Source: Microvirga vignae (GTDB taxonomy: Bacteria; Pseudomonadota; Alphaproteobacteria; Rhizobiales; Beijerinckiaceae). Taken from it: a stretch of DNA of 64,000 nt. The stretch spans positions 186,001-250,000 of the forward strand of contig NZ_LCYG01000032.1 of the NCBI RefSeq assembly GCF_001017175.1, given 5' to 3'. The translations under genes were made by a program, and so were the position numbers. Numbering within the stretch: the first letter of the stretch is position 1; each line of letters starts with the position of its first letter. A model generated the notes under the pieces. The model had not been told where the DNA came from. It did no database searches and worked only from the letters and a program-made list of their open reading frames with translations. Of the stretch, positions 1-64,000 are shown piece after piece.

Positions 1-488
1 TCGACCACATCGCCGCGGCGCTGTTCGCCAAGGCGGCTGGTGCCGATGCGACCAAGATCAACTACATCCCCTTCTCGGGCGGCGGCGAAGCCCTGGCAGC
101 CATCCTCGGCGGCAAGGTGACGGCCGGCATCTCCGGCTACGGCGAGTTCGAAAGCCAGATCAAGGCTGGCAAGCTGCGCCTCATCGGTCTGACCACGCCT
201 GCCGACAAGGCCACTGCGGACAAGCCCTCCATCAAGGCTCAGGGTGTCGACCTTGAGATCGCCAATTGGCGCGCGGTCGTTGCTCCTCCCGGCCTCTCCG
301 CCGACCAGACGAAGGCTCTGACAGACGCCATGGACAAGATGGCGAAGTCCAAGGAATGGCAGGAAATCCTGAAAACCAAGGGCTGGGAGGATTCCTACGT
401 CTCTGGTGACGCATTCGCGAAGATCCTGGCCGACGAGCAGGCTCGCACCAAGGAGGTCCTGACCTCGGTTGGACTAGTGAAGTCTTAA
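1..488 (+). CDS. tctC: TctC-family solute-binding protein, C-terminal part (5' end outside window)
   Basis: This is the C-terminal 161 residues of a tripartite tricarboxylate transporter (Bug/TctC) periplasmic binding protein; the reading frame is open from base 3. The visible part has the features of the second lobe of Bug proteins: a YIPFSGGGEALAAILGG segment that contacts ligand, then KLRLIGLTTPADK and an NWRAVVAPPGLS stretch. The protein should capture a carboxylated substrate in the periplasm and hand it to the TctA/TctB membrane proteins encoded just downstream. The exact substrate cannot be read from sequence. A perfect hairpin terminator follows directly, so most transcripts probably end here. 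Confidence 0.93.
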   Translation, partial: DHIAAALFAKAAGADATKINYIPFSGGGEALAAILGGKVTAGISGYGEFESQIKAGKLRLIGLTTPADKATADKPSIKAQGVDLEIANWRAVVAPPGLSADQTKALTDAMDKMAKSKEWQEILKTKGWEDSYVSGDAFAKILADEQARTKEVLTSVGLVKS

Positions 489-507
489 AAATCACGATAA
501 TGCCATA

Positions 508-544
508 AGAGGCGCCGCGTTCTCGGAGCGCGGCGCCTCTTTTT
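508..544 (+). terminator. Intrinsic terminator between tctC and tctB
   Basis: A perfect 12-bp stem (508-519 paired with 529-540) with a 9-nt loop is followed by TTTT. It lies inside the tct operon, between tctC and tctB. It probably causes partial termination, giving more binding protein than membrane subunits. Confidence 0.85.
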
Positions 545-554
545 AGGATATCTC

Positions 555-1028
555 ATGACGACAAATCCGCAGCGGCGCATCGACGTGGCAGGCCTTGCCA
601 TCGCGCTCCTTCTCCTGGTTCTCGCCGGCGTGGTCTGGTGGGACATGACCAAGCTCCAGATCCTGTCCCCTTACGATCTCGGCCCGAAGGTCATGCCGAT
701 CATCGTATCGATCGGTCTTGCCGTTCTCGGCCTCGGCAATGCCATCTCGGCTTTCAGGGGAGACCTGCCAGAGCGTGACAGCCTGGATTGGAAGCCGATC
801 ATCCTGATCCTCGGCGGGCTTGCGATCCTGATCGCTCTGATCTCTCTCGGCTGGGGCTTCATGATCGGCACGGCCATTCTGTTCGCCACGACCTCCGCAG
901 CCTTCGGACGCCGCGCCTTTGTTGTCGATCTCCTGATCGGAGCGGGGCTGGCCGTCTTCATCTACCTGCTTCTCGGCAAGCTCCTGACCCTGTCCCTGCC
1001 GGCAGGGCCGCTTGAAAACCTGTTCTGA
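555..1028 (+). CDS. tctB: TctB-family small membrane subunit of tripartite tricarboxylate transporter
   Basis: A 157-residue membrane protein of the length and position expected for TctB, the small subunit with four transmembrane segments. Hydrophobic segments lie near residues 12-30, 43-63, 79-115 (two close helices) and 120-150. An AGGA ribosome binding site precedes the ATG. It ends 8 bases before tctA. Sequence conservation in this family is weak, so the call rests on topology, length and position between tctC and tctA. The subunit is required for secondary, ion-driven uptake with TctA. Confidence 0.88.
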
Positions 1029-1036
1029 GGCCTGAC

Positions 1037-2536
1037 ATGGAAGCCTTTTTCTCGCTCGCCAGCGGCCTTTCCGTCGCCATCCAGCCGATGAACCTGCTCT
1101 TCGCGCTCATCGGGGTTCTCCTCGGCACCGCCGTCGGCGTTCTGCCCGGCATCGGTCCGGCACTCACCGTGGCTCTGCTCCTGCCGATCACTTTCAAGCT
1201 TGATCCGGCAGGCTCCATCATCATGTTCGCCGGCATCTATTACGGCGGCATGTATGGCGGTTCGACCACGGCGATCCTGATCAACACGCCGGGCGAGAGC
1301 GCCTCGATGGCCACCGCTCTCGAGGGCAACCTGATGGCCAAGGCCGGACGCGGCGGCCCGGCGCTCGCCACTGCCGCCATCGGCTCCTTCGTGGCCGGCA
1401 CCATCGCCACCTTGGGCCTGACCTTCCTTGCCCCCTACCTCGTGGATATCGCCGTCAGCTTCGGACCTGAGGACTATTTCGCCCTCATGTGCGTGGCCTT
1501 TGTGACCGTCTCCGCCACGTTCGGCGACTCGCCGGTCCGCGGCCTCACCAGCCTGTTCATCGGCCTCATGCTCGGACTTGTCGGCATCGACATCCTGTCG
1601 GGCCAATCCCGTCTGAGCTTCGGCGTCCCGGAACTGTACGACAACATCGAGGTGACCACCCTGGCGGTCGGCCTCTTCGCCGTGGGTGAAGCCCTTTATG
1701 TCGCCTCCCGCCGCCATATCGTCGAGGAGAAGCTCGAGCCAGTGCGCGGCTCCCTCTGGATGACGAAAGAGGACTGGAAGCGTTCCTGGAAGCCGTGGCT
1801 GCGCGGAACGCTCTACGGCTTTCCCATCGGTGCCCTTCCGGCGGGCGGCGCGGAGATCCCGACCTTCCTGTCCTATTCGACCGAGAAGCGCCTGACGAAG
1901 TATCCGGACCAGTTCGGCAAGGGTGCCATCGAAGGCGTGGCCGGCCCGGAGGCGGCCAACAATGCGTCCGCCGCAGGCACTCTCGTGCCGCTGCTGACGC
2001 TCGGCCTACCGACCTCTGCGACGGCCGCCATGATGCTCGCCGGCTTCCAGCAATATGGTCTGAATCCCGGTCCTCTGCTGTTCGCTGAGCGGCCTGATCT
2101 CGTCTGGGGCCTGATCGCGAGCCTCTTCATCGCCAATGCCATGCTGCTGGTGCTGAACCTGCCGCTCGTCGGCCTGTGGGTGCGCCTTCTGGCCATTCCC
2201 CAGCCCTGGCTCTATGCCGGCATTCTGGTCTTCGCCACTATCGGCACCATCGCGGCCAATCCTTCGCCGGTGGAGCTCATCATGCTGGCCGTCTTCGGTG
2301 TGCTCGGCTTCCTGATGCGGCGCTTCGACTTCCCGATCGCCCCAGTGGTGGTGGGCCTCATTCTGGGTCCCGTGGCGGAAAGCCAGTTGCGGCGTGCGCT
2401 GTCGATCAGCCTCGGCGATCCGATGGTGCTGCTGCAGAGCCCGATCTCGGCGACCCTTCTCGCGATTGCGTTGATCGCCCTCATCCTCCCCTTCGTGATG
2501 AAGGGCCTTGGCCGCTTCAAGGCCGTTGAGGATTAA
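1037..2536 (+). CDS. tctA: TctA-family large permease subunit of tripartite tricarboxylate transporter
   Basis: A 499-residue polytopic inner membrane protein with the TctA family signature near the N-terminus ([17 protein letters not shown]), [20 protein letters not shown] around residue 70, and [15 protein letters not shown] around residue 325. Length is typical (about 500). It forms the substrate pathway of the tripartite tricarboxylate transporter together with TctB and uses a TctC-type binding protein. It is the last gene of the operon and is closed by a GC-rich hairpin terminator. Confidence 0.95.
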
Positions 2537-2553
2537 GAGCCAAAGCGACCAAC

Positions 2554-2583
2554 AAAAAGGCCCGGTTTCCCGGGCCTTTTTCA
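2554..2583. terminator. Bidirectional terminator between tctA and the DUF2059 gene
   Basis: A 12-bp stem AAAAAGGCCCGG / CCGGGCCTTTTT with a 4-nt loop. It carries a U-tract on both strands and lies between two convergent genes, so it can terminate both. Confidence 0.85.
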
Positions 2584-2618
2584 TATCTGGCGCTCTTGCC
2601 CGCCGCTCTTGGCGAATC

Positions 2619-3122
2619 TTAGTTCAGCGCATGACCGCGCTTGCCCATTTCCTCACGGGCGCGGCTCATGATGAATTCCGAGGTCCTCTGGGTCCAGATG
2701 GACATATCGCGGACAATGGCATCGAGGACACCCGGCTGGATCTGAACCCATTTCTGACCCACCGCCGACTTGTAGAAGGTGGTGACTTCCTTCAACTCGG
2801 CCTCGTTCATGCGCGCAGCGAGGATCTTCGCCGTGGCGTCGATCATCTCCTGCTTCTTCTGCTCGACTTCAGGACGGATGAGCGCAACCACCTGATCCAG
2901 ATCCTGGCGGATCTCGGGACGGGTCACGTTCATCTGCTGAAGCTGCTTGAGAAGCGGATCGGTCATGGCATCGAAAGCGCCCGTCAGACCGGAGCTGACG
3001 GCGACGTCGCGGGCAGCGGCCAGATGGGTGGCGCTCGGCTGGCCCTGCTGCGCGAAGACGGGGCTGGCCAGTATGAACAGCGCAACCGAGGTCGCGGCCA
3101 GGCGTGAAGCGGAACGGATCAT
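2619..3122 (-). CDS. DUF2059 domain periplasmic protein
   Basis: A 167-residue protein with a clear Sec signal peptide (MIRSASRLAATSVALFILAS, cleavage after PVFAQ or VFA). The mature part is helical and fits DUF2059: ...FDAMTDPLLKQLQQMNVT..., then AELKEVTTFYKSAVGQKW near residue 110, the most conserved stretch in this family. The molecular function of DUF2059 is unknown. It starts 30 bases downstream of the rpiA stop on the same strand and may be cotranscribed with it. The tctA-side terminator closes it. Confidence 0.85.
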   Translation of the reverse strand: MIRSASRLAATSVALFILASPVFAQQGQPSATHLAAARDVAVSSGLTGAFDAMTDPLLKQLQQMNVTRPEIRQDLDQVVALIRPEVEQKKQEMIDATAKILAARMNEAELKEVTTFYKSAVGQKWVQIQPGVLDAIVRDMSIWTQRTSEFIMSRAREEMGKRGHALN

Positions 3123-3152
3123 AGAAGGGACTCCAATCGTGAAGGCTGATGG

Positions 3153-3848
3153 TCAGAGCTGACCGAGTTCGACGAGCCCCTCCCCGGTCGCGAGAATCGC
3201 GCCGGTTGCGAGGCCGAGAAAGAGACCGTGCTCGACGACGCCGGGAATGTTGTTGAGCGTCGAGGCGAGAACATTGGGTTTGTCGATGCGACCGAGATGA
3301 GCATCGAGGATGAAGTGACCTCCATCGGTGACGTAAGGAGCCCCATCGGCGGCGCGGCGCAGGCGCAGCTCACCGGTCATGCTGAGGCTTTCCAGCAACT
3401 TGGAGATTGCCCGCTCCGTGGCAGTGAGCCCGAAGGGCACGACCTCGATAGGCAGAGGAAATTTGCCGAGCTTCGCAACGCGCTTGGAGCCGTCCGCGAT
3501 CACGACCATGCGCCGGCTGGCGGAAGCGACGATCTTCTCGCGCAGCAGCGCGCCGCCGCCGCCCTTGACGAGGCGCAGGTCGTCATCGAGCTCGTCGGCG
3601 CCGTCGACCGTCAGATCGAGTTCCGGCGTCTCGTCGAGAGTCGCGAGCGGAATGCCTTCGCGGTGCGCCTGTTCGCGGGTCGCCTCGGATGTCGGCACGC
3701 CGACGACCTTCAGGCCGCCGCGCACGCGCTCGCCGATGGCCGCCACGAAATGCGCCGCCGTCGAACCGGTGCCGAGGCCGAGCCTCATGCCATCGGTGAC
3801 GAGTTGGGCTGCCCTTTCGGCTGCTGCACGCTTGAGATTGTCGCTCAC
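3153..3848 (-). CDS. rpiA: Ribose-5-phosphate isomerase A
   Basis: A 231-residue protein matching RpiA, which interconverts ribose 5-phosphate and ribulose 5-phosphate in the pentose phosphate pathway. Visible motifs are [10 protein letters not shown] near residue 25 (phosphate loop), the catalytic region [25 protein letters not shown] near 80-105, and a C-terminal [16 protein letters not shown]. Length and domain order are normal. The start ATG is at 3848. The upstream intergenic region carries two large palindromic repeats. Confidence 0.96.
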
Positions 3849-3949
3849 TGAGGACCTCTAAAAATGTCGCCCCGCTTGAGAAGAGGGCCACAGCCCGCGT
3901 CTAGCATGCGAGGATGTTGAAAAGAAAGATGGTTTCATATCCGCTCGAG

Positions 3950-3990
3950 CATCGGACGAGAAAAGTGGACTCCACTTTTCTCGTCCGATG
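3950..3990. repeat. Perfect 20-bp palindrome (extragenic repeat)
   Basis: Bases 3950-3969 are the exact reverse complement of 3971-3990, with a single base between them. The arm contains the motif AGAAAAGTGGA. It lies in the non-coding region upstream of rpiA. I recognise this class of sequence as a dispersed palindromic repeat common in Rhizobiales genomes. It has no U-tract and is not a typical terminator. Confidence 0.8.
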
Positions 3991-4005
3991 TCCATTTTCT
4001 AGAGT

Positions 4006-4055
4006 AGCGCATCGTTCAAGCGGAAAACCGGATCCACTTTTCCACACGATGCGCT
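4006..4055. repeat. Interspersed palindromic repeat (AGCGCATCGT...ACGATGCGCT)
   Basis: Outer arms AGCGCATCGT (4006-4015) and ACGATGCGCT (4046-4055) are perfect reverse complements, with an inner GGAAAA...TTTTCC pairing around a GGATCCACTTTTCC core. From memory this is a high-copy repeat in Methylobacteriaceae, Mesorhizobium and relatives. It sits next to the 3950-3990 palindrome and shares the CCACTTTTC core with it. Confidence 0.8.
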
Positions 4056-4082
4056 AGAGCACGACAGCCCCGGCGGGAAGAT

Positions 4083-4538
4083 TCAAGGACGCTGGGGAGA
4101 GGCCCCCGAGCCCGAGCTGACGCTCGGTGTCGCAGCGGAGGGCGCCAGTGTGGACGCGGCAGAAGACGGCCTCGCCTGCGGCGTGCACACCACCCGCTCG
4201 TCAAAAACGTAGCAGATGCTCATCTCGCCGGTTCGGTAATTGACCCGGAACACACCGCCTTCGCGTTCGTGGCGGGACGCGACGAGCCCGTATTCTCCAG
4301 GCTGCTGGGCCCCTGCCCCCTCGCCGGGGCTGAAGCAGAGGGTGACGCCGATGGTGCCTTCCTGGAGGCCATATTGGCATGAACTGACCTCGCCAGTGAC
4401 CCGGTCGATCCGGTAGATCCGGTTCAGGTCTGTCTGCGGCGCGGGCACGAAATCATAAGAGGCCGCCAGGGTCAGGCCCGGCAGGCTTACCATTGCCAGG
4501 GCCATCGACAGAAACGCCGTGCAACCAAAAAGCCGCAT
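4083..4538 (-). CDS. Secreted protein of unknown function with an internal two-fold repeat
   Basis: A 151-residue protein with a signal peptide (hydrophobic residues 7-25, likely cut after LTLA-A). I do not recognise the family. The mature part holds two similar units: IYRIDRVTGEVSSCQY (about 41-56) and VFRVNYRTGEMSICYV (about 96-111), each followed by a second Cys (C54/C68 and C109/C118). This suggests two small beta units that may each form a disulfide. The last 30 residues are Ser/Ala/Pro-rich. It is probably periplasmic or surface-attached. It is divergent from gph, with its own promoter expected in the 90-base gap. Confidence 0.75.
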   Translation of the reverse strand: MRLFGCTAFLSMALAMVSLPGLTLAASYDFVPAPQTDLNRIYRIDRVTGEVSSCQYGLQEGTIGVTLCFSPGEGAGAQQPGEYGLVASRHEREGGVFRVNYRTGEMSICYVFDERVVCTPQARPSSAASTLAPSAATPSVSSGSGASPQRP

Positions 4539-4631
4539 TCATCACTCCATAACGGTAAGAACGAATCAACCACGGGCACCATATCATTCCGACCAATTGA
4601 TTCCCTTGCTTTGAGCAGGTAACCGAGCTTC

Positions 4632-5333
4632 ATGGTCATTCATACCCCGCAAATCGCCCCGCCCATCGCCGTCTTCGATCTCGACGGCACTCTGGCTGAT
4701 ACAGCCGGCGATCTCGTGGGGACCCTGAACGTCATTCTCGAGCAGGAAGGCCTCGCGCCCCTGCCCCTCGCACAGGCCCGCGACATGATCGGCGCGGGTG
4801 CCCGGGCACTGATCGAGCGCGGATTCGAGGCTGCGGGCAAGGAACTCGCGCCGTCTCACCTCGATACGCTCTTCAAGCAGTTCATGGTGCATTACGGCGA
4901 GAATATCCGCGTCAGGACCGAGCTCTTCCCGGGCGTCACGGCAGCTCTCGACCAGCTTGAGGCGGCAGGCTTCATCCTGGCCGTCTGTACCAACAAGGTC
5001 GAGGAACATTCGATCAAGCTGCTCGACGAGCTTGAGATCGGCCATCGCTTCTCGGCCAATTGCGGTCGCGACACGTTCCCTTACTTCAAGCCGGATCCTC
5101 GGCACCTGACCCTGACCATCGAGCGGGCGGGCGGCGATCCATCGCGAGCGATCATGGTGGGGGATTCGCGCACCGATATCGTAACGGCCCAGAACGCGGG
5201 CATTCCGGTCGTGGCCGTGCCCTTCGGCTATACGGACGTTCCGGTGCAGGACCTCAATCCGGATATCGTGATTGATCACTTCGACGAATTGTTCGCCGCC
5301 GTCGAGACGCTGATGAAGCCTCTAGCGGCCTGA
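4632..5333 (+). CDS. gph: Phosphoglycolate phosphatase, HAD superfamily
   Basis: A 233-residue HAD hydrolase of the Gph type. Motif I is FDLDGTLADT (Asp nucleophile and acid, residues about 15-24), motif II is the T of VCTNK near 120, and motif III/IV are K...PDP and MVGDSRTDIVTA near 170-185, all intact. The cap is the helical C1 type. It hydrolyses 2-phosphoglycolate, a by-product of DNA-end repair or of Rubisco oxygenation; related HAD phosphatases with other substrates are possible. Start ATG at 4632. Confidence 0.88.
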   Translation: MVIHTPQIAPPIAVFDLDGTLADTAGDLVGTLNVILEQEGLAPLPLAQARDMIGAGARALIERGFEAAGKELAPSHLDTLFKQFMVHYGENIRVRTELFPGVTAALDQLEAAGFILAVCTNKVEEHSIKLLDELEIGHRFSANCGRDTFPYFKPDPRHLTLTIERAGGDPSRAIMVGDSRTDIVTAQNAGIPVVAVPFGYTDVPVQDLNPDIVIDHFDELFAAVETLMKPLAA

Positions 5334-5398
5334 CGCGCAGCTTCGCACGCGCTTGCTGCGGCGAACACGAAGATCCGATTCAATTGTCAGGAAGGAAA

Positions 5399-5473
5399 TG
5401 GTGGGCGCGACAGGGATTGAACCTGTGACCCTTCGCGTGTGAAGCGAATGCTCTCCCGCTGAGCTACGCGCCC
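5399..5473 (-). tRNA. tRNA-Val (anticodon CAC)
   Basis: Read on the minus strand, a complete cloverleaf is visible. The acceptor arm GGGCGCG (5473-5467) pairs with CGCGCCC (5409-5403), the D-arm carries AGCTCAGCGGGAGAGC, the anticodon loop is TTCACAC with stem TTCGC/GCGAA, and the T-arm carries GGTTCAATCC. The anticodon CAC reads the valine codon GUG. The discriminator base is A (5402) and the 3' CCA is encoded (5401-5399). Confidence 0.95.
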
Positions 5474-5721
5474 TGACCAGGGCCTTCTAATGGCGACGAA
5501 GGCCCGGCGTCAAGCCACTGATTTGGGAACCTCATGAAGATTTTTCAAATTCGGCCTGTGGCAGCGCGGCTTTAACACCTCGGTTACGAAGCGGCGAAAA
5601 GAAGGCGCGTCTGGGCTAGGATTTAATGGCGAGATCCTGATAAACACCGGGCCCGGAGCGCGGCTATACGCGTTGATCAACCACAAAAACCGCCACCAAA
5701 CTTGTTCATATCGAGGCAATT

Positions 5722-6309
5722 ATGGGACGCATGCGCGCAACCCTTTCCGGTCTTGCCTGCGCTTTCGTCGCCCTTGCGACCCCGGCTGCGGCATTTACTG
5801 CAATCGATCCCCTCACCCGCCAGCCTCTCTACGGCGCCGAAGACGAAGCTGTGAGGGCGCAGGCCTCTCCGGTTCCGCGCGAGGTCGTGTCCTTCGAGGG
5901 CCGCCATGCTCCCGGCACGATCGTGGTCTCCACGAGCGAGCGCCGTCTCTATTACGTGCTCGGCGGTGGCAAGGCGATGCGCTACGGCGTGGGCGTGGGC
6001 CGTCGCGGCTTCACCTGGGGCGGGTCCCACTCCATCACCATGAAGCGCGAGTGGCCCGATTGGCATCCTCCGGCAGCCATGCTCAAGCGCCGCCCCGACC
6101 TGCCGCGCCATATGGAGGGCGGACCGGACAACCCGCTCGGCGCTCGCGCCATGTATATCGGCAGCACGATCTATCGCATTCACGGCTCGAACGAGCCCGA
6201 GACCATCGGCGAGGCGGTGTCTTCCGGCTGCATCCGCATGACGAACGACGACGTGATCGACCTCTACAACCGCGCCAAGGTCGGTGCCCGGGTCATCGTT
6301 CAGCGCTAA
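5722..6309 (+). CDS. L,D-transpeptidase (YkuD/ErfK family)
   Basis: A 195-residue exported protein with a signal peptide (residues 1-24, cut near PAAA-F). It carries a single YkuD domain whose catalytic motif is complete: H154 in IHGSNEP and C170 in SSGCIRM. Such enzymes make 3-3 cross-links in peptidoglycan or link outer-membrane proteins or lipoproteins to it. The short size without an added binding domain is typical of the many Rhizobiales paralogues. The start ATG at 5722 gives a normal signal peptide. A hairpin terminator follows 24 bases after the stop. Confidence 0.93.
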   Translation: MGRMRATLSGLACAFVALATPAAAFTAIDPLTRQPLYGAEDEAVRAQASPVPREVVSFEGRHAPGTIVVSTSERRLYYVLGGGKAMRYGVGVGRRGFTWGGSHSITMKREWPDWHPPAAMLKRRPDLPRHMEGGPDNPLGARAMYIGSTIYRIHGSNEPETIGEAVSSGCIRMTNDDVIDLYNRAKVGARVIVQR

Positions 6310-6330
6310 GCGCTCTCAGTAGGAACGTAG

Positions 6331-6356
6331 AAGGCCGGCACCAGCCGGCCCTTTTC
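6331..6356. terminator. Terminator between the convergent L,D-transpeptidase and DUF971 genes
   Basis: A stem GGCCGGC (6333-6339) / GCCGGCC (6344-6350) with a 4-nt loop, preceded by AA and followed by CTTTT. It is placed between two convergent stop codons. Confidence 0.75.
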
Positions 6357-6364
6357 ATGGGGGC

Positions 6365-6733
6365 TCAGCGCAGCCGTTCGCGGGACAGACCCTTGGCGGC
6401 AAGCTCGGCGAGATAGGCCTGCCACTTCTCTTCGTAATGGGCTCCGAGTTCGTAGAGATAGTTCCAGCCATAGATGCCTGAATCGTGCAGATCGTCGAAG
6501 ACGAGCTTGACCGCATAATTGCCGACCGGCTCGACGCCGACGATCTCTACGTCCTTCTTTCCCGGCACGGTCTTGCGCTCGGCGGGACTGTGACCCTGCA
6601 CTTCCGCCGAGGGGCTCGTCACGCGCAGATACTCCGCGGGCAGGTCGAAAGCGGTCCCATCGTCGAAAACGACGCGCAGGCTGCGCCTATCCTTGGCGAG
6701 ACGAAGCTCTGTGGGCCAGCGCTCGGTTGTCAT
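6365..6733 (-). CDS. DUF971 domain protein (gamma-butyrobetaine hydroxylase-like N-terminal fold)
   Basis: A 122-residue single-domain protein. WPTELRLAKDRRSLRVVFDDG at the N-terminus and LPAEYLRVTSPSAEVQGH, then VEPVGNYAVKLVFDDLHDSGIYGWNYLYELG, are typical of DUF971. The family resembles the N-terminal domain of gamma-butyrobetaine hydroxylase and is often found fused to or beside Mrp/ApbC-type iron-sulfur carriers, so a role in Fe-S protein assembly is suspected but unproven. An upstream in-frame extension is open but lacks these features. The ATG at 6733, preceded by AGGTCC, is the best start. It is divergent from moaA. Confidence 0.85.
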   Translation of the reverse strand: MTTERWPTELRLAKDRRSLRVVFDDGTAFDLPAEYLRVTSPSAEVQGHSPAERKTVPGKKDVEIVGVEPVGNYAVKLVFDDLHDSGIYGWNYLYELGAHYEEKWQAYLAELAAKGLSRERLR

Positions 6734-6832
6734 GGAGTTGGACCTCTTTCCTGCTTTGTGCTTTGACGAGAGCTGCTTGAATTCTAAATTGAATGCAAGC
6801 CTTCGCACGCAACTATCGAGGACAAGCTCCTG

Positions 6833-7870
6833 ATGCGGGGATCGCCGATCCAGTTCCCATCGCCCTCCTCCGGCACTCCTCTGCTGGATCCCTTCGGGCG
6901 TTCCATCACCTATCTGCGCGTCTCGGTGACGGATCGCTGCGATTTTCGCTGCGTCTATTGCATGTCCGAGGACATGGCGTTCTTGCCCAAGCGCGACCTG
7001 CTGAGTTTGGAAGAGCTGGACCGTATCTGTTCGGTCTTCGTCGCACATGGTGTGCGCAAGCTTCGCATCACGGGCGGCGAACCGCTGGTGCGGCGGGACA
7101 TCATGACTTTGTTCCACTCTCTTTCCCGACATCTCAAGTCCGGCGCGCTCGACGAACTCACCGTCACCACCAACGGATCGCAGCTCGCACGCTACGCGCA
7201 GGAGCTTGTGTCCTGCGGCGTGGAACGGGTGAACGTATCCATCGACACTCTCGACCCCGGCAAGTTTCATCAGATCACGCGCTGGGGCGATCTGTCGAAG
7301 GTGCTGCAGGGGCTCGATGCGGCGCAGACCGCGGGACTGAAGATCAAGATCAACACCGTCGCGCTGAAGGGCGTGAACGAGGAAGAGATCGAGAGTCTGA
7401 TTCATTGGGCTCATGGACACGGCATGGATCTGACGCTCATCGAGGTCATGCCCCTCGGCGAAATCGACGGTCAGCGTGTGGATCAGTTTCTGCCTCTCTC
7501 GGAGGTGAGACAGCGGCTCGAAGGCCGCTACACACTGCAGGATTTGCCTGAGCGCACCGGCGGTCCGGCCCGCTACGTGAGGGTGGCGGAGACCGGCGGC
7601 AAGCTCGGTTTCATCACGCCGCTGACGCACAATTTCTGCGAGAGCTGCAATCGTGTGCGCCTCACCTGCACGGGCCAGCTCTTCATGTGCTTAGGCCAAG
7701 AAGACGCTGCCGATCTTCGCGCGCCTGTTCGGGTCTCGGAGGATAATGCTCTGCTCACGCAAGTCATTGCCGATGCCATCGCCCGCAAGCCGAAGGGGCA
7801 CGATTTCATCATCGACCGGAACCATTCCGGCCCTGCCGTCAGCCGTCACATGAGCATGACAGGAGGTTAA
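6833..7870 (+). CDS. moaA: GTP 3',8-cyclase MoaA (molybdenum cofactor biosynthesis)
   Basis: A 345-residue radical SAM enzyme that converts GTP to 3',8-cyclo-GTP, the first step of molybdopterin synthesis. The SAM-binding cluster motif is CxxxCxxC at C36, C40 and C43. The second cluster has [15 protein letters not shown] near residue 265, with a further Cys in LFMCLG. The protein ends in the conserved Gly-Gly needed for activity with MoaC. The product is needed for the XdhAB enzyme encoded elsewhere in this window. No molybdenum cofactor riboswitch was recognised upstream. Confidence 0.96.
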
Positions 7871-7971
7871 GTGATTCTGCGACTATTGAGTCAGAATACT
7901 GATGCTTTCTGTCGATTGACTGTTTAGACTTTTCAAGTGATATCGGCCTTACATAAGCGGGCTGAAAAACT

Positions 7972-8775
7972 GTGAACGCGTTTCATTTCGGGCGGAAATT
8001 GGCAATACTTGCAGGTCTCTTTCTGGGGCTTGCCGTGCCCGTGGCATCCGCTCAAGAGGCGACGTCCCCTCAGAAGCCTGTGATCCGCATCGCGATCGAA
8101 GGCGCCTATCCCCCCTTCAACTTCATCGACCCAACCAGCAACGAATTGCAGGGTTTCGAGGTCGATCTTCTGAAAAGCCTCTGCGACGCGATGCAGACCC
8201 GGTGCGAGCTCGTTCAGCGTGAGTGGGATGGCATCATCAGGGGCCTGATCCGCAGCGAATACGACGCGATCATGTCGTCGCTGGAGATCACCGAGAAGCG
8301 CCAGAAGCGGATCGCCTTCACCGACCCTTATTATCGCATTCCGGCTGTCTTCATCGGCTCCAAGGAGATCAAGCCCGGCGAAGTCACGCCGCAGGCTCTT
8401 ACCGGCAAGAAGATCGGCACTACCGAGCGCAGCGATCACGAGACTTATCTCAAGGCCTTCTACAGGGACTCCGAGATCGTCCTTTACGCGAAAGCCGAGG
8501 AGGCCAATCTCGATCTGCTCGTGGGACGGCTCGATGCTGTCTTCGGAGACGAGCTTTTGCTCTCGAAGTTTCTGGAAAGCCGCGAGGGCGAATGCTGCCA
8601 TGTGCTGGGTGACGCCCCGGCCGAGCCCGCCTATCGCCGCGAGGCTTACGGCATCGGTCTTCGCAAGGAAGACGAGGACCTGCGCGCCCGCTTCAACCGC
8701 GCCATCGCACAGGTGAAGGCGGACGGCACCTATGACCGGATCCGCGCCAAATATTTTTCCTTCGATATCAAATAG
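7972..8775 (+). CDS. Periplasmic amino-acid-type ABC transporter binding protein (SBP family 3)
   Basis: A 267-residue exported protein with a signal peptide (about 1-27, cut near VASAQ). The mature part matches SBP_bac_3: IRIAIEGAYPPFNFIDPTSNELQGFEVDLLKSLC at the start, the YDAIMSSLEITEKRQKRIAFTDPYYR ligand region near 95-120, and a C-terminal IRAKYFSFDIK like those of lysine/arginine/ornithine and opine binding proteins. The start codon is GTG at 7972, chosen because it begins the signal peptide. No permease or ATPase genes are adjacent, so it is an orphan receptor. Substrate uncertain; a basic amino acid is the best guess. Confidence 0.85.
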   Translation: MNAFHFGRKLAILAGLFLGLAVPVASAQEATSPQKPVIRIAIEGAYPPFNFIDPTSNELQGFEVDLLKSLCDAMQTRCELVQREWDGIIRGLIRSEYDAIMSSLEITEKRQKRIAFTDPYYRIPAVFIGSKEIKPGEVTPQALTGKKIGTTERSDHETYLKAFYRDSEIVLYAKAEEANLDLLVGRLDAVFGDELLLSKFLESREGECCHVLGDAPAEPAYRREAYGIGLRKEDEDLRARFNRAIAQVKADGTYDRIRAKYFSFDIK

Positions 8776-8835
8776 ACTCGTTTGACCCCTGCCCTTTCAG
8801 TTCCTAGAAATTCGGGGACGAAACGGGAGCACACG

Positions 8836-9702
8836 ATGGCGAAGGTCGCTTTTCTGGGTCTGGGCGTGATGGGCTATCCCATGGCGCGGCATCTCAAGGA
8901 CAAGGGTCATGAGGTGACGGTCTACAACCGTACGGCGGCCAAGGCCGACAAATGGGTATCTGAGAACGGCGGCCGCGCCGCCAAGACGCCGCGCGAGGCA
9001 GCGGAAGGCCAGGAGATAGTATTCGCCTGCGTGGGCAACGACGACGATCTGCGCCAGGTGACCATCGGTGAGGACGGCGCTTTCCACGGCATCCCCAAGG
9101 GCGCAATCTTCGTCGATCACACCACCGCCTCGGCCGAAGTCGCCCGCGAGCTTTATGCGGCGGCACGAGACAAGGACTTTGCCTTCATCGATGCACCGGT
9201 CTCGGGCGGTCAGGCCGGAGCCGAGAACGGCGTACTCACCGTGATGTGCGGCGGCGAGGCGGAGGTTTATGCCAAGGCCGAGCCGGTGATCATGAGCTTT
9301 GCCCGCGCCTGCCGCCTCATGGGCGAGGCCGGTGCCGGCCAGCTGACCAAGATGATCAACCAGATCTGCATTGCCGGCCTCGTACAGGGCTTGGCCGAAG
9401 GCATTCATTTCGGCAAGCGGGCAGGCCTCGACATCGAGGCGGTGCTGGACGTGATCTCCAAGGGAGCTGCCGGCTCCTGGCAGATGGAGAACCGCGGCAA
9501 GACCATGAACCAGGGCAAGTTCGATTTCGGCTTTGCGGTGGACTGGATGCGCAAGGACCTGTCGATCGTGCTGGGCGAAGCGCGCAAGAACGGCGCGAGC
9601 CTGCCAGTCACGGCGCTGGTGGATCAGTTCTATGCGGACGTTCAGAAGATGGGCGGCAGCCGCTGGGATACGTCGAGCCTCATCGCTCGCCTCGAAAAGT
9701 AA
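8836..9702 (+). CDS. NAD(P)-dependent beta-hydroxyacid dehydrogenase (3-hydroxyisobutyrate / tartronate semialdehyde reductase type)
   Basis: A 288-residue protein with an N-terminal Rossmann fold (VAFLGLGVMGYPMARHL), the substrate motif DAPVSGGQAGAENGVLTVMCGG near 120, and the catalytic Lys in LTKMINQICIAG near 172. The GLGVMGYPMA pattern is that of the 3-hydroxyisobutyrate dehydrogenase family, which also includes tartronate semialdehyde and glyoxylate/succinic semialdehyde reductases; the exact substrate is not determinable here. The start ATG at 8836 has a GGGAGC ribosome binding site; an upstream GTG adds a tail with no family match. A hairpin terminator follows. Confidence 0.88.
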   Translation: MAKVAFLGLGVMGYPMARHLKDKGHEVTVYNRTAAKADKWVSENGGRAAKTPREAAEGQEIVFACVGNDDDLRQVTIGEDGAFHGIPKGAIFVDHTTASAEVARELYAAARDKDFAFIDAPVSGGQAGAENGVLTVMCGGEAEVYAKAEPVIMSFARACRLMGEAGAGQLTKMINQICIAGLVQGLAEGIHFGKRAGLDIEAVLDVISKGAAGSWQMENRGKTMNQGKFDFGFAVDWMRKDLSIVLGEARKNGASLPVTALVDQFYADVQKMGGSRWDTSSLIARLEK

Positions 9703-9723
9703 GCCGCACCACAGCTTTGATAA

Positions 9724-9757
9724 AAAAGCGCCGGGGCCCTTAAAGCTCCGGCGCTTT
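9724..9757. terminator. Terminator after the hydroxyacid dehydrogenase gene
   Basis: A stem AAAAGCGCCGGGGC / GCTCCGGCGCTTTT with one G-T pair and a loop of about 7 nt, and A/T tracts on both sides. It lies between convergent genes and can act in both directions. Confidence 0.85.
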
Positions 9758-9771
9758 TCGTTTTGTTTGAC

Positions 9772-12279
9772 TTAATCCTGAGGCAGACAGGGCCGCCCGG
9801 GCTGGCAGCCACGCCTGCCCGGCGCGGCTCCAGGAGCCGATGGCCTCTCGGGCTGAGGCCTTGCCGACGGCACCCGTGGGGAAGCGGGGCGGAACGCGGG
9901 CGCGGCAGGCTGCAGCCTGGCTGCAGGAGGCGCCGACCTGACCTCAGGCGCCGCAGGGCGGGGCTGCACTATCGGCCGCGGCGGACGGATCTCTCTCGGC
10001 TCAGGCGCGGGCCTGAACTCAGGCTCAGGCCGTGCTCGGAGCACCCGCGGAGCCGCGGGCCTGAATTCCGGCTCGGGCCGCACCTGTGGCGCACGCGGAC
10101 GTGCGGGCTGCACAGGACGTTCCACTTCGATCCGAGGCTCGGGCCTGGGCTGAACTGCAGGACGAGGCGGACGCTCCTCCCTGACTGCCGGGCGCGGCAG
10201 ACGAGGCCCATCCGAGCGATCGTCATCCACTTCCGGTCGCGGGAGACGCGGCGCAACAGGACGCTCCTGCTCGACACCCGGACGGAGCGGGCGCGGTGCC
10301 GCAGGACGTTCCCGCTCGACGTCGAAGCGCGGCGAACGCACGGCGGACGGACGATCCCGCTCAATGCCGGGGCGCGGGGCGCGGGGCTCATCGTCGGGGA
10401 CATCGCGAGCCGATGGGACAGACAGGCGACCGGGTCGCGGTGCCGCTGGCAGCGAAGGCCTCGGTGCTGCCTCCTGCCTGTCATCGGCAGCAGGATTGGG
10501 CCTTCCGGAAGCCGACGGAACGGGCAGCGCAGAGCGAGGCGCCACGGGCGCGGCGGCTCCGGGAACTGTAGGCGTGGGGCGATCCGCCTCCGGCCTCGCA
10601 GCGGTCGGGACTGGAATTGGGCGACTTGGTAGGCGGGGCTGGCGTGTCCGAGGCGCGTCCGGAACCCCTGACAGCTCACGAGCGGTCGGCACACGCGGCG
10701 CAACAGGACGTGCGACAATTGGGATCGGCTGCGGCTGCGCGGCGAGGCCGGGCTGGCGCGGCACCACAGGTTCAGGACGAGGACCGCGGGAAGGCCGAAC
10801 ATCAGACCTGTCTGGAACCCCTGACAACTCACGAGCGGTCGGCACCCGCGGGTCGACGATCCGGGGCGGTCGCACGGGAATGGCAACCGGACCCCGCGGC
10901 GTCACAGGCGCGATGGGCTCATAGAAGTAGCGCGGCGGACGGGCATAACGCGGCACCGGGATCGGAGCCGGAATCGGCAGCACGCCGACCAGGATCGGAG
11001 GCGGAGGCGGCTCACGGATGATGGTGACGAACTCCACATCCTCCTCATAAGCCGGCAGCAGATAGACCGGCGGAGGCGGCGGAGGCGGCACCTCGCGGAT
11101 GATCGTCACGGCTTCCACGACCTCGATGGTTTCCACCGCGGGAAGCGGAGGCGGCAGATCCTCGTAAACGACCTCTTCGAACACCGGCGGCGGAGCAACC
11201 GGCGCGGAGAGACGCGTGAGCCTCCGGCGGCAGTCGGCCGCGTGCGGGCCGTTCGGGTAGCGGCGCAGATAGGTCCAGTAGGCCTCGCTCGTGTTGCGGG
11301 TGACGGTCTGGCGCCAGACGATGGCCTCGCGGCGCGCGGCCAGCAGCGCCGAGACGCGGCGAGCAAGCGGATGATCGGGGTAGCGGCGCAGGAACGCCTG
11401 ATAATCCTGGATCGTGTCGCGCTCGATAGCGATGTTGTAGGCCTCTTCGGCAGGAACCTCTTCGATGCGGCGCACCTCGCGAACGGGTGGAGGGAGGGCG
11501 GCGGATTCCTCGGGCTCGAAAAACGCGAAAGGCACGTTGCCGAGATTGGTCTTGTGCCAGGGCGTCTGCAGGCCCTTTGTGGTCTCGTGCGTGCGCAGTC
11601 GGACGCGGTTGAACACTTCATCCACCGGCACGCCGGGCTGACGCATCATTTCCGCCAGAGCGGTGGCGTAATGGCCATAGGGACCGGGCGCATCGCCGGA
11701 AGTGATGTTCGGGGCCGAGGAGAAGGCGATCAGGTAGCCGGCGGGCGGCTCCATCAGCGCAAGGCCGCGAGCAATCGGATTGCTGCCGGAGGGAAGCGGA
11801 TAATCGCGCGCCATATCGGCCACGATGATGCGGGCCTGAGCCGGGGTGCGCTCCAACGAGCGGACGAGGTCCGACAGGCGGAAACCCTCGATCGGCACAT
11901 CCACATCGCGCTGGATACGGGCATCGACCGGCAGGAGATAGTTCTCGCCTTCGAGCTGAATGCCATAGCCCGAGAGATAGACCATGATGGCGGCATCGCC
12001 CTCGAGGGCCTGGGCCTTGTCGAGGAAGTCGCGCATGACGCTGCGCAGATCGTTGGCGTTCAGGTCACGGCCCTGGACGACTTCGAACCCGGCGCTGGTG
12101 AGCGTCTGGGCGATGAGGCCCGCGTCGTTGGCGGCAGTGGCAAGCTGGCGGCCGTCATAGGCGCTCTGGCCGATCACCAGCGCGAGGCGCTGCTGCTGAG
12201 CCGACGCATAGGAGAGCGTCCCGGCGAAGGCCGTCAGAAGAAAGACGGCAAAAACGATAGCACGTTTCAGTTGGTACAA
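9772..12279 (-). CDS. Caspase-like (peptidase C14 fold) protein with missing catalytic dyad and a proline-rich C-terminal region
   Basis: An 835-residue exported protein. After a signal peptide (1-27) comes a caspase p20-like domain (about 30-255): RLALVIGQSAYDG, AALEGDAAIMVYLSGYG and VADMARDYP. In active caspases the second and third motifs carry His (SGHG) and Cys (DACR); here they are Tyr105 and Met156, so it should not be a protease. Residues about 280-345 hold two short repeats resembling tetratricopeptide-like 'Y..FL.RYP.....A' units. The remaining 480 residues are Pro/Arg-rich with VPTARELSGVPD occurring twice. It probably acts as a periplasmic scaffold or binding protein. Confidence 0.85.
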   Translation of the reverse strand: MYQLKRAIVFAVFLLTAFAGTLSYASAQQQRLALVIGQSAYDGRQLATAANDAGLIAQTLTSAGFEVVQGRDLNANDLRSVMRDFLDKAQALEGDAAIMVYLSGYGIQLEGENYLLPVDARIQRDVDVPIEGFRLSDLVRSLERTPAQARIIVADMARDYPLPSGSNPIARGLALMEPPAGYLIAFSSAPNITSGDAPGPYGHYATALAEMMRQPGVPVDEVFNRVRLRTHETTKGLQTPWHKTNLGNVPFAFFEPEESAALPPPVREVRRIEEVPAEEAYNIAIERDTIQDYQAFLRRYPDHPLARRVSALLAARREAIVWRQTVTRNTSEAYWTYLRRYPNGPHAADCRRRLTRLSAPVAPPPVFEEVVYEDLPPPLPAVETIEVVEAVTIIREVPPPPPPPVYLLPAYEEDVEFVTIIREPPPPPILVGVLPIPAPIPVPRYARPPRYFYEPIAPVTPRGPVAIPVRPPRIVDPRVPTARELSGVPDRSDVRPSRGPRPEPVVPRQPGLAAQPQPIPIVARPVAPRVPTARELSGVPDAPRTRQPRLPSRPIPVPTAARPEADRPTPTVPGAAAPVAPRSALPVPSASGRPNPAADDRQEAAPRPSLPAAPRPGRLSVPSARDVPDDEPRAPRPGIERDRPSAVRSPRFDVERERPAAPRPLRPGVEQERPVAPRLPRPEVDDDRSDGPRLPRPAVREERPPRPAVQPRPEPRIEVERPVQPARPRAPQVRPEPEFRPAAPRVLRARPEPEFRPAPEPREIRPPRPIVQPRPAAPEVRSAPPAARLQPAAPAFRPASPRVPSARPQPERPSAPGAAPGRRGCQPGRPCLPQD

Positions 12280-12380
12280 GATGCGCGAGCCTTCTTCACC
12301 CGGAGAACGGGCGTCTCGAATTAAAGGTAAGATGTTACACTTGAATGCGCCGTGAACAAACGAGAACGCATTGAGGCGCC

Positions 12381-12587
12381 TCAGCGTCGGGTCACGGTGA
12401 GATAGACGATGAAAGCACCGATACCGAGAGCGAGCAGCATGATGACCATCTCGCGCGTCTCGCCGGTGAACGCCACGCTCCGGTACATTTCTGACAAGCG
12501 CTCGGCGCGCTTAGGATCGCGCGAGACGATGATTGTCAGAACGATGCTTAACGTTGCAAGGATCAGGATCCACGGAAGACGACGCAT
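12381..12587 (-). CDS. Small membrane protein of unknown function (two transmembrane segments)
   Basis: A 68-residue protein beginning MRRLPWILILATLSIVLTIIVS, with a second hydrophobic segment MVIMLLALGIGAFIVYLTV near the C-terminus and a short charged loop (SRDPKRAERLSEMYRSVAF) between them. I do not recognise a family. The start is taken as the ATG at 12587 because a GAGGGGA ribosome binding site lies 6-7 bases upstream; a GTG at 12602 is an alternative. It directly follows the enoyl-CoA hydratase gene and is probably cotranscribed with it. Confidence 0.7.
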   Translation of the reverse strand: MRRLPWILILATLSIVLTIIVSRDPKRAERLSEMYRSVAFTGETREMVIMLLALGIGAFIVYLTVTRR

Positions 12588-12598
12588 GATTGATCCCC

Positions 12599-13390
12599 TC
12601 ACCGCCCCTCGAACCGCGGCGCGCGCTTCTCGCGGAATGCGGTGACTCCTTCGAGAAAGTCACGGCTGAAGCCTGCCTCTCGCTGCAGCTGCGCTTCGAG
12701 CTCGAGCTGCGCCTGCAGATCGTTTGAGAGACTTTGCGCCACGGCCTGCTTGGTCAGGCGTTGGGCAAGTCCCGGACCGGCGGCGATCGATGCCGCAAAG
12801 GCGGCCACATCGACCGCGAAGGAGGCATCGTCGAAGACCTTGAAGATCAGGCCCATGCGCTGCGCGTCCTCGGCGGAAATGGGCTCGGCGGTGAGCATGA
12901 GGGCCAGCGCCTGCTTGGGTCCGACAAGGCGGGGCAGAATCCAGGTGCCGCCGGCATCCGGCACGAGCGCGATCTTGGCGAAGGCCTCCTGCAGATAGGC
13001 CGAACGCGCGGCCACGACGATGTCGCAGGCCAGCGCGATATTCATGGACGCGCCGACCGCTGGACCGTTGAGGGCAGCGATGGTGACCTTCGAATAACTG
13101 GCGAGTTTCAGAACCAAAGGATTGTAGTCGCGGGCGAGCGGCGGTCCGAGGTCGATGCGGCCGTTCTCGTCCTTGGGGAGATTCTCGGTGAGATCCTGGC
13201 CCGAGGAGAAGGCCCTGCCCTCCCCGGTCAGCACTACGACGCGCACGGCTTCATCCTGCTCGCACCGTTCGAGCGTCTCCCGCAATTCGGCATGCATGAT
13301 GCCGTTCAGGGCGTTCAACTTGTCGGGCCGCGCCAGCGCGATAGTGGCGACGGGGCCTTCGATGGTGCAGCGCAGGGTCGTCAGGCTCAC
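12599..13390 (-). CDS. Enoyl-CoA hydratase/isomerase family protein (PaaG-like)
   Basis: A 263-residue crotonase-fold protein. FSSGQDLTE near residue 65 forms the first oxyanion-hole strand, and GPAVGASMNIALACDIVVAA followed by FAKIALVPDAGGTWILPRLVG near 105-145 is the second active-site region. This last pattern resembles PaaG (1,2-epoxyphenylacetyl-CoA isomerase), but the rest of the paa pathway is not in the window, so the substrate is open. It catalyses hydration or isomerisation of an acyl-CoA in the cytoplasm. The start is GTG at 13390. It ends 11 bases before the start of the small membrane protein. Confidence 0.88.
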   Translation of the reverse strand: MSLTTLRCTIEGPVATIALARPDKLNALNGIMHAELRETLERCEQDEAVRVVVLTGEGRAFSSGQDLTENLPKDENGRIDLGPPLARDYNPLVLKLASYSKVTIAALNGPAVGASMNIALACDIVVAARSAYLQEAFAKIALVPDAGGTWILPRLVGPKQALALMLTAEPISAEDAQRMGLIFKVFDDASFAVDVAAFAASIAAGPGLAQRLTKQAVAQSLSNDLQAQLELEAQLQREAGFSRDFLEGVTAFREKRAPRFEGR

Positions 13391-13403
13391 GGCTCAAAGC
13401 TCC

Positions 13404-14099
13404 TCAACGGTCGAGCTTGAACATAGTGCGGATTTCGGACCGAAGAACAGGCAAAAGCTCCTCCTCGAACCAGGAATTGGTCTTAAGCCACCCATTGTTG
13501 CGCCAGGATGGATGCGGGAGCGGCAGGATGCGCGGCTTTTGCGGGCTGGAGAGGATTTCCCGCCAGCGCCTCACGGTATTCGTCAGCCCGTCCCGAAACT
13601 CGTCTCCGAGATGCCAGGCTTGCGCGTACTGGCCGATGAGCAGGACGAGTTCGAGACTGGGGAGCGCCTGGAAGAGCGGCTGCCGCCAGGCCTCCGCGCA
13701 TTCTCGGCGCGGGCCTAAATCGCCCCCCTTTGCGTCCTGCCCCGGGAAGCAGGAACCCATCGGCACGATGGCCACCTTGGAGGCGTCGTAGAACGCCGCC
13801 TTGTCGAGCCCCAGCCACTCGCGCAGCCGGGTACCGGAGCGGTCATCGAACGGAATGCCGCTGGCGTGGGCCCGCGTGCCGGGCGCTTGGCTGGCGATGC
13901 AAAGCCGTGCCGAGGCACCACCCTGGATGATCGGGCGCGGCTCATGGGGCAACGCGGAGCCGTAGCGCGGCGCGTCGCGGCAAATGCGGCAGGCCCTTAT
14001 GCGACGGGCGAGTTCGTCGAAATCGAGGGAAGGATCCATCCCCTTCATTTGGGAAGCGAGAAAGGCATTCGCGAGGTTGAGCCGGATCAAGGCTCCCAT
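13404..14099 (-). CDS. Uracil-DNA glycosylase superfamily protein
   Basis: A protein of up to 231 residues with the UDG-like fold. It has a CRICRDAPRYG segment near residue 37, a glycosylase motif around residue 70-90 (QAPGTRAHASGIPFDDRSG), VPMGSCFPGQ near 112, and the C-terminal LPLPHPSWRNNGW, equivalent to the HPSP loop. The pattern matches a group of UDG-superfamily proteins common in Rhizobiales and not the four-Cys Fe-S family 4/5 enzymes, since only two of those Cys are present. DNA repair is likely but activity is unproven. The start is uncertain: ATG at 14099, 14048 or 14039 are all possible. Confidence 0.8.
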   Translation of the reverse strand: MGALIRLNLANAFLASQMKGMDPSLDFDELARRIRACRICRDAPRYGSALPHEPRPIIQGGASARLCIASQAPGTRAHASGIPFDDRSGTRLREWLGLDKAAFYDASKVAIVPMGSCFPGQDAKGGDLGPRRECAEAWRQPLFQALPSLELVLLIGQYAQAWHLGDEFRDGLTNTVRRWREILSSPQKPRILPLPHPSWRNNGWLKTNSWFEEELLPVLRSEIRTMFKLDR

Positions 14100-14124
14100 G
14101 CCCTGGATGCCCTAAACGGTCCTC

Positions 14125-14706
14125 ATGATCGATCTCCTCACCTTCGTTCCGGCCGTTGCCGCCATCCTTGCGACGCCAGGGCCGACGAATACGCTGCTGG
14201 CAACCTCCGGCGCACAGGCGGGCTTTCGCCGCTCGCTGCCGCTCGTTCCGGCGGAGCTCGCCGGCTACGGCATCGCCATAGCCACCTGGGGGCTTTTTCT
14301 CGAACCCGCCTCTGCTGCCCTTCCCTGGCTGAAGCCCCTTCTGAAACTGGCTTGTGCGGTCTATCTCGTCGCGGTGGCCTGGGACCTGTGGCGGGATGCA
14401 GGAAGCCCAGAGAACGGTGACCATCTCGGTGCCCGCCGCGTGTTCTCGGCAACGCTGCTCAACCCAAAGGCTCTTCTCTTCGCCATTGCCATCTTCCCCG
14501 AAGCGGCTTTCCGCGATCTCAGCGGTTTCCTGCAAACGATGAGTTTCTTTGCCGCTATCGTCGTGCCGACAGCACTTGGATGGATCGTCTTCGGATCGAC
14601 CTTCTCAGGGCCAAGCGCCAGGATCCAGCCGAGGCTCATACAGCGCGGCGCGGCCCTGGCTCTCCTGACCTTCTCAGTGTCGCTCGGAGTGACAACCCTC
14701 GGCTAG
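14125..14706 (+). CDS. LysE/RhtB-family amino acid exporter
   Basis: A 193-residue membrane protein of the LysE translocator family. The family signature is near the N-terminus, FVPAVAAILATPGPTNTLLATSGAQAGF (split here by helices 1-2), and the central LLNPKALLFAIAIFP is the second conserved motif. Five to six hydrophobic segments are present. Such proteins export amino acids or similar metabolites using the proton gradient. The gene starts 25 bases from the divergent UDG-like gene and its stop overlaps the stop of the convergent nuclease gene by 4 bases. Confidence 0.88.
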   Translation: MIDLLTFVPAVAAILATPGPTNTLLATSGAQAGFRRSLPLVPAELAGYGIAIATWGLFLEPASAALPWLKPLLKLACAVYLVAVAWDLWRDAGSPENGDHLGARRVFSATLLNPKALLFAIAIFPEAAFRDLSGFLQTMSFFAAIVVPTALGWIVFGSTFSGPSARIQPRLIQRGAALALLTFSVSLGVTTLG

Positions 14707-15206
14707 TCGCCCGCACGCGAGCGTCGCCAATCCTGCGGCCGCTCGAACTCGCCGGCCCAGAGACCTTCCCCGCGGCTTCGCGCACGCATTTCCTGCATGT
14801 CGTAATCGCGCCTATAGGAGACGGCCCAGCCGCTCTCCACCATCCGTGCGCCGATATCGCTCCCCTTCACAGAGCAGCGGGCGAGGATCCGCTGGTAGCG
14901 GTCACGGCCTGCGGCCTTGCACTGCACATTCTCGCCGGAGACGATGTCGATCAGCGCCCGGCGAGCCGTGTCGCCGCAGCGATAGGAACGGCCTGAGCGC
15001 GAGCAGGTCTGGTCCATCTCCGGCGCGTCGATCCCCTTCAGGCGGATTTTGGCATCGCCAATGTTTATGGTGTCGCCATCGGTGACATGGGCGCGTCCTT
15101 CCAGGGCACGGCCATTCGGCTTGAAGGCAATCACCGACCCGCCGGCGAGCGCCAGTGCGATGATGAGAGATTGAATTCCGCCCGCGCCGAAGCGGCCTCG
15201 GCGCAT
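14703..15206 (-). CDS. Thermonuclease (SNase)-family protein
   Basis: About 167 residues with an N-terminal hydrophobic anchor or signal (IQSLIIALALAGGSVIAF), followed by an SNase domain: HVTDGDTINIGDAKIRLKGIDAPE, TARRALIDIVSG, then the catalytic DRYQRILARC and a C-terminal GWAVSYRR...ARSRGEGLWAG. The Asp, Arg and Glu positions of the SNase active site appear present. It is probably a membrane-bound or periplasmic nuclease of unknown role. A GTG at 15212 overlaps the cobT stop (GTGA); the ATG at 15206 is used here. It is likely translated with cobT. Confidence 0.87.
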   Translation of the reverse strand: MRRGRFGAGGIQSLIIALALAGGSVIAFKPNGRALEGRAHVTDGDTINIGDAKIRLKGIDAPEMDQTCSRSGRSYRCGDTARRALIDIVSGENVQCKAAGRDRYQRILARCSVKGSDIGARMVESGWAVSYRRDYDMQEMRARSRGEGLWAGEFERPQDWRRSRAGD

Positions 15207-15208
15207 TC

Positions 15209-16234
15209 TCACGACAGGCGCTCGGAAACTCCGGCCTGGCCGAAGGTGGCCATGTCGCGGTGAACGGCGGCGGCGGCCTTCACGATGCCCATCGCCAGCG
15301 CGGCACCCGAGCCTTCACCGAGGCGCATGCCGAGGGCGAGAAGCGGGATCTTGCCGAGGCGTGCCAGCACATCCTGATGCGCGCCCTCGGCGCTGAGATG
15401 CCCGGCGATGCAGTGATCGATGGTCGAGGGGTGGATCGCGTGGAGAACGGCGGCGGCTGCGGTCGTCACATAACCGTCGAGCACCACGGGAATGCGCTGG
15501 AGACGAGCCGCCAGGATCGCGCCCGCCAACGCCGCGATCTCGCGGCCGCCGAGACGGCGCAGGATCTCGAGCGGATCCTTGAGGTGATCGCGATGAAAGG
15601 CAATCGCAGCCTCAACAGCAGCGACCTTGCGCTTCAGACCCTCGTCATCCACGCCCGTGCCGCGCCCCACCCAATGCTCGGCAGGACCGCCGAAGAGCGC
15701 GGTGTAGATCGCCGCCGCGATGGTGGTGTTGCCGATGCCCATTTCGCCGACCGCGAGGAGATCCGTGCCGCCGGCAATCGCCTCCATGCCGAAGGCCATG
15801 GTGGCGACGCAGGCCTTCTCGTCCATGGCCTCCGCCTCGGTGATGTCGCCGGTGGGCATATCGAGGGCGAGGTCAAAGACCTTGAAGCCGAGACCGTAGG
15901 CTGCGCAGATCTGGTTGATGGCCGCTCCGCCTGCCGCGAAGTTCTCGAGCATCTGGCGGTTCACCTCGGAGGGGAATGCCGACACGCCCTTCGCCGTCAC
16001 GCCATGGCTTCCGGCGAAGACGCAGACCAGCGGACGGTCCGCGGTGGGATTGGGCTTTCCCTGCCAGGCGGCGAGCCATTCGGCGATCCACTCCAGGCGC
16101 CCCAGGCTTCCGGCCGGCTTCGTCAGCTGCCGGTCCCGCATCCGCACGGCTTCGATTGCTGCTTCGTCCGGACCAGGCATGGTCGTGATCAGGCGGCGGA
16201 TATCGTCGAAAGGCGAGGAGGCGGGATTGGTCAT
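15209..16234 (-). CDS. cobT: Nicotinate-nucleotide--dimethylbenzimidazole phosphoribosyltransferase
   Basis: A 341-residue CobT, which makes alpha-ribazole phosphate for the lower ligand of cobalamin. Diagnostic stretches are VCVFAGSHGVTAKGVSAFP near 65, FAAGGAAINQICAAYG near 100, and GEMGIGNTTIAAAIYTALFGG near 170, followed by GRGTGVDDEGLKRK. The catalytic Glu region is in the C-terminal part (GMRLGEGSGAALAMGI). An open upstream extension lacks homology; the ATG at 16234 fits the family length. It is divergent from cobS, and together they perform late steps of cobalamin synthesis. No cobalamin riboswitch was recognised upstream. Confidence 0.95.
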   Translation of the reverse strand: MTNPASSPFDDIRRLITTMPGPDEAAIEAVRMRDRQLTKPAGSLGRLEWIAEWLAAWQGKPNPTADRPLVCVFAGSHGVTAKGVSAFPSEVNRQMLENFAAGGAAINQICAAYGLGFKVFDLALDMPTGDITEAEAMDEKACVATMAFGMEAIAGGTDLLAVGEMGIGNTTIAAAIYTALFGGPAEHWVGRGTGVDDEGLKRKVAAVEAAIAFHRDHLKDPLEILRRLGGREIAALAGAILAARLQRIPVVLDGYVTTAAAAVLHAIHPSTIDHCIAGHLSAEGAHQDVLARLGKIPLLALGMRLGEGSGAALAMGIVKAAAAVHRDMATFGQAGVSERLS

Positions 16235-16289
16235 GAGGGAGGCTCCGGCCCAACGGGCATTGCGGAATCTGATTTGGCGTGACCTATAA

Positions 16290-16333
16290 GCATTTTCCGG
16301 CGAAGTGGACACTGGTTCGCCGCAAGAAAATGC
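16290..16333. repeat. Palindromic intergenic repeat between cobT and cobS
   Basis: Arms GCATTTTC (16290-16297) and GAAAATGC (16326-16333) pair, with inner GGCGAA / TTCGCC pairing around a GTGGACACTGG core. It resembles other dispersed Rhizobiales palindromes and shares the GTGGAC core with the repeats near 3950. It lies in the divergent promoter region. Confidence 0.7.
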
Positions 16334-16373
16334 CGTCGATAAGACAACACGGGCCAAGCACGCGGGGTGAAGC

Positions 16374-17210
16374 ATGTCCGAGCAAACCGAACCGACGCAG
16401 AATGTCCCGACCGGCTTTTGGCAGGCCGTCACGATCGACTTGGCCTGTTGTCTGCGCTTCTATTCGCGCCTTCCGGTGCCTGCTCTTCCTTGCGAGCAGA
16501 ACCCTCACGCATTGCCGGACTTCCCTCGCCTTGCCCGCGTCCTGCCCCTGGCGGGCCTTGTCCTCGGTGTTGTCCCGGCGCTCACGATGGCCGGTGCTCT
16601 CTGGCTCGATCTCGGCCCCTGGCTCGCCGCGGTGCTGGCTGTGAGTGTCATGACCCTGACGACGGGCGCCTTCCATGAAGACGGCTTGGCCGATACCGCC
16701 GACAGCTTTGGCGGAGCCACCCGTGAGCGGCGCCTCGACATCATGCGCGACAGCCGGATCGGCACATTCGGGGCGGCGGCCCTCATCCTTGCGCTGGTCC
16801 TTCGGATCGGAGCCCTGGCGACGCTGATCTCCCGCACCGATGGCGTCGCTGCCGCGGCGGCGATCCTCGGCATTGCCGCCCTGTGCCGGACGGCTGGCCT
16901 CATGCCGCTCGTCTTCCTCCCCCCGGCCAGGCTGGAGGGAGCCTCCTATGCCGTGGGCCAGCCCCCGCGTGACACCTTCTGGTTCGCAGCGGGCCTTGCC
17001 GGCGTCGCGGCGATCACCCTGGGGGTGCTCGGGAGCCTGCCCTTTTCCGGGATCATCCTGATGATCGCCCTCTCCGCCCTGTCCGGATACGGCATGATCC
17101 GGTTCGCCGATCATCACATCGGGGGCCAGACCGGCGATATTGCGGGTGCGACCCAGCAGATCGCTGAAATTGCCGCGCTGATCGGCCTCTTGACCGTGCT
17201 CCACCCGTAA
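16374..17210 (+). CDS. cobS: Adenosylcobinamide-GDP ribazoletransferase (cobalamin synthase)
   Basis: A 278-residue integral membrane enzyme that joins adenosylcobinamide-GDP to alpha-ribazole (phosphate) in the last step of cobalamin assembly. The family signature FHEDGLADTADSFGGATRERRLDIMRDSRIGTFGAAAL is split across residues about 100-140 and includes the metal-binding Glu/Asp residues. At least six hydrophobic segments follow. The N-terminus (FWQAVTIDLACCLRFYSRLPVP) is also typical. It pairs functionally with the divergent cobT. Confidence 0.95.
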   Translation: MSEQTEPTQNVPTGFWQAVTIDLACCLRFYSRLPVPALPCEQNPHALPDFPRLARVLPLAGLVLGVVPALTMAGALWLDLGPWLAAVLAVSVMTLTTGAFHEDGLADTADSFGGATRERRLDIMRDSRIGTFGAAALILALVLRIGALATLISRTDGVAAAAAILGIAALCRTAGLMPLVFLPPARLEGASYAVGQPPRDTFWFAAGLAGVAAITLGVLGSLPFSGIILMIALSALSGYGMIRFADHHIGGQTGDIAGATQQIAEIAALIGLLTVLHP

Positions 17211-17225
17211 CAACATGAAGGTAAC

Positions 17226-17423
17226 ATGACCCGCGCCTCCAGCCCCTGCATCCGAGTCTGTACCCTCGACCCTGAAACGGGGCTCTGCGAGGGCTGCGGC
17301 CGCACGCGCGAGGAAATCGGGCGCTGGTATCGCCTGACGGAGGAAGAGCGCCTGCGGATCATGGCCGAGCTGCCGGAGCGCATGCGGCAGGCTTTCGCCA
17401 TCCAGCAGGACGAGGCCGAGTGA
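17226..17423 (+). CDS. DUF1289 domain protein
   Basis: A 65-residue protein with the DUF1289 pattern: SPCIRVCTLDPETGLCEGCGRTREEIGRW, with four Cys in a CxxxC...CxxC arrangement, followed by a helical EERLRIMAELPERM tail. The Cys pattern suggests metal or Fe-S binding, but the function of this family is not known. It starts 15 bases after cobS and its stop overlaps the next start (TGATG), so the three genes are probably cotranscribed. Confidence 0.88.
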   Translation: MTRASSPCIRVCTLDPETGLCEGCGRTREEIGRWYRLTEEERLRIMAELPERMRQAFAIQQDEAE

Positions 17424-18124
17424 TGCCGGGCATTCGTGGCACGGGCGGGTTGCTTCTGATGGCGGCGCTGCTGATTGCGATGTTCGCCGAGCAGGATATC
17501 GGCGCCTTCACTCCTCTCGAAGCCGCAGGTCTCTTGGGCTTTGGCGGCGTCAGCCTTCTTCTCGCCGGCGGCATCATCGAGGGTTTTGCCCGTCACTGGA
17601 CCTATGGCGTGCAGGCCATTGCCGTGAGCGGCGGCGTGCTGATCGCGCTCATGGTCATGTATGCCTCCCGCGGCGAGTTCCAGACCGTGATCGACCGCGC
17701 CATCGGCGACATTTCGGTCGGCCGCACGGTCGTTACACCGGACGGCGAAGTGGTCGCCGCGCGCAGAACCGACGGAAGCTTCCTGCTCCAGGGCAAGGTG
17801 AACGGGCACGAGACGCGCTTCGTGTTCGACACGGGCGCGAGCACGGTGGTGCTGCGTGCGGAAAACGCTACCTCCCTCGGTATCGAACCGGAAACACTGA
17901 ACTACTCCGTTCCCGTTGCGACAGCGAATGGTGGTGCGCTCGCAGCTCCCATTGTGGTGGAGCGCCTCTCGATTGGACCGATCACGGAACGCAATGTCCA
18001 CGCGCTCGTCGCAAGAGAAGGCGTGCTGCACGCCAATCTTCTCGGCATGACTTTCCTGGAGCGCCTCGGATCCTACGAGGTGCGCGGCAACAGGCTGATC
18101 CTGAGGGCGAAGACAGCTCATTGA
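17423..18124 (+). CDS. Membrane-anchored retropepsin-like aspartic protease (TIGR02281 type)
   Basis: A 233-residue protein with three N-terminal hydrophobic helices (about 8-22, 35-52, 62-80) and a C-terminal single-lobe aspartic protease domain. The active-site motif is FVFDTGASTVVL with D136, and a second conserved block LLGMTFLERLGSYEVRGNRLIL is at the end. One lobe per chain means it must dimerise to be active. The protease domain probably faces the periplasm. An ATG at 17423 overlapping the upstream stop is preferred to the GTG at 17420. Related to the clan AA family found across alphaproteobacteria. Confidence 0.88.
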   Translation: MPGIRGTGGLLLMAALLIAMFAEQDIGAFTPLEAAGLLGFGGVSLLLAGGIIEGFARHWTYGVQAIAVSGGVLIALMVMYASRGEFQTVIDRAIGDISVGRTVVTPDGEVVAARRTDGSFLLQGKVNGHETRFVFDTGASTVVLRAENATSLGIEPETLNYSVPVATANGGALAAPIVVERLSIGPITERNVHALVAREGVLHANLLGMTFLERLGSYEVRGNRLILRAKTAH

Positions 18125-18176
18125 TGACGCAATGGGGCAGTTGAAGCACCGGCTTTTCGTCAACGGATCATCAAGC

Positions 18177-18959
18177 TCAGGGAAAGGAATGATTGAAGAG
18201 GAGTGCGCGCGGCTCCGGCCGCATCGTCTCGAGGTTGCAGTTCTTCGGCCCCAGTCTGCCTGCCAAACGAGGATGCCGCTCTGCGAGCTGCTCAAGCGTT
18301 ACATTCTGCGCAATGCGCGGATGAGCGACGCACACCGCCCCGTCGGGTCCCCATGCGGCCTCGAACTGCATGCCGTCTGGTTTCTCTGATTTCTGGATGC
18401 CGAAACGATCGAAAACATCGACAGACGTGCCGTCGCGCGTCGTCGGTCGATCATCCCCGCCGTAATCGGCTCGCAGCATATGCATGCAAGCTCGATGCAG
18501 TTCCTGCATTGGCAGGCCCCTGCTGCTGTCCCAAGGGCGATAGCCCATGCGAACACATTTGCCTTCCGCACCGCTGGTACAAGTAAATCTGAAGCCGCCT
18601 GAGCCGTCAGGCATAGGAAAACCGGCACGGCGCCCTTGAGGATCGGATAAGCAGAACGGGCCGAGTTCTTTCCCGTCTGGAGAATGAATCGAGAGGCGGT
18701 ACAGCAGAAGAGGACCTCCTGTTGCAGTATTATCCTCTTCTATGCCGTCGATCCGGACCTGTTTCTCGCCGTCCTGGTCGGTGAGAACCAATCTGACCCC
18801 GATCAGCGCCTCGCGCCGCAGAATCCGACCGTCGTCCAAGCTCAGCACAAGCTCCGGCCCATCCGCCTGAAGCCTGCCACCCGCGCTCATGGCAGCGTGG
18901 GGGAAGACGAGACCATGCAGGATGGTCAGCAGAGAAGATGCGAGGGACAGAGTGCGCAT
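18177..18959 (-). CDS. Secreted ADYC-domain protein (ADYC motif altered to ADYG)
   Basis: A 260-residue exported protein; the ATG at 18959 begins a good signal peptide (MRTLSLASSLLTILHGLVFP, cut near AMSA). Residues about 120-215 match what I know of the ADYC domain: KCVRMGYRPW (134-143), a helix with HRACMHMLRADYGGD (155-169), TTRDGTSVDVFDRFGIQ, then MQFEAAWGPDGAVCVAHPR. In the usual motif the position after ADY is Cys; here it is Gly167. Six Cys remain in the mature part and could form disulfides. The function of the domain is unknown. It lies 65 bases downstream of a small NGLSx-repeat gene on the same strand and is probably cotranscribed. Confidence 0.72.
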   Translation of the reverse strand: MRTLSLASSLLTILHGLVFPHAAMSAGGRLQADGPELVLSLDDGRILRREALIGVRLVLTDQDGEKQVRIDGIEEDNTATGGPLLLYRLSIHSPDGKELGPFCLSDPQGRRAGFPMPDGSGGFRFTCTSGAEGKCVRMGYRPWDSSRGLPMQELHRACMHMLRADYGGDDRPTTRDGTSVDVFDRFGIQKSEKPDGMQFEAAWGPDGAVCVAHPRIAQNVTLEQLAERHPRLAGRLGPKNCNLETMRPEPRALLFNHSFP

Positions 18960-18983
18960 GAGATGAAGCCCGTTAGGGAAGTA

Positions 18984-19001
18984 GCCTCTCGAATGAGAGG
19001 C
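18984..19001. repeat. Short hairpin between the ADYC gene and the first NGLS-repeat gene
   Basis: GCCTCTC (18984-18990) and GAGAGGC (18995-19001) form a perfect 7-bp stem with a 4-nt loop in the 65-base gap. There is no U-tract, so it may lower or process the transcript and is unlikely to be a full terminator. Confidence 0.5.
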
Positions 19002-19024
19002 CACAGGTTATAAAGTAGCGCGAA

Positions 19025-19282
19025 CTATTGGCCGAGCGAGATCTGCGTACCGTCCTGCAGGATTGCTGCTTGAAGCTGCATCGCCAAAGGTACGGTGCCT
19101 TGGGCATCTCGGCCGTTTACACTAAGGCCGTTTACGCTCAGGCCATTCACACTGAGACCATTCACACTGAGGCCGTTCACGCTGAGTCCGTTTGAGGTCT
19201 CAAGGGCGTTTGCACCCCAAGCTGCGGAAAGCCCAAGTGTGATAGACAGAACTGCGATGTAAGATCGATTGATCATATTCAT
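19025..19282 (-). CDS. Small secreted protein with five NGLSV repeats (copy A)
   Basis: An 85-residue protein. A signal peptide (MNMINRSYIAVLSITLGLSAAWGANA) precedes LETS, then five consecutive NGLSV pentapeptides and a sixth partial NG. A short linker RDAQGTVPL follows and a C-terminal tail MQLQAAILQDGTQISLGQ. No known family is recognised. The pentad resembles the simple repeats that fold as beta solenoids, but is too short to make more than one or two coils. The tail ILQDGxxISL is shared with the second small gene at 19761-19976, showing that the two are paralogues. It lies directly upstream of the ADYC-domain gene. Confidence 0.8.
   Translation of the reverse strand: MNMINRSYIAVLSITLGLSAAWGANALETSNGLSVNGLSVNGLSVNGLSVNGLSVNGRDAQGTVPLAMQLQAAILQDGTQISLGQ
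19112..19192 (-). repeat. Five tandem 15-bp repeats encoding NGLSV
   Basis: Five exact 15-base units lie at 19118-19192 plus 6 bases of a sixth (19112-19117). All encode NGLSV, but the units differ from each other at synonymous positions, so the amino acid repeat has been kept while the DNA has drifted. Confidence 0.85.
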
Positions 19283-19703
19283 CCCCTTAATTGCTCCTTC
19301 TGCGAATGAAGTAATGTTTCTTCTTGTTCGCGTAGGGGAAAATACACGTAATTTCCTTACAGCATAGCCTAGAGTGAAATGTTATATGTTAATAATTGCA
19401 AATCTTACTTTGCGCAAATGTTGCTAGTTGGGCGATTCCGGTTTTACTCAATTACTAATTGAACTTTGTTGACTTATCGTTGTGCGGTTGCCCCAGTCAT
19501 AACTTTAAGTAACCATACTCCTGCCGAGGCAGGGGCCATCTCGAAGAATGATTCAGCGAACATGACAGACACCTCTGAAACGGACCTGACGGCGCTTCTC
19601 GGGAGAGCTTGCGGTGTTGCAAGCGCCCCCTTCCACCACGGGGCACGAGACCCGGAGCCACGTTTCAAGACTATGGTTCCGGCTGAGCAGGGTGCAGAGC
19701 CAA
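19283..19703. other. AT-rich intergenic region upstream of NGLS-repeat gene A
   Basis: This stretch is clearly richer in A+T than its surroundings, especially 19310-19480. It should hold the promoter of copy A. I see no convincing gene: a plus-strand reading frame at 19466-19777 begins with TTG, has no ribosome binding site, and runs through a terminator of the opposite strand. Confidence 0.6.
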
Positions 19704-19730
19704 TAAAAAAGCCCCCGCCGAAGCGGGAGC
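19704..19730 (-). terminator. Terminator of NGLS-repeat gene B
   Basis: On the minus strand GCTCCCGC (19730-19723), a CGAA-complement tetraloop (TTCG) and GCGGGGGC (19718-19711) form an 8-bp stem with one G-T pair, followed by TTTTTT. It lies 31 bases after the stop of the gene at 19761-19976, which is therefore transcribed separately from copy A. Confidence 0.85.
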
Positions 19731-19760
19731 TGATGCAATCGGATCAGAGTGATGGTTCTG

Positions 19761-19976
19761 TTACTTTAGGGATATGACCGAGCCATCCTGCAGGATCATG
19801 GCTTTGAGGCGGGCCGTGCTCGACGAGGCATCATTGAGGCGGCCTCGAACATCCGCGCCATTCGCGCTGAGGCCATTGAGGCTGAGGCCATTTGCGATCT
19901 GAGCCGCGTGCGCGGCCGGTACTGTTGAGATTCCAACTGCAATTGCCAGAATGGCAGTGCATGAAAGACAAGACAT
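19761..19976 (-). CDS. Small secreted protein with NGLSx repeats (copy B)
   Basis: A 71-residue paralogue of the protein at 19025-19282. It has a signal peptide (to about AAHA), the repeat NGLSLNGLSANG, a linker ADVRGRLNDASSSTA, and the shared tail RLKAMILQDGSVISLK. It has only two repeats against five in copy A, so repeat number varies while the tail is conserved. It has its own terminator and an AT-rich upstream region, so it is an independent transcription unit. Function unknown; export to the periplasm or outside is the only supported inference. Confidence 0.78.
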   Translation of the reverse strand: MSCLSCTAILAIAVGISTVPAAHAAQIANGLSLNGLSANGADVRGRLNDASSSTARLKAMILQDGSVISLK

Positions 19977-20231
19977 GAACTTTCTCCCTCCAGGGTCAAT
20001 GAGCGGGTGCCGAGGCTCGTCCGCTCGAAGGAGAATAGTGCGAACAATGTTACGGTAAAGCTCGCAGATAAGAATTATTCCAGAATCTGGAAGACAACGT
20101 GCGAGAACTCACGAGGAACACACATTATTAATTGAAACAACAATTCCTGATTGCAGAGCTTCTTGATGCTCTTATCAGTGCAAGTTGTAGCAGATCACGA
20201 CAGCTAACTTACAGTTCAGTTGCGCTAGACT

Positions 20232-21218
20232 CTATTCTACGGGCTCCAGCTGCTTAACGCGCACATGAGCCACCGCATCGCGAAGGGTGTTGAGATTAGC
20301 TCCAGGCTTCGTCGCCTCTGTCGCCAAGTGTCGGCGGTAAGCCCGGGCGCCAGGTTGTCCCGTGAAAAGGCCGAGCATGTGGCGGGTGATGTTGCTCAGG
20401 CGCTCGCCCTTCTCCAACTGCTCCGCAATGTACGGCTCGTAAGCCTCCACCGCCTCGAAGCCGTCGGCCACCGGCGGCTCCTCGCCGTAAAGCTCACCGT
20501 CAACAGAGAGCAGGATCTCCGGCTCATGATAGGCCACGCGGCCCAGCATGACGCCATCCACATGCTTCAGGTGCTGGTGGATCTCTGCCCAGGTTTTGAT
20601 GCCCCCGTTGATGGCAATCGGCAGATCCGGACGCGCCGCCTTCAGGCGATAGACACGGGGATAGTCGAGAGGTGGAATGTCCCGGTTCTCCTTCGGTGAC
20701 AGACCCTGGAGCCAGGCCTTGCGCGCATGGACCGTGAGTTCGTCGCTGCCTGCGGCGACAACGCATTCGGTCAGGCGATTGAGGGCCTCTTCCGTATCCT
20801 GATCGTCCACGCCGATGCGGCACTTCACCGTCACCGGCAGCGAAACGGTCGCCTTCATGGCAGCCACGCACTCGCCGACGAGCAAGGGCTCCTGCATGAG
20901 GCAGGCGCCGAAGCGGCCGTTCTGCACCCGATCGGAAGGGCAGCCCACATTGAGGTTGATCTCGTCATAGCCGAAATCGGCACAGATCTTGGCTGCCTGG
21001 GCCAACTCTGCCGGGTTCGATCCGCCAAGCTGCACCGCCACCGGATGCTCCGCATCGCTGAAGCCGAGCAGGCGCTCGCGCGGCCCGAAAATGACCGCAC
21101 CCGTGGTGACCATCTCCGTATAAAGCCGTGCCCGGCGCGACATGACGCGATGGAACGCGCGGCAATGCCGGTCGGTCCAGTCCATCATGGGGGCAACAGT
21201 GAAGAACTTCTGGGTCAT
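20232..21218 (-). CDS. dusA: tRNA-dihydrouridine(20/20a) synthase DusA
   Basis: A 328-residue flavoenzyme that reduces uridine 20/20a in the D-loop of tRNA. The N-terminus FTVAPMMDWTDRHCRAFHR is the DusA-specific opening. The catalytic Cys is C93 in NVGCPSDRVQNGRFGACLM, and IAINGGIK near 200 and GVMLGRVAYHEP near 225 bind FMN. Length and motifs are normal. The stop at 20232 is followed by an AT-rich stretch. Confidence 0.95.
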   Translation of the reverse strand: MTQKFFTVAPMMDWTDRHCRAFHRVMSRRARLYTEMVTTGAVIFGPRERLLGFSDAEHPVAVQLGGSNPAELAQAAKICADFGYDEINLNVGCPSDRVQNGRFGACLMQEPLLVGECVAAMKATVSLPVTVKCRIGVDDQDTEEALNRLTECVVAAGSDELTVHARKAWLQGLSPKENRDIPPLDYPRVYRLKAARPDLPIAINGGIKTWAEIHQHLKHVDGVMLGRVAYHEPEILLSVDGELYGEEPPVADGFEAVEAYEPYIAEQLEKGERLSNITRHMLGLFTGQPGARAYRRHLATEATKPGANLNTLRDAVAHVRVKQLEPVE

Positions 21219-21456
21219 CGTCTCAGCGCGGTTGGGATGAGGTCAGGGCGGCCTTTTCCAATATGGGGGCGACAATCACAAGGAAAATAAGCGGTCCTCG
21301 ATGTCACATGGGCGCATGCCATTCACGGGACATTCATCTAATACTACAAGCGAATCGCAACATAGAATTGTATAAATTCATTCCAAGCAACGCTTGGAAC
21401 ACTCCTCACCAGCATACGTTCTTCAAGTCCAGTAACCGCATCCCATAAGGAGCGTA

Positions 21457-21777
21457 ATGATGAAGAGACTGCTTGGTATTACTTGCGCCGCTGCCATGAT
21501 GATGGCAATTCCTGTGGCCACTTATGCGCAGACTTCTAGCGAAAATACCAATCCCAATAGCGCATCCCAATACGCCCCGGGCCAACGGATGAAGTCCGGT
21601 ACGACTGGTTCCACGACCAGCCCTGGCGCTTCGGGCTACGCTCCCGGTCAGCAGATGAAGTCGGACACGACTGGTTCTACTACCGGCTCCGGCGCTTCCG
21701 ATTACGCTCCCGGCCAGAAGAAAAAGCTGCCGACTGACACCACCGGCTCGACCTCTTCGACCACGAAGAGCCAATAA
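21457..21777 (+). CDS. Small secreted protein with three YAPGQ repeats
   Basis: A 106-residue protein with a signal peptide (MMKRLLGITCAAAMMMAIPVATYAQ). The mature part is low-complexity Ser/Thr/Gly and contains three units of about 22 residues built on ASxYAPGQxxKSxTTGSTT. No enzymatic motif is present. I recall similar YAPGQ-containing small proteins in Rhizobiales, with no known role. A strong AAGGAG ribosome binding site precedes the ATG. The repeat content and predicted disorder suggest a cell-envelope or stress-related protein, but this is a guess. Confidence 0.75.
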   Translation: MMKRLLGITCAAAMMMAIPVATYAQTSSENTNPNSASQYAPGQRMKSGTTGSTTSPGASGYAPGQQMKSDTTGSTTGSGASDYAPGQKKKLPTDTTGSTSSTTKSQ

Positions 21778-21790
21778 CACGCCTTTTTCA

Positions 21791-21818
21791 GCGGAGGGAT
21801 GCCGAGCGCTCCCTCCGC
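21791..21818. repeat. Hairpin after the YAPGQ gene
   Basis: GCGGAGGGA (21791-21799) and TCCCTCCGC (21810-21818) form a perfect 9-bp stem with a 10-nt loop in the gap between two convergent genes. It lacks a following U-tract, so termination is only possible, not certain. Confidence 0.5.
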
Positions 21819-21830
21819 GCCCTCATGACA

Positions 21831-22302
21831 TCAGATCAGTTCAGCGACTTTGGCTTCCAGCGCCGAAGCGGCATCGCTTGGCGTCAACTTCACCTGGAGC
21901 CCGCGCTGGCCTCCGTTCATGAAGACCTCGCCATGGGCGAAGGCGGATTGCTCGATAAACGTCGGCACGCGCTTCTTCTGACCGAAGGGGCTGATGCCGC
22001 CAACGTGATAGCCGGTCACGCGCTCCGCATCCGCAGGCTTCATCATCTGCGCAGCCTTGCCGCCGAGAGCTGAGGCGAGCTTCTTCAGGTTAACCTCCTA
22101 GTCGGAAGGAACGACGACGCAGGCGGGCTTCCCATCCACCAGCACCATCAAGGTTTTCAGCACGCTGTTAGGATCCGCTCCCATCGCCTTCCGCAGCCTG
22201 CAGGCCGATGCGTTCCGCATTCGGATCATACTCATACGAATGAACCGTGAAGGAAACGCCGGCCTGCTGAAGGGCCTGCGTGGCGCGGGTCGACTTGGAC
22301 AT
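21831..22302 (-). pseudogene. ybaK: Broken ybaK (Cys-tRNA(Pro)/aminoacyl-tRNA deacylase)
   Basis: Read from ATG at 22302, the protein starts like YbaK (MSKSTRATQALQQAGVSF, then YDPNAERIGLQAAE) but then leaves frame: one extra G in the run read as GAAGGCGATGG shifts it into a stop. Removing that base restores AMGADPNSVLKTLMVLVDG and PACVVVPSD, where an in-frame TAG follows before EVNLKKLASALGG. The C-terminal part MMKPADAERVTGYHVGGISPFGQKK remains open to 21831. YbaK hydrolyses mischarged Cys-tRNA(Pro). Two independent lesions argue for loss of function and against a single sequencing error. Confidence 0.85.
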
Positions 22303-22327
22303 GGGACGGTTTCAGGAACTTTATCGA

Positions 22328-22957
22328 TCAGTGATCGTGCTGGTGATCATGGTGATGATGGTGGCCGCATCCGCAGCCATGACCGTGCTCGTGGGGATGC
22401 TCATGATCGTGACCATGAGAATGCTTGTGGTCATGATGTTCATGCGCGTGGCCATGGGTATGGTCATGATGATGGTGATCATGATTGTGGTGATGCCCGT
22501 GGCCGTGATGGTGGTGATCGTGATCGCAGACATGGGCGCTGCGCTCCGGCTTGAACGGGCGCTCCACGGGCGTCACGGTGCAGCCCTGACCGCGCGCGAG
22601 TTCCGCAAGGGCCGGATCGTTCTCGATGTAGAGGGCATCGTTCGTGATCTCGGCGAGGCCATGGTTCGAGCCGAGATGCCAGGCAAGACGCATGAGACGC
22701 AGCGGGTTCTCCGCCTTCACCTCTAGCAGCCCTTCAGCCTTCGCCTTCACCTGAACGAGGCTGCCATCCTCCAGACGCAGGGCATCGCCGTCATTGATGG
22801 TGGTCTCCATGTCGAGATCGAGCAGGATCTCGGTGCCACCCTCACCGTTCAGCGTCGCCTGCCGACGGTTTCTCGCCTCATGGTCGAGGGTCACCGTGTC
22901 GACGATACGGTCGGCCTTCACGGCGGGCTTGCGGACAATGGTGGTGACACGGGGCAT
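22328..22957 (-). CDS. ureE: Urease accessory protein UreE with long His-rich tail
   Basis: A 209-residue nickel metallochaperone for urease. Residues 1-140 are the UreE N- and C-domains, with LAWHLGSNHG near 92-100 where the metal-binding His of the dimer interface lies. Residues about 142-209 are a His/Asp/Gly-rich tail with a CGCG segment, able to bind many metal ions. No other urease gene is present in the window. It starts 58 bases after the guanine deaminase stop and seems to be part of the xdhABC-deaminase operon, a placement that links it to purine nitrogen recycling. Confidence 0.93.
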   Translation of the reverse strand: MPRVTTIVRKPAVKADRIVDTVTLDHEARNRRQATLNGEGGTEILLDLDMETTINDGDALRLEDGSLVQVKAKAEGLLEVKAENPLRLMRLAWHLGSNHGLAEITNDALYIENDPALAELARGQGCTVTPVERPFKPERSAHVCDHDHHHHGHGHHHNHDHHHHDHTHGHAHEHHDHKHSHGHDHEHPHEHGHGCGCGHHHHHDHQHDH

Positions 22958-23015
22958 GGTTTTGTCTCGGGTGAATGCTCAGATCAGCGTTAGATAGGAA
23001 GCGTACGAGGCCAAG

Positions 23016-23501
23016 TTAATACTCGACCTTGTCCGGCTTGTCCGCCCAGGCCTGGAAGACGGCCTTGGCTTCCAGGCTCGGCAGGTGGTCCATGGGGATG
23101 ATGCGCTCAGGGATGGGCTTAGGGATTTCGTCATAGATCAGGCTGTCATCGAAGCCGATATCGGCCGCATCCTGCCGGGTATTGGCATAGACGATGCGCG
23201 ACACCCGCGCCCAATAAGCGGAAGCGAGGCACATGGGGCACGGCTCGCAGCTTGTGTAGAGAGTAGCACCTTCCAGCGAGAAGTCGCCGACCGCCTGGCA
23301 GGCACGGCGGATCGCCGTGACTTCCGCATGCGCCGTCGGGTCGGTGGCGGAGATCACTTGGTTCCAGCCCTCGGCCAGAACCTTGCCGTCGCGCACGATC
23401 ACGGCGCCGAAGGGTCCGCCCTCCCCCTCTTCCATGTGCTCGCGGGACAGGTCGATGGCGCGCTTCAGATAGCGCTGATCTTGTGTGTTCATGTCGGTCA
23501 T
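23016..23501 (-). CDS. guaD: Guanine deaminase-type nucleoside/nucleobase deaminase
   Basis: A 161-residue zinc-dependent deaminase of the cytidine deaminase-like fold. The zinc site is HAEVTAIRRAC (His and catalytic Glu) plus CEPCPMCLASAYW (two Cys). Length and the C-terminal FDDSLIYDEIPKPIPER resemble the short Bacillus-type guanine deaminases, which convert guanine to xanthine. The position, 5 bases after xdhC and in one operon with xanthine dehydrogenase, supports this over tRNA adenosine deaminase. Other amine-base substrates cannot be excluded. Confidence 0.87.
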   Translation of the reverse strand: MTDMNTQDQRYLKRAIDLSREHMEEGEGGPFGAVIVRDGKVLAEGWNQVISATDPTAHAEVTAIRRACQAVGDFSLEGATLYTSCEPCPMCLASAYWARVSRIVYANTRQDAADIGFDDSLIYDEIPKPIPERIIPMDHLPSLEAKAVFQAWADKPDKVEY

Positions 23502-23506
23502 GGGGC

Positions 23507-24472
23507 CTATGTACCGCCTGAGACAGCGAGAGGCGAGAGATTTCGGTCAAGCTGCCGGCGCTCCCGCACTTGGAGCAGCTGGACCGCCACGGAAGCCGCG
23601 ATCACGGCCGGCTCCTTGTCCGTGATGCCGGACACCCCAATGGGGCAGACCAGCGAGGCGATCCGCTCCTGAGGCAGCCCCAGCTCCCGGAAACGTTTCT
23701 CGAACCGGGCCCGCTTCGTCGCACTGCCGATGAGGCCGACATAGGGAAAGCCGCGCCGCAGGGCCGCAGCCGTGATCGCCAGATCGAGCGGATGATCGTG
23801 CGTCATCACGAGGACGACGGAGTCCGGCCTCGCTTCCGCAATTTCGGCTTCAGGGCTTCGCATGCGGATAGCGGACGTGTTCGCCGGGACATGGGAGGGA
23901 AAGGCATCTTCCCGATCATCGAGCCAGCGAACGGCGAATGGCAACGGCGCAAGCGCCAAGACGAGCGCGCGGCCTACATGTCCTGCGCCGAAGAGCAGAA
24001 CGGGCGTGCGGTCCTCGCCATGAGTCTCGCGCCATTTGGAGCCAGGGGCGACATCCGCCTCCGATGCCAGCTCGCGCCAGACGCGTCCTTCCTGCATCCG
24101 GCATTCGATATCGAAGAGGCCGCCCTTGGCCTCCGCTTCGACAAGCGGAGCGATGTCATCGAGGTCGCGCTTGTCGAACGTCTCGATGAGGATCTTCACG
24201 CGCCCGCCGCAGCATTGGCCGAGATCGGGCCCCAACGCCTGATCGATGATGCGTGCAGGCCCGCGCCCCTGGCTCAGCATCTCGCGCGCGATGTCGAGCA
24301 TGAGGAATTCGAGCTGGCCGCCGCCGATGGTACCGTGGAAAGCGCCATCGGGCCGCACGACCATGCGCGCATCTCTCTCACGAGGCGCAGAGCCTTTTAC
24401 CTCGTGCACGGTAATCAGGGCTGCAGCCCCATGCCGCGTGATAAAATCGGTGAGCTGTCGCCAGACCCTCAC
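23507..24472 (-). CDS. xdhC: Xanthine dehydrogenase accessory protein XdhC
   Basis: A 321-residue protein that binds molybdenum cofactor, supports its sulfuration, and inserts it into xanthine dehydrogenase. The N-terminal domain has VKGSAPRERDARMVV and GTIGGGQLEFLMLD, then the conserved LGPDLGQCCGG with the Cys pair. A C-terminal Rossmann-like domain starts at LLFGAGHVGRALVLALA. The start GTG at 24472 overlaps the xdhB stop (GTGA), implying translational coupling. Confidence 0.94.
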   Translation of the reverse strand: MRVWRQLTDFITRHGAAALITVHEVKGSAPRERDARMVVRPDGAFHGTIGGGQLEFLMLDIAREMLSQGRGPARIIDQALGPDLGQCCGGRVKILIETFDKRDLDDIAPLVEAEAKGGLFDIECRMQEGRVWRELASEADVAPGSKWRETHGEDRTPVLLFGAGHVGRALVLALAPLPFAVRWLDDREDAFPSHVPANTSAIRMRSPEAEIAEARPDSVVLVMTHDHPLDLAITAAALRRGFPYVGLIGSATKRARFEKRFRELGLPQERIASLVCPIGVSGITDKEPAVIAASVAVQLLQVRERRQLDRNLSPLAVSGGT

Positions 24473-26796
24473 CCCATCGGCCTCCCCCGCAAGCTCTCAC
24501 AGGCACGCAGGACCGCCTCCGGCGTCGCAGGCGCATTCAGCGGCACAGGCTTCGAGGGATCGAGCGAGTGTATCGCATCGGCCAATGCACAGAACACGCT
24601 GTTGGCCAGCATGAGCGGTGGTTCGCCCACGGCCTTCGAGCGGTAGATCGTCTCTTCCCGGTTGGCATTGGGATAAAGCGCCACGCGGAAATCGGCAGGC
24701 ACATCAGAGGCCACCGGGATCTTGTAGGTAGACGGCGCATGTGTGAGCAGATGTCCTTCCTTGCTGAATACCAGTTCCTCGGTGGTGAGCCAGCCCATGC
24801 CCTGCACGAAGCCGCCCTCGATCTGCCCCACGTCGATCGCTGGATTCAGAGAGCGTCCGACATCGTGAAGGATGTCCGTACGCAGAAGCTTGTTCTCGCC
24901 AGTCAGCGTATCGACGATGACTTCGGAGCACGCTGCGCCATAGGCGAAGTAGAAGAAGGGCCGGCCCGTACCCTTGGCGCGATCCCATGTGATCTTCGGC
25001 GTCTTATAATGACCTGCTTCTGAGAGCTGGACTCGGGCGAGGATGCACTTCTTTGCAAGCTCGTCGAAAGGAATGCTCTCGTTGCCGATGAACACGCGTT
25101 CGTCGCGGAACTCGATCTGGTCTTCCGGCACGCTATAAGCTTCGGAAGCATAGGCGATCATGCGCTTCTTGATCGTACCTGCCGCGATCTTCGCCGCCAT
25201 GCCGTTGAGATCGGAGCCGGACGAGGCAGCCGTCGGCGAGGTATTGGGCACCTTCGCCGTCGTCGTCGCCGTGATACGCACGCGTTCCATGCCGATGCCG
25301 AATTCCTCGGCCACCACCTGAGCCACCTTGATGTACAGCCCCTGCCCCATCTCAGTGCCGCCATGGTTCAGATGTACCGAGCCGTCCTGATACACATGCA
25401 CCAGAGCTCCCGCCTGGTTCATGTGGGTCAGCGTGAAGCTGATGCCGAATTTCACGGGGGTCAGCGCGATTCCGCGCTTCATGATCGGCGAGGAGGCGTT
25501 GAAAGCCGCAATCTCCTCGCGGCGAATGCGGTAATTCGAGGTCTCTTCGAGCGTGCGCACGAGGTTGTGGAGAGTATCGGGCTCCTCCACCTCCATGCCA
25601 TAAGGTGTAAGGTTCTCGGCCCCCCGGTAGAAATTGGCGTAGCGCACATCGAGCGGATCGCGGCCTGTCGCCCAAGCTATCTGATCCATCACATGCTCGA
25701 TGGCGAGCATTCCCTGCGGACCGCCGAAGCCCCGGAAGGCTGTGTTGGACACCGTGTTGGTCTTCAGTCGTTTCGAGGAGATGTGGACGGCAGGCATCCA
25801 ATAGGCGTTGTCCGCATGAAACATCGCGCGGTCCACCACGCCGGCGGAGAGATCCGCCGAATAGCCGCACCGTGCGAGCAGATCGACGCCGTAACCCTGG
25901 ATGCGCCCCTCGTCATCGAAGCCGACGCGCCAGTCGCAGCGGAAATCGTGCCGCTTGCCGGTGAGGAGGAAATCGTCGTCACGATCAAGACGGATCTTGC
26001 ACGGTCTCCCCGTGATGCGCGCGGCGAGAGCCGCCGTCACGGCCCATTGCGTTGCCTGGCTCTCCTTGCCACCGAAGCCACCACCCATGCGACGGGTTTC
26101 GCAAGTCACATAAGAATCCGGAATGTCGAGCACGCGGGCGACGACGTGCTGCACTTCCGTGGGATGCTGCGTCGAGGAATAGACGTGGACATCGCCATCC
26201 TCGCCCGGAATAGCGAAGGCTACTTGGCCCTCAAGGTAAAAGTGCTCCTGCCCGCCAATGCGAAACTGACCTTCGAGCTTGTGAGGCGCTGTGGCGATAG
26301 CGGCATCCGCATCGCCGCGACCATAGGAATAATCCGGCAGGACGGTTTCCCCGCGCGCCAGCGCATCCTCGACAGTGATGCTCGGCGTCTCGGACTCGAT
26401 TTCCATCACTGCTTTCTTCACCGCACGCCGTGCGATATCGCGGCTTGTTGCGACGACGGCGAAGACGGCCTGTCCGAGAAAGCTGATTTCGCTGTCGACG
26501 AACAGAGGATCGTCGCCGAAGGCAGGCGATACGTCGTTCTTCCCGGGAATGTCGGCGACCGTGAGAACAGCAATCACGCCAGGCGCATTACGAACGGCGG
26601 AGACATCCAGCGAGACCAGCCGACCGCGCGCTTTCGGCGCCTGGCCGACGGCGACGTGGAGCGTGCCCTCCGGCTCGCGGATGTCGTCGATATATTGCGC
26701 AACGCCCTGCACGTGCTTGGGGCCGGAATCATGCGGCAGAGGCTTACGGACGTGGCGGAGCGTCTCGGCGTCGATGGGTTTGGTGGGGGCGTTCAT
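24469..26796 (-). CDS. xdhB: Xanthine dehydrogenase molybdopterin-binding subunit XdhB
   Basis: A subunit of about 775 residues that carries the molybdenum cofactor and oxidises hypoxanthine and xanthine to urate. Visible blocks are HDSGPKHVQGVAQYIDDI at the start, RRMGGGFGGKESQ near 240, AFRGFGGPQGMLAIEHVMDQIA near 345, and the C-terminal KAVGEPPLMLANSVF, which contains the catalytic Glu about 50 residues from the end. An ATG at 26796 or a GTG at 26802 (overlapping the xdhA stop) may start it. It works as a heterotetramer with XdhA in the cytoplasm. Confidence 0.95.
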   Translation of the reverse strand: MNAPTKPIDAETLRHVRKPLPHDSGPKHVQGVAQYIDDIREPEGTLHVAVGQAPKARGRLVSLDVSAVRNAPGVIAVLTVADIPGKNDVSPAFGDDPLFVDSEISFLGQAVFAVVATSRDIARRAVKKAVMEIESETPSITVEDALARGETVLPDYSYGRGDADAAIATAPHKLEGQFRIGGQEHFYLEGQVAFAIPGEDGDVHVYSSTQHPTEVQHVVARVLDIPDSYVTCETRRMGGGFGGKESQATQWAVTAALAARITGRPCKIRLDRDDDFLLTGKRHDFRCDWRVGFDDEGRIQGYGVDLLARCGYSADLSAGVVDRAMFHADNAYWMPAVHISSKRLKTNTVSNTAFRGFGGPQGMLAIEHVMDQIAWATGRDPLDVRYANFYRGAENLTPYGMEVEEPDTLHNLVRTLEETSNYRIRREEIAAFNASSPIMKRGIALTPVKFGISFTLTHMNQAGALVHVYQDGSVHLNHGGTEMGQGLYIKVAQVVAEEFGIGMERVRITATTTAKVPNTSPTAASSGSDLNGMAAKIAAGTIKKRMIAYASEAYSVPEDQIEFRDERVFIGNESIPFDELAKKCILARVQLSEAGHYKTPKITWDRAKGTGRPFFYFAYGAACSEVIVDTLTGENKLLRTDILHDVGRSLNPAIDVGQIEGGFVQGMGWLTTEELVFSKEGHLLTHAPSTYKIPVASDVPADFRVALYPNANREETIYRSKAVGEPPLMLANSVFCALADAIHSLDPSKPVPLNAPATPEAVLRACESLRGRPMG

Positions 26797-26801
26797 GGCC
26801 A

Positions 26802-28283
26802 CTACTCCGCCGCCTCAAGCGCCTCGCGCTGGCCAATGATCCGCGTGGCGCGGGTTTCGCCCGAGGCCGTCTCGCTCAGGGCCTTGAACACGAGGTTTCG
26901 AGCCACCGTCGCGCGATAGGCGGCCGATGCGCGATGATCGCCGAGAGGCTGGTAATCGCGGGCGATCGCGGCCATTGCCTCGCCCCAGCTGGACGGATCA
27001 TCGAGGGAAACGCCAACAAGCGCGGCTTCCGTTTCCGTGGCACGTTTCGGAATGCCCGCCATGCCGCCGAAAGCGACGCGGGCCTCGGCGACGCGGCGGC
27101 CATCAAGCATGAACTTGAAGGCGCCCATGACGGCGGAGATATCCTCGTCGAAGCGCTTCGAGACCTTGTAAGCGCGAAAGGTCTCATGCGCCTTCAGCTT
27201 CGGTACCGCGATCCTGCGCACGAACTCGCCAGGCCGGCGATCCTGCTCGCGATAGGCGATGAAGAAATTATCGAGGGGAATGACGCGGGTGTTCTCGCCC
27301 TGGCACAGCTCAAGCGTGGAGCCGAGGGCGATGAGCGCGGGTGCAAGATCGCCGATGGGTGAGCCGTTGGCGATATTCCCGCCGACCGTTCCCGAAGCAC
27401 GCACCTGGGCCGATCCGAAGCGGCGCATGAGTTCGCTGAGATCGCGATCGATCGATCCAAGGCTCGCGAAAGCCTGCGTATGCGTGACCGTCGCGCCGAT
27501 GGTTAGCGTATCGGCGCTGTCCTCAATCCAGTCGAGGCCAGCGACGCGCCCCAGCCAGATGATCTTCTCCAGCTCGACCATGCCTTTTGTGATCCAAAGG
27601 CCGACATCGGTGCAGCCGGCGACCAGTGTGGCATCGGGATGCTGCGCATAGAGAGCCGCAAGAGAGGCTTCGCTCGCGGGAGCAGCGAAGAAGCAGGTGT
27701 CAGAGCCGATGAAGATGTCCTGACCATCGGTGAGCTCATCGAGACTACGCGCCGTTGTCTCGTTCGCTTGAGAGAATGCGTCATGCGGTGCGCTCGCGCA
27801 GGCATCGAGGGCCGCCTCGACGATGGGTCTGTAACCCGTGCAGCGGCAGAGATTGCCTGCCAGAGCATCGTTGATACGTTCACGATCTAAAGGCCGCTCG
27901 GCTTCCTGATAGAGCGTGAACAGGCTCATCACGATGCCGGGCGTGCAGAAGCCGCATTGGGAGCCGTGATGCGCCACCATGGAGGACTGGACCGGATGCA
28001 ACTCTCCGCTTTTCGCCAGATCCTCGATGGTCACGAGCTCTGCGCCGTCGATTTGGCCCAGCAGCAGGATGCAGGCATTGATGGGCTCGTAATGAACGCG
28101 CCCGCCCCGCACGCGGCCGAGAGCCACCGTGCAGGCACCGCAATCGCCTTCGGCGCAGCCCTCCTTCGTTCCAACCCGGCGTTCCTGAAGTCTCAAGTAG
28201 TCCAGGAGTGTGGTGCGCGGGTGAAAGCCAGAAACCTCAATGGGCTGTCCATTCCGCCAGAAGCGGATTGCGTCTCGTGCCAA
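26802..28283 (-). CDS. xdhA: Xanthine dehydrogenase small subunit XdhA (2Fe-2S and FAD domains)
   Basis: A 493-residue subunit. The N-terminal ferredoxin-like domain binds one 2Fe-2S cluster with C43, C48 and C51 (GCAEGDCGACTVAL). A second cluster domain has CGFCTPGIVMSLF and LCRCTGYRPIVEA. From about 185 the FAD domain follows, with TLVAGCTDVGLWITKG and GGNIANGSPIGDLAPALIALGS. It passes electrons from XdhB to NAD. The start is TTG at 28283, supported by a strong GGAGGAAG ribosome binding site 6-7 bases upstream. It is the first gene of the purine operon. Confidence 0.95.
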   Translation of the reverse strand: MARDAIRFWRNGQPIEVSGFHPRTTLLDYLRLQERRVGTKEGCAEGDCGACTVALGRVRGGRVHYEPINACILLLGQIDGAELVTIEDLAKSGELHPVQSSMVAHHGSQCGFCTPGIVMSLFTLYQEAERPLDRERINDALAGNLCRCTGYRPIVEAALDACASAPHDAFSQANETTARSLDELTDGQDIFIGSDTCFFAAPASEASLAALYAQHPDATLVAGCTDVGLWITKGMVELEKIIWLGRVAGLDWIEDSADTLTIGATVTHTQAFASLGSIDRDLSELMRRFGSAQVRASGTVGGNIANGSPIGDLAPALIALGSTLELCQGENTRVIPLDNFFIAYREQDRRPGEFVRRIAVPKLKAHETFRAYKVSKRFDEDISAVMGAFKFMLDGRRVAEARVAFGGMAGIPKRATETEAALVGVSLDDPSSWGEAMAAIARDYQPLGDHRASAAYRATVARNLVFKALSETASGETRATRIIGQREALEAAE

Positions 28284-28406
28284 GATCTTCCTCCGCCGGG
28301 TTATTCCCGGCCTCTTATGGTGGGCCGGGAAGAATGACGGAGCAAGGGCTTTTCGCCAAGAGGACCATTCGAGGGCTCTTCTCGAGCTTCCCGCGAACCC
28401 TTGAGC

Positions 28407-28847
28407 TTACCAGGTACCCGTATTCGGCATGGAAGCCCAGGGTTCCTGCACAGGCCTGGGTTCGCCGCGCTGCAGCAATTCGATGGATATGTTGTCGGGA
28501 GTCTTGATGAAGGCCATGTAGCCGTCGCGAGGCGGACGGTTGATTGTAATTCCGGCATCCATCAACTTCTGGCAGGTTTCGTAGATATCATCGACCCGGT
28601 AGGCGAGATGGCCGAAATTCCGGCCACCCGAATATTCGTGCTCGTCCCAGTTATAGGTGAGTTCCAGAAGCGGGGCCTTGGTGTCCTTGGCCTTCTCCGC
28701 ATCCCCGGGAGCCGCCAGGAAGACAAGGGTGAAACGGCCCTTCTCGTTCTCCGTCCGGCGGACTTCGACGAGGCCGAACTTGTTGCAGAAGAAATCGAGG
28801 GATCGCTCCAGGTTCGAGACCCGGACCATCGTGTGGAGGTATTCCAT
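28407..28847 (-). CDS. gloA: Lactoylglutathione lyase (glyoxalase I)
   Basis: A 146-residue protein of the vicinal oxygen chelate fold, matching glyoxalase I, which isomerises the methylglyoxal-glutathione adduct. The four metal ligands are visible as His5 (LHTMVRV), Glu in [10 protein letters not shown], His in [10 protein letters not shown] and Glu in [10 protein letters not shown]. The C-terminal 20 residues ([16 protein letters not shown]) extend a little beyond the shortest homologues. It is encoded between xdhA and the divergent pepN. Confidence 0.93.
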
Positions 28848-29047
28848 AGACCATCTCTCCTATGCGTTCGGCTTACCGTGATGGCGCATTTGGCGGAGAG
28901 ATCAAGCCTCATGCTTTATACCCCCGGAAAAAGCCTTGGAATTGTCCAAGTGGGCGTGACTTTTATCGCTAGTCGATTCAGACAATCTTGCCCCTTACCG
29001 CCGAGCCCCTAAGCTATAACGCAATCACATTTCACAGAGAGTTGCCG

Positions 29048-31705
29048 ATGCGCACCGATGTCGCCCAGCTTGTCCGCCTTGAGGATTATCGGCCGAGCGA
29101 TTTCCTGATCGACCGTGTCGAGCTGGATGTCAGGCTTCATCCCACGATGACGAAGGTGACGGCGACGCTCTCCATGCGGCCCAACCCAGCCGGGCGTTCG
29201 GACGTGCCGCTGGTGCTCGATGGCGACGAGGTCAACCTGAAGGCGATCGCGCTCGATGAGCGTGTATTGGAGGTTGGGGAGTTCGAGGCCTCGCCCCAAT
29301 CTCTCGTGATTTCCCAGCCACCGCAGCAGCCCTTCAGGCTCACCATTGAGACCGAGATCGACCCCACGGCGAACACTAAACTCATGGGGCTTTACCGCTC
29401 CAGCGGCAACTACTGCACGCAATGCGAGGCGGAAGGTTTCAGGCGCATTACCTATTTTCTCGACCGCCCCGATGTACTCGCCGTCTATACCACGCGCATC
29501 GAAGCTGAGCGGGTGGAGGCTCCCGTACTGCTCGGCAATGGCAACCCGGTCGAGAGTGGCGCTGTCGAGGGCACCGGCCGGCATTATGCCATCTGGCACG
29601 ATCCTTTCCCGAAGCCGTCCTATCTCTTCGCACTCGTCGGCGGACGCCTGGGCCGTGTTGCAAAGCCTTTCACGACCATGAGCGGACGTAAAGTGGAGAT
29701 CGCCGTTTATGTAGAGCCCGGCAAGGAGCATCGTGCCGACTATGCGCTCGATGCGCTCGAGCGTTCCATGATCTGGGACGAGAAGGTCTTCGGCCGCGAA
29801 TACGATCTCGACGTGTTCAACATCGTCGCCGTATCCGACTTCAATATGGGCGCGATGGAGAACAAGGGCCTCAACATCTTCAATGATAAATACGTGCTCG
29901 CCTCGCCTGAGACCGCGACGGACACGGACTACGCGAATATCGAAGCGATCATCGCGCACGAGTACTTCCACAACTGGTCCGGCAACCGCGTGACCTGCCG
30001 CGACTGGTTCCAGCTCTGCCTGAAGGAGGGCCTGACGGTCTTCCGCGACCAGGAATTCTCATCCGACGAGCGGTCGCGCCCGGTGCATCGCATCGCAGAG
30101 GTGAAAACCTTGAGGGCACGGCAGTTCCTGGAGGACTCGAGCCCCCTCTCCCATCCGGTTCGCCCGAGCCAGTATCGGGAGATCAACAACTTCTACACCG
30201 CCACCGTCTACGAGAAGGGCGCCGAGATTGTGCGCATGCTCAAGACCATCATTGGCGATGAGGATTTCCGGCGCGGGATGGATCTCTACTACGAAAGCTG
30301 CGACGGCACCGCTGCGACGGTCGAGGATTTCCTGAAGGCTTTCGCCGATGTGACGGGCCGAGACCTCTCCCACTTCTCGCATTGGTACGCGCAATCCGGC
30401 ACTCCGCGCGTGAACGTGCACGGACATTACGACGAGGCCGCAAAGACTTATCGCATCGATTTCAAGCAGCAGATTCCTCCAACGCCCGGACAGCCCACCA
30501 AGGAGCCGATGGTGATCCCTGTCGTGTTGGGTCTCGTGAGCCAGGATGGGCAGCCCATGCAGGCGGCCTGCGAGCGCGTGAGTACGCGCGGCGTATTTCT
30601 TCTGGATAAGGCTGAGGACAGCATCACCTTCACGGGCGTAAGCTCCCGCCCTGTTCCGTCCGTCTTCCGCGGCTTCTCGGCACCGGTGAAGGTGTCTCTC
30701 GACCTCTCAAGCGAAGAGCTTCTCGTGCTGCTCCGGCACGACACGGATGCCTTCAATCGCTGGCAGGCGGCGCAGACGGTTGCAATGCGTATGCTCGTAT
30801 CTCTCTCGACAGGTGTCGCAGTACGCGATGAGGAGATGAACTCGCTCGCCTCCGCCTTCTGCTCCTTCATGGATAGGGACGCCTTGAGCGATCCTGCCTT
30901 CGCCGCGCTCGTTCTGACGCTGCCGAGCGAGGCCGATATCGCTCAGGAGATTGGCAAGGATGTGGATCCCGATGCGATCCATCGTGCCCGCAAGGAGGTG
31001 CGCCGGCACATCGGCCGCGCCTGCTTCGAGCACCTGACTGATTTCTACCGTACCCTCGCTGAGACCGAAGCCTACAGCCCGGATGCGGCCAGTGCCGGGA
31101 GACGAGCGCTGCGCAATGCTGCCCTCGATCTCCTGACGGCCGCAGATCAGCAAGCGGGGGAGAAGCTCGCGAGCGAACAGTTCGAGACGGCCAGCAACAT
31201 GACGGACCGTCTCGCCTCCTTGGGCGTACTCATGACGATTCCGGGCATGGTGCGTGAGAACGCCATAGGAGATTTCGAGCAGCGTTATCGCAACGAACCT
31301 CTCGTTCTCGACAAATGGTTCACTCTGCAGGCAGCCATCCCGGAGGATACGACGCTTGATCGTGTGAAGCGCCTGATGGAGCACCCCGCCTTCTCCATCA
31401 ACAACCCGAACCGGGTGCGCTCCTTGATCGGAAGCTTCGCGATGCTCAATCAGGTTCAGTTCAACCGAAAGGACGGAGCAGGTTATGCGCTCCTCGCATC
31501 CATCGTGTTGCGTGCCGACGAGTTGAACCCACAACTCGCATCACGTCTGCTCACTGCCTTCAGCACGTGGAAGATGATGGAATCGACACGCCGGTCTCAC
31601 GCGCGGCGCGCGCTGCAATCCATCGCGCAAAAACCGAATCTTTCCCGCGATGTAGGAGACATTGTGAATCGGTCGCTTGAAGAAAACACAGCCGGCCAAG
31701 ATTAA
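29048..31705 (+). CDS. pepN: Aminopeptidase N
   Basis: An 885-residue M1 metallopeptidase that removes N-terminal amino acids from peptides in the cytoplasm. The exopeptidase motif MGAMENKGLN is near residue 262, and the zinc motif HEYFHNWSGNRVTCRDWFQ, with the third ligand Glu in LKEGLTVFRD, lies near 300-325. The C-terminal helical domain is complete to RRSHARRALQSIAQ. The ATG at 29048 fits the family start (RLEDYRPSDFLIDRVELDVRL); an upstream open extension is not conserved. In other Rhizobiales it precedes a pleC-like kinase, as here. Confidence 0.96.
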   Translation: MRTDVAQLVRLEDYRPSDFLIDRVELDVRLHPTMTKVTATLSMRPNPAGRSDVPLVLDGDEVNLKAIALDERVLEVGEFEASPQSLVISQPPQQPFRLTIETEIDPTANTKLMGLYRSSGNYCTQCEAEGFRRITYFLDRPDVLAVYTTRIEAERVEAPVLLGNGNPVESGAVEGTGRHYAIWHDPFPKPSYLFALVGGRLGRVAKPFTTMSGRKVEIAVYVEPGKEHRADYALDALERSMIWDEKVFGREYDLDVFNIVAVSDFNMGAMENKGLNIFNDKYVLASPETATDTDYANIEAIIAHEYFHNWSGNRVTCRDWFQLCLKEGLTVFRDQEFSSDERSRPVHRIAEVKTLRARQFLEDSSPLSHPVRPSQYREINNFYTATVYEKGAEIVRMLKTIIGDEDFRRGMDLYYESCDGTAATVEDFLKAFADVTGRDLSHFSHWYAQSGTPRVNVHGHYDEAAKTYRIDFKQQIPPTPGQPTKEPMVIPVVLGLVSQDGQPMQAACERVSTRGVFLLDKAEDSITFTGVSSRPVPSVFRGFSAPVKVSLDLSSEELLVLLRHDTDAFNRWQAAQTVAMRMLVSLSTGVAVRDEEMNSLASAFCSFMDRDALSDPAFAALVLTLPSEADIAQEIGKDVDPDAIHRARKEVRRHIGRACFEHLTDFYRTLAETEAYSPDAASAGRRALRNAALDLLTAADQQAGEKLASEQFETASNMTDRLASLGVLMTIPGMVRENAIGDFEQRYRNEPLVLDKWFTLQAAIPEDTTLDRVKRLMEHPAFSINNPNRVRSLIGSFAMLNQVQFNRKDGAGYALLASIVLRADELNPQLASRLLTAFSTWKMMESTRRSHARRALQSIAQKPNLSRDVGDIVNRSLEENTAGQD

Positions 31706-31898
31706 GATCACAGTGACAAGTGCCACCGCGACTTATCCAGAACTATCCCCAGGCCGAGCCGGGAATAAGAATTTTTTATTAACCAAACCGTCGGCATAGC
31801 TAGACAAATCAGCCACCCGTGATTCTATTGTTAGTGATTCGGAGAGATGCGGCACGTCCTCCGAATGAGGACAGTAACGGTTCCGAAGGGAGCATCGC

Positions 31899-34229
31899 AT
31901 GGCGGGGGCGGTGACCGCATGCGTACCCGCGCGCACGGGTACGATTCTGGGCGTAGCGCGATCGGACGCGAACCCGGCTTATCGTCGGCTCGAGCAGTAC
32001 GAATCCTTGCTCCGGCTCGCAGTTCCTGCCGTTCTCATTATCTTTCTCATCACGCTCGCCGGCAGCGCCTGGGTTCAGATCCGCGACGGCCGACGCGACG
32101 CTATGCTCGACGCGATCCAGGACATCGACATCATTGCCTCGCTTTCGTCCGCCAAGCTCGGCACCTATCGCGCTCCCGCTGACAAAGCACAGGCTGCCGC
32201 GCAACTCGCCGCCCTCATCAAGGAAATGCCAGCCAGCGCCCTGAGCCAGAGCCGAAGCCTCTTTCTCATCGGCCAGTCCAGTGCTGTGCTTGCCATGCAT
32301 CCGCAGACGGATAGCGTGCCGCAGACGCTTTCTGAGGTTTTAGGCGATGCGCAACCACTGGCGTTGTTCGCGGATCGTGCGGGTGTGATGACGATCAGAA
32401 TGTCTGACGGCAACGAGGGCATTGCGACCGTTCGCTCGCTTCCCTCCTCCTCCGGTCAGATCGCTATCATCCAGCCTCTGCCCCATGTTCTTTCCGGCTG
32501 GTGGACGCGCACCATCGGGCATGTCTCCCTCCTTGGTGCGACGATCATGGTGCTTCTCGGGATCGGCGTCGCCTACATGATGCAGGCAAACCGCGCTCGC
32601 GCTGCCGATGAGGTTTGCGAGAAGGTGCGCGACCGCATCGACTCCGCCCTCAATCGTGGACGCTGCGGCCTGTGGGATTGGGATATCGGACGCGGACGCA
32701 TCTACTGGTCCGACTCCATGTATGAGCTGCTCGGTTACGAGCGGCAGGACGAGTTTCTCTCGTTCGGTGAAGTGAACGCCATGATCCATCCCGAGGATCA
32801 GGATCTTTACGCACTCGCCGAACAGCTGGCTTCCGCCACCACCTCTCTTGCCGATTTCGAATTCCGCATTCGCAGCGTGACGGGCGATTGGGTGTGGCTG
32901 CGCGCCCGCGCGGAGCTGATGAACGATCCGGACGACGCCGCAAGCCACCTCGTCGGCATCGCCGTGGATGTCACCGAGCAGCGCGGCCTGGAGGAAAAGA
33001 CTGCCCGCGCCGATGCGCGCCTGCACGATGCCATCGAGGCCATCTCCGAAGCCTTCGTGCTCTGGGATGCGAACAATAATCTCGTGCTCTGCAATTCGAA
33101 ATTCCAGAAGCTCCACGAGCTGCCGCCGGACGCCGATCTCCAGGGCAAGTCCTATGCAGAAGTAATGGCGCTTGGCCGTCCGCCGGAAGTGCAGCACCAG
33201 TTCCTGCGCCGCGAGCAGCAGGATGTGGGCGCCCGTACTTTCGAAGCGCGTCTTCAGGATGGCCGCTGGCTACAGATCAACGAGCGCCGCACCAAGGATG
33301 GCGGCTATGTGTCCGTGGGCACGGACATCACCGCGCTCAAGCGCCATGAGCATCGCCTCGTTGAGTCCGAGAAGGAACTCATCGCCACCGTACTCGATCT
33401 CAAGCAATCGCGCCAGAAACTCGAAGCGCAGACGCACCAGCTGGCGGATCTCGCCGAACGCTATCTCGACCAGAAGGCGCAGGCCGAGAGCGCCAACCGC
33501 GCCAAATCGGAATTCCTGGCCAACATGAGCCACGAGCTGCGCACACCGCTCAATGCCATCATCGGCTTCGCGGAAGTGATGCAGAGCGGCATCTTCGGTT
33601 CGCTCGGCTCGGAGAAGTACGAAGAATATTGCGCGGACATCCGCTCGAGCGGTGAATATCTTCTGTCCGTGATCAACGACATTCTCGACATGTCGCGCAT
33701 CGAGGCCGGCCGCACGACGCTGAAGAAGCAGTCGCTTGAGGTTCACGCCTCGATTCAGCGTGCGCTGAGACTTGTGAGCGAGCAGACCAAGGCAAAGAAC
33801 CTTTCGGTCTCCGTCGACGTGAACCCGGAAGACATCATGGTTCCGGCCGACGAGCGTGCGCTGCACCAGATCCTCGTCAACCTGCTTCAGAACGCGACGA
33901 AGTTCACGAGCGAAGGCGGCTGCATTACAGTGCGCACTCGTCTCGCAGGCGGCGCGGTGAACATCTATGTCGAGGACAACGGCATCGGTATTCCGGACCA
34001 TGCCCTGCACAAGATCGGCCAGCCCTTCGAGCAGGTCGAGACTGAGTTCTCGAAGAGCTACAAGGGCTCGGGCCTGGGTCTTGCGATTGCCCGCTCGCTT
34101 GCCGAGCTGCACGGCGGCTCGCTTCGCATCAAGAGCCAGGAAGGCCTCGGCACCATCGTGCTCGTCCACCTGCCGCTCACGGAGGCCACAAATGCCGACA
34201 TCGCTCTTGCCGATGCGGCTGCCGCGTAA
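31899..34229 (+). CDS. pleC: PleC-like PAS-domain sensor histidine kinase
   Basis: A 776-residue membrane histidine kinase. Two transmembrane segments (about 40-58 and 205-225) bracket a periplasmic sensor region. Two PAS domains follow (about 250-370 and 375-490), then HisKA with phospho-acceptor H545 in NMSHELRTPLNAIIGFAEVM, and an HATPase domain with N-box LLQNATKF, G1 EDNGIGIP and G2 GSGLGLAIARSLAELHGG. The architecture, FAEVMQSGIFG pattern and position next to pepN and upstream of glnE match rhizobial PleC, which controls the DivK cell-cycle regulator. The name rests on resemblance and synteny recalled from memory. Confidence 0.75.
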   Translation: MAGAVTACVPARTGTILGVARSDANPAYRRLEQYESLLRLAVPAVLIIFLITLAGSAWVQIRDGRRDAMLDAIQDIDIIASLSSAKLGTYRAPADKAQAAAQLAALIKEMPASALSQSRSLFLIGQSSAVLAMHPQTDSVPQTLSEVLGDAQPLALFADRAGVMTIRMSDGNEGIATVRSLPSSSGQIAIIQPLPHVLSGWWTRTIGHVSLLGATIMVLLGIGVAYMMQANRARAADEVCEKVRDRIDSALNRGRCGLWDWDIGRGRIYWSDSMYELLGYERQDEFLSFGEVNAMIHPEDQDLYALAEQLASATTSLADFEFRIRSVTGDWVWLRARAELMNDPDDAASHLVGIAVDVTEQRGLEEKTARADARLHDAIEAISEAFVLWDANNNLVLCNSKFQKLHELPPDADLQGKSYAEVMALGRPPEVQHQFLRREQQDVGARTFEARLQDGRWLQINERRTKDGGYVSVGTDITALKRHEHRLVESEKELIATVLDLKQSRQKLEAQTHQLADLAERYLDQKAQAESANRAKSEFLANMSHELRTPLNAIIGFAEVMQSGIFGSLGSEKYEEYCADIRSSGEYLLSVINDILDMSRIEAGRTTLKKQSLEVHASIQRALRLVSEQTKAKNLSVSVDVNPEDIMVPADERALHQILVNLLQNATKFTSEGGCITVRTRLAGGAVNIYVEDNGIGIPDHALHKIGQPFEQVETEFSKSYKGSGLGLAIARSLAELHGGSLRIKSQEGLGTIVLVHLPLTEATNADIALADAAAA

Positions 34230-34264
34230 GCGACGCGCATTCTTTAACACTAGACAACCAGCAA

Positions 34265-34294
34265 AAGGCGCGACCCGTTTCGGAGCCGCGCCTT
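34265..34294. terminator. Putative terminator between pleC and the RTX gene
   Basis: AAGGCGCG (34265-34272) pairs with CGCGCCTT (34287-34294) around a 14-nt loop, followed by GTCTGTTTT. It lies between two convergent stop codons. The weak U-tract makes it a moderate candidate. Confidence 0.6.
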
Positions 34295-34331
34295 GTCTGT
34301 TTTCATCCGCTGCGCCGGTGCAGCGGTTGGC

Positions 34332-37082
34332 TCACCAGCCCATGCTGACGCCGCTGGCCACGACCAGGAAGTCGGTCGCGCTCAGCGCCGTGCCCGCCGT
34401 CACTGTGGCGAACTTCACCGCCGCCGAGGCCGTGCCCGACCCGTCCGCGTCCCAGAACAGCTCGCCCGTGGTCCTGTCGTACAGGATGTGCTGATCCAAT
34501 GTCGTGGCCACCGTGCCCAGCTTGAACGCCGCCGTGGAGAGCGTCCCGGCCGCCAGGCCCTTGAAGGTCGCGCCCGAGAGCTGGATCTTGTCGGTTCCCA
34601 CCCCGAAGTCGGTGATCGTGTCCACGTTGCCCGCCCCCGGCACCGCATCGAACCCGAACACGTCCTGGCCCAATCCGCCCGTGAGCACGTCCGACCCGGC
34701 CCCGCCGACCAGGGTGTCGTAGCCATAGCGGAGCCCGCCTTCGAGCGTGTCGTTGCCGGAGCCGCCCGACAGCAGGTCGTTGCCGCCGCCGCCGTCGAGC
34801 CCGTTCGCCGAGCTGGTGCCGGTCAGCTGGTCCGCATAGGACGAGCCGGTCAGGTTCTCGATCCCGACATAGCTGTCGCCGGCGGCTTCGCCCGTATTGG
34901 CATAGAACGAGGCCAGGTTCGCCACCAGCCCGCTCACAGCACTGCTGTAATCCGCCGTGTCGCTTCCCGCCCCGCCGTCCAGCACGTCCGCGCCGGCCCC
35001 GCCGTTGAGCAGGTCGTTGCCGAGCCCGCCCGTGAGCACGTCCGCATCGGCACCGCCGTAGAGGCGGTCGTCGCCGGCCCCGCCATCGAGCAGGTCGTTG
35101 CCGGTGCAGCCGGCAAGATAATCGTGGCCGGCATTGCCGAACAGCGAGTTCTGGCCCGCATCGCCATAGAGCTGGTCGGCAGAGGCCGAGCCGGCCACCG
35201 CCTCGATGCCCAACAGCGTGTCGCCGGCGGCTTCACCGGTCGCAAGGTTGATGATGACGCCGGAAGCCGCATCCTCGTACGAGGCGAGGTCATAGCCTTC
35301 GCCGCCGTCGAGGAGATCGGCGCCGGCGCCGCCCTGCAGGGTGTCGTGGCCGGTACCGGCATAGAGGCTGTCGTTGCCGTCGCCGGTGACGAGCAGATCG
35401 CTGCCGGCATCGCCGACGATCCAGTCGGCCCCGGTGCCGCCGAAGATCTGGTCGGCGAAGCCCGAGCCCCAGGCCCCGACGATCGACACGAACACGTCGC
35501 CTTGCGCTTCGCCGCTGTTGCTGCCGGAGCCGTCGAGATGCACGGTGACACCGCTCGTGGCATGCTGGTAGGACGCCACCCCGCAGCCGCCCGCGCCGTC
35601 GAGGGTATCCGCCCCCGCGCCGCCCTCGAGCAGGTTGTTGCCGGTCTCGCCATGGAGCACATCGTTGCCCGCGCCGCCCAGCAGGGTGTCGTCGCCGGTC
35701 GAGCCGTACAGCGTGTCGGCACCGGCCCCGCCGTCGACGAGATCGTTGCCGGCATCGGCGATGATCCAGTTGGCGGCGGCATTGCCGATCAGCGTGTCGT
35801 GGAAGGCCGAGCCCCAGAGGCCGTTGACGGCGATGAACACGTCGCCGGCCGCCTCGCCGGTGTTGGCGGCGGCATCGCCCAGGTTCGCGGTCACGGCGAT
35901 GAAGGCATGCTGGTAGGAGGCGACGCCGAAGCCGCCGGAGCCGTCGAGGGTATCGGCGCCGCCGCCGCCTTCGAGCAGGTTGTTGCCGCCGTCGCCCTTG
36001 AGCACGTCGTTGCCGAAGCCGCCGACGAGGCTATCGTCGCCGTCGCCGCCGAGGGTATCGCTGCCATCCGCGCCGCTCAGCGTGTCGTTCCCCGCATCGC
36101 CAGTGAGCAGATCTCCATATGATGAGCCGATGACGAAATCGTTGCCACCACCGCCAAACAGAAGCCCGCGTCCCTTAAGCATATCATCGGCGGATGTGCC
36201 GAGCGTCGAACTGATTACAACAGCGACGGATTTGTTGCTTCCATCCACATAGAAAGCAGTAGGGTGAATATGATCTGGTGCAAAATGCTCTCCGTACGTT
36301 TCATAGGCTTCATTCATCCTGGCACGGATCTCGGTCTCATATTCCGCATGAGAGCAATTAATTCCGGTTTCACCAGACAAAATTAAATGAAAACTATATC
36401 CCAGTTGGGAGGCCGCTTGAACAAGGAAATCAATTGTGCTGGGCGTTTCGCCTGGCAGGAGGCGCGGCGCATAGATCGACATGTCCACATAGACGAGATT
36501 GCCATTCTCATCGAGAAAACTGTGACCAGCGATGGGTTCATTCGAGGAATAATCCTGCGTTCCGAGATTGTCGGAGCCAGTCGTCCCATCACTGATATCG
36601 TTAGGATAGCCTGTTCCCGCTTCCCCGGTATCAATGTGAACCCGGTAGTAAGGAGACCCGCCTTCCGGGTCTTCAGTTAGGATGTATCTCTCGGAGACGA
36701 GGGAGGTGATGGTACCGTTCTCAACCCTAACTATTATGCGGACGCTATCGGCACCGACAGTTCGGTTGGTGATGGGATCGTAGACGGCGTCAATATCGAT
36801 GTATTCGGCTTCGGTACCCGTCCCATCGCCGGCCTGGGTATTGGTCGATCCCGTCGAGCTGGACGATCCAGTCTGAGTGTTGGTCGACCCCGTCGAGCTG
36901 GGCGATTCAGTCTGAGTGTTGGAGGATCCTGATTCGGCCGGCGGATAGGACGATCCTGTGCCTGACCCTCCCGTCGGGTTGCCGGTGATGTTGCCGCTCG
37001 TTCCGGTGCCCCAGTAAGAGCCCAGGGTGCCGTTTAAGACGCGCAGCAAGTCCTGCAAAAAAATGTCCGCGATCGTTGCCAT
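34332..37082 (-). CDS. RTX (hemolysin-type calcium-binding repeat) protein, probably type I-secreted
   Basis: A 916-residue acidic protein without a Sec signal. Residues 30-90 are a Gly/Ser/Thr-rich linker with three STGSTNTQT-like units. Residues about 95-290 form a domain I do not recognise, including HSFLDENGNLVYVDMSIYAPRL and CSHAEYETEIRARMNEAYE. From about 310 run many GGxGxDxLxG nonapeptides, grouped into four modules each containing ASYxxAxxGVxxxL...NxGEAxGDxF. The end (ITDFGVGTDKIQLS, then LFWDADGSG...FATVTAGTALSATDFLV) is the usual C-terminal domain of type I-secreted RTX proteins. No transporter genes are adjacent. Likely an extracellular calcium-binding protein. Confidence 0.87.
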   Translation of the reverse strand: MATIADIFLQDLLRVLNGTLGSYWGTGTSGNITGNPTGGSGTGSSYPPAESGSSNTQTESPSSTGSTNTQTGSSSSTGSTNTQAGDGTGTEAEYIDIDAVYDPITNRTVGADSVRIIVRVENGTITSLVSERYILTEDPEGGSPYYRVHIDTGEAGTGYPNDISDGTTGSDNLGTQDYSSNEPIAGHSFLDENGNLVYVDMSIYAPRLLPGETPSTIDFLVQAASQLGYSFHLILSGETGINCSHAEYETEIRARMNEAYETYGEHFAPDHIHPTAFYVDGSNKSVAVVISSTLGTSADDMLKGRGLLFGGGGNDFVIGSSYGDLLTGDAGNDTLSGADGSDTLGGDGDDSLVGGFGNDVLKGDGGNNLLEGGGGADTLDGSGGFGVASYQHAFIAVTANLGDAAANTGEAAGDVFIAVNGLWGSAFHDTLIGNAAANWIIADAGNDLVDGGAGADTLYGSTGDDTLLGGAGNDVLHGETGNNLLEGGAGADTLDGAGGCGVASYQHATSGVTVHLDGSGSNSGEAQGDVFVSIVGAWGSGFADQIFGGTGADWIVGDAGSDLLVTGDGNDSLYAGTGHDTLQGGAGADLLDGGEGYDLASYEDAASGVIINLATGEAAGDTLLGIEAVAGSASADQLYGDAGQNSLFGNAGHDYLAGCTGNDLLDGGAGDDRLYGGADADVLTGGLGNDLLNGGAGADVLDGGAGSDTADYSSAVSGLVANLASFYANTGEAAGDSYVGIENLTGSSYADQLTGTSSANGLDGGGGNDLLSGGSGNDTLEGGLRYGYDTLVGGAGSDVLTGGLGQDVFGFDAVPGAGNVDTITDFGVGTDKIQLSGATFKGLAAGTLSTAAFKLGTVATTLDQHILYDRTTGELFWDADGSGTASAAVKFATVTAGTALSATDFLVVASGVSMGW

Positions 37083-37570
37083 GTTTCCGCTTCCTCTGTG
37101 ACGCCGACTTTCCGGTTAGCGGACGCTCGGCGGGGCTAAAGAACGCCCGTTCTCCGTCCAGTGCGGCCCATGAGCGTCGTTCACCTCTAAACATTTGAAA
37201 TAATATATAGTATCGGAACTCGCGCAAGTGATTTTGCGCACACAATCGAGGATTTATGTCATACAACCAAAAGTTATGTAAATAGTTATATGTTAAGAAC
37301 AAACCTTAAGACAGGAAACTTCGCCGTACTTATAGCTAATATAACGAAAAATACTTTCTGGAATTCAACGATTACATTTAAATATAAATCTATCCTGCAT
37401 TTCATTGAAATTTGTTCAAGTGCGATACAAGAATACCTTTCTCATACTGCTTCGTCATGTGCCGGAAAACAGGCGCACCCTCAACGTAATGTCCTGTTAT
37501 TTTGCTTCCCCGGCCCGTCGATCCGACACTGCGGTCACGGCTCGCCGCCAGCCGCTCGGTACCCCCATTA
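37083..37570. other. AT-rich intergenic region upstream of the RTX gene
   Basis: Nearly 500 bases without a convincing gene. Bases 37190-37450 are strikingly AT-rich relative to the rest of the window and should contain the RTX promoter. A plus-strand reading frame (37290-37574) has an ATG but no ribosome binding site or recognisable product. The region ends at the glnE stop, which has no clear terminator. Confidence 0.6.
37222..37239. promoter_or_regulatory. Inverted repeat GCGCAA-N6-TTGCGC upstream of the RTX gene
   Basis: A perfect 6-bp inverted repeat separated by GTGATT lies 140 bases upstream of the RTX start within the AT-rich stretch. The geometry suits a dimeric regulator, but no specific protein can be named. 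Confidence 0.35.
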
Positions 37571-40561
37571 CTAGCGGAGAGTTGTGGATTTGCGACCATC
37601 GCGCGCATTCAAGACGCTGTCGTAGATGGCAACCACCTGGCCTTCCGTCTCCTTCAGATGGTGCAGGAGCACCTTCGGATTCGGCAGCCCGGCGATAGTC
37701 GCGAGCCGCTTGAGGATGGCGGGTGGGACGGAGGCTGGGTCGAAGCGTCCTTCGATGGTGAGACGCTGCCACTGGAAGATTGCATGGAACAAGCGGTGCG
37801 CCTCCACGAGAGCCTTTGCGCTGCCCTCGTCGACGAGCCGGGCCCTGCCGGCCTCCATAAACATTTCCTCAGACGCATGGCCGATGAGAGACGGATGCGC
37901 TGCGCCGAACGCGAGCACGAGTCCTTGCGCGATGAAGTCGAGATCGGTCAGCCCACCGCGCACGAGCTTGAGATCCCAAGGATCATCGTCGCCTTTTTCC
38001 TGTGCGATGAGCTCGCGCATGGAGCGGACCTCCGCGAAGACCTTTTCCGGCTCTCGTTGGGCGCCCACGATTTGCCGTACCGCCGCCTGCACTCTCACAC
38101 CCAAGCCATCGTCCCCCGCCAGCACGCGCGCCCGGGTCAAGGCCATGTGCTCCCACAGATCAGCCTCGCTCTGCTGATAAGCGACGAAGCCCTTGAACTG
38201 CGAGGCGACGGGTCCCTTCCCTCCCTGAGGACGAAGGCGCAGGTCGACTTCGTAGAGGAGCCCTCGCCGCGTCGGCACCGTGAGCGCCGCGACGAGACGC
38301 TGGGTCAAACGCGTGAAGTAGACCACCACGTCGAGCGGGCGAGGTCCCGTGCTCTCGCGCCGCTCCTCGTCGAAATCATAGATGACAACGAGGTCGAGAT
38401 CCGAGCCTGCCGTGAGTTCTTTCGTGCCGAGACGTCCCAGCCCGAGGATGACGATTTCCGCGTCCGGCACCGTGCCATGTTCGGCCTCGAATTCCCGGCG
38501 CACGCGCTCGAACGAAACACGGACGATGGCGGTCGCGATGGCGGCATAGGCCTCGCCTGCCTGGGCCGGGGAGATGATGTCGGAGAGAAGTCGCGCGCCG
38601 GTGATGAAGCGCATCTGTCGTGCCGCATCGCGGGCACGGTCGAGAAAATCCTCATAGCTTTCAGGATTGCCGATGATCTGTCGCACCTGTTCTTCGATGG
38701 CCGCTTCATCGACGAGCGGTACGTTGAAGGCTGGGTCGATCAGTACGTCGAGCACATGGGGTGACTGCGCCACGGTGTCGGCAAGGCGCGGAGCCGTTCC
38801 GAGCAAGTCCGCGAAGCGCAGGCGCAGTCTGTCATGGGATTGAAGGATGGTGAGGAGCTCTACAGCAGCCGGCATGCGGCCGAAGGCGCTGTCGAGCGCG
38901 GCCAGAGCTCCGTCGGGATCGGCTGTGCCGCCGAGAGCTGAGAGCAGAGCGGGTGTGAGTTCCGTCAACACCTCACGGGCGCGCTGGCTCGTGATGGCGG
39001 CACGCCGGCCGAAATGCCAGCCACGTACGGTCTCGGCTGCTTTCTCGGGCTCACGGAAGCCCATGCGTTGTAGCGTGGCAAGCGTCTCGGGATCGTCGGC
39101 CGTACCCGTAAAGACGAGGCTTCCCACTTCGGAGGCGAGCTCAGGTCCTTCCTCGAAGAGCAGTGCATAATGGCCCTGCACGATCTTCGCCTGATCCGTC
39201 AGGGCTTTTGAGAAGGCTTTGAGATTGGGATAGCCGCAGAATTTCGCAAAGCGCTTGAGCTCTTCTTCATCCGAGGGCAAACGCTGCGTCTGCTCATCCG
39301 CCACCATCTGCAGCCGGTGCTCGATGGTGCGCAGGAAACGATAGGCATGGGAAAGTTCATCGCGCGCCTGCGCCGTGATCCAGCCTTCATTGTGCAACTC
39401 GAGGAGCATGTCGAGAGTCCGTCGTCCACGAAGAGCGGGACGCCTGCCTCCGAAGACGAGTTGCTGTGTCTGAACGAAGAACTCGATTTCGCGAATTCCG
39501 CCGCGCCCGAGCTTGATGTCGTGACCGGCCACCGCGATCTCATCGTGCCCGCGCACGGCGTGGATCTGCCGCTTCATGGCATGCACGTCAGCGATGGAGG
39601 CGAAGTCGAAATACTTGCGCCAGATGAAGGGACGCAGCTCCTTGAGGAAAGTCTCGCCAAGTGTCAGATCGCCCGCCACAGGGCGCGCCTTGATGAAGGC
39701 CGCACGCTCCCAGTTCTGACCGAGAGTCTCGTAATAGACATAGGCCGACGACAGCGACATGGCGGTGGGCGTGGAGCCGGGATCAGGACGCAGGCGATAA
39801 TCGACGCGATGCACATAACCGTCAGGCGTGCGCTCCTGCAGAAGGCGGGAAAGCTGCTGGGCGATGCGGGTATAGATGGTGGTGGCCTCGGCGCCTTCCT
39901 TCAGCGCCGGCGTCTCGGGATCGAAGAAGATGACAAGGTCGATATCGCTGGAGTAGTTGAGCTCGCCTGCCCCATGCTTGCCGAGCGCCAGCACCGTAAC
40001 GCCCGAGCCCTCGCCCGGCGTATCGGGATCGGGGAGTGTGATGCGACCCAGATCGGCTGTTTCGGTAAGGATCAGGTTCAGACCGCCGGCGACGGAAGCA
40101 TCTGCGAAATCGGACAGAGCCTGCGTGATTTGCTCCGTACTCCAAAGCCCGCCGATATCGGCCAAGGCCACGAGAAGTGCATGGGAGTTCCGATTCCGGC
40201 GGAAGGCGCTCACAGCCTCATCGCGGGTCATCCCGCCCGAGCGCACGCGGCGGAACAGATTGGCCTGATCATGGATGATGGAGGGATGGACCACCTCCGG
40301 CTCCTCCAGCGCAAGCCGTGCCATACGCACGGGATCATTCGCCACGAGCTGCCAGAGGAAGGGAGAGTAGTCGGCAAGCGCCAGAAGGAGGTCGCGGAAC
40401 AGCCCCTCCTCAAGGTGCGGCAGAAGCGCGGCGGCTTCCGGCTCCTCACGGACGCGCTCGATCAACTCCGCCAGTTGTACCTTCGCCCTCTTGAGGTCGG
40501 AAACGGGTGGAGCCTGCGTCAGGCGGCTGATGAGAGAGCGGTTCTGGTTCGGCACGGCCAA
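37571..40561 (-). CDS. glnE: Bifunctional glutamine synthetase adenylyltransferase/deadenylase
   Basis: A 996-residue GlnE with two nucleotidyltransferase domains. The N-terminal deadenylase half has LGKHGAGELNYSSDIDLVIFFD near 205-230, and the C-terminal adenylylating half has LGRLGTKELTAGSDLDLVVIYD near 705-730, each with the G-S-D-x-D metal site. Each is followed by a GlnD-PII uridylyltransferase-type helical region. It adjusts glutamine synthetase activity in response to PII and nitrogen status. The start codon is uncertain: TTG at 40561 or GTG at 40555. It follows the two-component genes on the same strand. Confidence 0.96.
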   Translation of the reverse strand: MAVPNQNRSLISRLTQAPPVSDLKRAKVQLAELIERVREEPEAAALLPHLEEGLFRDLLLALADYSPFLWQLVANDPVRMARLALEEPEVVHPSIIHDQANLFRRVRSGGMTRDEAVSAFRRNRNSHALLVALADIGGLWSTEQITQALSDFADASVAGGLNLILTETADLGRITLPDPDTPGEGSGVTVLALGKHGAGELNYSSDIDLVIFFDPETPALKEGAEATTIYTRIAQQLSRLLQERTPDGYVHRVDYRLRPDPGSTPTAMSLSSAYVYYETLGQNWERAAFIKARPVAGDLTLGETFLKELRPFIWRKYFDFASIADVHAMKRQIHAVRGHDEIAVAGHDIKLGRGGIREIEFFVQTQQLVFGGRRPALRGRRTLDMLLELHNEGWITAQARDELSHAYRFLRTIEHRLQMVADEQTQRLPSDEEELKRFAKFCGYPNLKAFSKALTDQAKIVQGHYALLFEEGPELASEVGSLVFTGTADDPETLATLQRMGFREPEKAAETVRGWHFGRRAAITSQRAREVLTELTPALLSALGGTADPDGALAALDSAFGRMPAAVELLTILQSHDRLRLRFADLLGTAPRLADTVAQSPHVLDVLIDPAFNVPLVDEAAIEEQVRQIIGNPESYEDFLDRARDAARQMRFITGARLLSDIISPAQAGEAYAAIATAIVRVSFERVRREFEAEHGTVPDAEIVILGLGRLGTKELTAGSDLDLVVIYDFDEERRESTGPRPLDVVVYFTRLTQRLVAALTVPTRRGLLYEVDLRLRPQGGKGPVASQFKGFVAYQQSEADLWEHMALTRARVLAGDDGLGVRVQAAVRQIVGAQREPEKVFAEVRSMRELIAQEKGDDDPWDLKLVRGGLTDLDFIAQGLVLAFGAAHPSLIGHASEEMFMEAGRARLVDEGSAKALVEAHRLFHAIFQWQRLTIEGRFDPASVPPAILKRLATIAGLPNPKVLLHHLKETEGQVVAIYDSVLNARDGRKSTTLR

Positions 40562-40646
40562 TCACCCATGGTCTAGATGAGGTGAGTGTTCATGCCACGG
40601 AGCAAGAGGCAACCGAAAATTGCCCCTCCTACCTTCGACTTCTGGC

Positions 40647-42068
40647 TCAGGCCGCAGATGGCAGAGCGGTCTGCGGAACCGGAACGTCCTTCAAGGGCAG
40701 GATCAACACGACGCGCAGGCCTGGTGCATTGTCTTCCAGCATGAGGCTTCCCCCATGGAGCCGGGCCACGGCGGCAGCAAGGCTCAATCCCAGCCCGAAG
40801 CCCGGGCGCGAGCGCGCCGTTTCCAGCCGCACGAAGCGCTCCAGGACATGATGGCGCTCCTCTTCCGGGATGCCGGGGCCATGGTCCGCCACGACAATCC
40901 TCACCTCCTGGCCGATGCGCTGGGCCGACACGAAAATTGTCTGTCGACTTCCATCAGGAGCTGCGCCGTATTTCAGGGCATTGTCGAGGAGGTTGGCCAT
41001 GGCTTGGCCCAGCAATTCACGATTGCCGTGGATCGGCAACCCATTCTCAATGGAAACGTCGAGAGAAACACCGGCTTCCTCGGCTAAAGCCTCATAAAGC
41101 TCCGCTACATCCCGGACGGCTTCTGCGGCGTCGAAGTCGGACAGAGCCTCACGGGCATTGCCGGCCTCAAGCCGCGCGATCATGAGAAGCGCATTGAAGA
41201 TGCGAATGAGATTGTCGCTCTCCTCGATCGTGGCTTCGAGCGCTGCTTTCAGCTCGTCGGGCGTCTTGGCCGTCCGCAGCGCTTCATCAGCCTTGTTGCG
41301 CAGGCGCGTCAAAGGCGTCTTCAGGTCATGGGCGATATTGTCGGAGACCTCGCGCATGCCGCGCATCAGCTCGCCGATGCGGTCGAGCATGTCGTTGAGG
41401 TTCTGCGCGAGACGGTCGAGCTCATCTCCCGTTCCGGCAACCTTCAAGCGTCCGTCGAGATCGCCCGCCATGATATCGCGCGTAATATCCGTCATATCGT
41501 CGACCCGCTTGAGGACGCGCCGTGCGATGAACCAGCTGCCCAGGCAGCCCAGAACCCCGATGAACAACAACGAGTAGCCGAAGGCCCGGTGGATGATGTC
41601 GCGCAAGCGGATGCGCTCTTCGATGTCGCGGCCGACCAGCAGGCGGAAATCGCCTGGCAGGAGATAGACGCGAACAAGAGCAACGTTCGGCTTCGTATCC
41701 GTCTCGTCGGTGCGATTGTAGAGCGTCTCGAACTGTCCGACGCGGTCAATCACACCGGGAGGCAGGGCTCCGACATTGCCGGCGATCCGCTCACCGACAC
41801 TGGTGGTGACGAGATAAAGAGAAGCGCCAGGCGCGCGAGAGCGCCGATCAACAGAGTTCACAAGACGACGAAGGCCGCCGATCCTGTATTGCTCGGACAA
41901 ACCATTGATCTCTGCTTCGATAGCAGCAACGAACTGATCGGTCAGCAGTCTCTGCGCGCTCCAGGCCACATAGCCGAGCGTCACGAAGGCAAAAAGCGTG
42001 AAGACGAGAAGATAAGCGAAGGACAGCTTGAACGCGGTGGTCCGGAAGAGCTTGCCGAGGGCCGTCAT
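40647..42068 (-). CDS. Sensor histidine kinase of a two-component pair beside degP
   Basis: A 473-residue membrane kinase with TM helices at about 13-35 and 163-182, a periplasmic domain of about 125 residues, a HAMP domain (185-235), HisKA with H247 in VSDNIAHDLKTPLTRLR, and an HATPase domain (NLLDNALKYG, then DHGPGIP and GFGLGLSLAAAVARLHGG). It is encoded 10 bases after its response regulator. The order degP, regulator, kinase, glnE is, as I recall, conserved in rhizobia, which suggests the pair senses envelope conditions, but the signal is unknown. Confidence 0.9.
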   Translation of the reverse strand: MTALGKLFRTTAFKLSFAYLLVFTLFAFVTLGYVAWSAQRLLTDQFVAAIEAEINGLSEQYRIGGLRRLVNSVDRRSRAPGASLYLVTTSVGERIAGNVGALPPGVIDRVGQFETLYNRTDETDTKPNVALVRVYLLPGDFRLLVGRDIEERIRLRDIIHRAFGYSLLFIGVLGCLGSWFIARRVLKRVDDMTDITRDIMAGDLDGRLKVAGTGDELDRLAQNLNDMLDRIGELMRGMREVSDNIAHDLKTPLTRLRNKADEALRTAKTPDELKAALEATIEESDNLIRIFNALLMIARLEAGNAREALSDFDAAEAVRDVAELYEALAEEAGVSLDVSIENGLPIHGNRELLGQAMANLLDNALKYGAAPDGSRQTIFVSAQRIGQEVRIVVADHGPGIPEEERHHVLERFVRLETARSRPGFGLGLSLAAAVARLHGGSLMLEDNAPGLRVVLILPLKDVPVPQTALPSAA

Positions 42069-42078
42069 GAGAATACAC

Positions 42079-42780
42079 TCATTCCTCGCCCTCCTCCGCC
42101 GAGCCTACACGGACCATGTAGCCTGCGCCTCGGATGGTATGGATGAGCGGCTTGTCGAAGCCCTTGTCGATCTTGGAGCGCAGGCGTGACACGTGAACGT
42201 CGATCACGTTGGTCTGCGGATCGAAGTGATAATCCCACACATGCTCGAGCAGCATGGTGCGCGTGACCACCTGGTTGGCGTTCTTCATAAGATACTCGAG
42301 CAACCTGAACTCGCGCGGTTGCAGCATGATCTCCTGACCGGAGCGCGTGACACGGTGGGACAGGCGGTCGAGTTCGAGATCGGCGATGCGATAGGCCGTC
42401 GGCTCGCCGCTGGGGGCAGATGTTCTGCGGCGCGCGAGAACCTCAACGCGGGCGAGCAACTCGGAGAAGGCATAAGGCTTGGGAAGATAATCGTCGCCAC
42501 CGGCCCGCAGGCCCTTCACGCGATCGTCGACTTGGCCAAGGGCGGAGAGAATGAGAACCGGCGTCTCGACCTTCTGCTCGCGCAAGGAGCGGATGAGGGA
42601 GAGGCCGTCGAGTTTCGGCAACATGCGATCGACCACGAGTACGTCGTAATCTCCCGCCTCGGCCATGGCGTAGCCATCGAGGCCGTCGGCAGCATGGTCC
42701 GCCACATGGCCCGATTCCCGAAATGCCTTCACAAGGTAGGAGGCCGCCTCTTTGTCGTCCTCGATGATGAGAATCCGCAT
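42079..42780 (-). CDS. OmpR-family response regulator beside degP
   Basis: A 233-residue regulator: receiver domain (1-118) with acidic pocket D8/D9, phospho-acceptor D51 in VLVVDRMLP, T/S in LILSALG and K in LPKPYAFSE. A winged-helix DNA-binding domain (about 130-225) carries LQPREFRLLEYLMKNANQVVTR and VHVSRLRSKID...IRGAGYMV. It partners with the kinase encoded just downstream. The 139-base gap to degP holds two hairpins, so expression may be partly uncoupled from degP. Confidence 0.93.
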   Translation of the reverse strand: MRILIIEDDKEAASYLVKAFRESGHVADHAADGLDGYAMAEAGDYDVLVVDRMLPKLDGLSLIRSLREQKVETPVLILSALGQVDDRVKGLRAGGDDYLPKPYAFSELLARVEVLARRRTSAPSGEPTAYRIADLELDRLSHRVTRSGQEIMLQPREFRLLEYLMKNANQVVTRTMLLEHVWDYHFDPQTNVIDVHVSRLRSKIDKGFDKPLIHTIRGAGYMVRVGSAEEGEE

Positions 42781-42808
42781 AGCCTATCTGTAACGCGATG
42801 TGAGCCCA

Positions 42809-42848
42809 GCGGCAGGCCGGCCCTGGAGGGAGAAGGCCAACCTGCCGC
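42809..42848. repeat. Hairpin between degP and the response regulator gene
   Basis: GCGGCAGG (42809-42816) pairs with CCTGCCGC (42841-42848), with partial GGCC pairing inside. There is no U-tract on the transcribed (minus) strand. It could act in mRNA processing or as a weak terminator downstream of degP. Confidence 0.5.
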
Positions 42849-42856
42849 GGGCAGAA

Positions 42857-42900
42857 GACACCAGGTGTCGGGGGCAATCAACACCTAAGGTCCTGGTGTC
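42857..42900. repeat. 9-bp inverted repeat downstream of degP
   Basis: GACACCAGG (42857-42865) and CCTGGTGTC (42892-42900) are perfect reverse complements 26 bases apart, about 20 bases after the degP stop. Confidence 0.5.
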
Positions 42901-42919
42901 CCTACTCATGTCCCAAGGA

Positions 42920-44137
42920 TCAGACGCCCTTCGGCTGGCTTGCGACCTCCAGGGTCACCGTCCGTTCCTTGCCCTCACGCCAGAGGGTGAGAGACAAGGT
43001 CTTGCCGGGCGCGACCTGGGCGACTTTGCGGGAGAGGTCCTTCGCCTCGTTGATCGGCTGACCGTCCACAGCGATGATGGTATCGCCCGTGCGGACACCA
43101 GCCTTTGCGGCAGGACCGTCCTTGATCGCCTCGGCCACGAGGGCGCCCTTAGGCTCCTTGAGGCCGATCGCTTCCGCGATTTCCTTGGTCACCGGCTGCA
43201 TCTGCACGCCGATGAAGCCGCGGGTCACGGAGCCCTTCTCCTTGAGCGCCGTAACGACCTGGTCGACCGTGCTCGCGGGGATCGCGAAGGCAATGCCGAC
43301 ATTGCCGCCGGACGGCGAGAAGATCGCCGTGTTCACGCCCACAACCTCGCCCGAGAGGTTGAAGGTCGGGCCGCCGGAATTGCCCTTGTTCACCGAGGCG
43401 TCGATCTGGATGAAGTCATCGTAAGGGCCGGCGCCAATGTCACGATGCTGGGCCGAGACAATACCCGCCGTCACCGTGCCGCCGAGGCCGAACGGGTTGC
43501 CGATGGCGACCACCCAATCGCCGATGCGGGCTTTCTGGCCAGCGAGACGCACATAGGGGAAGTCATTGCCCTCGACCTTAAGCAGGGCAAGGTCGGTCTT
43601 GGAGTCGGTTCCGATGACCTTGGCATCGAGTGTCCTGCCGTCATCCATGGTCACCTGCACCTCGGAGGCATTGTCGACGACGTGGTTGTTGGTCACGACA
43701 TAGCCGTCAGCCGAGATGAAGAAGCCTGAACCCAGAGCCTGGCCGAACTGACGGGGACGCTCCTGACGGGGACCACGGCCACCACGCTCACCGGGGAACT
43801 GATCGCGAAACTGGCGGAAGAAGCGCTCCATCGGATGGCCGGGCGGCAGATCGGGCGGCGAGAATTGCGGCCCATCCTCGTCGTCATTGTCCCTGTCGGC
43901 CACGTTCTGCACCTTGACCTTCACGGCGACGACGGCAGGCTTCACTTGCTCGATCACGTCAGCGAAGGACGGCACGTTCTGGATCGGCTGCGACATGGAG
44001 CGCAGCTCGGCATGGGCTGGATTGGGGACAACGAGGCCGCTCTCAACCGCGCCACCGGCAATCAAGGCTGCAACGGCCGCGGCACCGAGCCACTTCGCGC
44101 TACGTTTACGAAAGGAAGTGGAAACCTTGTCCAACAT
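42920..44137 (-). CDS. degP: Periplasmic serine protease of the Do/DegP family with a single PDZ domain
   Basis: A 405-residue exported protease. A signal peptide (about 1-43, cut at AHA-E) precedes a trypsin-like domain with catalytic triad H152 (TNNHVVD), D182 (TDLALLKV) and S254 (NKGNSGGPTFN). One PDZ domain covers about 300-395 (RGFIGVQMQPVTKEIAEAIGL). Most Do-family members are about 480-520 residues with two PDZ domains; this one ends after the first, as in DegS/HhoA-like proteins. It degrades or refolds damaged envelope proteins. It sits between ccmH and a two-component pair on the same strand. Confidence 0.93.
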   Translation of the reverse strand: MLDKVSTSFRKRSAKWLGAAAVAALIAGGAVESGLVVPNPAHAELRSMSQPIQNVPSFADVIEQVKPAVVAVKVKVQNVADRDNDDEDGPQFSPPDLPPGHPMERFFRQFRDQFPGERGGRGPRQERPRQFGQALGSGFFISADGYVVTNNHVVDNASEVQVTMDDGRTLDAKVIGTDSKTDLALLKVEGNDFPYVRLAGQKARIGDWVVAIGNPFGLGGTVTAGIVSAQHRDIGAGPYDDFIQIDASVNKGNSGGPTFNLSGEVVGVNTAIFSPSGGNVGIAFAIPASTVDQVVTALKEKGSVTRGFIGVQMQPVTKEIAEAIGLKEPKGALVAEAIKDGPAAKAGVRTGDTIIAVDGQPINEAKDLSRKVAQVAPGKTLSLTLWREGKERTVTLEVASQPKGV

Positions 44138-44245
44138 GTCTTCTCTCTCCTGAAAGAACCTTTTTCGGTTCGTATTGAGAGGAAGATGGGGGTTGGCGCC
44201 TTACGGTACCCTCACCCCAAGATGAAATGTTGGTAAGGTTCTCGA

Positions 44246-44707
44246 TCAGGAGGCGGATTGGTCCCGTCTGAGCAGCGCCTCAAGGGCTTTCCGTTCCTCC
44301 TCGTTGAGTGTTTCAGGAGCCTGCGGACGCCGGCGGAGAACCGCATAGGCTCCGATCCCTCCTAGAACCAGCACGAGCACCGGGGTCAGCCACAGCAGCA
44401 TATTGTGGCGGCTGAAAGTGGGCTTGAGCAGCACGAACTCGCCGTAGCGCTGCACCAGAAAGTCGCGGACCTGCTGGTCCGTATCGCCCGCCATGAGCCG
44501 TTCGCGGACGAGAAGGCGCAGATCCTTGGCGAGCTGCGCATCGGAATCGTCGATGGACTGGTTCTGGCAGACCAGACAGCGCAGGCCTGCGGAGATCTCG
44601 CGAGCCCGCTTCTCCAGAGCGGAATCGTTTAGCACCTCGTCCGGCTGAACGGCGAAAGCCGAGACGCTGAGAACGAGGGAAGCCAAGAGAGCAAGAACAA
44701 ACCGCAT
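44246..44707 (-). CDS. ccmH: Cytochrome c biogenesis protein CcmH (CycL)
   Basis: A 153-residue protein with a signal peptide (1-19), a periplasmic domain bearing the redox motif LRCLVCQNQS (C44 and C47) and a C-terminal membrane anchor (about 104-125). It reduces or holds the haem-binding cysteines of apocytochrome c. Its start lies 4 bases after the ccmF stop. CcmG, often found between ccmF and ccmH, is absent here, as in the rhizobial cycHJKL operon. Confidence 0.95.
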   Translation of the reverse strand: MRFVLALLASLVLSVSAFAVQPDEVLNDSALEKRAREISAGLRCLVCQNQSIDDSDAQLAKDLRLLVRERLMAGDTDQQVRDFLVQRYGEFVLLKPTFSRHNMLLWLTPVLVLVLGGIGAYAVLRRRPQAPETLNEEERKALEALLRRDQSAS

Positions 44708-44710
44708 GGC

Positions 44711-46693
44711 TCACTCCGCGGGTACAGGCGCGGCCGGGCTCACCTTGGCCCGCGCCGGAGCGCCGATGCGCAGGCGCCGGTCCGTCAGAGAGACGCCGCC
44801 GCCCAAAGCCATGACGAGCGCGCCGATCCAGATCAACAGCACGAGAGGCTTGTGATAGAGCCGCACCCCCACAGAACCATCAGCCTCAACCTCGCCAAGG
44901 CTGACATAGACTTGGCCGAGGCCGACGGTCATGATGCCAGCCTCAGTCGTCGGCATGCCACGGGTGACGTAAAGACGCTTCATGCTCTCCAGCGTCCCGA
45001 GCACCTGGCCCTGCCGGAGGATTGTGAACACCGCCACGTCCTCACGGTAATTGGCTTCCACACGAGGAATGACGCGCTCGAGTCTGGCTTCGTAATCGCC
45101 AGCCTTGAGGCGCTCGCCGAGTTTGAGTGTTGCCAGTCCTTCAACACCCCAAGCCGTGGCAGCGATGCCGATGACTGTCAGACCTACGCCTGCATGGGCC
45201 AGCACCGTGCCCCAGGTAGAGCGCGGCAGATTGGCGGCTTTACGCCACGCGACAGCCAGAGGCGTGCCCCTCGACCAGGAACGTGTCACGATCTCGTTCA
45301 GAGAGCCGAGAACCAGATAGACGCCAAGACCGATACCGAGAGGCGCAGCAGCAGGCCCACCGTATTCGAACGCGAACATCGCCATAGCAGCGAGAAGCGA
45401 CAGACCGAACACGGCGTAAAGACGCTGAGCTGTGCCCAGGAAGTTACCGCGCTTCCAGGCGAGGGTCTGGCCGAGCGGCAACAGCAGCAGGAGCGGAACG
45501 ATCAGCGGCAGGAAGGTGAAGTTGAAGAACGGCGCGCCGACGGAAATCTTCTCGCCCGTCAGAACCTCCAACGCCAGCGGATAGAGCGTCCCGATCAGAA
45601 CCGTCGCGCAGGCGGTGGCCAGGAACAGGTTGTTCAGCACGAGAGCGCCTTCGCGTGAGACAGGCGCGAACAGCCCACCCTGCTTGAGCATGGGCGCGCG
45701 CCAGGCGAACAGCGCGAGAGAGCCGCCGATGAAGAAGATGAGAATGCCGAGGATGAAGCTGCCGCGCTCCGGATCGACAGCGAAGGAGTGCACCGACGTC
45801 AGCACGCCCGAGCGCACAAGGAACGTGCCGAGCAAAGAGAGCGAGAACGTGAGAATGGCGAGAAGGACCGTCCAGACTTTCAGCGCATCGCGCTTTTCCA
45901 TGACGACCGTGGAATGCAGCAGCGCCGTACCGGCAAGCCAAGGCATGAGCGAGGCGTTCTCGACCGGATCCCAGAACCACCAGCCGCCCCAGCCGAGTTC
46001 GTAATAGGCCCAGTAAGAGCCCATCGCGATGCCGAGCGTGAGGAAAGCCCAGGCGCCGAGCGTCCAGGGACGAACGATGCGCGCCCAAACAGCATCGATG
46101 CGACCATCGATCAGCGCAGCGATGGCAAAGGCGAACGAGATCGAGAAGCCGACATAGCCGATGTAGAGAAGCGGCGGATGGATCGCGAGGCCCGGATCCT
46201 GCAGCAGTGGGTTCAAATCCTGTCCCTCGGCGGGAGCCGGAATGACGCGCGTGAAAGGATTCGACGTGATCAGGATGAACAGCAGAAAGGCGATGGTAAT
46301 CGCTGCCTGCACTGCCAGCGTATTGGCCTGCAGCCGCTGTGGAATGCTGTTCTTCGCAAGTGCCACCACAGCTCCGAAGAGGGCCAGGATGAGGATCCAC
46401 AGGAGCATGGAGCCCTCATGGTTACCCCACACACCGGAGAGCTTGTAGATGAGAGGCTTTGCCGAGTGCGAGTTCTCGACCACGTTCATGACCGAGAAAT
46501 CGGACGTCACATAGGCTATGGTCAACGCCAGAAAGGCGAAGCTGATACAGGTGAAAACGGCCATGCCCGTGACAGGCCCGACCGACATCAGCACGGGATC
46601 GTTGGCGCGCGCACCCCAGAGCGGCACGACGAACTGGATCAGGGACAACCCAAGCGCCAGGGTCAGCGCAAAATGTCCGGCCTCGACCAACAC
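44711..46693 (-). CDS. ccmF: Cytochrome c haem lyase subunit CcmF (CycK)
   Basis: A 660-residue polytopic protein with the tryptophan-rich haem-handling motif GWGGWWFWDPVENASLMPWL near 230-250, and conserved stretches SHSAKPLIYKLSGVWGNHEGSMLLW near 80 and RSGVLTSVHSFAVDPERG near 310. It takes haem from CcmE and attaches it to apocytochrome c with CcmH and CcmI. The start is GTG at 46693. It follows ccmE by 20 bases. Confidence 0.96.
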   Translation of the reverse strand: MLVEAGHFALTLALGLSLIQFVVPLWGARANDPVLMSVGPVTGMAVFTCISFAFLALTIAYVTSDFSVMNVVENSHSAKPLIYKLSGVWGNHEGSMLLWILILALFGAVVALAKNSIPQRLQANTLAVQAAITIAFLLFILITSNPFTRVIPAPAEGQDLNPLLQDPGLAIHPPLLYIGYVGFSISFAFAIAALIDGRIDAVWARIVRPWTLGAWAFLTLGIAMGSYWAYYELGWGGWWFWDPVENASLMPWLAGTALLHSTVVMEKRDALKVWTVLLAILTFSLSLLGTFLVRSGVLTSVHSFAVDPERGSFILGILIFFIGGSLALFAWRAPMLKQGGLFAPVSREGALVLNNLFLATACATVLIGTLYPLALEVLTGEKISVGAPFFNFTFLPLIVPLLLLLPLGQTLAWKRGNFLGTAQRLYAVFGLSLLAAMAMFAFEYGGPAAAPLGIGLGVYLVLGSLNEIVTRSWSRGTPLAVAWRKAANLPRSTWGTVLAHAGVGLTVIGIAATAWGVEGLATLKLGERLKAGDYEARLERVIPRVEANYREDVAVFTILRQGQVLGTLESMKRLYVTRGMPTTEAGIMTVGLGQVYVSLGEVEADGSVGVRLYHKPLVLLIWIGALVMALGGGVSLTDRRLRIGAPARAKVSPAAPVPAE

Positions 46694-46713
46694 GAGGGCT
46701 CTCCTTACTTAAC

Positions 46714-47172
46714 TTACTGCGTCTTCGGCGCGGCGTTCGCCTCGCCCTGCCAATGCCCCTGCTTCTTCAGGGTATCGGCGACTTCACGCGGCATATAGTT
46801 TTCATCGTGCTTGGCGAGAACGGAATCTGCGCGGAACACCGTCGCGCTTTCAAGGACGCCCTCAGCCACGACGCCCTGCCCTTCGCGGAACAGGTCGGGC
46901 AACAGGCCCCTGTAGCGCACCTGGATTGCGCCATGAGCATCCATTACCTCGAAGGTGATCTGCTGGTCGGTGCCGCGCTGCACCGTCCCCTCCTTCACGA
47001 GTCCGCCAAGACGAAGACGCGTGCCGGGCCGCACGTTCTTGGCCTGAATATCCGCCGGCGAGTTGAAGAACACGATCGTGTCGTTCATGGCGTAAAGCAC
47101 AAGACCAAGCGCAATCGCGAGGATGCCTCCTGCAATACCGATCAAGGTCAGGCGTCTTTGTTTTCTGGTCAT
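46714..47172 (-). CDS. ccmE: Periplasmic haem chaperone CcmE (CycJ)
   Basis: A 152-residue protein with an N-terminal membrane anchor (about 9-28) and an OB-fold domain. The haem is bound covalently at H122 in the motif [10 protein letters not shown], with Tyr126 as ligand; both are present. It carries haem from the CcmABC complex to CcmF. Its start overlaps the ccmI stop (ATGA), showing translational coupling. Confidence 0.96.
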
Positions 47173-48275
47173 GGTGCGGCGTCAGTCAGTTTCAGTTCGC
47201 GTGCCATCGCATCGATGGTTTTCAACCCAGCGTCGTTCTGCGCCAGGGCTTGCCGGGCACGCTCGGCAGCAGCCACGGCTTTGTCGCGCTGCCCGAGAAC
47301 CGCATAGGACCGGATCAGGCGCGCCCATTCTTCAGGAGATCCGCCCTGGGTCTCAAGGCGCTCGGCCAAGCCGGACACCATGCGGGCAATGTCTGCAGCC
47401 CCAATCTGGGGAGCATCCTCCTGCCCTGCAACGGGCTGCTCGCCCCCAAGGCTTGCTAGGCGCTGCCTGACGACGTCGCCCCACGGAGCCCCTTCCGGCG
47501 ACGAGGAGAGAAGCTCGCCGTAGGCCTGCTTGGCCTTCTCGATCTGCCCATCCTGCTCGGCGGCGACGGCAAGATAGTAGCGAGCCTTCGGCGAGGCCTT
47601 GTTCAACTGCACCGCTTGCTCGAAAACCTTTTGAGCTTCCGAGGAAACGAGGCCGTCCTTGGCAAGGACCATGACCTCACCGTAATTCGCTAACCGGTCC
47701 GCGCTGGCACCGAGATAACGCACGGCAGACTCGTAGGCCTTCACCGCATCGTCGATGCGGCCCATGCGGATATACACCGGAGCCACCACCTCCCAGCCGC
47801 GACCATCCTGCGGGTTCTGGGCCAAATGCGCCTCGATCTGCGAGACGGCGGCCATCAGATCCATCTTGTCACCCGATGCCTGAGCCTGCTGCTCCGGCGG
47901 ATGGGTCAGGAGATGCGGCGAGCCGTAAGCTCCGTAGAGTGCGAGAGCAATAATCGGGATCACGGACAGAGCCAGTGTCGAAGCGGCTCTGCGGCGGCGC
48001 AGGGCCGGCTCTCCCACAGCAGCGAAAGCATCGGCCGCTGTCGCGCCGGTGGCACGCAGAAGGCGGCGCCCGGCCTCGGCCTTGGCCGCCTCGGCCTCGC
48101 TCGGGAGCAGCACTCCGCGCTCACGGTCACGCTCGATCTCAGAGATTTGTTCGCGATAGAACTGGGTATCGGGGTCCACCTGCTGCGCTGCGAGCGCACG
48201 GTGGCGCGACAGCGGCCAAAGCACCGCCATCACGGCTGCCGCCGTCATCAGCAAGAGTATGATCCAGATCACCAT
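47169..48275 (-). CDS. ccmI: Cytochrome c-type biogenesis protein CcmI (CycH)
   Basis: A 368-residue membrane protein with two N-terminal TM helices (about 3-19 and 98-116) joined by a cytoplasmic loop ([21 protein letters not shown]), then a periplasmic TPR domain (about 135-360; [24 protein letters not shown]). It presents apocytochrome c to the CcmF/CcmH haem lyase. First gene of the ccmIEFH operon. It begins 71 bases after the feuQ-like kinase, so the whole region may be read from further upstream. Confidence 0.94.
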
Positions 48276-48346
48276 AAAATCCTAATTACCCCGAGTCCCC
48301 GTCAAGCACGACGGTGGCACGGTGTCACGCGTAAAAATACATAGGA

Positions 48347-49744
48347 TTAGCCTCTATCCCCCGGCAGCTCGAGCACGGCGCGCAAACCGCCGAGAGGAGC
48401 GGCTTCGAGCCTGAGCGATCCACGATAGAGGGTTGCAAGATCGCTGACGATGGAAAGCCCCAGGCCCGAGCCAGGCTTGGTCTCGTCGAGACGGCGGCCA
48501 CGCTTGAGAACCTCGGCTCTCGCCGCTTCCGGGAGACCTGGACCGTCATCGTCGATGAGCAGGCGGAACCGGGGGCGATCATCATCCTCGCGAATGACCT
48601 CGACGGAGATCTCGACCTTGCCCGTAGCCCATTTGGCTGCGTTGTCGATCAGATTGCCCGCCATCTCCTCCAGGTCCTGCTTTTCGCCCCTGAAACGCAG
48701 GTCCCGCGGAATTGCGAGCTCAACCGCAAGATCCTTGTCGCGGTAAATCTTGGCGAACGTGCGGGCGAGGCCCGCAATCACCGGCTCCACATCCGTCAGT
48801 GTCCCCAGCGTTCCGGCGAGAGCCGCCGCGCGGGCACGGTCGAGATAATAGTTCACTTGATCCCGCATAAGAGTTGCCTGCTCACGCACCCGAACCGCCA
48901 CCTCGTCGGGAGCATTCTCTGCTTCATTCATGATGATGCTGAGAGGTGTCTTCAGGGCATGGGCCAGATTGCCGACCTGCGTGCGAGCGCGCTCCAGAAT
49001 CTCCCGGTTCGTATCGAGCAGAAGGTTCAACTCGCTCGCGAGCGGGGAAATGTCGCGCGGGTATTCTCCGACGATCCTCTCCGCCTCTCCGCGCCGGATC
49101 GCGCTAAGGGCACTGCGAAGATTGGCCAGGGGTCGCAAACCAAAGCGGATTTGGAGAAGAGTGGAAAAGCCGAGCGCGAGCCCAAGCAGCGCGAAGGTGA
49201 TGGTCAGGGCGAAGAGAAAGTCGCGCACGCCCACGTCGATTTCATCGGCTGGACCCGCCACGCGAATGACGTAACGGCCGTCTTCGCCGAGATCGATGTC
49301 GCGCTCGATGATGCGAAGATTCCGCTCGTCCGGCGCCTTGCCGTAGCCACGGCGAATTTGCCCGAACCGGTTATCGCTGGACACCGCAAGGCTTGGCACC
49401 TGTCCACCGAAGAGGGATTTGGAGGAGCGGATTTCGTCCGGCTTGGCATTGGGCCGCGCCACCTGCCAGTACCAGCCGGACAGAGGCAACTCGAACCGGG
49501 GATCGCCAATGGGACCGAGATCGCGATCCGGATCGCCTGGGGCTACAAGGTTCGAGGCCAGGGTGTTGGCATAGACGAGAAGGCGCTGGTCGAAGGCCCT
49601 CTCCGTATTGTCGCGATAGAGCGTCAGCAGGATCAACCCGGCAACGAGCAGAATCGCGAAGCTCCAGAAGACGGAGGAGACCGCAAGCCGGACGGCAATG
49701 GGCCGGCCGGCGAGACTCTTCAGGATCGGACGGAAGCCGCTCAC
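48347..49744 (-). CDS. feuQ: FeuQ-like sensor histidine kinase
   Basis: A 465-residue kinase with TM helices at about 22-42 and 177-200, a periplasmic domain of about 130 residues containing GWYWQVARPN and RVAGPADEI, a HAMP-like linker, HisKA with H262 in VGNLAHALKTPLSIIMNEAENAP and an HATPase domain (LIDNAAKWATG, IDDDGPGLP, GSGLGLSIVSDLATLYRG). The GTG start overlaps the regulator stop (GTGA). In Rhizobium leguminosarum feuPQ lies beside cycHJKL and affects iron uptake; in S. meliloti it controls cyclic glucan export. The name is assigned from this linkage and similarity in type. Confidence 0.75.
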   Translation of the reverse strand: MSGFRPILKSLAGRPIAVRLAVSSVFWSFAILLVAGLILLTLYRDNTERAFDQRLLVYANTLASNLVAPGDPDRDLGPIGDPRFELPLSGWYWQVARPNAKPDEIRSSKSLFGGQVPSLAVSSDNRFGQIRRGYGKAPDERNLRIIERDIDLGEDGRYVIRVAGPADEIDVGVRDFLFALTITFALLGLALGFSTLLQIRFGLRPLANLRSALSAIRRGEAERIVGEYPRDISPLASELNLLLDTNREILERARTQVGNLAHALKTPLSIIMNEAENAPDEVAVRVREQATLMRDQVNYYLDRARAAALAGTLGTLTDVEPVIAGLARTFAKIYRDKDLAVELAIPRDLRFRGEKQDLEEMAGNLIDNAAKWATGKVEISVEVIREDDDRPRFRLLIDDDGPGLPEAARAEVLKRGRRLDETKPGSGLGLSIVSDLATLYRGSLRLEAAPLGGLRAVLELPGDRG

Positions 49745-50418
49745 GACTTCGTTTGAGTCTGGCTCGCGTCGAGGAGGTAACCCAGGCCGCGAACGGTCTG
49801 GATGATGTCCACGCCGAGTTTCTTGCGCAGGCGGCCAATGAAGACCTCGATCGTATTCGAGTCACGGTCGAAGTCCTGGTCGTAGAGGTGCTCCGTCAGT
49901 TCGCCTCGGGAAACGATGCGGCCCGTATGGTGCATGAGGTAGGAGAGGAGCCGGTACTCATGGGAGGTGAGCTTGACCGGGTTTCCGTCCACCGCCACAC
50001 GGCCCGAACGGGTGTCGAGCTTCACGGGACCGCAGGCGATCTCGCTCGTGGCATGGCCCGTGGCCCGGCGCAGCAAGGCGCGGACGCGGGCCAGAAGCTC
50101 CTCCATATGGAAGGGCTTGGTCACATAGTCGTCGGCCCCGGCATCGAAGCCCTGGACCTTGTCGCTCCAGCGGTCGCGAGCGGTCAGGATGATCACGGGC
50201 GTCTTCCTGCCCTCGCGGCGCCAGGCGGTGAGGACGGACACGCCGTCCACCTTCGGCAGGCCGAGATCGAGGATGATGGCGTCATAGGGCTCAGTATCCC
50301 CGAGGAACTGCCCCTCCTCGCCATCGAAAGCCGTATCAACCGCGTAGCCCGCCTGCTCAAGGGCGGTCACGATCTGCTTATTGAGGGTCTTGTCATCCTC
50401 GACAACGAGAAGGCGCAC
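49741..50418 (-). CDS. feuP: FeuP-like OmpR-family response regulator
   Basis: A 225-residue regulator. The receiver has D8/D9, phospho-acceptor D51 (AIILDLGLP), the Thr of IILTARDRWSDKVQGFDAGADDYVTKPFHMEE and Lys in TKPF. The DNA-binding domain (about 125-220) has LTSHEYRLLSYLMHHTGRIVSR and IGRLRKKLGVDIIQTVRGLGYLL. The length agrees with rhizobial FeuP (about 223). It is coupled to the downstream kinase, and a small PepSY-like gene ends 16 bases upstream. Likely autoregulated as part of this three-gene unit, but this is inference. Confidence 0.78.
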   Translation of the reverse strand: MRLLVVEDDKTLNKQIVTALEQAGYAVDTAFDGEEGQFLGDTEPYDAIILDLGLPKVDGVSVLTAWRREGRKTPVIILTARDRWSDKVQGFDAGADDYVTKPFHMEELLARVRALLRRATGHATSEIACGPVKLDTRSGRVAVDGNPVKLTSHEYRLLSYLMHHTGRIVSRGELTEHLYDQDFDRDSNTIEVFIGRLRKKLGVDIIQTVRGLGYLLDASQTQTKS

Positions 50419-50434
50419 GTTTCGAGCTTTCTTT

Positions 50435-50749
50435 TCAGTGAACCGATTTCACACGTCCGGTAGAGCCGTCGATCATCACTTGCACGATACGACCATCCTT
50501 TTGCAAGGCCATGATGACATAAACCAGCGTATCGCTGCTGCGGCAAAGATTGGCCCGCACCACATCCGCATTGGGAACCTGGCGACGGGCCGTCATAACG
50601 GCCATGGCCGGCGCGACGACGCCCTTGGAGGCCACCGCCTCCTGCATTTCCCGGGGCGGCAGGCAATTCTGGAGAGCCGCCGTCGCGCTTTGCGCGGACG
50701 CAGCCCCCATCATTCCCCACATCGCTATGACCAGCCAAACCAGACGCAT
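50435..50749 (-). CDS. Small PepSY-like periplasmic protein in the FeuN position
   Basis: A 104-residue protein: signal peptide MRLVWLVIAMWGMMGAASAQ, then a domain with two Cys (NCLPPREMQ and ANLCRSSD) that likely form a disulfide, and a C-terminal YVIMALQKDGRIVQVMIDGSTGRVKSV. The last stretch is the strand pattern of PepSY domains (dGrv..v.vDa.tG.v). It sits 16 bases upstream of the feuP-like gene. In S. meliloti a small periplasmic protein, FeuN, inhibits FeuQ, and I recall its gene adjacent to feuP; this gene may have the same job. The ATG at 50749 has an AAGG-type ribosome binding site; a GTG at 50773 is an alternative. Confidence 0.75.
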   Translation of the reverse strand: MRLVWLVIAMWGMMGAASAQSATAALQNCLPPREMQEAVASKGVVAPAMAVMTARRQVPNADVVRANLCRSSDTLVYVIMALQKDGRIVQVMIDGSTGRVKSVH

Positions 50750-50796
50750 GCCCGCCTTATGCCTTTGCAGCACTGAACGAAGCCTGAATGTCCAAT

Positions 50797-51006
50797 CTAG
50801 GTCGCAATCTGCTTGGTGGCCAGGATCCGGAAAACGGTGGAGGCGATGAAGCTGGCCGCCGCAATAAACTGAACCAGGGCCTCCTGCAAGGCTCCGGCAT
50901 TCAGAGCCGAGGCCTCGAAGCCGAACAGGCCAAGGATCAGGGCGGCAAAGCCGATCAGGTTGGCCCAGACGGTCCGGCTGGCAAGAAGGGTTTTGGTGTC
51001 TATCAT
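50797..51006 (-). CDS. Possible independently translated holin nested in the 3' end of the muramidase gene
   Basis: An ATG at 51006, in the same frame as the muramidase, is preceded by AAGGAGG 6 bases upstream, the best ribosome binding site I saw in the window. Translation from it gives 69 residues (MIDTKTLLASRTVWANLIGF, then two membrane segments) with the size and topology of a small holin. In related clusters the holin is, as I recall, a separate gene beside the muramidase. Here both a fused and a free form could be made. Whether initiation happens is not shown by sequence alone. Confidence 0.6.
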   Translation of the reverse strand: MIDTKTLLASRTVWANLIGFAALILGLFGFEASALNAGALQEALVQFIAAASFIASTVFRILATKQIAT

Positions 51007-51555
51007 GATATGTCCTCCTTGGAAGGGTTGAGATGAAGATGCGAGCAGGATCGCCTCCCGCTCAATGTCGAGAACCCGCCTGCGCCACCCCCGCCCGAAG
51101 ACGGGCCAGTTGGCGAGACGGGACAGAAAGCCGAGACGCTCGCGCGTCAGGCGGTGAATAGCTTCGATGACATCGGTGTTTTGGGCAGCCTCGAGCGTGG
51201 CGGGGCCGATCAGCCCATCCACCGCCACACCGAGAACCTTCTGCAGCAGCATGACCGCGCGGTCCGGACCCGAGTTGACGGCAAGATCGAAGAGCGCGAG
51301 ATCAAGTCCGCGGGGGACTTCATCGGCGCGGACAGCATCCCAATACAAACGACGGTAAATCGCGGCCGCCTCCTCGAGCGTGAGATGACGGACTTCATCG
51401 ATGGAAGCTGCATATCCTCTCACCCGGGACAGTGTTTGGACAGTGATCCCGAAATTCGTCGCACCTCCCGGATCCCGAGGGTGCTGGATGAAACCGCCTT
51501 CATGCCGCAGGACAAGCACCAGGGCTTGCTCGAAAGGTGATGAAGAAGCTGCCAC
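50797..51555 (-). CDS. Holin-associated N-acetylmuramidase (GH108) with fused C-terminal membrane domain
   Basis: A 252-residue protein from a GTG at 51555. Residues 8-95 are a glycoside hydrolase 108 domain: LVLRHEGGFIQHPRDPGGATNFGIT with catalytic Glu19. Residues 95-170 match the PG_binding_3 region (DLAVNSGPDRAVMLLQKVLGVAVDGLIGP). From residue 184 there is a membrane region with two hydrophobic stretches (TVWANLIGFAALILGLFGF and ALVQFIAAASFIASTVFRIL), like a small holin. No stop separates the two parts. It cleaves peptidoglycan to release phage-like particles. It is the last gene of the GTA-like cluster. Confidence 0.85.
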   Translation of the reverse strand: MAASSSPFEQALVLVLRHEGGFIQHPRDPGGATNFGITVQTLSRVRGYAASIDEVRHLTLEEAAAIYRRLYWDAVRADEVPRGLDLALFDLAVNSGPDRAVMLLQKVLGVAVDGLIGPATLEAAQNTDVIEAIHRLTRERLGFLSRLANWPVFGRGWRRRVLDIEREAILLASSSQPFQGGHIMIDTKTLLASRTVWANLIGFAALILGLFGFEASALNAGALQEALVQFIAAASFIASTVFRILATKQIAT

Positions 51556-51563
51556 GGCCTTGC

Positions 51564-53102
51564 TCAGAGTTCTGCATCCAGGGCTATGAAGGCGGAGCTT
51601 CCGAAATAGAGGCTGCCGACGCCGCCCGGTGATCCGGTGAACATCGAGCTGGACTGAAATCTCAAGACCAATGAGGAGGGGTTGGCAGGCAGCGCTGTCG
51701 TCACAGTGAACGTGCCGGCGAGTGTCACCCACGCCGTATTGGTGTTGCTGTAGAAACCGATCTGATTCCCGACAGGTGAGGTGTTCACCCACACGGCGCC
51801 GCTCGTCACCAAGGTCGGAGCGCCCCGCATCGGTGTGGGCAGGCTCAATGGGATATCGATGAGATTGCCTGCAACCCTTTGCCCAAGGGCTCCCAGGATC
51901 TTCGGGGAAGCGCCACTGACGGGCAGAGGCTGGTAATAGCGACGGCAGAGAAACTCTTCTATGTCGCGCGCCTCGCCGACCCAAGGCGTCGCGTAAGATC
52001 CAATTTCCAGCTTCACGTGCCTGAAGGAACACGCGCTCGGGGGATTCAATCTGACAACAACGTGCCCGGCTTCCGTTTCATCGAGCGTGACCGACACGGC
52101 ACGGCGTCCAGAGCCGGCCGGGATCGTTGCCGTTTTCGTTCCGATCACCACCGGCAACGGCTCGGATGGTTCTTCCACCGAGAGAGTCAGGGTCGATCCG
52201 CCGAGTGTCGCACGTCCACTTAATGCAAAGACATGCTCTATGTCGATCACCTGATCGAGAGCTCCAATCAGCGTGATGGTTCCGTCATCTGCGCGGCTGA
52301 CTGAGCACCCTCCGGGGCCTCCCTTCCAGCGGTCGAAGCCGTAGACTCCTTCACCTAATGCACCACCGACAAATCCTCTCTGATTGACGTAGAAAGGGGA
52401 GTTGATGAGCAGATTGGCGCGCGGCAGGTTCGACAATCCTTGCGGGAAAACGCCGACCCCTGTCGCTCCGTCGAGGAAGAGCGCGTCGATCCATTGTGCA
52501 CCATCAGGCGAGACGCGGATGCTGAAATGATCGTTGCCGATGAGTCCCGTTTCCGCCCGTCCGCTGAAACCACGCTGATACAGCTGTGAGAGACTATTAT
52601 CGACCCCTGCCTTGTTGAGAATGAAGCGAAGGTCTCCGGTTCCTCCCTCCTCCGCGCTCAAGGCTGCGAACAGGGCTGCATTGAGCTTCGCCGAGAAACG
52701 GTTCAGTTCATCGGGAGCCGTTCCGAGGCCAAAGCGATCCAAGTTGTCAATGACGCTGCAGAAGTGACCGATGTCATGCCACTCCGCACCGTCGAAAACG
52801 ACGATGGCGCTCTCCGCCTCGATATAAATCCTCCAGCCGGCACGAGGTGAGAAGAAGCGCCACATGCCGAGATCGAAGAGAGCGATCTTCGCCTCCTGAC
52901 CGGAGAATGCGCCGGTCGCACCCGTTCCGACGAGGTAACGATCTCCTTCGTCAGGAGCGGCAGGAGGGGCAGCGCGTCCGCGCTCCTTCACGGCCAGATG
53001 AACGAGAGCATCCAAGGATGTGAGCGCTTCGTTATGCGTGACATGCTTTTGTGCCTGCGCAGCAGCGAGCAGCGGCAGAGCCAGATGAGGCGTTGAGGTC
53101 AT
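51564..53102 (-). CDS. DUF2793 protein, candidate GTA tail or head fibre
   Basis: A 512-residue protein. The N-terminal 100 residues are a DUF2793 domain (LPLLAAAQAQKHVTHNEALTSLDALVHLAV, then WRFFSPRAGWRIYIEAESAIVVFDGAEW). The middle and C-terminal parts are beta-rich and contain a module of the sort seen in phage fibres (LLINSPFYVNQRGFVG...GVYGFDRWKGG) with a final receptor-like segment. In Rhodobacter capsulatus a DUF2793 protein is, as I recall, part of the GTA head spikes that bind host polysaccharide. It follows g15 by 39 bases on the same strand, so a host-attachment role is likely. Confidence 0.78.
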   Translation of the reverse strand: MTSTPHLALPLLAAAQAQKHVTHNEALTSLDALVHLAVKERGRAAPPAAPDEGDRYLVGTGATGAFSGQEAKIALFDLGMWRFFSPRAGWRIYIEAESAIVVFDGAEWHDIGHFCSVIDNLDRFGLGTAPDELNRFSAKLNAALFAALSAEEGGTGDLRFILNKAGVDNSLSQLYQRGFSGRAETGLIGNDHFSIRVSPDGAQWIDALFLDGATGVGVFPQGLSNLPRANLLINSPFYVNQRGFVGGALGEGVYGFDRWKGGPGGCSVSRADDGTITLIGALDQVIDIEHVFALSGRATLGGSTLTLSVEEPSEPLPVVIGTKTATIPAGSGRRAVSVTLDETEAGHVVVRLNPPSACSFRHVKLEIGSYATPWVGEARDIEEFLCRRYYQPLPVSGASPKILGALGQRVAGNLIDIPLSLPTPMRGAPTLVTSGAVWVNTSPVGNQIGFYSNTNTAWVTLAGTFTVTTALPANPSSLVLRFQSSSMFTGSPGGVGSLYFGSSAFIALDAEL

Positions 53103-53141
53103 TGAAGATTTGCCGTGAAATGAAGGGGTGAAAAGTTTTTC

Positions 53142-56100
53142 TCAAGAAACGGAAAGGACGACGCTTCTCTCAAAACCTCTTCCTGCGACAGCGCTGACTT
53201 GCGCGATGCGAAGGCGAAGCATGGTTTGAGGAGCGCCGAAATCGAAGACTTCTTGAGAAGCGGGATACAGAATGGAGGTTTGGCTGCTCGTCAGCGTGCG
53301 AACAACGCTTCCTGCCTTCAGGATATCGATCTCATACCGCTCGGCATCCTCTGCCAGCGGCACATCGACAGCCTCCCACCCATCTCCACCGCGCCGCGTC
53401 CTTCGGACCCACGCGATGCGCACTCCGTCTGCATCACGCCGAAGGCTCACGTGAACCGGGCTCAGAGGCTTGAAGGCTTCACGCTCCACAATCGCCACGA
53501 TTTCAGTCATGGCCGGATCGGCATGATCGCGCCCTGCAGGACCGACCCGGTAGCGCCAGGTCAGGCCGAGATCGGCCAAGTCGCTCGAGAGAGGAGCAAT
53601 CGCTTCGTCGAGGCGAACGATGAAAGCCCCCTCCGGTACGGAGCGACTGGCCTCCGGCTCCGTTCCCGCCAGCCCACGCACGAAACGCGACAGACGGTAG
53701 GTGCGCTCACCGACCATCTCGGCCCGGGCAGCAGAAAGGATCTCCCAGCGCCCATCCGTGCCCTTTACCGCAAACAGATTGCCGCCGGCCAGCGTCGTCT
53801 CGTCATCGAGGGAACTGATCGCGCCGGAGGAAATCTCGATATCGAGAACAGCCTGCGAATCCCATCGCCAGAGGGGACCTGGAGGCAACGCCATCTTCGT
53901 TCGCCCGATCATGGCTGGAAGGTCGATGATCCGATGCGGCTTGAAACTGGTACCGCCCCCCGAGCGCCAGACGGTCACTGCGCCCGGCCAGGGGTCTGCC
54001 GCAACCGCGATGTATTGCAAAGGAGTAGGATCGTTGAGAGCGGCAGGCAAATCGAGAATGACAACATCCGGCTTGCCAGGAACAGGCGGCGGTCGGCGAA
54101 CAGGCTTCGAAATCGAGGACCCGGGCCTTTCAAAAACGGCAGGCTCTACGGCCCGCGTGCTGACCTTGCGCGCGGGGCCATCCGTGATCCGCACCACGCG
54201 GTGAAGTTTAAGGCCCGCATCGGTGGGAAGTGAGATGACGTCTCCGGGTTCAAGATCAACGCGTCGGGAGGGTAGCTCGAACTCCGCTCCTTCCCGTCCC
54301 GCCCAGAGATCCTGCAGCCAGGCATCGGCCAGGCGCTGCGCTTCGGCACGGCGGGTAATCATGGCGCAATCGGTCCGGGTTTCTCGCCGGCTCGACCCTG
54401 ACAGGCGACGAGAGGCCACGGCGGCGCGGCGATAATCCAGCTCGCTTTCCGTGTAGCCGATCTCCACCTGCTGAGGCAGTTCGGTTTCCTGAGAGCGCGT
54501 GAGCTTGAGTGAGGGTTCACCCGCGTTCATCACCAGGTCGTCCTTCGTCAAAGCGATGACTGCTCGGCCGCCTCGACCTTTCCAGGTGATCCTGCCGCCA
54601 CTGGCAACCGCCTCGACACCAAACAACCCCATGAGAGGCTCAAGCGCTCCACGAAGAGACATGGGCCTGTCGATGACATAGCCATCCATGAAGCCGTCGA
54701 CAGGGAGCGCTCCCGGATCGCTCAAACCGAAATCCCTGAGAATGGCCGTGATCAGCCGGTCAAGCGGTGCGCCTTCGATCCGCCCCGTGATCCAATGGCC
54801 GGTTTCCCAATTGGGCCCATCGCTCCAGACCGTATCGAAATCGGGGAAAGCGGGAAACGGCCGCGCGTCCCAAGCCCAGACGAAGATACCGGCAGGATCG
54901 ACCATGCGTCCATCATAGACGGACGAGACCGGATTGTAGGCCGAGGAGAATCCTCGTTGCGCGGGATCGAACCGGGACAGAATCGCTTCCAAGGCACGCG
55001 CCTGCACAAGATCGTCACGCACGCCGCGAGAGAAAGGTGGATAAGCGGATTCTGATGATTTCGGATCGGGAAACACATTTGGCCCATTGGGGCCCTTGTC
55101 CACGGCCGGGATGCCGATTTCGGTCAGCCAGATGGGCTTCGATTGAGGCTTCCAAGCCGTCACACTGGTCTCAATGCCACCAACACGCTCCACGTGCCGG
55201 TTCGTCCACCAGGAGACGAGATCCTTCGCACGAAACACCCATGGCTTGTCATAGGCATCGTCGGCAATCGGCCGACGGTTCTGCGCCGCGCGATCGGAAG
55301 CGTTGGCATAATACCAATCGAAGGCTTCTCCGCTGCCTAACCTGCTGCGCAGATAATTCACGTCGTAGATGCTGCGCGCATCGGCCAGATCCGCATGATC
55401 GGAGCTGTCGCGCCAGTCGGAAACCGGCGGGTAGTAATCGATGCCTACAGCATCGATCTCCGCATGGCTGAAGAGCGGATCAAGCGGAAAGCGGATCTCG
55501 CCGCCCCCACTCAGAACATGGGCGCCGTATTCGGTCCAATCTGCAGCGTAGATGATTTTCGTGTTGCTCCCCAGGATGGGGCGGATCTGCCCGAGCAGCG
55601 AAATCAGATTGCTGACAGCAGGGTAGATTCCGGGGGCTTGGCGCACCCGTGTGAGCCCCACGAGCTCGCTGCCGATGATGAAGCCGTGAACGCCGCCTGC
55701 ATCCTGGGCGAGCTGCGCGTAATGGCGGATGAACCTGTTGTATCCGTCAGCACGGGTGAACCATTGATTGACCTGGGCCGCCGCAGCACTCGTCCCATCG
55801 GGCGTGCCTGATCGTCCCGGTGCGGGATGGCACGTGATGCGCCCACGCCAGGGATAGGGCGGCTGGCCAGTGCCGCCATAGGGATCGGGCAAGGCGTTTC
55901 CGGATGGAATGTCCATCATGACGAAGGGATAAAGAACGACTTCGTATCCCCTCTCCTTCAAATTTCGGATGAGACGAATGACGGTTTCATCCGAAGGCGT
56001 GCCGCCATAGGCAGGCGATCCATCGAACAGGGAAACGGCTTTGGCCTCACCGCGCGTGAAGCCGGCCACCGACCAAGTCGCACCATCCGTTGTCTTGGTT

Positions 56101-57002
56101 TTGGTATCGACCCTCGGCTCGATCAGGCATGAGCCTGTTCTGAGATCGTTGCCGAACCAGCTGACCACGAGAGAGACGCGCTTGATATTGGGACAAAGCG
56201 CCTCCAGCGCATCGAGGGAGGCCATCGCATCGCTGGTGTTGCGCAATTGATGGCGGTTCTCAGGCTTGGTCTTTCCGAGATCGAGAACCTGCATCACGGG
56301 CTGCGTGTCATACCCGAACTCGCTCGCGCCGGGGATCAGGCAGACGGCGCGGATCATCTTGTTGAGGCCGTCCACCGGCCGCACCACCTCGAAGGAAAAC
56401 TGAGGAATGCGATTTCCGTAATCCTCCAGCGGCAATCGCTCGAACACCACGTAGGCCAATCCGCGATAGGCAGGCGCATGCCCGACACCCTCCTTCGCCA
56501 CGATGAGAGGATCGGCAGCTTGCGTTTCCGATCCACGGTGAACGCGCATGGTGATGCCGGCGAGGTCGATCTCGCGTCCATCCGCCCAGACGCGGCGAAT
56601 GAAGGCGATCGGCCCTTCACAGAGGCCGACGGCGAGATTGGCAAAATACGAGTAGGTGGTGGCGACCGTCTTCGGTCCGCTCATGCCCTTGCCGCCCTGG
56701 GTGCCAGACCGCTCCACCTTGGTGTTCACCACCTCCTCCAGGCGCGTTGCCCAGATGAGCTGCCCACCGATCCGCGCACGCCCATAGACCCGCGGGATGG
56801 CAGCGCCTTCCGTCGAGGTGAGACCGTCGATCTCCTTGAGGCGGGGCCCTTCGACATACTTCGTATCGCCGCCGCCGAAGAGCGCATTGTCGATGGCAGC
56901 GCCCGCAAGACCACCCAGAGCACGGCCTGCCATCGCGCCCAGAGGTCCCGCGACCATGCCGCCCACGACGGAGCCGACGGTTTGAAGAACGAGTGTGGCC
57001 AT
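53142..57002 (-). CDS. GTA baseplate megatron protein (g15; TIM-barrel and phage tail domains)
   Basis: A 1286-residue protein. The N-terminus MATLVLQTVGSVVGGMVAGPLGAMAG begins with a glycine-rich hydrophobic region, followed by a tail-tip domain (IPRVYGRARIGGQLIWATRLEE). Residues about 400-780 match the GTA TIM-barrel-like domain (RHYAQLAQDAGGVHGFIIGSE, KIIYAADWTEYG, KPIWLTEIGIPAVDKGPN). A tail-protein domain follows (EVGIGYTESELDYRRAAVASRRL-type region near 870). In RcGTA g15 forms the central tail fibre and baseplate. The ATG at 57002 lies 2 bases after the g14 stop. Length is as expected (about 1300). Confidence 0.93.
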   Translation of the reverse strand: MATLVLQTVGSVVGGMVAGPLGAMAGRALGGLAGAAIDNALFGGGDTKYVEGPRLKEIDGLTSTEGAAIPRVYGRARIGGQLIWATRLEEVVNTKVERSGTQGGKGMSGPKTVATTYSYFANLAVGLCEGPIAFIRRVWADGREIDLAGITMRVHRGSETQAADPLIVAKEGVGHAPAYRGLAYVVFERLPLEDYGNRIPQFSFEVVRPVDGLNKMIRAVCLIPGASEFGYDTQPVMQVLDLGKTKPENRHQLRNTSDAMASLDALEALCPNIKRVSLVVSWFGNDLRTGSCLIEPRVDTKTKTTDGATWSVAGFTRGEAKAVSLFDGSPAYGGTPSDETVIRLIRNLKERGYEVVLYPFVMMDIPSGNALPDPYGGTGQPPYPWRGRITCHPAPGRSGTPDGTSAAAAQVNQWFTRADGYNRFIRHYAQLAQDAGGVHGFIIGSELVGLTRVRQAPGIYPAVSNLISLLGQIRPILGSNTKIIYAADWTEYGAHVLSGGGEIRFPLDPLFSHAEIDAVGIDYYPPVSDWRDSSDHADLADARSIYDVNYLRSRLGSGEAFDWYYANASDRAAQNRRPIADDAYDKPWVFRAKDLVSWWTNRHVERVGGIETSVTAWKPQSKPIWLTEIGIPAVDKGPNGPNVFPDPKSSESAYPPFSRGVRDDLVQARALEAILSRFDPAQRGFSSAYNPVSSVYDGRMVDPAGIFVWAWDARPFPAFPDFDTVWSDGPNWETGHWITGRIEGAPLDRLITAILRDFGLSDPGALPVDGFMDGYVIDRPMSLRGALEPLMGLFGVEAVASGGRITWKGRGGRAVIALTKDDLVMNAGEPSLKLTRSQETELPQQVEIGYTESELDYRRAAVASRRLSGSSRRETRTDCAMITRRAEAQRLADAWLQDLWAGREGAEFELPSRRVDLEPGDVISLPTDAGLKLHRVVRITDGPARKVSTRAVEPAVFERPGSSISKPVRRPPPVPGKPDVVILDLPAALNDPTPLQYIAVAADPWPGAVTVWRSGGGTSFKPHRIIDLPAMIGRTKMALPPGPLWRWDSQAVLDIEISSGAISSLDDETTLAGGNLFAVKGTDGRWEILSAARAEMVGERTYRLSRFVRGLAGTEPEASRSVPEGAFIVRLDEAIAPLSSDLADLGLTWRYRVGPAGRDHADPAMTEIVAIVEREAFKPLSPVHVSLRRDADGVRIAWVRRTRRGGDGWEAVDVPLAEDAERYEIDILKAGSVVRTLTSSQTSILYPASQEVFDFGAPQTMLRLRIAQVSAVAGRGFERSVVLSVS

Positions 57003-57004
57003 GG

Positions 57005-57436
57005 TCAGTGTTCCGGAAAGCGAAAGGCATAAGCGAGATGACGCCGCCACCAGGGCGCGAAGGCGACCTCGGCGACCGAGGCTCCGTCATGGGCATGGAT
57101 CATGGTGTCGGCCAAGGTTGCGATGGCGCAGTGCTTGGCCGGAAGAGTGTCGCGCCAGCGAAAGAGCAGAACGTCTCCCGGCTCGAACGCCGCCACATCG
57201 ATCCCGATGAGATGACGGCGTGCGGCAGCAACGAGCGTATCGGCGCCGGCCTCCGCCCAATCGGGCGAGTAAGGCGGCGGCCGCTCCGGCTCCGTGCCCA
57301 GAACGCCTCGCCAGACGCCGCGTAAAAGGCCCAGGCAATCGCAGCCCATCCCTTTCAGGGACGCTTGGTGGCGGTAAGGTGTCCCGATCCACGAGCGCGC
57401 CTCGGCAACGACCCGCGAAGAGAGAGCTTCGCTCAT
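57005..57436 (-). CDS. GTA NlpC/P60 peptidase (g14)
   Basis: A 143-residue cysteine peptidase of the NlpC/P60 fold: GMGCDCLGLLRGVW with nucleophile C34, and H102 in LPAKHCAIAT. In GTA particles it sits in the tail tip and cuts host peptidoglycan peptides during DNA entry. The ATG at 57436 overlaps the g13 stop (ATGA). A longer upstream reading is open but falls inside g13 and is not conserved. Confidence 0.92.
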   Translation of the reverse strand: MSEALSSRVVAEARSWIGTPYRHQASLKGMGCDCLGLLRGVWRGVLGTEPERPPPYSPDWAEAGADTLVAAARRHLIGIDVAAFEPGDVLLFRWRDTLPAKHCAIATLADTMIHAHDGASVAEVAFAPWWRRHLAYAFRFPEH

Positions 57437-58323
57437 TTGAACAGGCTCCCACCATCGAGCCCCGGTTCGCCCTGCTGCGGCATGCGAATGATGAAATCGT
57501 TGCCGGGCATATGGGGAAAGCCGCGGAAGTTCGCGACGTTGCCAAACTTCCTGCGGCAGGTGGCATGGGTCTTGTCGCAACCTGCCGTCACGCGGAATGT
57601 ATCGCCGACCTTGATCGCCTGCGGTGCGCGCTGCCAAAGATCGAATTCATCAGCCCCGCTGATGGCCCGATGCACCTTGATCTCGACGGACAGGCCTGCA
57701 TTGGCGCCGCTTGTCCAGGTGAACTTACCTCCCGTGCACCATCCGTCCGCGAAGCCGATGCCGGAGGCGGCGACGCCGAGAAAGCCATCCGTACGCGTGA
57801 CGGTGCCCGTGTCGGAATAGGTGGATGACGAGAGATTCACGCCGCACCTGGCATCGCCCATATCGGCCGAACAGGTGGCGCGGAACAGGCGTCCCCGCTC
57901 CTCGTCATAGCGGTGCATGAGCCCACGCACCTCCGCGACGAAGCTGCCGTCGGCGCGGCGGATCTCGCCGATGGAGCCGACATCGAGAAGCAGACGCTGC
58001 GCGACATCGCTCCAGTTCACGAGCCAGGTTTCCACGCTCGCATCGTCGTACAGGCCGGAAGAGATGTCGTCTTCGTTAAGCCCCGCGGACATGAGCGCGC
58101 CGGAGACCTCGCCGCCACCGACGACGAATCCGAGTTCGGCCGTGGCCTCTGCCGCTTCCAGGCCGGACCGCGCGGCAAAGACGGTTCCGCCGAAGGTGAG
58201 ATCACGGTCATGGTCGGTGAAGCCGAAGCTCCTGCCGTCGCGCCGGATGAGCTTCCAGCAATGACAAAGGTTCGTAGCCCCGTCCGCCATATGAGCGGCG
58301 AGGTTCGAAGGAATGGTGCGCAT
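57433..58323 (-). CDS. GTA tail hub protein (g13; DUF2163/BR0599 family)
   Basis: A 296-residue protein matching the DUF2163 plus BR0599 C-terminal arrangement. It starts with MRTIPSNLAAHMADGATNLCHCWKLIRRDGRSFGFTDHDRDL (in two overlapping parts), and the C-terminal domain has CSADMGDARCGVNL and AGCDKTHATCRRKFGNVANFRGFPHMPG. These Cys pairs probably bind a metal or Fe-S cluster, as in the RcGTA hub. Genes g12, g13, g14 and g15 follow each other with minimal gaps. Confidence 0.93.
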   Translation of the reverse strand: MRTIPSNLAAHMADGATNLCHCWKLIRRDGRSFGFTDHDRDLTFGGTVFAARSGLEAAEATAELGFVVGGGEVSGALMSAGLNEDDISSGLYDDASVETWLVNWSDVAQRLLLDVGSIGEIRRADGSFVAEVRGLMHRYDEERGRLFRATCSADMGDARCGVNLSSSTYSDTGTVTRTDGFLGVAASGIGFADGWCTGGKFTWTSGANAGLSVEIKVHRAISGADEFDLWQRAPQAIKVGDTFRVTAGCDKTHATCRRKFGNVANFRGFPHMPGNDFIIRMPQQGEPGLDGGSLFK

Positions 58324-58335
58324 GTTTGTGAGGCC

Positions 58336-58974
58336 TTAAGGCACGATCTCGATCAGCGGGATCTGCGGAATGCCGCCCGCCTCAAAGGTCGAGAGATCGA
58401 TGTCGAGTTCATCCGTGTCGAAGCGCACGGGCACGTCGAAGGCAAAGCCCGCCGTGATCGCAGCTCCAGCGGGCGGAGTCTCGGTGAAGGTCACGAGCCC
58501 GGTGGTCGGATCGCAGTTGTAGGCGGCGCCCACCTCCTGCTCGACACCATCGATGGCCACCGCCACCGAGCCTCCCACGGGCTTCGTGATGGTGCGGACA
58601 TAGGGCGCGAAGGACGAGCCATAGGTCTTGACGAGTCGGAAACTCTTCGTCGTGCCATCTCCGGTGCCGATCCGCTGGTCGACGGGCGTCGGCTCCTTCG
58701 AGGGCTGGCCCGAGCGCCAGTCTGTCCGGTCGCGGAAGCGGAAACCGTAGAGCTTGCCGCGCCGCTCCTCGAAGAAGACGATCACGGCGTGGAGCGCATC
58801 GATGGTTCTCACCCCCAGGCCCGCATCGTAGCGGCGGCGGGAGGAGGCCCAGCGGCTGTTGCGTTGCTCGCGGCCGGAGGCCAGCGTGACGATATCGGTC
58901 CGCCGCACGGGCCCTCCCCGGCTGCCCAAGCTGACATCGAGGGGAAAGCGAACCTCATGGAAATCGGATGCCAT
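58336..58974 (-). CDS. GTA distal tail protein (g12; DUF2460)
   Basis: A 212-residue protein of the DUF2460 family: MASDFHEVRFPLDVSLGSRG, then EQRNSRWASSRRRYDAG, FFEERRGKLYGFRFRDRTDW and the C-terminal PVRFDTDELDIDLSTFEAGGIPQIPLIEI. It forms the ring connecting tail tube and hub. The ATG at 58974 is the family start. It is 12 bases upstream of g13. Confidence 0.93.
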   Translation of the reverse strand: MASDFHEVRFPLDVSLGSRGGPVRRTDIVTLASGREQRNSRWASSRRRYDAGLGVRTIDALHAVIVFFEERRGKLYGFRFRDRTDWRSGQPSKEPTPVDQRIGTGDGTTKSFRLVKTYGSSFAPYVRTITKPVGGSVAVAIDGVEQEVGAAYNCDPTTGLVTFTETPPAGAAITAGFAFDVPVRFDTDELDIDLSTFEAGGIPQIPLIEIVP

Positions 58975-59059
58975 GATCCATCCTTCGTGAACATGAAACG
59001 AAAAAAGCCGGGGTGGCGTTGATGTCCCGGCAGGACATTCAGCAAGGAGACGCCAAGCG

Positions 59060-59305
59060 ATGAGCAACGCTCCCAACGACCTCACCGAGGACTTCCCGGA
59101 CAAGGCCGATCGGATTCATCAGTTGAAGACGAGCAACAATCGTTTCGCGCGGCTCTATGACGAGTACAACGAGCTGAACCGCACCATTCATCGCGTCGAG
59201 ACCCGGGTGGAACCCAAGCCCGAAGAGGTCGAGGAAGAGCTCAAGCGCCGCCGCCTGCAGATCAAGGACGAGATCAGGGCGATGCTCGACAACGAGAACG
59301 CCTGA
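59060..59305 (+). CDS. YdcH-family (DUF465) small coiled-coil protein
   Basis: An 81-residue, charged, helical protein: LTEDFPDKADRIHQLKTSNNRFARLYDEYNELNRTIHRVE (two overlapping stretches), then VEEELKRRRLQIKDEIRAML. This matches the YdcH/DUF465 family, whose function is unknown. A strong AAGGAGA ribosome binding site precedes the ATG. It lies on the opposite strand between g12 and g11, breaking the GTA cluster into two transcription units. Confidence 0.9.
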   Translation: MSNAPNDLTEDFPDKADRIHQLKTSNNRFARLYDEYNELNRTIHRVETRVEPKPEEVEEELKRRRLQIKDEIRAMLDNENA

Positions 59306-59318
59306 TTCGTCTTGAAAC

Positions 59319-60011
59319 TTACATCCCCCGCTGCCCGCGGGCGACGGCCCGGGCCAGCGCGGCGGACACCTGCGCCTCGGACCGCCGGAAGCTCTCCGCG
59401 TCGGGTGTCGAGATATTGACCGTGATGGAGGTGGAGCGCCCTCCTCCGCCGGCACGCACGCCGAGCTTGCCGTCAGGCCCCCGAGCAAGCGGCATCACGG
59501 CCTCGGCTCCCCTCTCGCCCATGACGCCAAGCCCGCGACCTAACGGAAAGTAGGTCGGCGCCCCCACCACGCCGCCCTGTGCAAACGGCATCACCATCCC
59601 GCGCGAAAACACGCCGCCTTTGGCAAAGGGGGCGGCGGGGGCAGCGCCTCCGCCACCGAAGAGAGAGCTGAAGATCGAGCCTATTCCCTTGAAGAGACCG
59701 CCAAACAGGTCTCCACCATTCATGGGGAGGGAACCTTGCAGGGGCTCGGCGGTCAAACTTTTCAGGCTCTGGCTCAAAGCGATCTGCAGGGGCCCCAGCG
59801 CAAGACGTAACCCTGTTTCCACAAGAGACTCGCGCACCTTCTTCAAAACATCATCAAATTTCTTGCCCTCGGCGATATTCTTCGCGAAAGCATTGGACAA
59901 AGAGTCACCGAATTTTTCGGAGAGGCTGATGAGTGTACCGAGCTGGCGCTTGCGATCTTCAGTGACAGCATCGGTACCGATGCTGTCAGGAGCCTTTCCT
60001 CCATCTGCCAT
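59319..60011 (-). CDS. GTA tail tape measure protein (g11)
   Basis: A 230-residue protein starting MADGGKAPDS from an ATG at 60011 with an AAGGAGA ribosome binding site. It has a helical N-terminal half (KQLGTLISLSEKFGDSLSNAF) and a Gly/Ala-rich hydrophobic centre (FGGLFKGIGSIFSSLFGGGG), followed by PFAKGGVFSRGMVMPFAQGGVVGAPTYF and GERGAEAVMPLARGPDGKLGV, typical of short GTA tape measure proteins. It sets tail length. Its stop is 13 bases from the convergent ydcH stop. An upstream reading extension is not conserved. Confidence 0.9.
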   Translation of the reverse strand: MADGGKAPDSIGTDAVTEDRKRQLGTLISLSEKFGDSLSNAFAKNIAEGKKFDDVLKKVRESLVETGLRLALGPLQIALSQSLKSLTAEPLQGSLPMNGGDLFGGLFKGIGSIFSSLFGGGGAAPAAPFAKGGVFSRGMVMPFAQGGVVGAPTYFPLGRGLGVMGERGAEAVMPLARGPDGKLGVRAGGGGRSTSITVNISTPDAESFRRSEAQVSAALARAVARGQRGM

Positions 60012-60285
60012 AAAACTCTCCTTTTTTGTTATATACTCGATATGCAGCACAGTTTTTTTAAGTGCCTGCATGCCACGGAAGGCCTCCGTCGATATCTTTG
60101 AGAGGCCGGGCATAAGCGATTCTCAATTCGAGCGTATGCGGCTTGAATGTAACTACGAAGCCCGCAAAGCAGTCGCCTCTCAAGAGCCTGGGCCGGTTCG
60201 TCACCTTGAATGGCGGGAAATCTATTTAAGCTGCCTCGAACTCAAGGGAGCAAAATACATCAGAACAGAAGAGAAGGCCTCCTAA
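59980..60285 (+). CDS. Small lipoprotein-like gene, copy 1 (start uncertain)
   Basis: The open reading frame contains KLSFFVIYSICSTVFLSAC, a lipoprotein signal with lipobox LSAC, and a mature part MPRKASVDIFERPGISDSQF then ERMRLECNYEARKAVAS and WREIYLSCLELKGAK. The ideal start, just before KLSFF at 60010, is ATA; the nearest in-frame ATG is 59980, without a ribosome binding site and antisense to the 5' end of g11. It is therefore either weakly expressed or dead. It is clearly homologous to the next gene. The ExxxEA.KA...C.xLxG pattern is that of a widespread small protein family of unknown function. Confidence 0.5.
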   Translation: MLSGAFPPSAIKLSFFVIYSICSTVFLSACMPRKASVDIFERPGISDSQFERMRLECNYEARKAVASQEPGPVRHLEWREIYLSCLELKGAKYIRTEEKAS

Positions 60286-60306
60286 TCAAGGCTAATTGGA
60301 TCAGGC

Positions 60307-60582
60307 ATGCGCATCTCTCCTTCAAAATTATTTCCAGTCCTATTACTATTTCTTACGGCATGTGTGTCAGAGCCGCCGTAGCACGTTTTCGACACCGGCA
60401 ATCTTTCTGAGAAAGAGTGGGCTCGCATGCGCCAGGAATGCGATTACGAAGCAGAGAAAGCGACTGCCTCTGCGCCGGTCAATATTGCTTATTACAGATG
60501 GGAGAGTCTCTACATCAGCTGCATCGAACTCAGAGGCGTCAAGTTTCGCGGCATGAGCAACCAGCTCTCTCGCAAGAGCTGA
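60307..60582 (+). pseudogene. Small lipoprotein-like gene, copy 2, interrupted by an amber codon
   Basis: From an ATG at 60307 the frame reads MRISPSKLFPVLLLFLTAC, a perfect lipoprotein signal with lipobox LTAC, then VSEPP and a TAG at 60379-60381. The same frame continues open to 60582: HVFDTGNLSEKEWARMRQEC, DYEAEKATAS, and LYISCIELRGVKF. The downstream part aligns with copy 1 (ERMRxECxYEAxKA, YxSCxELxGxK). A CAG to TAG change would explain the stop. The gene is probably inactive, although readthrough cannot be excluded. Confidence 0.75.
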
Positions 60583-60585
60583 TGA

Positions 60586-60792
60586 TCACTCCGGAGAATC
60601 CGGAAACGCCTCCATCATCCGTCTCAGATCACGGCTCACCGCAGGCTCCATCCGTCGCCCACCGCTCAACCCCTCCCAAGCGGCAAACAATTCGAGCGGC
60701 GTTGCACGCCAGAACTGGTCGGGGCTCCACCGCAGAACGCTTAAAGCCAGCATCATCGCGTCTTCCCATGGAAAGACCTGCGGCTCACTCAA
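60586..60792 (-). CDS. GTA tail assembly chaperone-like protein (g10.1)
   Basis: A 68-residue protein matching the small phage tail assembly chaperone family (PF09550 type): FPWEDAMMLALSVLRWSPDQFWRATPLELFAAWEG, in two adjoining motifs, with a helical end RDLRRMMEAFPD. The start appears to be TTG at 60792, overlapping the stop of the upstream gene as TTGA. It would be made by coupled translation and helps assemble the tail tube around the tape measure protein. Confidence 0.85.
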   Translation of the reverse strand: MSEPQVFPWEDAMMLALSVLRWSPDQFWRATPLELFAAWEGLSGGRRMEPAVSRDLRRMMEAFPDSPE

Positions 60793-61136
60793 GCGCCCTG
60801 CGGATGCGGAGGGTTTAAGGAGCGCGTCTCTGCGCCGAAGGTAACGACGAGAAGATCCGCGATGGCCGATGCCACGGGTTCGATGCCGCCGGAGAGCGGC
60901 AGATTCGCAACCTCCGCATCGCTCACCTCATGACCGCCGCCGCGCAGGGCGACGCCCAGCAGCCTCAGGAGATCCCGGCTCGACAGGCGGCCCGTGCCGA
61001 AGCGTTCGGCAAGAGCCATGAGATCCTCGACGCCGAACGCTTCCTCCAGTTCGGCGAGGGCTCCAAGCGTGAGGCACAAGGTGTAGCGCTTGTCGCCGAA
61101 TTGCAGCGCGACTTCGCCGCGTCTTTTGTTGGCCAT
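60789..61136 (-). CDS. GTA tail assembly chaperone (g10; GTA TAC family)
   Basis: A 115-residue protein: MANKRRGEVALQFGDKRYTL, LTLGALAELEEAFGVEDLMAL and LLRLLGVALRGGGHEVSDAEVANLPLSGG (seen in parts) match the GTA-specific tail assembly chaperone family (PF11836 type). The ATG at 61136 is preferred over an upstream GTG or ATG. It lies 12 bases after g9 and overlaps the start of g10.1. Confidence 0.9.
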   Translation of the reverse strand: MANKRRGEVALQFGDKRYTLCLTLGALAELEEAFGVEDLMALAERFGTGRLSSRDLLRLLGVALRGGGHEVSDAEVANLPLSGGIEPVASAIADLLVVTFGAETRSLNPPHPQGA

Positions 61137-61147
61137 GGCGCCATTCC

Positions 61148-61558
61148 TCACAGGGCTACGAAGGTCAGGGCACCGGCGGATTCGAAAGCCATTTCGAACG
61201 TGACCTCGCCCGCATGATCGCCGCGATACTCGAGGCTCGTAATCTGGAACGGCCCCTCGATGCGCCCGAAATCAGGAACGATGATCTGATAGGTCAGAAT
61301 ATCGCCGTCGAAAAACACCTGGCGCATGCGCGCATCCGAGGCTTCATCCTTGAACACGCCGGAACCGGTGATGCCGGCGCGGCGCACGCCGACGCCTGCC
61401 AGCAATTCTCGCCAGCGCCCGGCGGATTCCGCGCTGGTGACATCGACGGTCTCGGCATTGAAAGAGATCTGGCGGGTGCGAAGACCGGCCACGGTCACGA
61501 AGCCCGTACCGCCATCGCTGATCTTGATGAGCAGGTCCTTGCCCTTCTGAGCAGGCAT
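61148..61558 (-). CDS. GTA major tail tube protein (g9; TP901-1 family)
   Basis: A 136-residue tail tube subunit: MPAQKGKDLLIKISDGGTGF, VAGLRTRQISFNAETVDVTS, AESAGRWRELLAGVGVRR and a C-terminal GDHAGEVTFEMAFESAGALTF are the TP901-1/GTA pattern. It polymerises as stacked rings to build the tail tube. A 226-base gap with repetitive palindromes separates it from g8, which is unusual inside this normally compact module. Confidence 0.93.
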   Translation of the reverse strand: MPAQKGKDLLIKISDGGTGFVTVAGLRTRQISFNAETVDVTSAESAGRWRELLAGVGVRRAGITGSGVFKDEASDARMRQVFFDGDILTYQIIVPDFGRIEGPFQITSLEYRGDHAGEVTFEMAFESAGALTFVAL

Positions 61559-61614
61559 GAAGAAGTCCTTTCGAAAACAGAAGAAAACTTATGGTGCCGC
61601 GCCAGATCTCCGCA

Positions 61615-61700
61615 CGTCATCACCGGCCTTGTGCCGGTGATCCCGACTGCGGGAGAACGGTGCTTTTCCGTATCGGGATGGCCGGGACGAGCCCGGCCCT
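61615..61700. repeat. REP-like palindromic element inside the GTA cluster
   Basis: Three hairpins follow each other: TCACCGGC (61620-61627) / GCCGGTGA (61633-61640); ATCCCGA (61640-61646) / TCGGGAT (61673-61679); GGCCGGG (61680-61686) / CCCGGCC (61692-61698). I recognise this nested pattern as a dispersed extragenic repeat frequent in Rhizobiales. The rest of the 226-base gap (61559-61784) shows no gene. Confidence 0.75.
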
Positions 61701-61784
61701 GACGAAGGGGGCAGCGCCTTCATTTGAATGTCTCATCCGGTCGTCCCCACCCCTTCTCGCGGGGGAGAGAATGCACAGATCAAG

Positions 61785-62195
61785 TCACCCACGTTCGGTG
61801 ACGGCGCGAAGATGAAGGGTGACGCGGGCAAGCTGCGTATCCTTGTCCCGCGCGGAGGCGATCTCTGCCACGCGCAGATTCACGAGCCGATGACCGACGA
61901 GGATGAGCGGCGCATCGTCGAGGAGGGCGGCAAAGCGCTCGGCTGCCGAGAGACCCGTGCAGGCGCTGCCGCGCACCGACCACACCACGATGGTGAGATC
62001 CTGCTCGTGGCCGCGATCCGTATCGGTGGACCAATCCTGGGCCGTCACATCGCCAAACAGGGCATAGACGGGCTCCGCATTCCGAGGCGGTTCGTCGTAC
62101 AGACGCAGGGTTCCGCCCATGAGGGCTATCAGCTCCGCGTCCCCAGCGGCCGCCTCCAGAATGGCGCGGCGGAGCGCGAGAATGGGGCTCGTCAT
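61785..62195 (-). CDS. GTA tail terminator (g8; DUF3168)
   Basis: A 136-residue protein of the DUF3168 family: ILALRRAILEAAAGDAELIALMGG, RLYDEPPRNAEPVYALFGDV and the C-terminal HRLVNLRVAEIASARDKDTQ. It caps the tail tube at the head side. Its ATG overlaps the g7 stop (ATGA), and its stop is followed by the repeat-containing gap before g9. Confidence 0.92.
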   Translation of the reverse strand: MTSPILALRRAILEAAAGDAELIALMGGTLRLYDEPPRNAEPVYALFGDVTAQDWSTDTDRGHEQDLTIVVWSVRGSACTGLSAAERFAALLDDAPLILVGHRLVNLRVAEIASARDKDTQLARVTLHLRAVTERG

Positions 62196-62527
62196 GCCTT
62201 GATCTCCTCGACCAGACAGACGAGATCACGCCTCGAGCCGTCCGGATCGGAGGCTGTGCGAATGGCGAAGCGGCGAAGGCCCGAGGTCAGGCGCATGGCG
62301 CCCGTCACGCCCTCGCGATAGCGCAGGGTGATCTTGTGGGTGAGGCTCTGCTCGGGCCGATCCGCGCGCGCGCGCTCGGAACCGGATAGCAACTCCATCG
62401 CGCCCCAGACCTGGGGGCCTGGCCTGTAGGAGCGGATCATGCCGCCGAACCCATCGGGGCTTTCGAGAGGCACTTCGAGAACGAACCGGCGCGCCCGCGC
62501 GCCGACGGGCAATGACTTGGATTTCAT
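62192..62527 (-). CDS. GTA head-tail stopper/adaptor (g7)
   Basis: A 111-residue protein matching phage head-tail joining proteins: RARRFVLEVPLESPDGFGG, then VWGAMELLSGSERARADR, ITLRYREGVTGAMRLT, and a final FAIRTASDPDGSRRDLVCLVEE. It plugs the connector before the tail binds. It starts 20 bases downstream of the g6 stop and is coupled to g8. Confidence 0.92.
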   Translation of the reverse strand: MKSKSLPVGARARRFVLEVPLESPDGFGGMIRSYRPGPQVWGAMELLSGSERARADRPEQSLTHKITLRYREGVTGAMRLTSGLRRFAIRTASDPDGSRRDLVCLVEEIKA

Positions 62528-62547
62528 CGGGAAACTCAGGGAAAGAA

Positions 62548-63108
62548 TTAGAGGCGTGCGCGCTGGAACGGAGCCACGAGCGCTATCGCTTCCGGCGGCA
62601 GGATCTGCTCACCCACCACATCGCCCTGGTTCTCGTACCAATGGGCGACGAGAATCCTGATTGCGAGCTTCAAGGTGGTGGGCACCGCATCGGGCGAAGC
62701 GCCGTAGCCGGCGCGCAGCGCGATCTCGATGCCGTTTCTCAGCCTCCCGGGCACCGGCGCATTCGTGATCAGGATGCAGGGAGGATCGCTTGCTGGATCG
62801 GCCTCGATGGAACCGGCCGGGACTTCCGTGGCAATGCCTGCAGCGTCAATGACCTTGATGCCGTCAACCGTGAGCAGAGGCGAAATCGGCAGCAACACCT
62901 TCCCGTCCTGCGGCCAGCGATCCATCACCAGGCGCCAGCGCTGTTCGATCAGGATGCGTCGGGAGGCGGATTCCACCATGAGGCGCGCGGCCCTGATGAG
63001 CCCGGAGATCAGATCGTCCTCCGCCTCGCCATCGACGCGCAGATAGGCCTTCATCTCAAGTAGCGTTACGGGCTCGACGGCGGGGCCATCAACGAATATC
63101 GGGATCAT
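62548..63108 (-). CDS. GTA head-tail connector (g6)
   Basis: A 186-residue protein from an ATG at 63108: VTLLEMKAYLRVDGEAEDDL, ISGLIRAARLMVESASRRIL, and the C-terminal TTLKLAIRILVAHWYENQGD are the standard pattern of HK97-type connector adaptors (gp6 family). It attaches below the portal. It is the most upstream GTA gene visible. Just 18 bases separate its start from the divergent protease gene, leaving little room for a promoter. Longer upstream readings are antisense to that protease and not conserved. Confidence 0.92.
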   Translation of the reverse strand: MIPIFVDGPAVEPVTLLEMKAYLRVDGEAEDDLISGLIRAARLMVESASRRILIEQRWRLVMDRWPQDGKVLLPISPLLTVDGIKVIDAAGIATEVPAGSIEADPASDPPCILITNAPVPGRLRNGIEIALRAGYGASPDAVPTTLKLAIRILVAHWYENQGDVVGEQILPPEAIALVAPFQRARL

Positions 63109-63126
63109 CGCAACAGGAATCCTTCC

Positions 63127-63870
63127 ATGATGAATCGTCTGATCACGCTCTCCCTCGCCCTGTCGCTTGCTGCGACCGGAGCAGAAGCCATCGTCGGCGG
63201 TGCGGAGGACCAAGGTCCCCTCGCCCGTCAGAGCGTGATGGTGTTGAGTTCGAATGGCGGCGTCTGCAGCGCCGTCGTGGTGGCGCGCGACGTGGTCCTC
63301 ACCGCAGCCCATTGCGTGACGGGCGCGGACGAGCACCGGGTGCATTTTCGGGACGAGACGGGCGAGCCGGTACTGATCAAGCCCTCCGCGAAGGCGGTTC
63401 ATCCCGGCTACAACGCGAAAGCCATCCAGACCCGTCAGCGCTCCATCGATCTGGCGCTCGTGCGCATCCCCGAGGCGCTGCCGGAGCGTTTCGAGCGGGC
63501 GACGCTCACCGGCATCAAGCCGGCTAAGGATGAATCCATCATCGTCGGCGGCTATGGACTGGCACGCGAAGGGGATGCCAAGACGACGGGAACCTTCCGC
63601 ACCGCGTCTCTGACGGTGACGGAGCCCTATGGCCCGAGCAAGATCCTGCTCTGGTCACAAGGTTCCGGGGCCGCGGGAGCCTGCCAGGGCGATTCCGGAG
63701 GGCCGATGACCTCGGGAACAGCCATTGCCGCCATCACATCCTGGTCATCCCCATCACGCGGGCAGAGCTGCGGGGGAGCAACACAAGGCATTCTCCTTGG
63801 CCCGCAAAGGGAATGGATCGACCGTACTCTCGAAGCCTGGAACCGTGCGGCGTTGTGGAACGGCAACTAA
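63127..63870 (+). CDS. Trypsin-like serine protease (peptidase S1), secreted
   Basis: A 247-residue exported protease. The signal peptide (MMNRLITLSLALSLAATGAEA) is followed immediately by IVGG, the mature N-terminus of trypsins, so no activation peptide is present. The triad is H62 (LTAAHC), D108 (SIDLALVRI) and S190 (GDSGGP), with a Cys pair around each. An AGGAA ribosome binding site precedes two ATGs, 63127 and 63130. It is probably released into the periplasm or medium as an already active enzyme. It lies where a GTA capsid gene is usually found. Confidence 0.92.
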   Translation: MMNRLITLSLALSLAATGAEAIVGGAEDQGPLARQSVMVLSSNGGVCSAVVVARDVVLTAAHCVTGADEHRVHFRDETGEPVLIKPSAKAVHPGYNAKAIQTRQRSIDLALVRIPEALPERFERATLTGIKPAKDESIIVGGYGLAREGDAKTTGTFRTASLTVTEPYGPSKILLWSQGSGAAGACQGDSGGPMTSGTAIAAITSWSSPSRGQSCGGATQGILLGPQREWIDRTLEAWNRAALWNGN

Positions 63871-63956
63871 AGCTGGAAAAATCAAGCGGGGCGGAACTAT
63901 CCTACCTTGATAACCCTTGCTCTACGTAACGATTCTTTCCTCACCTCATAGTTCCG

Positions 63957-64000
63957 ATGCGCGCCCTTTCATTGATTGCTTTTCTCGCACTCACCCTTTT
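63957..64000 (+). CDS. Start of a further secreted protein (truncated by window edge)
   Basis: An ATG at 63957 opens a frame reading MRALSLIAFLALTLF to the end of the window, which looks like the start of a signal peptide. Nothing more can be said about the product. It is 86 bases after the protease gene on the same strand and may be cotranscribed with it. Confidence 0.5.
   Translation, partial: MRALSLIAFLALTL

Follow-up and report, generated by a model that had tools for sequence, protein, structure and literature searches.

A tiny exported pentad-repeat protein and its ADYC-domain neighbour in Microvirga vignae: candidate halves of a two-part envelope module

The locus and its genes

The window, a 64,000-nucleotide stretch of the Microvirga vignae contig NZ_LCYG01000032.1, contains a gene for an ADYC-domain protein and two genes for tiny repeat proteins, which we call micro A and micro B. 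The features of this locus are as follows.

18177..18959, minus strand: ADYC-domain protein of 260 amino acids, PF20032 match of 150.5 bits, N-terminal export signal
19025..19282, minus strand: micro A, with export signal, five NGLSV units plus NGRDA and the tail ILQDGTQISL; matches the micro profile
19118..19192, minus strand: the five NGLSV units of micro A, from the sequence and the codon comparison
19034..19063, minus strand: conserved tail ILQDGTQISL of micro A, from alignment A2
19761..19976, minus strand: micro B, with export signal, the pentads NGLSL, NGLSA and NGADV and the tail ILQDGSVISL; matches the micro profile
19848..19892, minus strand: the three pentads of micro B, read from the sequence
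19767..19796, minus strand: conserved tail ILQDGSVISL of micro B, from the alignment
19710..19731, minus strand: intrinsic-terminator-like hairpin of nine pairs and then a T run, behind micro B

The original prediction had described three minus-strand reading frames, each with a signal peptide. All three are present, and in each an export signal (hydrophobic core and A-x-A) was recognized by eye. NGLSx pentads together with an ILQDGxxISL tail had been ascribed to both small proteins, which is correct for micro A and for the two tails; micro B contains only two NGLSx units. Micro A lies 65 bases and micro B 801 bases upstream of the ADYC gene. The locus is flanked by an aspartyl-protease-like gene (17420-18124, plus strand) and a dihydrouridine synthase gene (20232-21218, minus strand). 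Five terminator-like sites were found in the stretch in comparison to a mean of 2.3 in shuffled sequences, and the one behind micro B has the most pairs. Due to this hairpin, micro B is probably a unit of its own and micro A with the ADYC gene probably another.

Two further small frames were observed in the window. At 21457-21777 (plus strand) lies another small exported repeat protein, with xYAPGQxMKS...TTGST units and no Pfam match at E 0.001. The 71-amino-acid frame at 21831-22046 (minus strand) matches only positions 61-119 of the 123 positions of PF04073, an aminoacyl-tRNA editing domain, and is presumably a fragment or has a mis-set start.

The ADYC-domain protein

The ADYC assignment, whose failure in a profile search had been named as grounds for giving up the prediction, holds: residues 50-216 match PF20032 with 150.5 bits, the Pfam cut-off being 27. 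A protein search and the family profile found no second ADYC match in the genome. The eponymous motif reads ADYG instead of ADYC, which leaves the profile match unaffected. The cysteine of the motif is found in none of the 25 Microvirga rows and is present in the Nannocystis, Tahibacter and L009 copies. The window protein shares the conserved cysteine frame of the family, six cysteines which are invariant in the 76 rows of alignment A3 (the window protein and 75 of 83 frames, eight broken frames, near copies and close relatives being omitted). This suggests three disulfides, which would agree with export; as read by eye, the export signal would be cleaved after about residue 26.

AlphaFold2 models the mature chain with a pLDDT of 96.6 and a pTM of 0.92. 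A Foldseek search of the PDB with this model gave 772 matches at E 10 and none at E 0.001 (best 0.075), and a search of viral models likewise none at 0.001 (best 0.028). Since no solved structure is matched at E 0.001, the modelled ADYC domain may represent a new fold with respect to solved structures and viral models. A weak sequence match in the PDB, Amoebiasin-1 (E 0.15), was judged to be due to chance. None of the PADLOC models for anti-phage defence matches the three window proteins at E 0.01. A search of open-access literature for the ADYC domain, PF20032 and two pentad strings brought up no paper on any of them, and to our knowledge no function is known for this family.

The micro-proteins: repeats and tail

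Micro A and micro B are real coding genes. The DNA pattern for NGLS-NGLS has five matches in the 6.47 Mb genome, all of them within these two genes, and the backwards control has none. When neighbouring NGLSV units of micro A are compared codon by codon, 11 of the 20 adjacent pairs are different, each by synonymous change; the absence of replacements is a matter of choice because the units were selected for identical protein. The corresponding figure for 23 perfect arrays from Microvirga loci is 271 of 635. This synonymous spread indicates repeats which are old and kept by selection rather than fresh slippage, and the repeat of micro A thus looks old and held by selection. Recent arrays are the exception: the 23 NGLST units of L058 occur in only two nucleotide versions and the four units of L050 in only one. 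Across the Microvirga pairs the number of pentads ranges from 1 to 24. L078, L079 and L066 carry two or three tandem micro copies ahead of one ADYC gene.

Two types of tail were found, ILQDGSxVxL in Microvirga and xxxGIELP elsewhere. The tails outside Microvirga read GIELP or similar, and some of them read IELPDG or ELPNG, which connects the two types. The AlphaFold2 model of a Tahibacter micro of 160 amino acids and 18 pentads has a pLDDT of 51.9 and zero strands, AlphaFold2 being a poor judge of repeats with so thin an alignment; residues 121-140 reach 81-88, which points to the tail as the best-defined part of the micro. The idea that the tail is a copy of the N-terminal hairpin of ADYC was dropped, as its best matches lie mostly at other DG motifs.

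In NCBIfam no family lies above its cut-off for micro A or micro B, and in Pfam only the GLTT repeat PF01744 does so for the window micros, just (micro A, 22.3 bits with a cut-off of 21). Such micro-proteins are thus easily missed. Matches of the micros to PHROGs tail and head proteins (E 0.0045-0.061), and the matches to Lamprin, Plug and Decapeptide, were judged to be due to chance. Viral relatives were found neither among 64 pattern stretches nor by tblastn. A search with the single window protein as query retrieved no relatives; an alignment used as query did.

Linkage of micro and ADYC genes within Microvirga

Micros were identified by a rule (three N-x pentad steps and a hydrophobic start), degenerate ones by eye, and by two profiles, A2 from 21 of 51 candidate micros and A6 from 17. 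Since A2 and A6 consist of ADYC-linked micros, far variants, and among them unlinked types, would be missed.

ADYC is encoded in 41 of 48 Microvirga genomes, and A2 finds a micro in 38, all of them ADYC-positive. None of the seven ADYC-less genomes has a match (Fisher p 1.6e-6, calculated on related species, which are not independent samples, and with a profile built from micros of the same loci). The ADYC-positive genomes without an A2 match are G314 and G322, whose micros are variants (of the NRLA type, and of the RPPPNG type in the second locus of G322), and G317, where the ADYC match is a fragment. The profile search had been proposed as a check of how often the repeat genes lie close to an ADYC gene, and its outcome shows no unlinked spread in the genus: 74 of the 76 A2 matches, of which one gene can give several, are on a contig with ADYC and near it, 69 within 1 kb and the farthest at about 3.5-3.6 kb. 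The remaining two lie at the very end of contig 65 of G304, where the sequence stops within the repeat.

The locus set comprises 52 ADYC rows in 45 stretches. By rule, a micro is found at most 1.5 kb upstream on the same strand in 42 of the 52 rows, on the opposite strand upstream in none, and downstream in six, each of them from a locus with several micros. The farther flank, 480 kb in total, contains a single micro-like frame, which is the micro gene 3.4 kb upstream of the L053 ADYC gene. Upstream DNA was usable for 46 ADYC genes, and all of them have a micro there on the same strand, 40 by rule and six by eye; the 46 are the 52 rows minus the second rows of L068 and L083, the fragments L088 and L089 and the contig-end genes L069 and L048 (first copy), and they include three broken frames (L068, L082, L083). 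In the six micros read by eye the starts are of the PPP/DPP type and the tail is of the same kind; they lie 47-60 bases upstream of ADYC. In 32 of the 40 rule-found loci the gap between the micro stop and the ADYC start is 45-70 bases, start codons and hence gaps being guessed by the script. The decayed ADYC fragments L088 and L089 are without a micro.

Other Proteobacteria and genomes without ADYC

In the order ADYC is rare, with five of 297 genomes including that of the window. The alignment scan of named genomes yielded 78 loci from the best 80 of 174 relatives, which belong to Microvirga, Reyranella, Azospirillum, Acetobacteraceae, Rhizobium, Mesorhizobium, Tahibacter, another gammaproteobacterium, Nannocystis and others. 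A clear nearby micro accompanies 33 of the 44 proteobacterial ADYC rows from outside Microvirga. By rule it lies upstream in 28 and downstream in four (L149, L161 and L162 of the Rhizobium kind, and L140); in L159 it was found upstream by eye, its start not being clear. Four rows have degenerate variants (L010, L119, L134, L138), two are at contig ends (L123, L126), and in five no micro was found (L131, L143, L146, L154, L164). As controls, the opposite strand upstream gave one hit in the 44 rows and 75 kb of farther flank gave none.

Profile A6 was run over 14 whole genomes with ADYC, six of which had supplied rows to it. Eleven genomes gave matches, 16 in total, of which 15 lie within 1.7 kb of ADYC and one at about 5 kb, with none elsewhere. 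Of the five ADYC-positive genomes of the order A2 detected a micro in one, that of the window, and A6 in three, compared with A6 matches in three of the 292 ADYC-negative genomes. A2 matched six of these 292, and both profiles together seven, at most 17-18 candidates per genome being scored.

Six of the seven were inspected. Four (G166, G171, G173, G194) have no micro gene, and two, G267 and G183, have micro-like genes; the seventh, G152, has its match (E 9e-4) in a 628-residue frame. In G267 the contig ends about 130 bases behind the micro-like gene. G183, with a micro-like NG pentad gene (L228, 1819-2100) and no ADYC found, is an exception as far as seen. A wide occurrence of the repeat genes without ADYC, which would have spoken against the original prediction, was thus not encountered, with two micro-like genes among the six genomes inspected of the 292 ADYC-negative ones.

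Some neighbouring observations belong here. G100, of the same genus code as G183, has ADYC with a C-x-x-W type neighbour. The frames L223 895-1650 and L224 865-1641 encode long proteins, presumably SET-domain proteins by their look, which end in a short NG pentad run and match the micro profile, without export signal or tail. In Reyranella-like loci a small exported protein lies near ADYC and has, in the manner of an outer-membrane barrel, F as its last residue (GWxxKF or GWTLRF). It was found at the following positions.

L127, 2537-2986: small protein between micro and ADYC
L133, 2615-3058: small protein between micro and ADYC
L137, 3440-3886: small protein between micro and ADYC
L158, 3353-3904: small protein between micro and ADYC
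L135, 5719-6357: small protein, downstream

Two of these proteins were tested and showed no Pfam family above cut-off; the protein may be a third part in these loci.

Fused and split forms in Myxococcota

ADYC occurs in 11 of 140 Myxococcota genomes, one Nannocystis genome having 26 matches. Forty Myxococcota ADYC frames were read, all from loci of the better matches. In 14 of them at least three NG-type pentads precede ADYC within one chain (11 from Nannocystis, two from G461 and one from G439). Thirteen of these were checked and contain 3 to 12 N-type units each. A lipobox-like stretch lies ahead of the pentads in 12 of the 13 (11 by rule, L189 by eye), L168 being without. The myxobacterial fusion of pentads and ADYC, which the original prediction had put forward, is therefore real, mostly behind a lipobox. 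The other 26 frames are without an array of three or more pentads; some have two pentads or a C-x-x-W-x-C-G-x-N-S start, and in the rest none was seen. A Nannocystis genome with fused chains also has a split pair, in which an NG-pentad gene ending SIELPDGRRFET lies directly upstream of the pentad-less ADYC protein L136.

Behind the pentads of the fused chains the best match to the tail lies within 40 residues in 5-6 of 13 chains, compared with 2.1 expected by position. This difference is weak, and a tail clearly kept in the fused chains was not accepted.

A start of the kind C-x-x-W-x-C-G-x-N is found as a separate small protein in L010 (8369-8593) and L119 (3297-3680) and is fused to ADYC in L191, L193 and L194 of Nannocystis. 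It is perhaps a second type of N-terminal module which occurs both split and fused.

Co-divergence of micro and ADYC

ADYC distances correlate with those of the micro tail (r 0.59) and of the micro signal part (r 0.70), with 0 of 5000 permutations in each case. On the ADYC tree, which is of a quick kind, the micro class changes eight times compared with 22.5 times when shuffled, and so low a number was reached in none of 200 shuffles. L049, L050 and L058 each have two neighbouring ADYC copies which fall into two clades, and each copy is accompanied by the tail type of its own clade (PNGxRIEL-like or ILxDGS-like). L078 is less clean, with two micro types and a second ADYC copy at the base of the other clade. 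Part of the co-divergence is shared descent of linked genes.

A two-part module and its alternatives

We observed that the micro and ADYC genes are linked in same-strand order, are absent together, diverge together and also occur in natural fusions, and that the repeats are under selection. From the fusion, the adjacency, the co-absence and the co-divergence we strongly infer that the repeat peptide and ADYC act together outside the cytoplasm. On balance we consider it rather likely that pentad micro and ADYC are made separately and form the two halves of one exported module, with the tail for docking and the pentads as an arm. Each half would be exported by its own export signal, and the conserved C-terminal tail of the micro would dock on the cognate ADYC in the periplasm or at the cell surface. 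The conservation of the tail, beside units which are free to vary in type and number, is the reason for taking it as the docking end. The NG-pentad run of 1 to 24 units would be a flexible or surface-binding arm of free length, which might tether, space or bind. Together, micro and ADYC would restore the order anchor, pentads, ADYC which some myxobacteria have in a single chain. Contact, the tail as its site and the role of the arm are what we infer in this scheme.

Several findings count against such a module: the five of 44 rows outside Microvirga in which no micro was found, the three Rhizobium-type loci and L140 with a downstream micro, the micro-like gene of G183, and the 26 of 40 Myxococcota frames lacking a pentad array. 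Against a docking tail in particular count its weak retention in the fused chains and the fact that the N-terminal hairpin of ADYC is not singled out.

The micro could instead be a substrate or precursor, whose NG pentads are cut, modified or released as signal peptides, with ADYC as processing enzyme, receptor or immunity-like partner. The repeats are species-specific, often homogeneous and variable in number, and in ADYC, apart from the cysteines, charged residues, among them K, R, D and E, are invariant or nearly so, all of which would suit such a role. The micros of L067 and L079, however, have one NG unit, too few for repeat release, some myxobacteria have repeats and ADYC in a single chain, and neither sequence nor fold comparisons matched an enzyme, so that we regard this explanation as unlikely. 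Still less probable is self-assembly of the pentads on the cell surface, as a beta-solenoid or functional amyloid (perhaps with a pentapeptide-repeat fold in longer relatives) for which ADYC serves as anchor or nucleator. On their own, arrays of 1-5 units are not long enough for a solenoid, and the AlphaFold2 model of the 18-pentad Tahibacter micro, of low pLDDT and from a thin alignment, has zero strands; the longer micros have period-5 N-G units with two hydrophobic positions, and some relatives match pentapeptide families (PF00805 in one of 21 A2 rows, PF13599 in Tahibacter). Neighbouring genes are often merely co-regulated, and micro B seems to have its own terminator, so the two proteins could share regulation and compartment and never touch. 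The natural fusion in myxobacteria, and neighbouring ADYC paralogues with different micro types, make this very improbable.

The docking module, put more broadly, would be an undescribed two-part envelope module of Alpha- and Gammaproteobacteria and Myxococcota, a description which we favour by a small measure. It would consist of an exported pentad arm, which changes fast and carries a conserved docking tail, and of a disulfide-rich ADYC domain for which no relative was found among solved structures. The two would be encoded by separate genes except in some myxobacteria, where they form one chain, and each ADYC lineage would have its own kind of arm. Many soil bacteria encode a tiny exported protein with a five-letter repeat beside an exported ADYC protein. 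A Pfam domain without known function and a tiny secreted repeat family become one testable module, for which natural fused and split forms are available for comparison.

Comparison with known families

With PF00805 proteins the micros share a period of five, export and small size. PMC8145042 gives at least eight contiguous repeats and a consensus with a central L or F for pentapeptide repeat proteins. Compared with these values, micro A has five repeats (six with NGRDA) and micro B three. The central residue is V when micro A is read as LSVNG, and the first residue is N when it is read as NGLSV; neither reading fits the residues listed for the consensus. In the best register the central position of the window micros is V, L or A. 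PF00805 matches neither micro A nor micro B at E 1, and the model of the longer Tahibacter relative, of low confidence (pLDDT 51.9), has zero strands and so lends no support to a right-handed quadrilateral beta-helix. By repeat number, consensus and profile the window micros were rejected as pentapeptide-repeat proteins. The longer relatives are nearer to these families: PF00805 matches one of 21 rows of A2 (best E 4.5e-6), and the Tahibacter micro has matches to PF13599 (E 1.9e-4) and PF00805 (E 0.0017) which stay below the respective cut-offs. The pentads may therefore be distantly related to the pentapeptide repeat. A useful contrast to the window micros is the secreted YjbI of Caulobacter (PMC12864828), a true exported pentapeptide-repeat protein.

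The GLTT repeat PF01744, which micro A matches just above the cut-off, is found in 14 of 21 A2 rows at E 0.1. The matching part is the short five-residue repeat and not the tail, and we take PF01744 to be a nematode repeat family.

Among the closest known counterparts is the fused myxobacterial PF20032 form, which has the same domain above cut-off, pentads before ADYC and an N-terminal export signal or lipobox. In the window proteins no lipobox was seen, the motif is ADYG, and pentads and ADYC are encoded by two genes.
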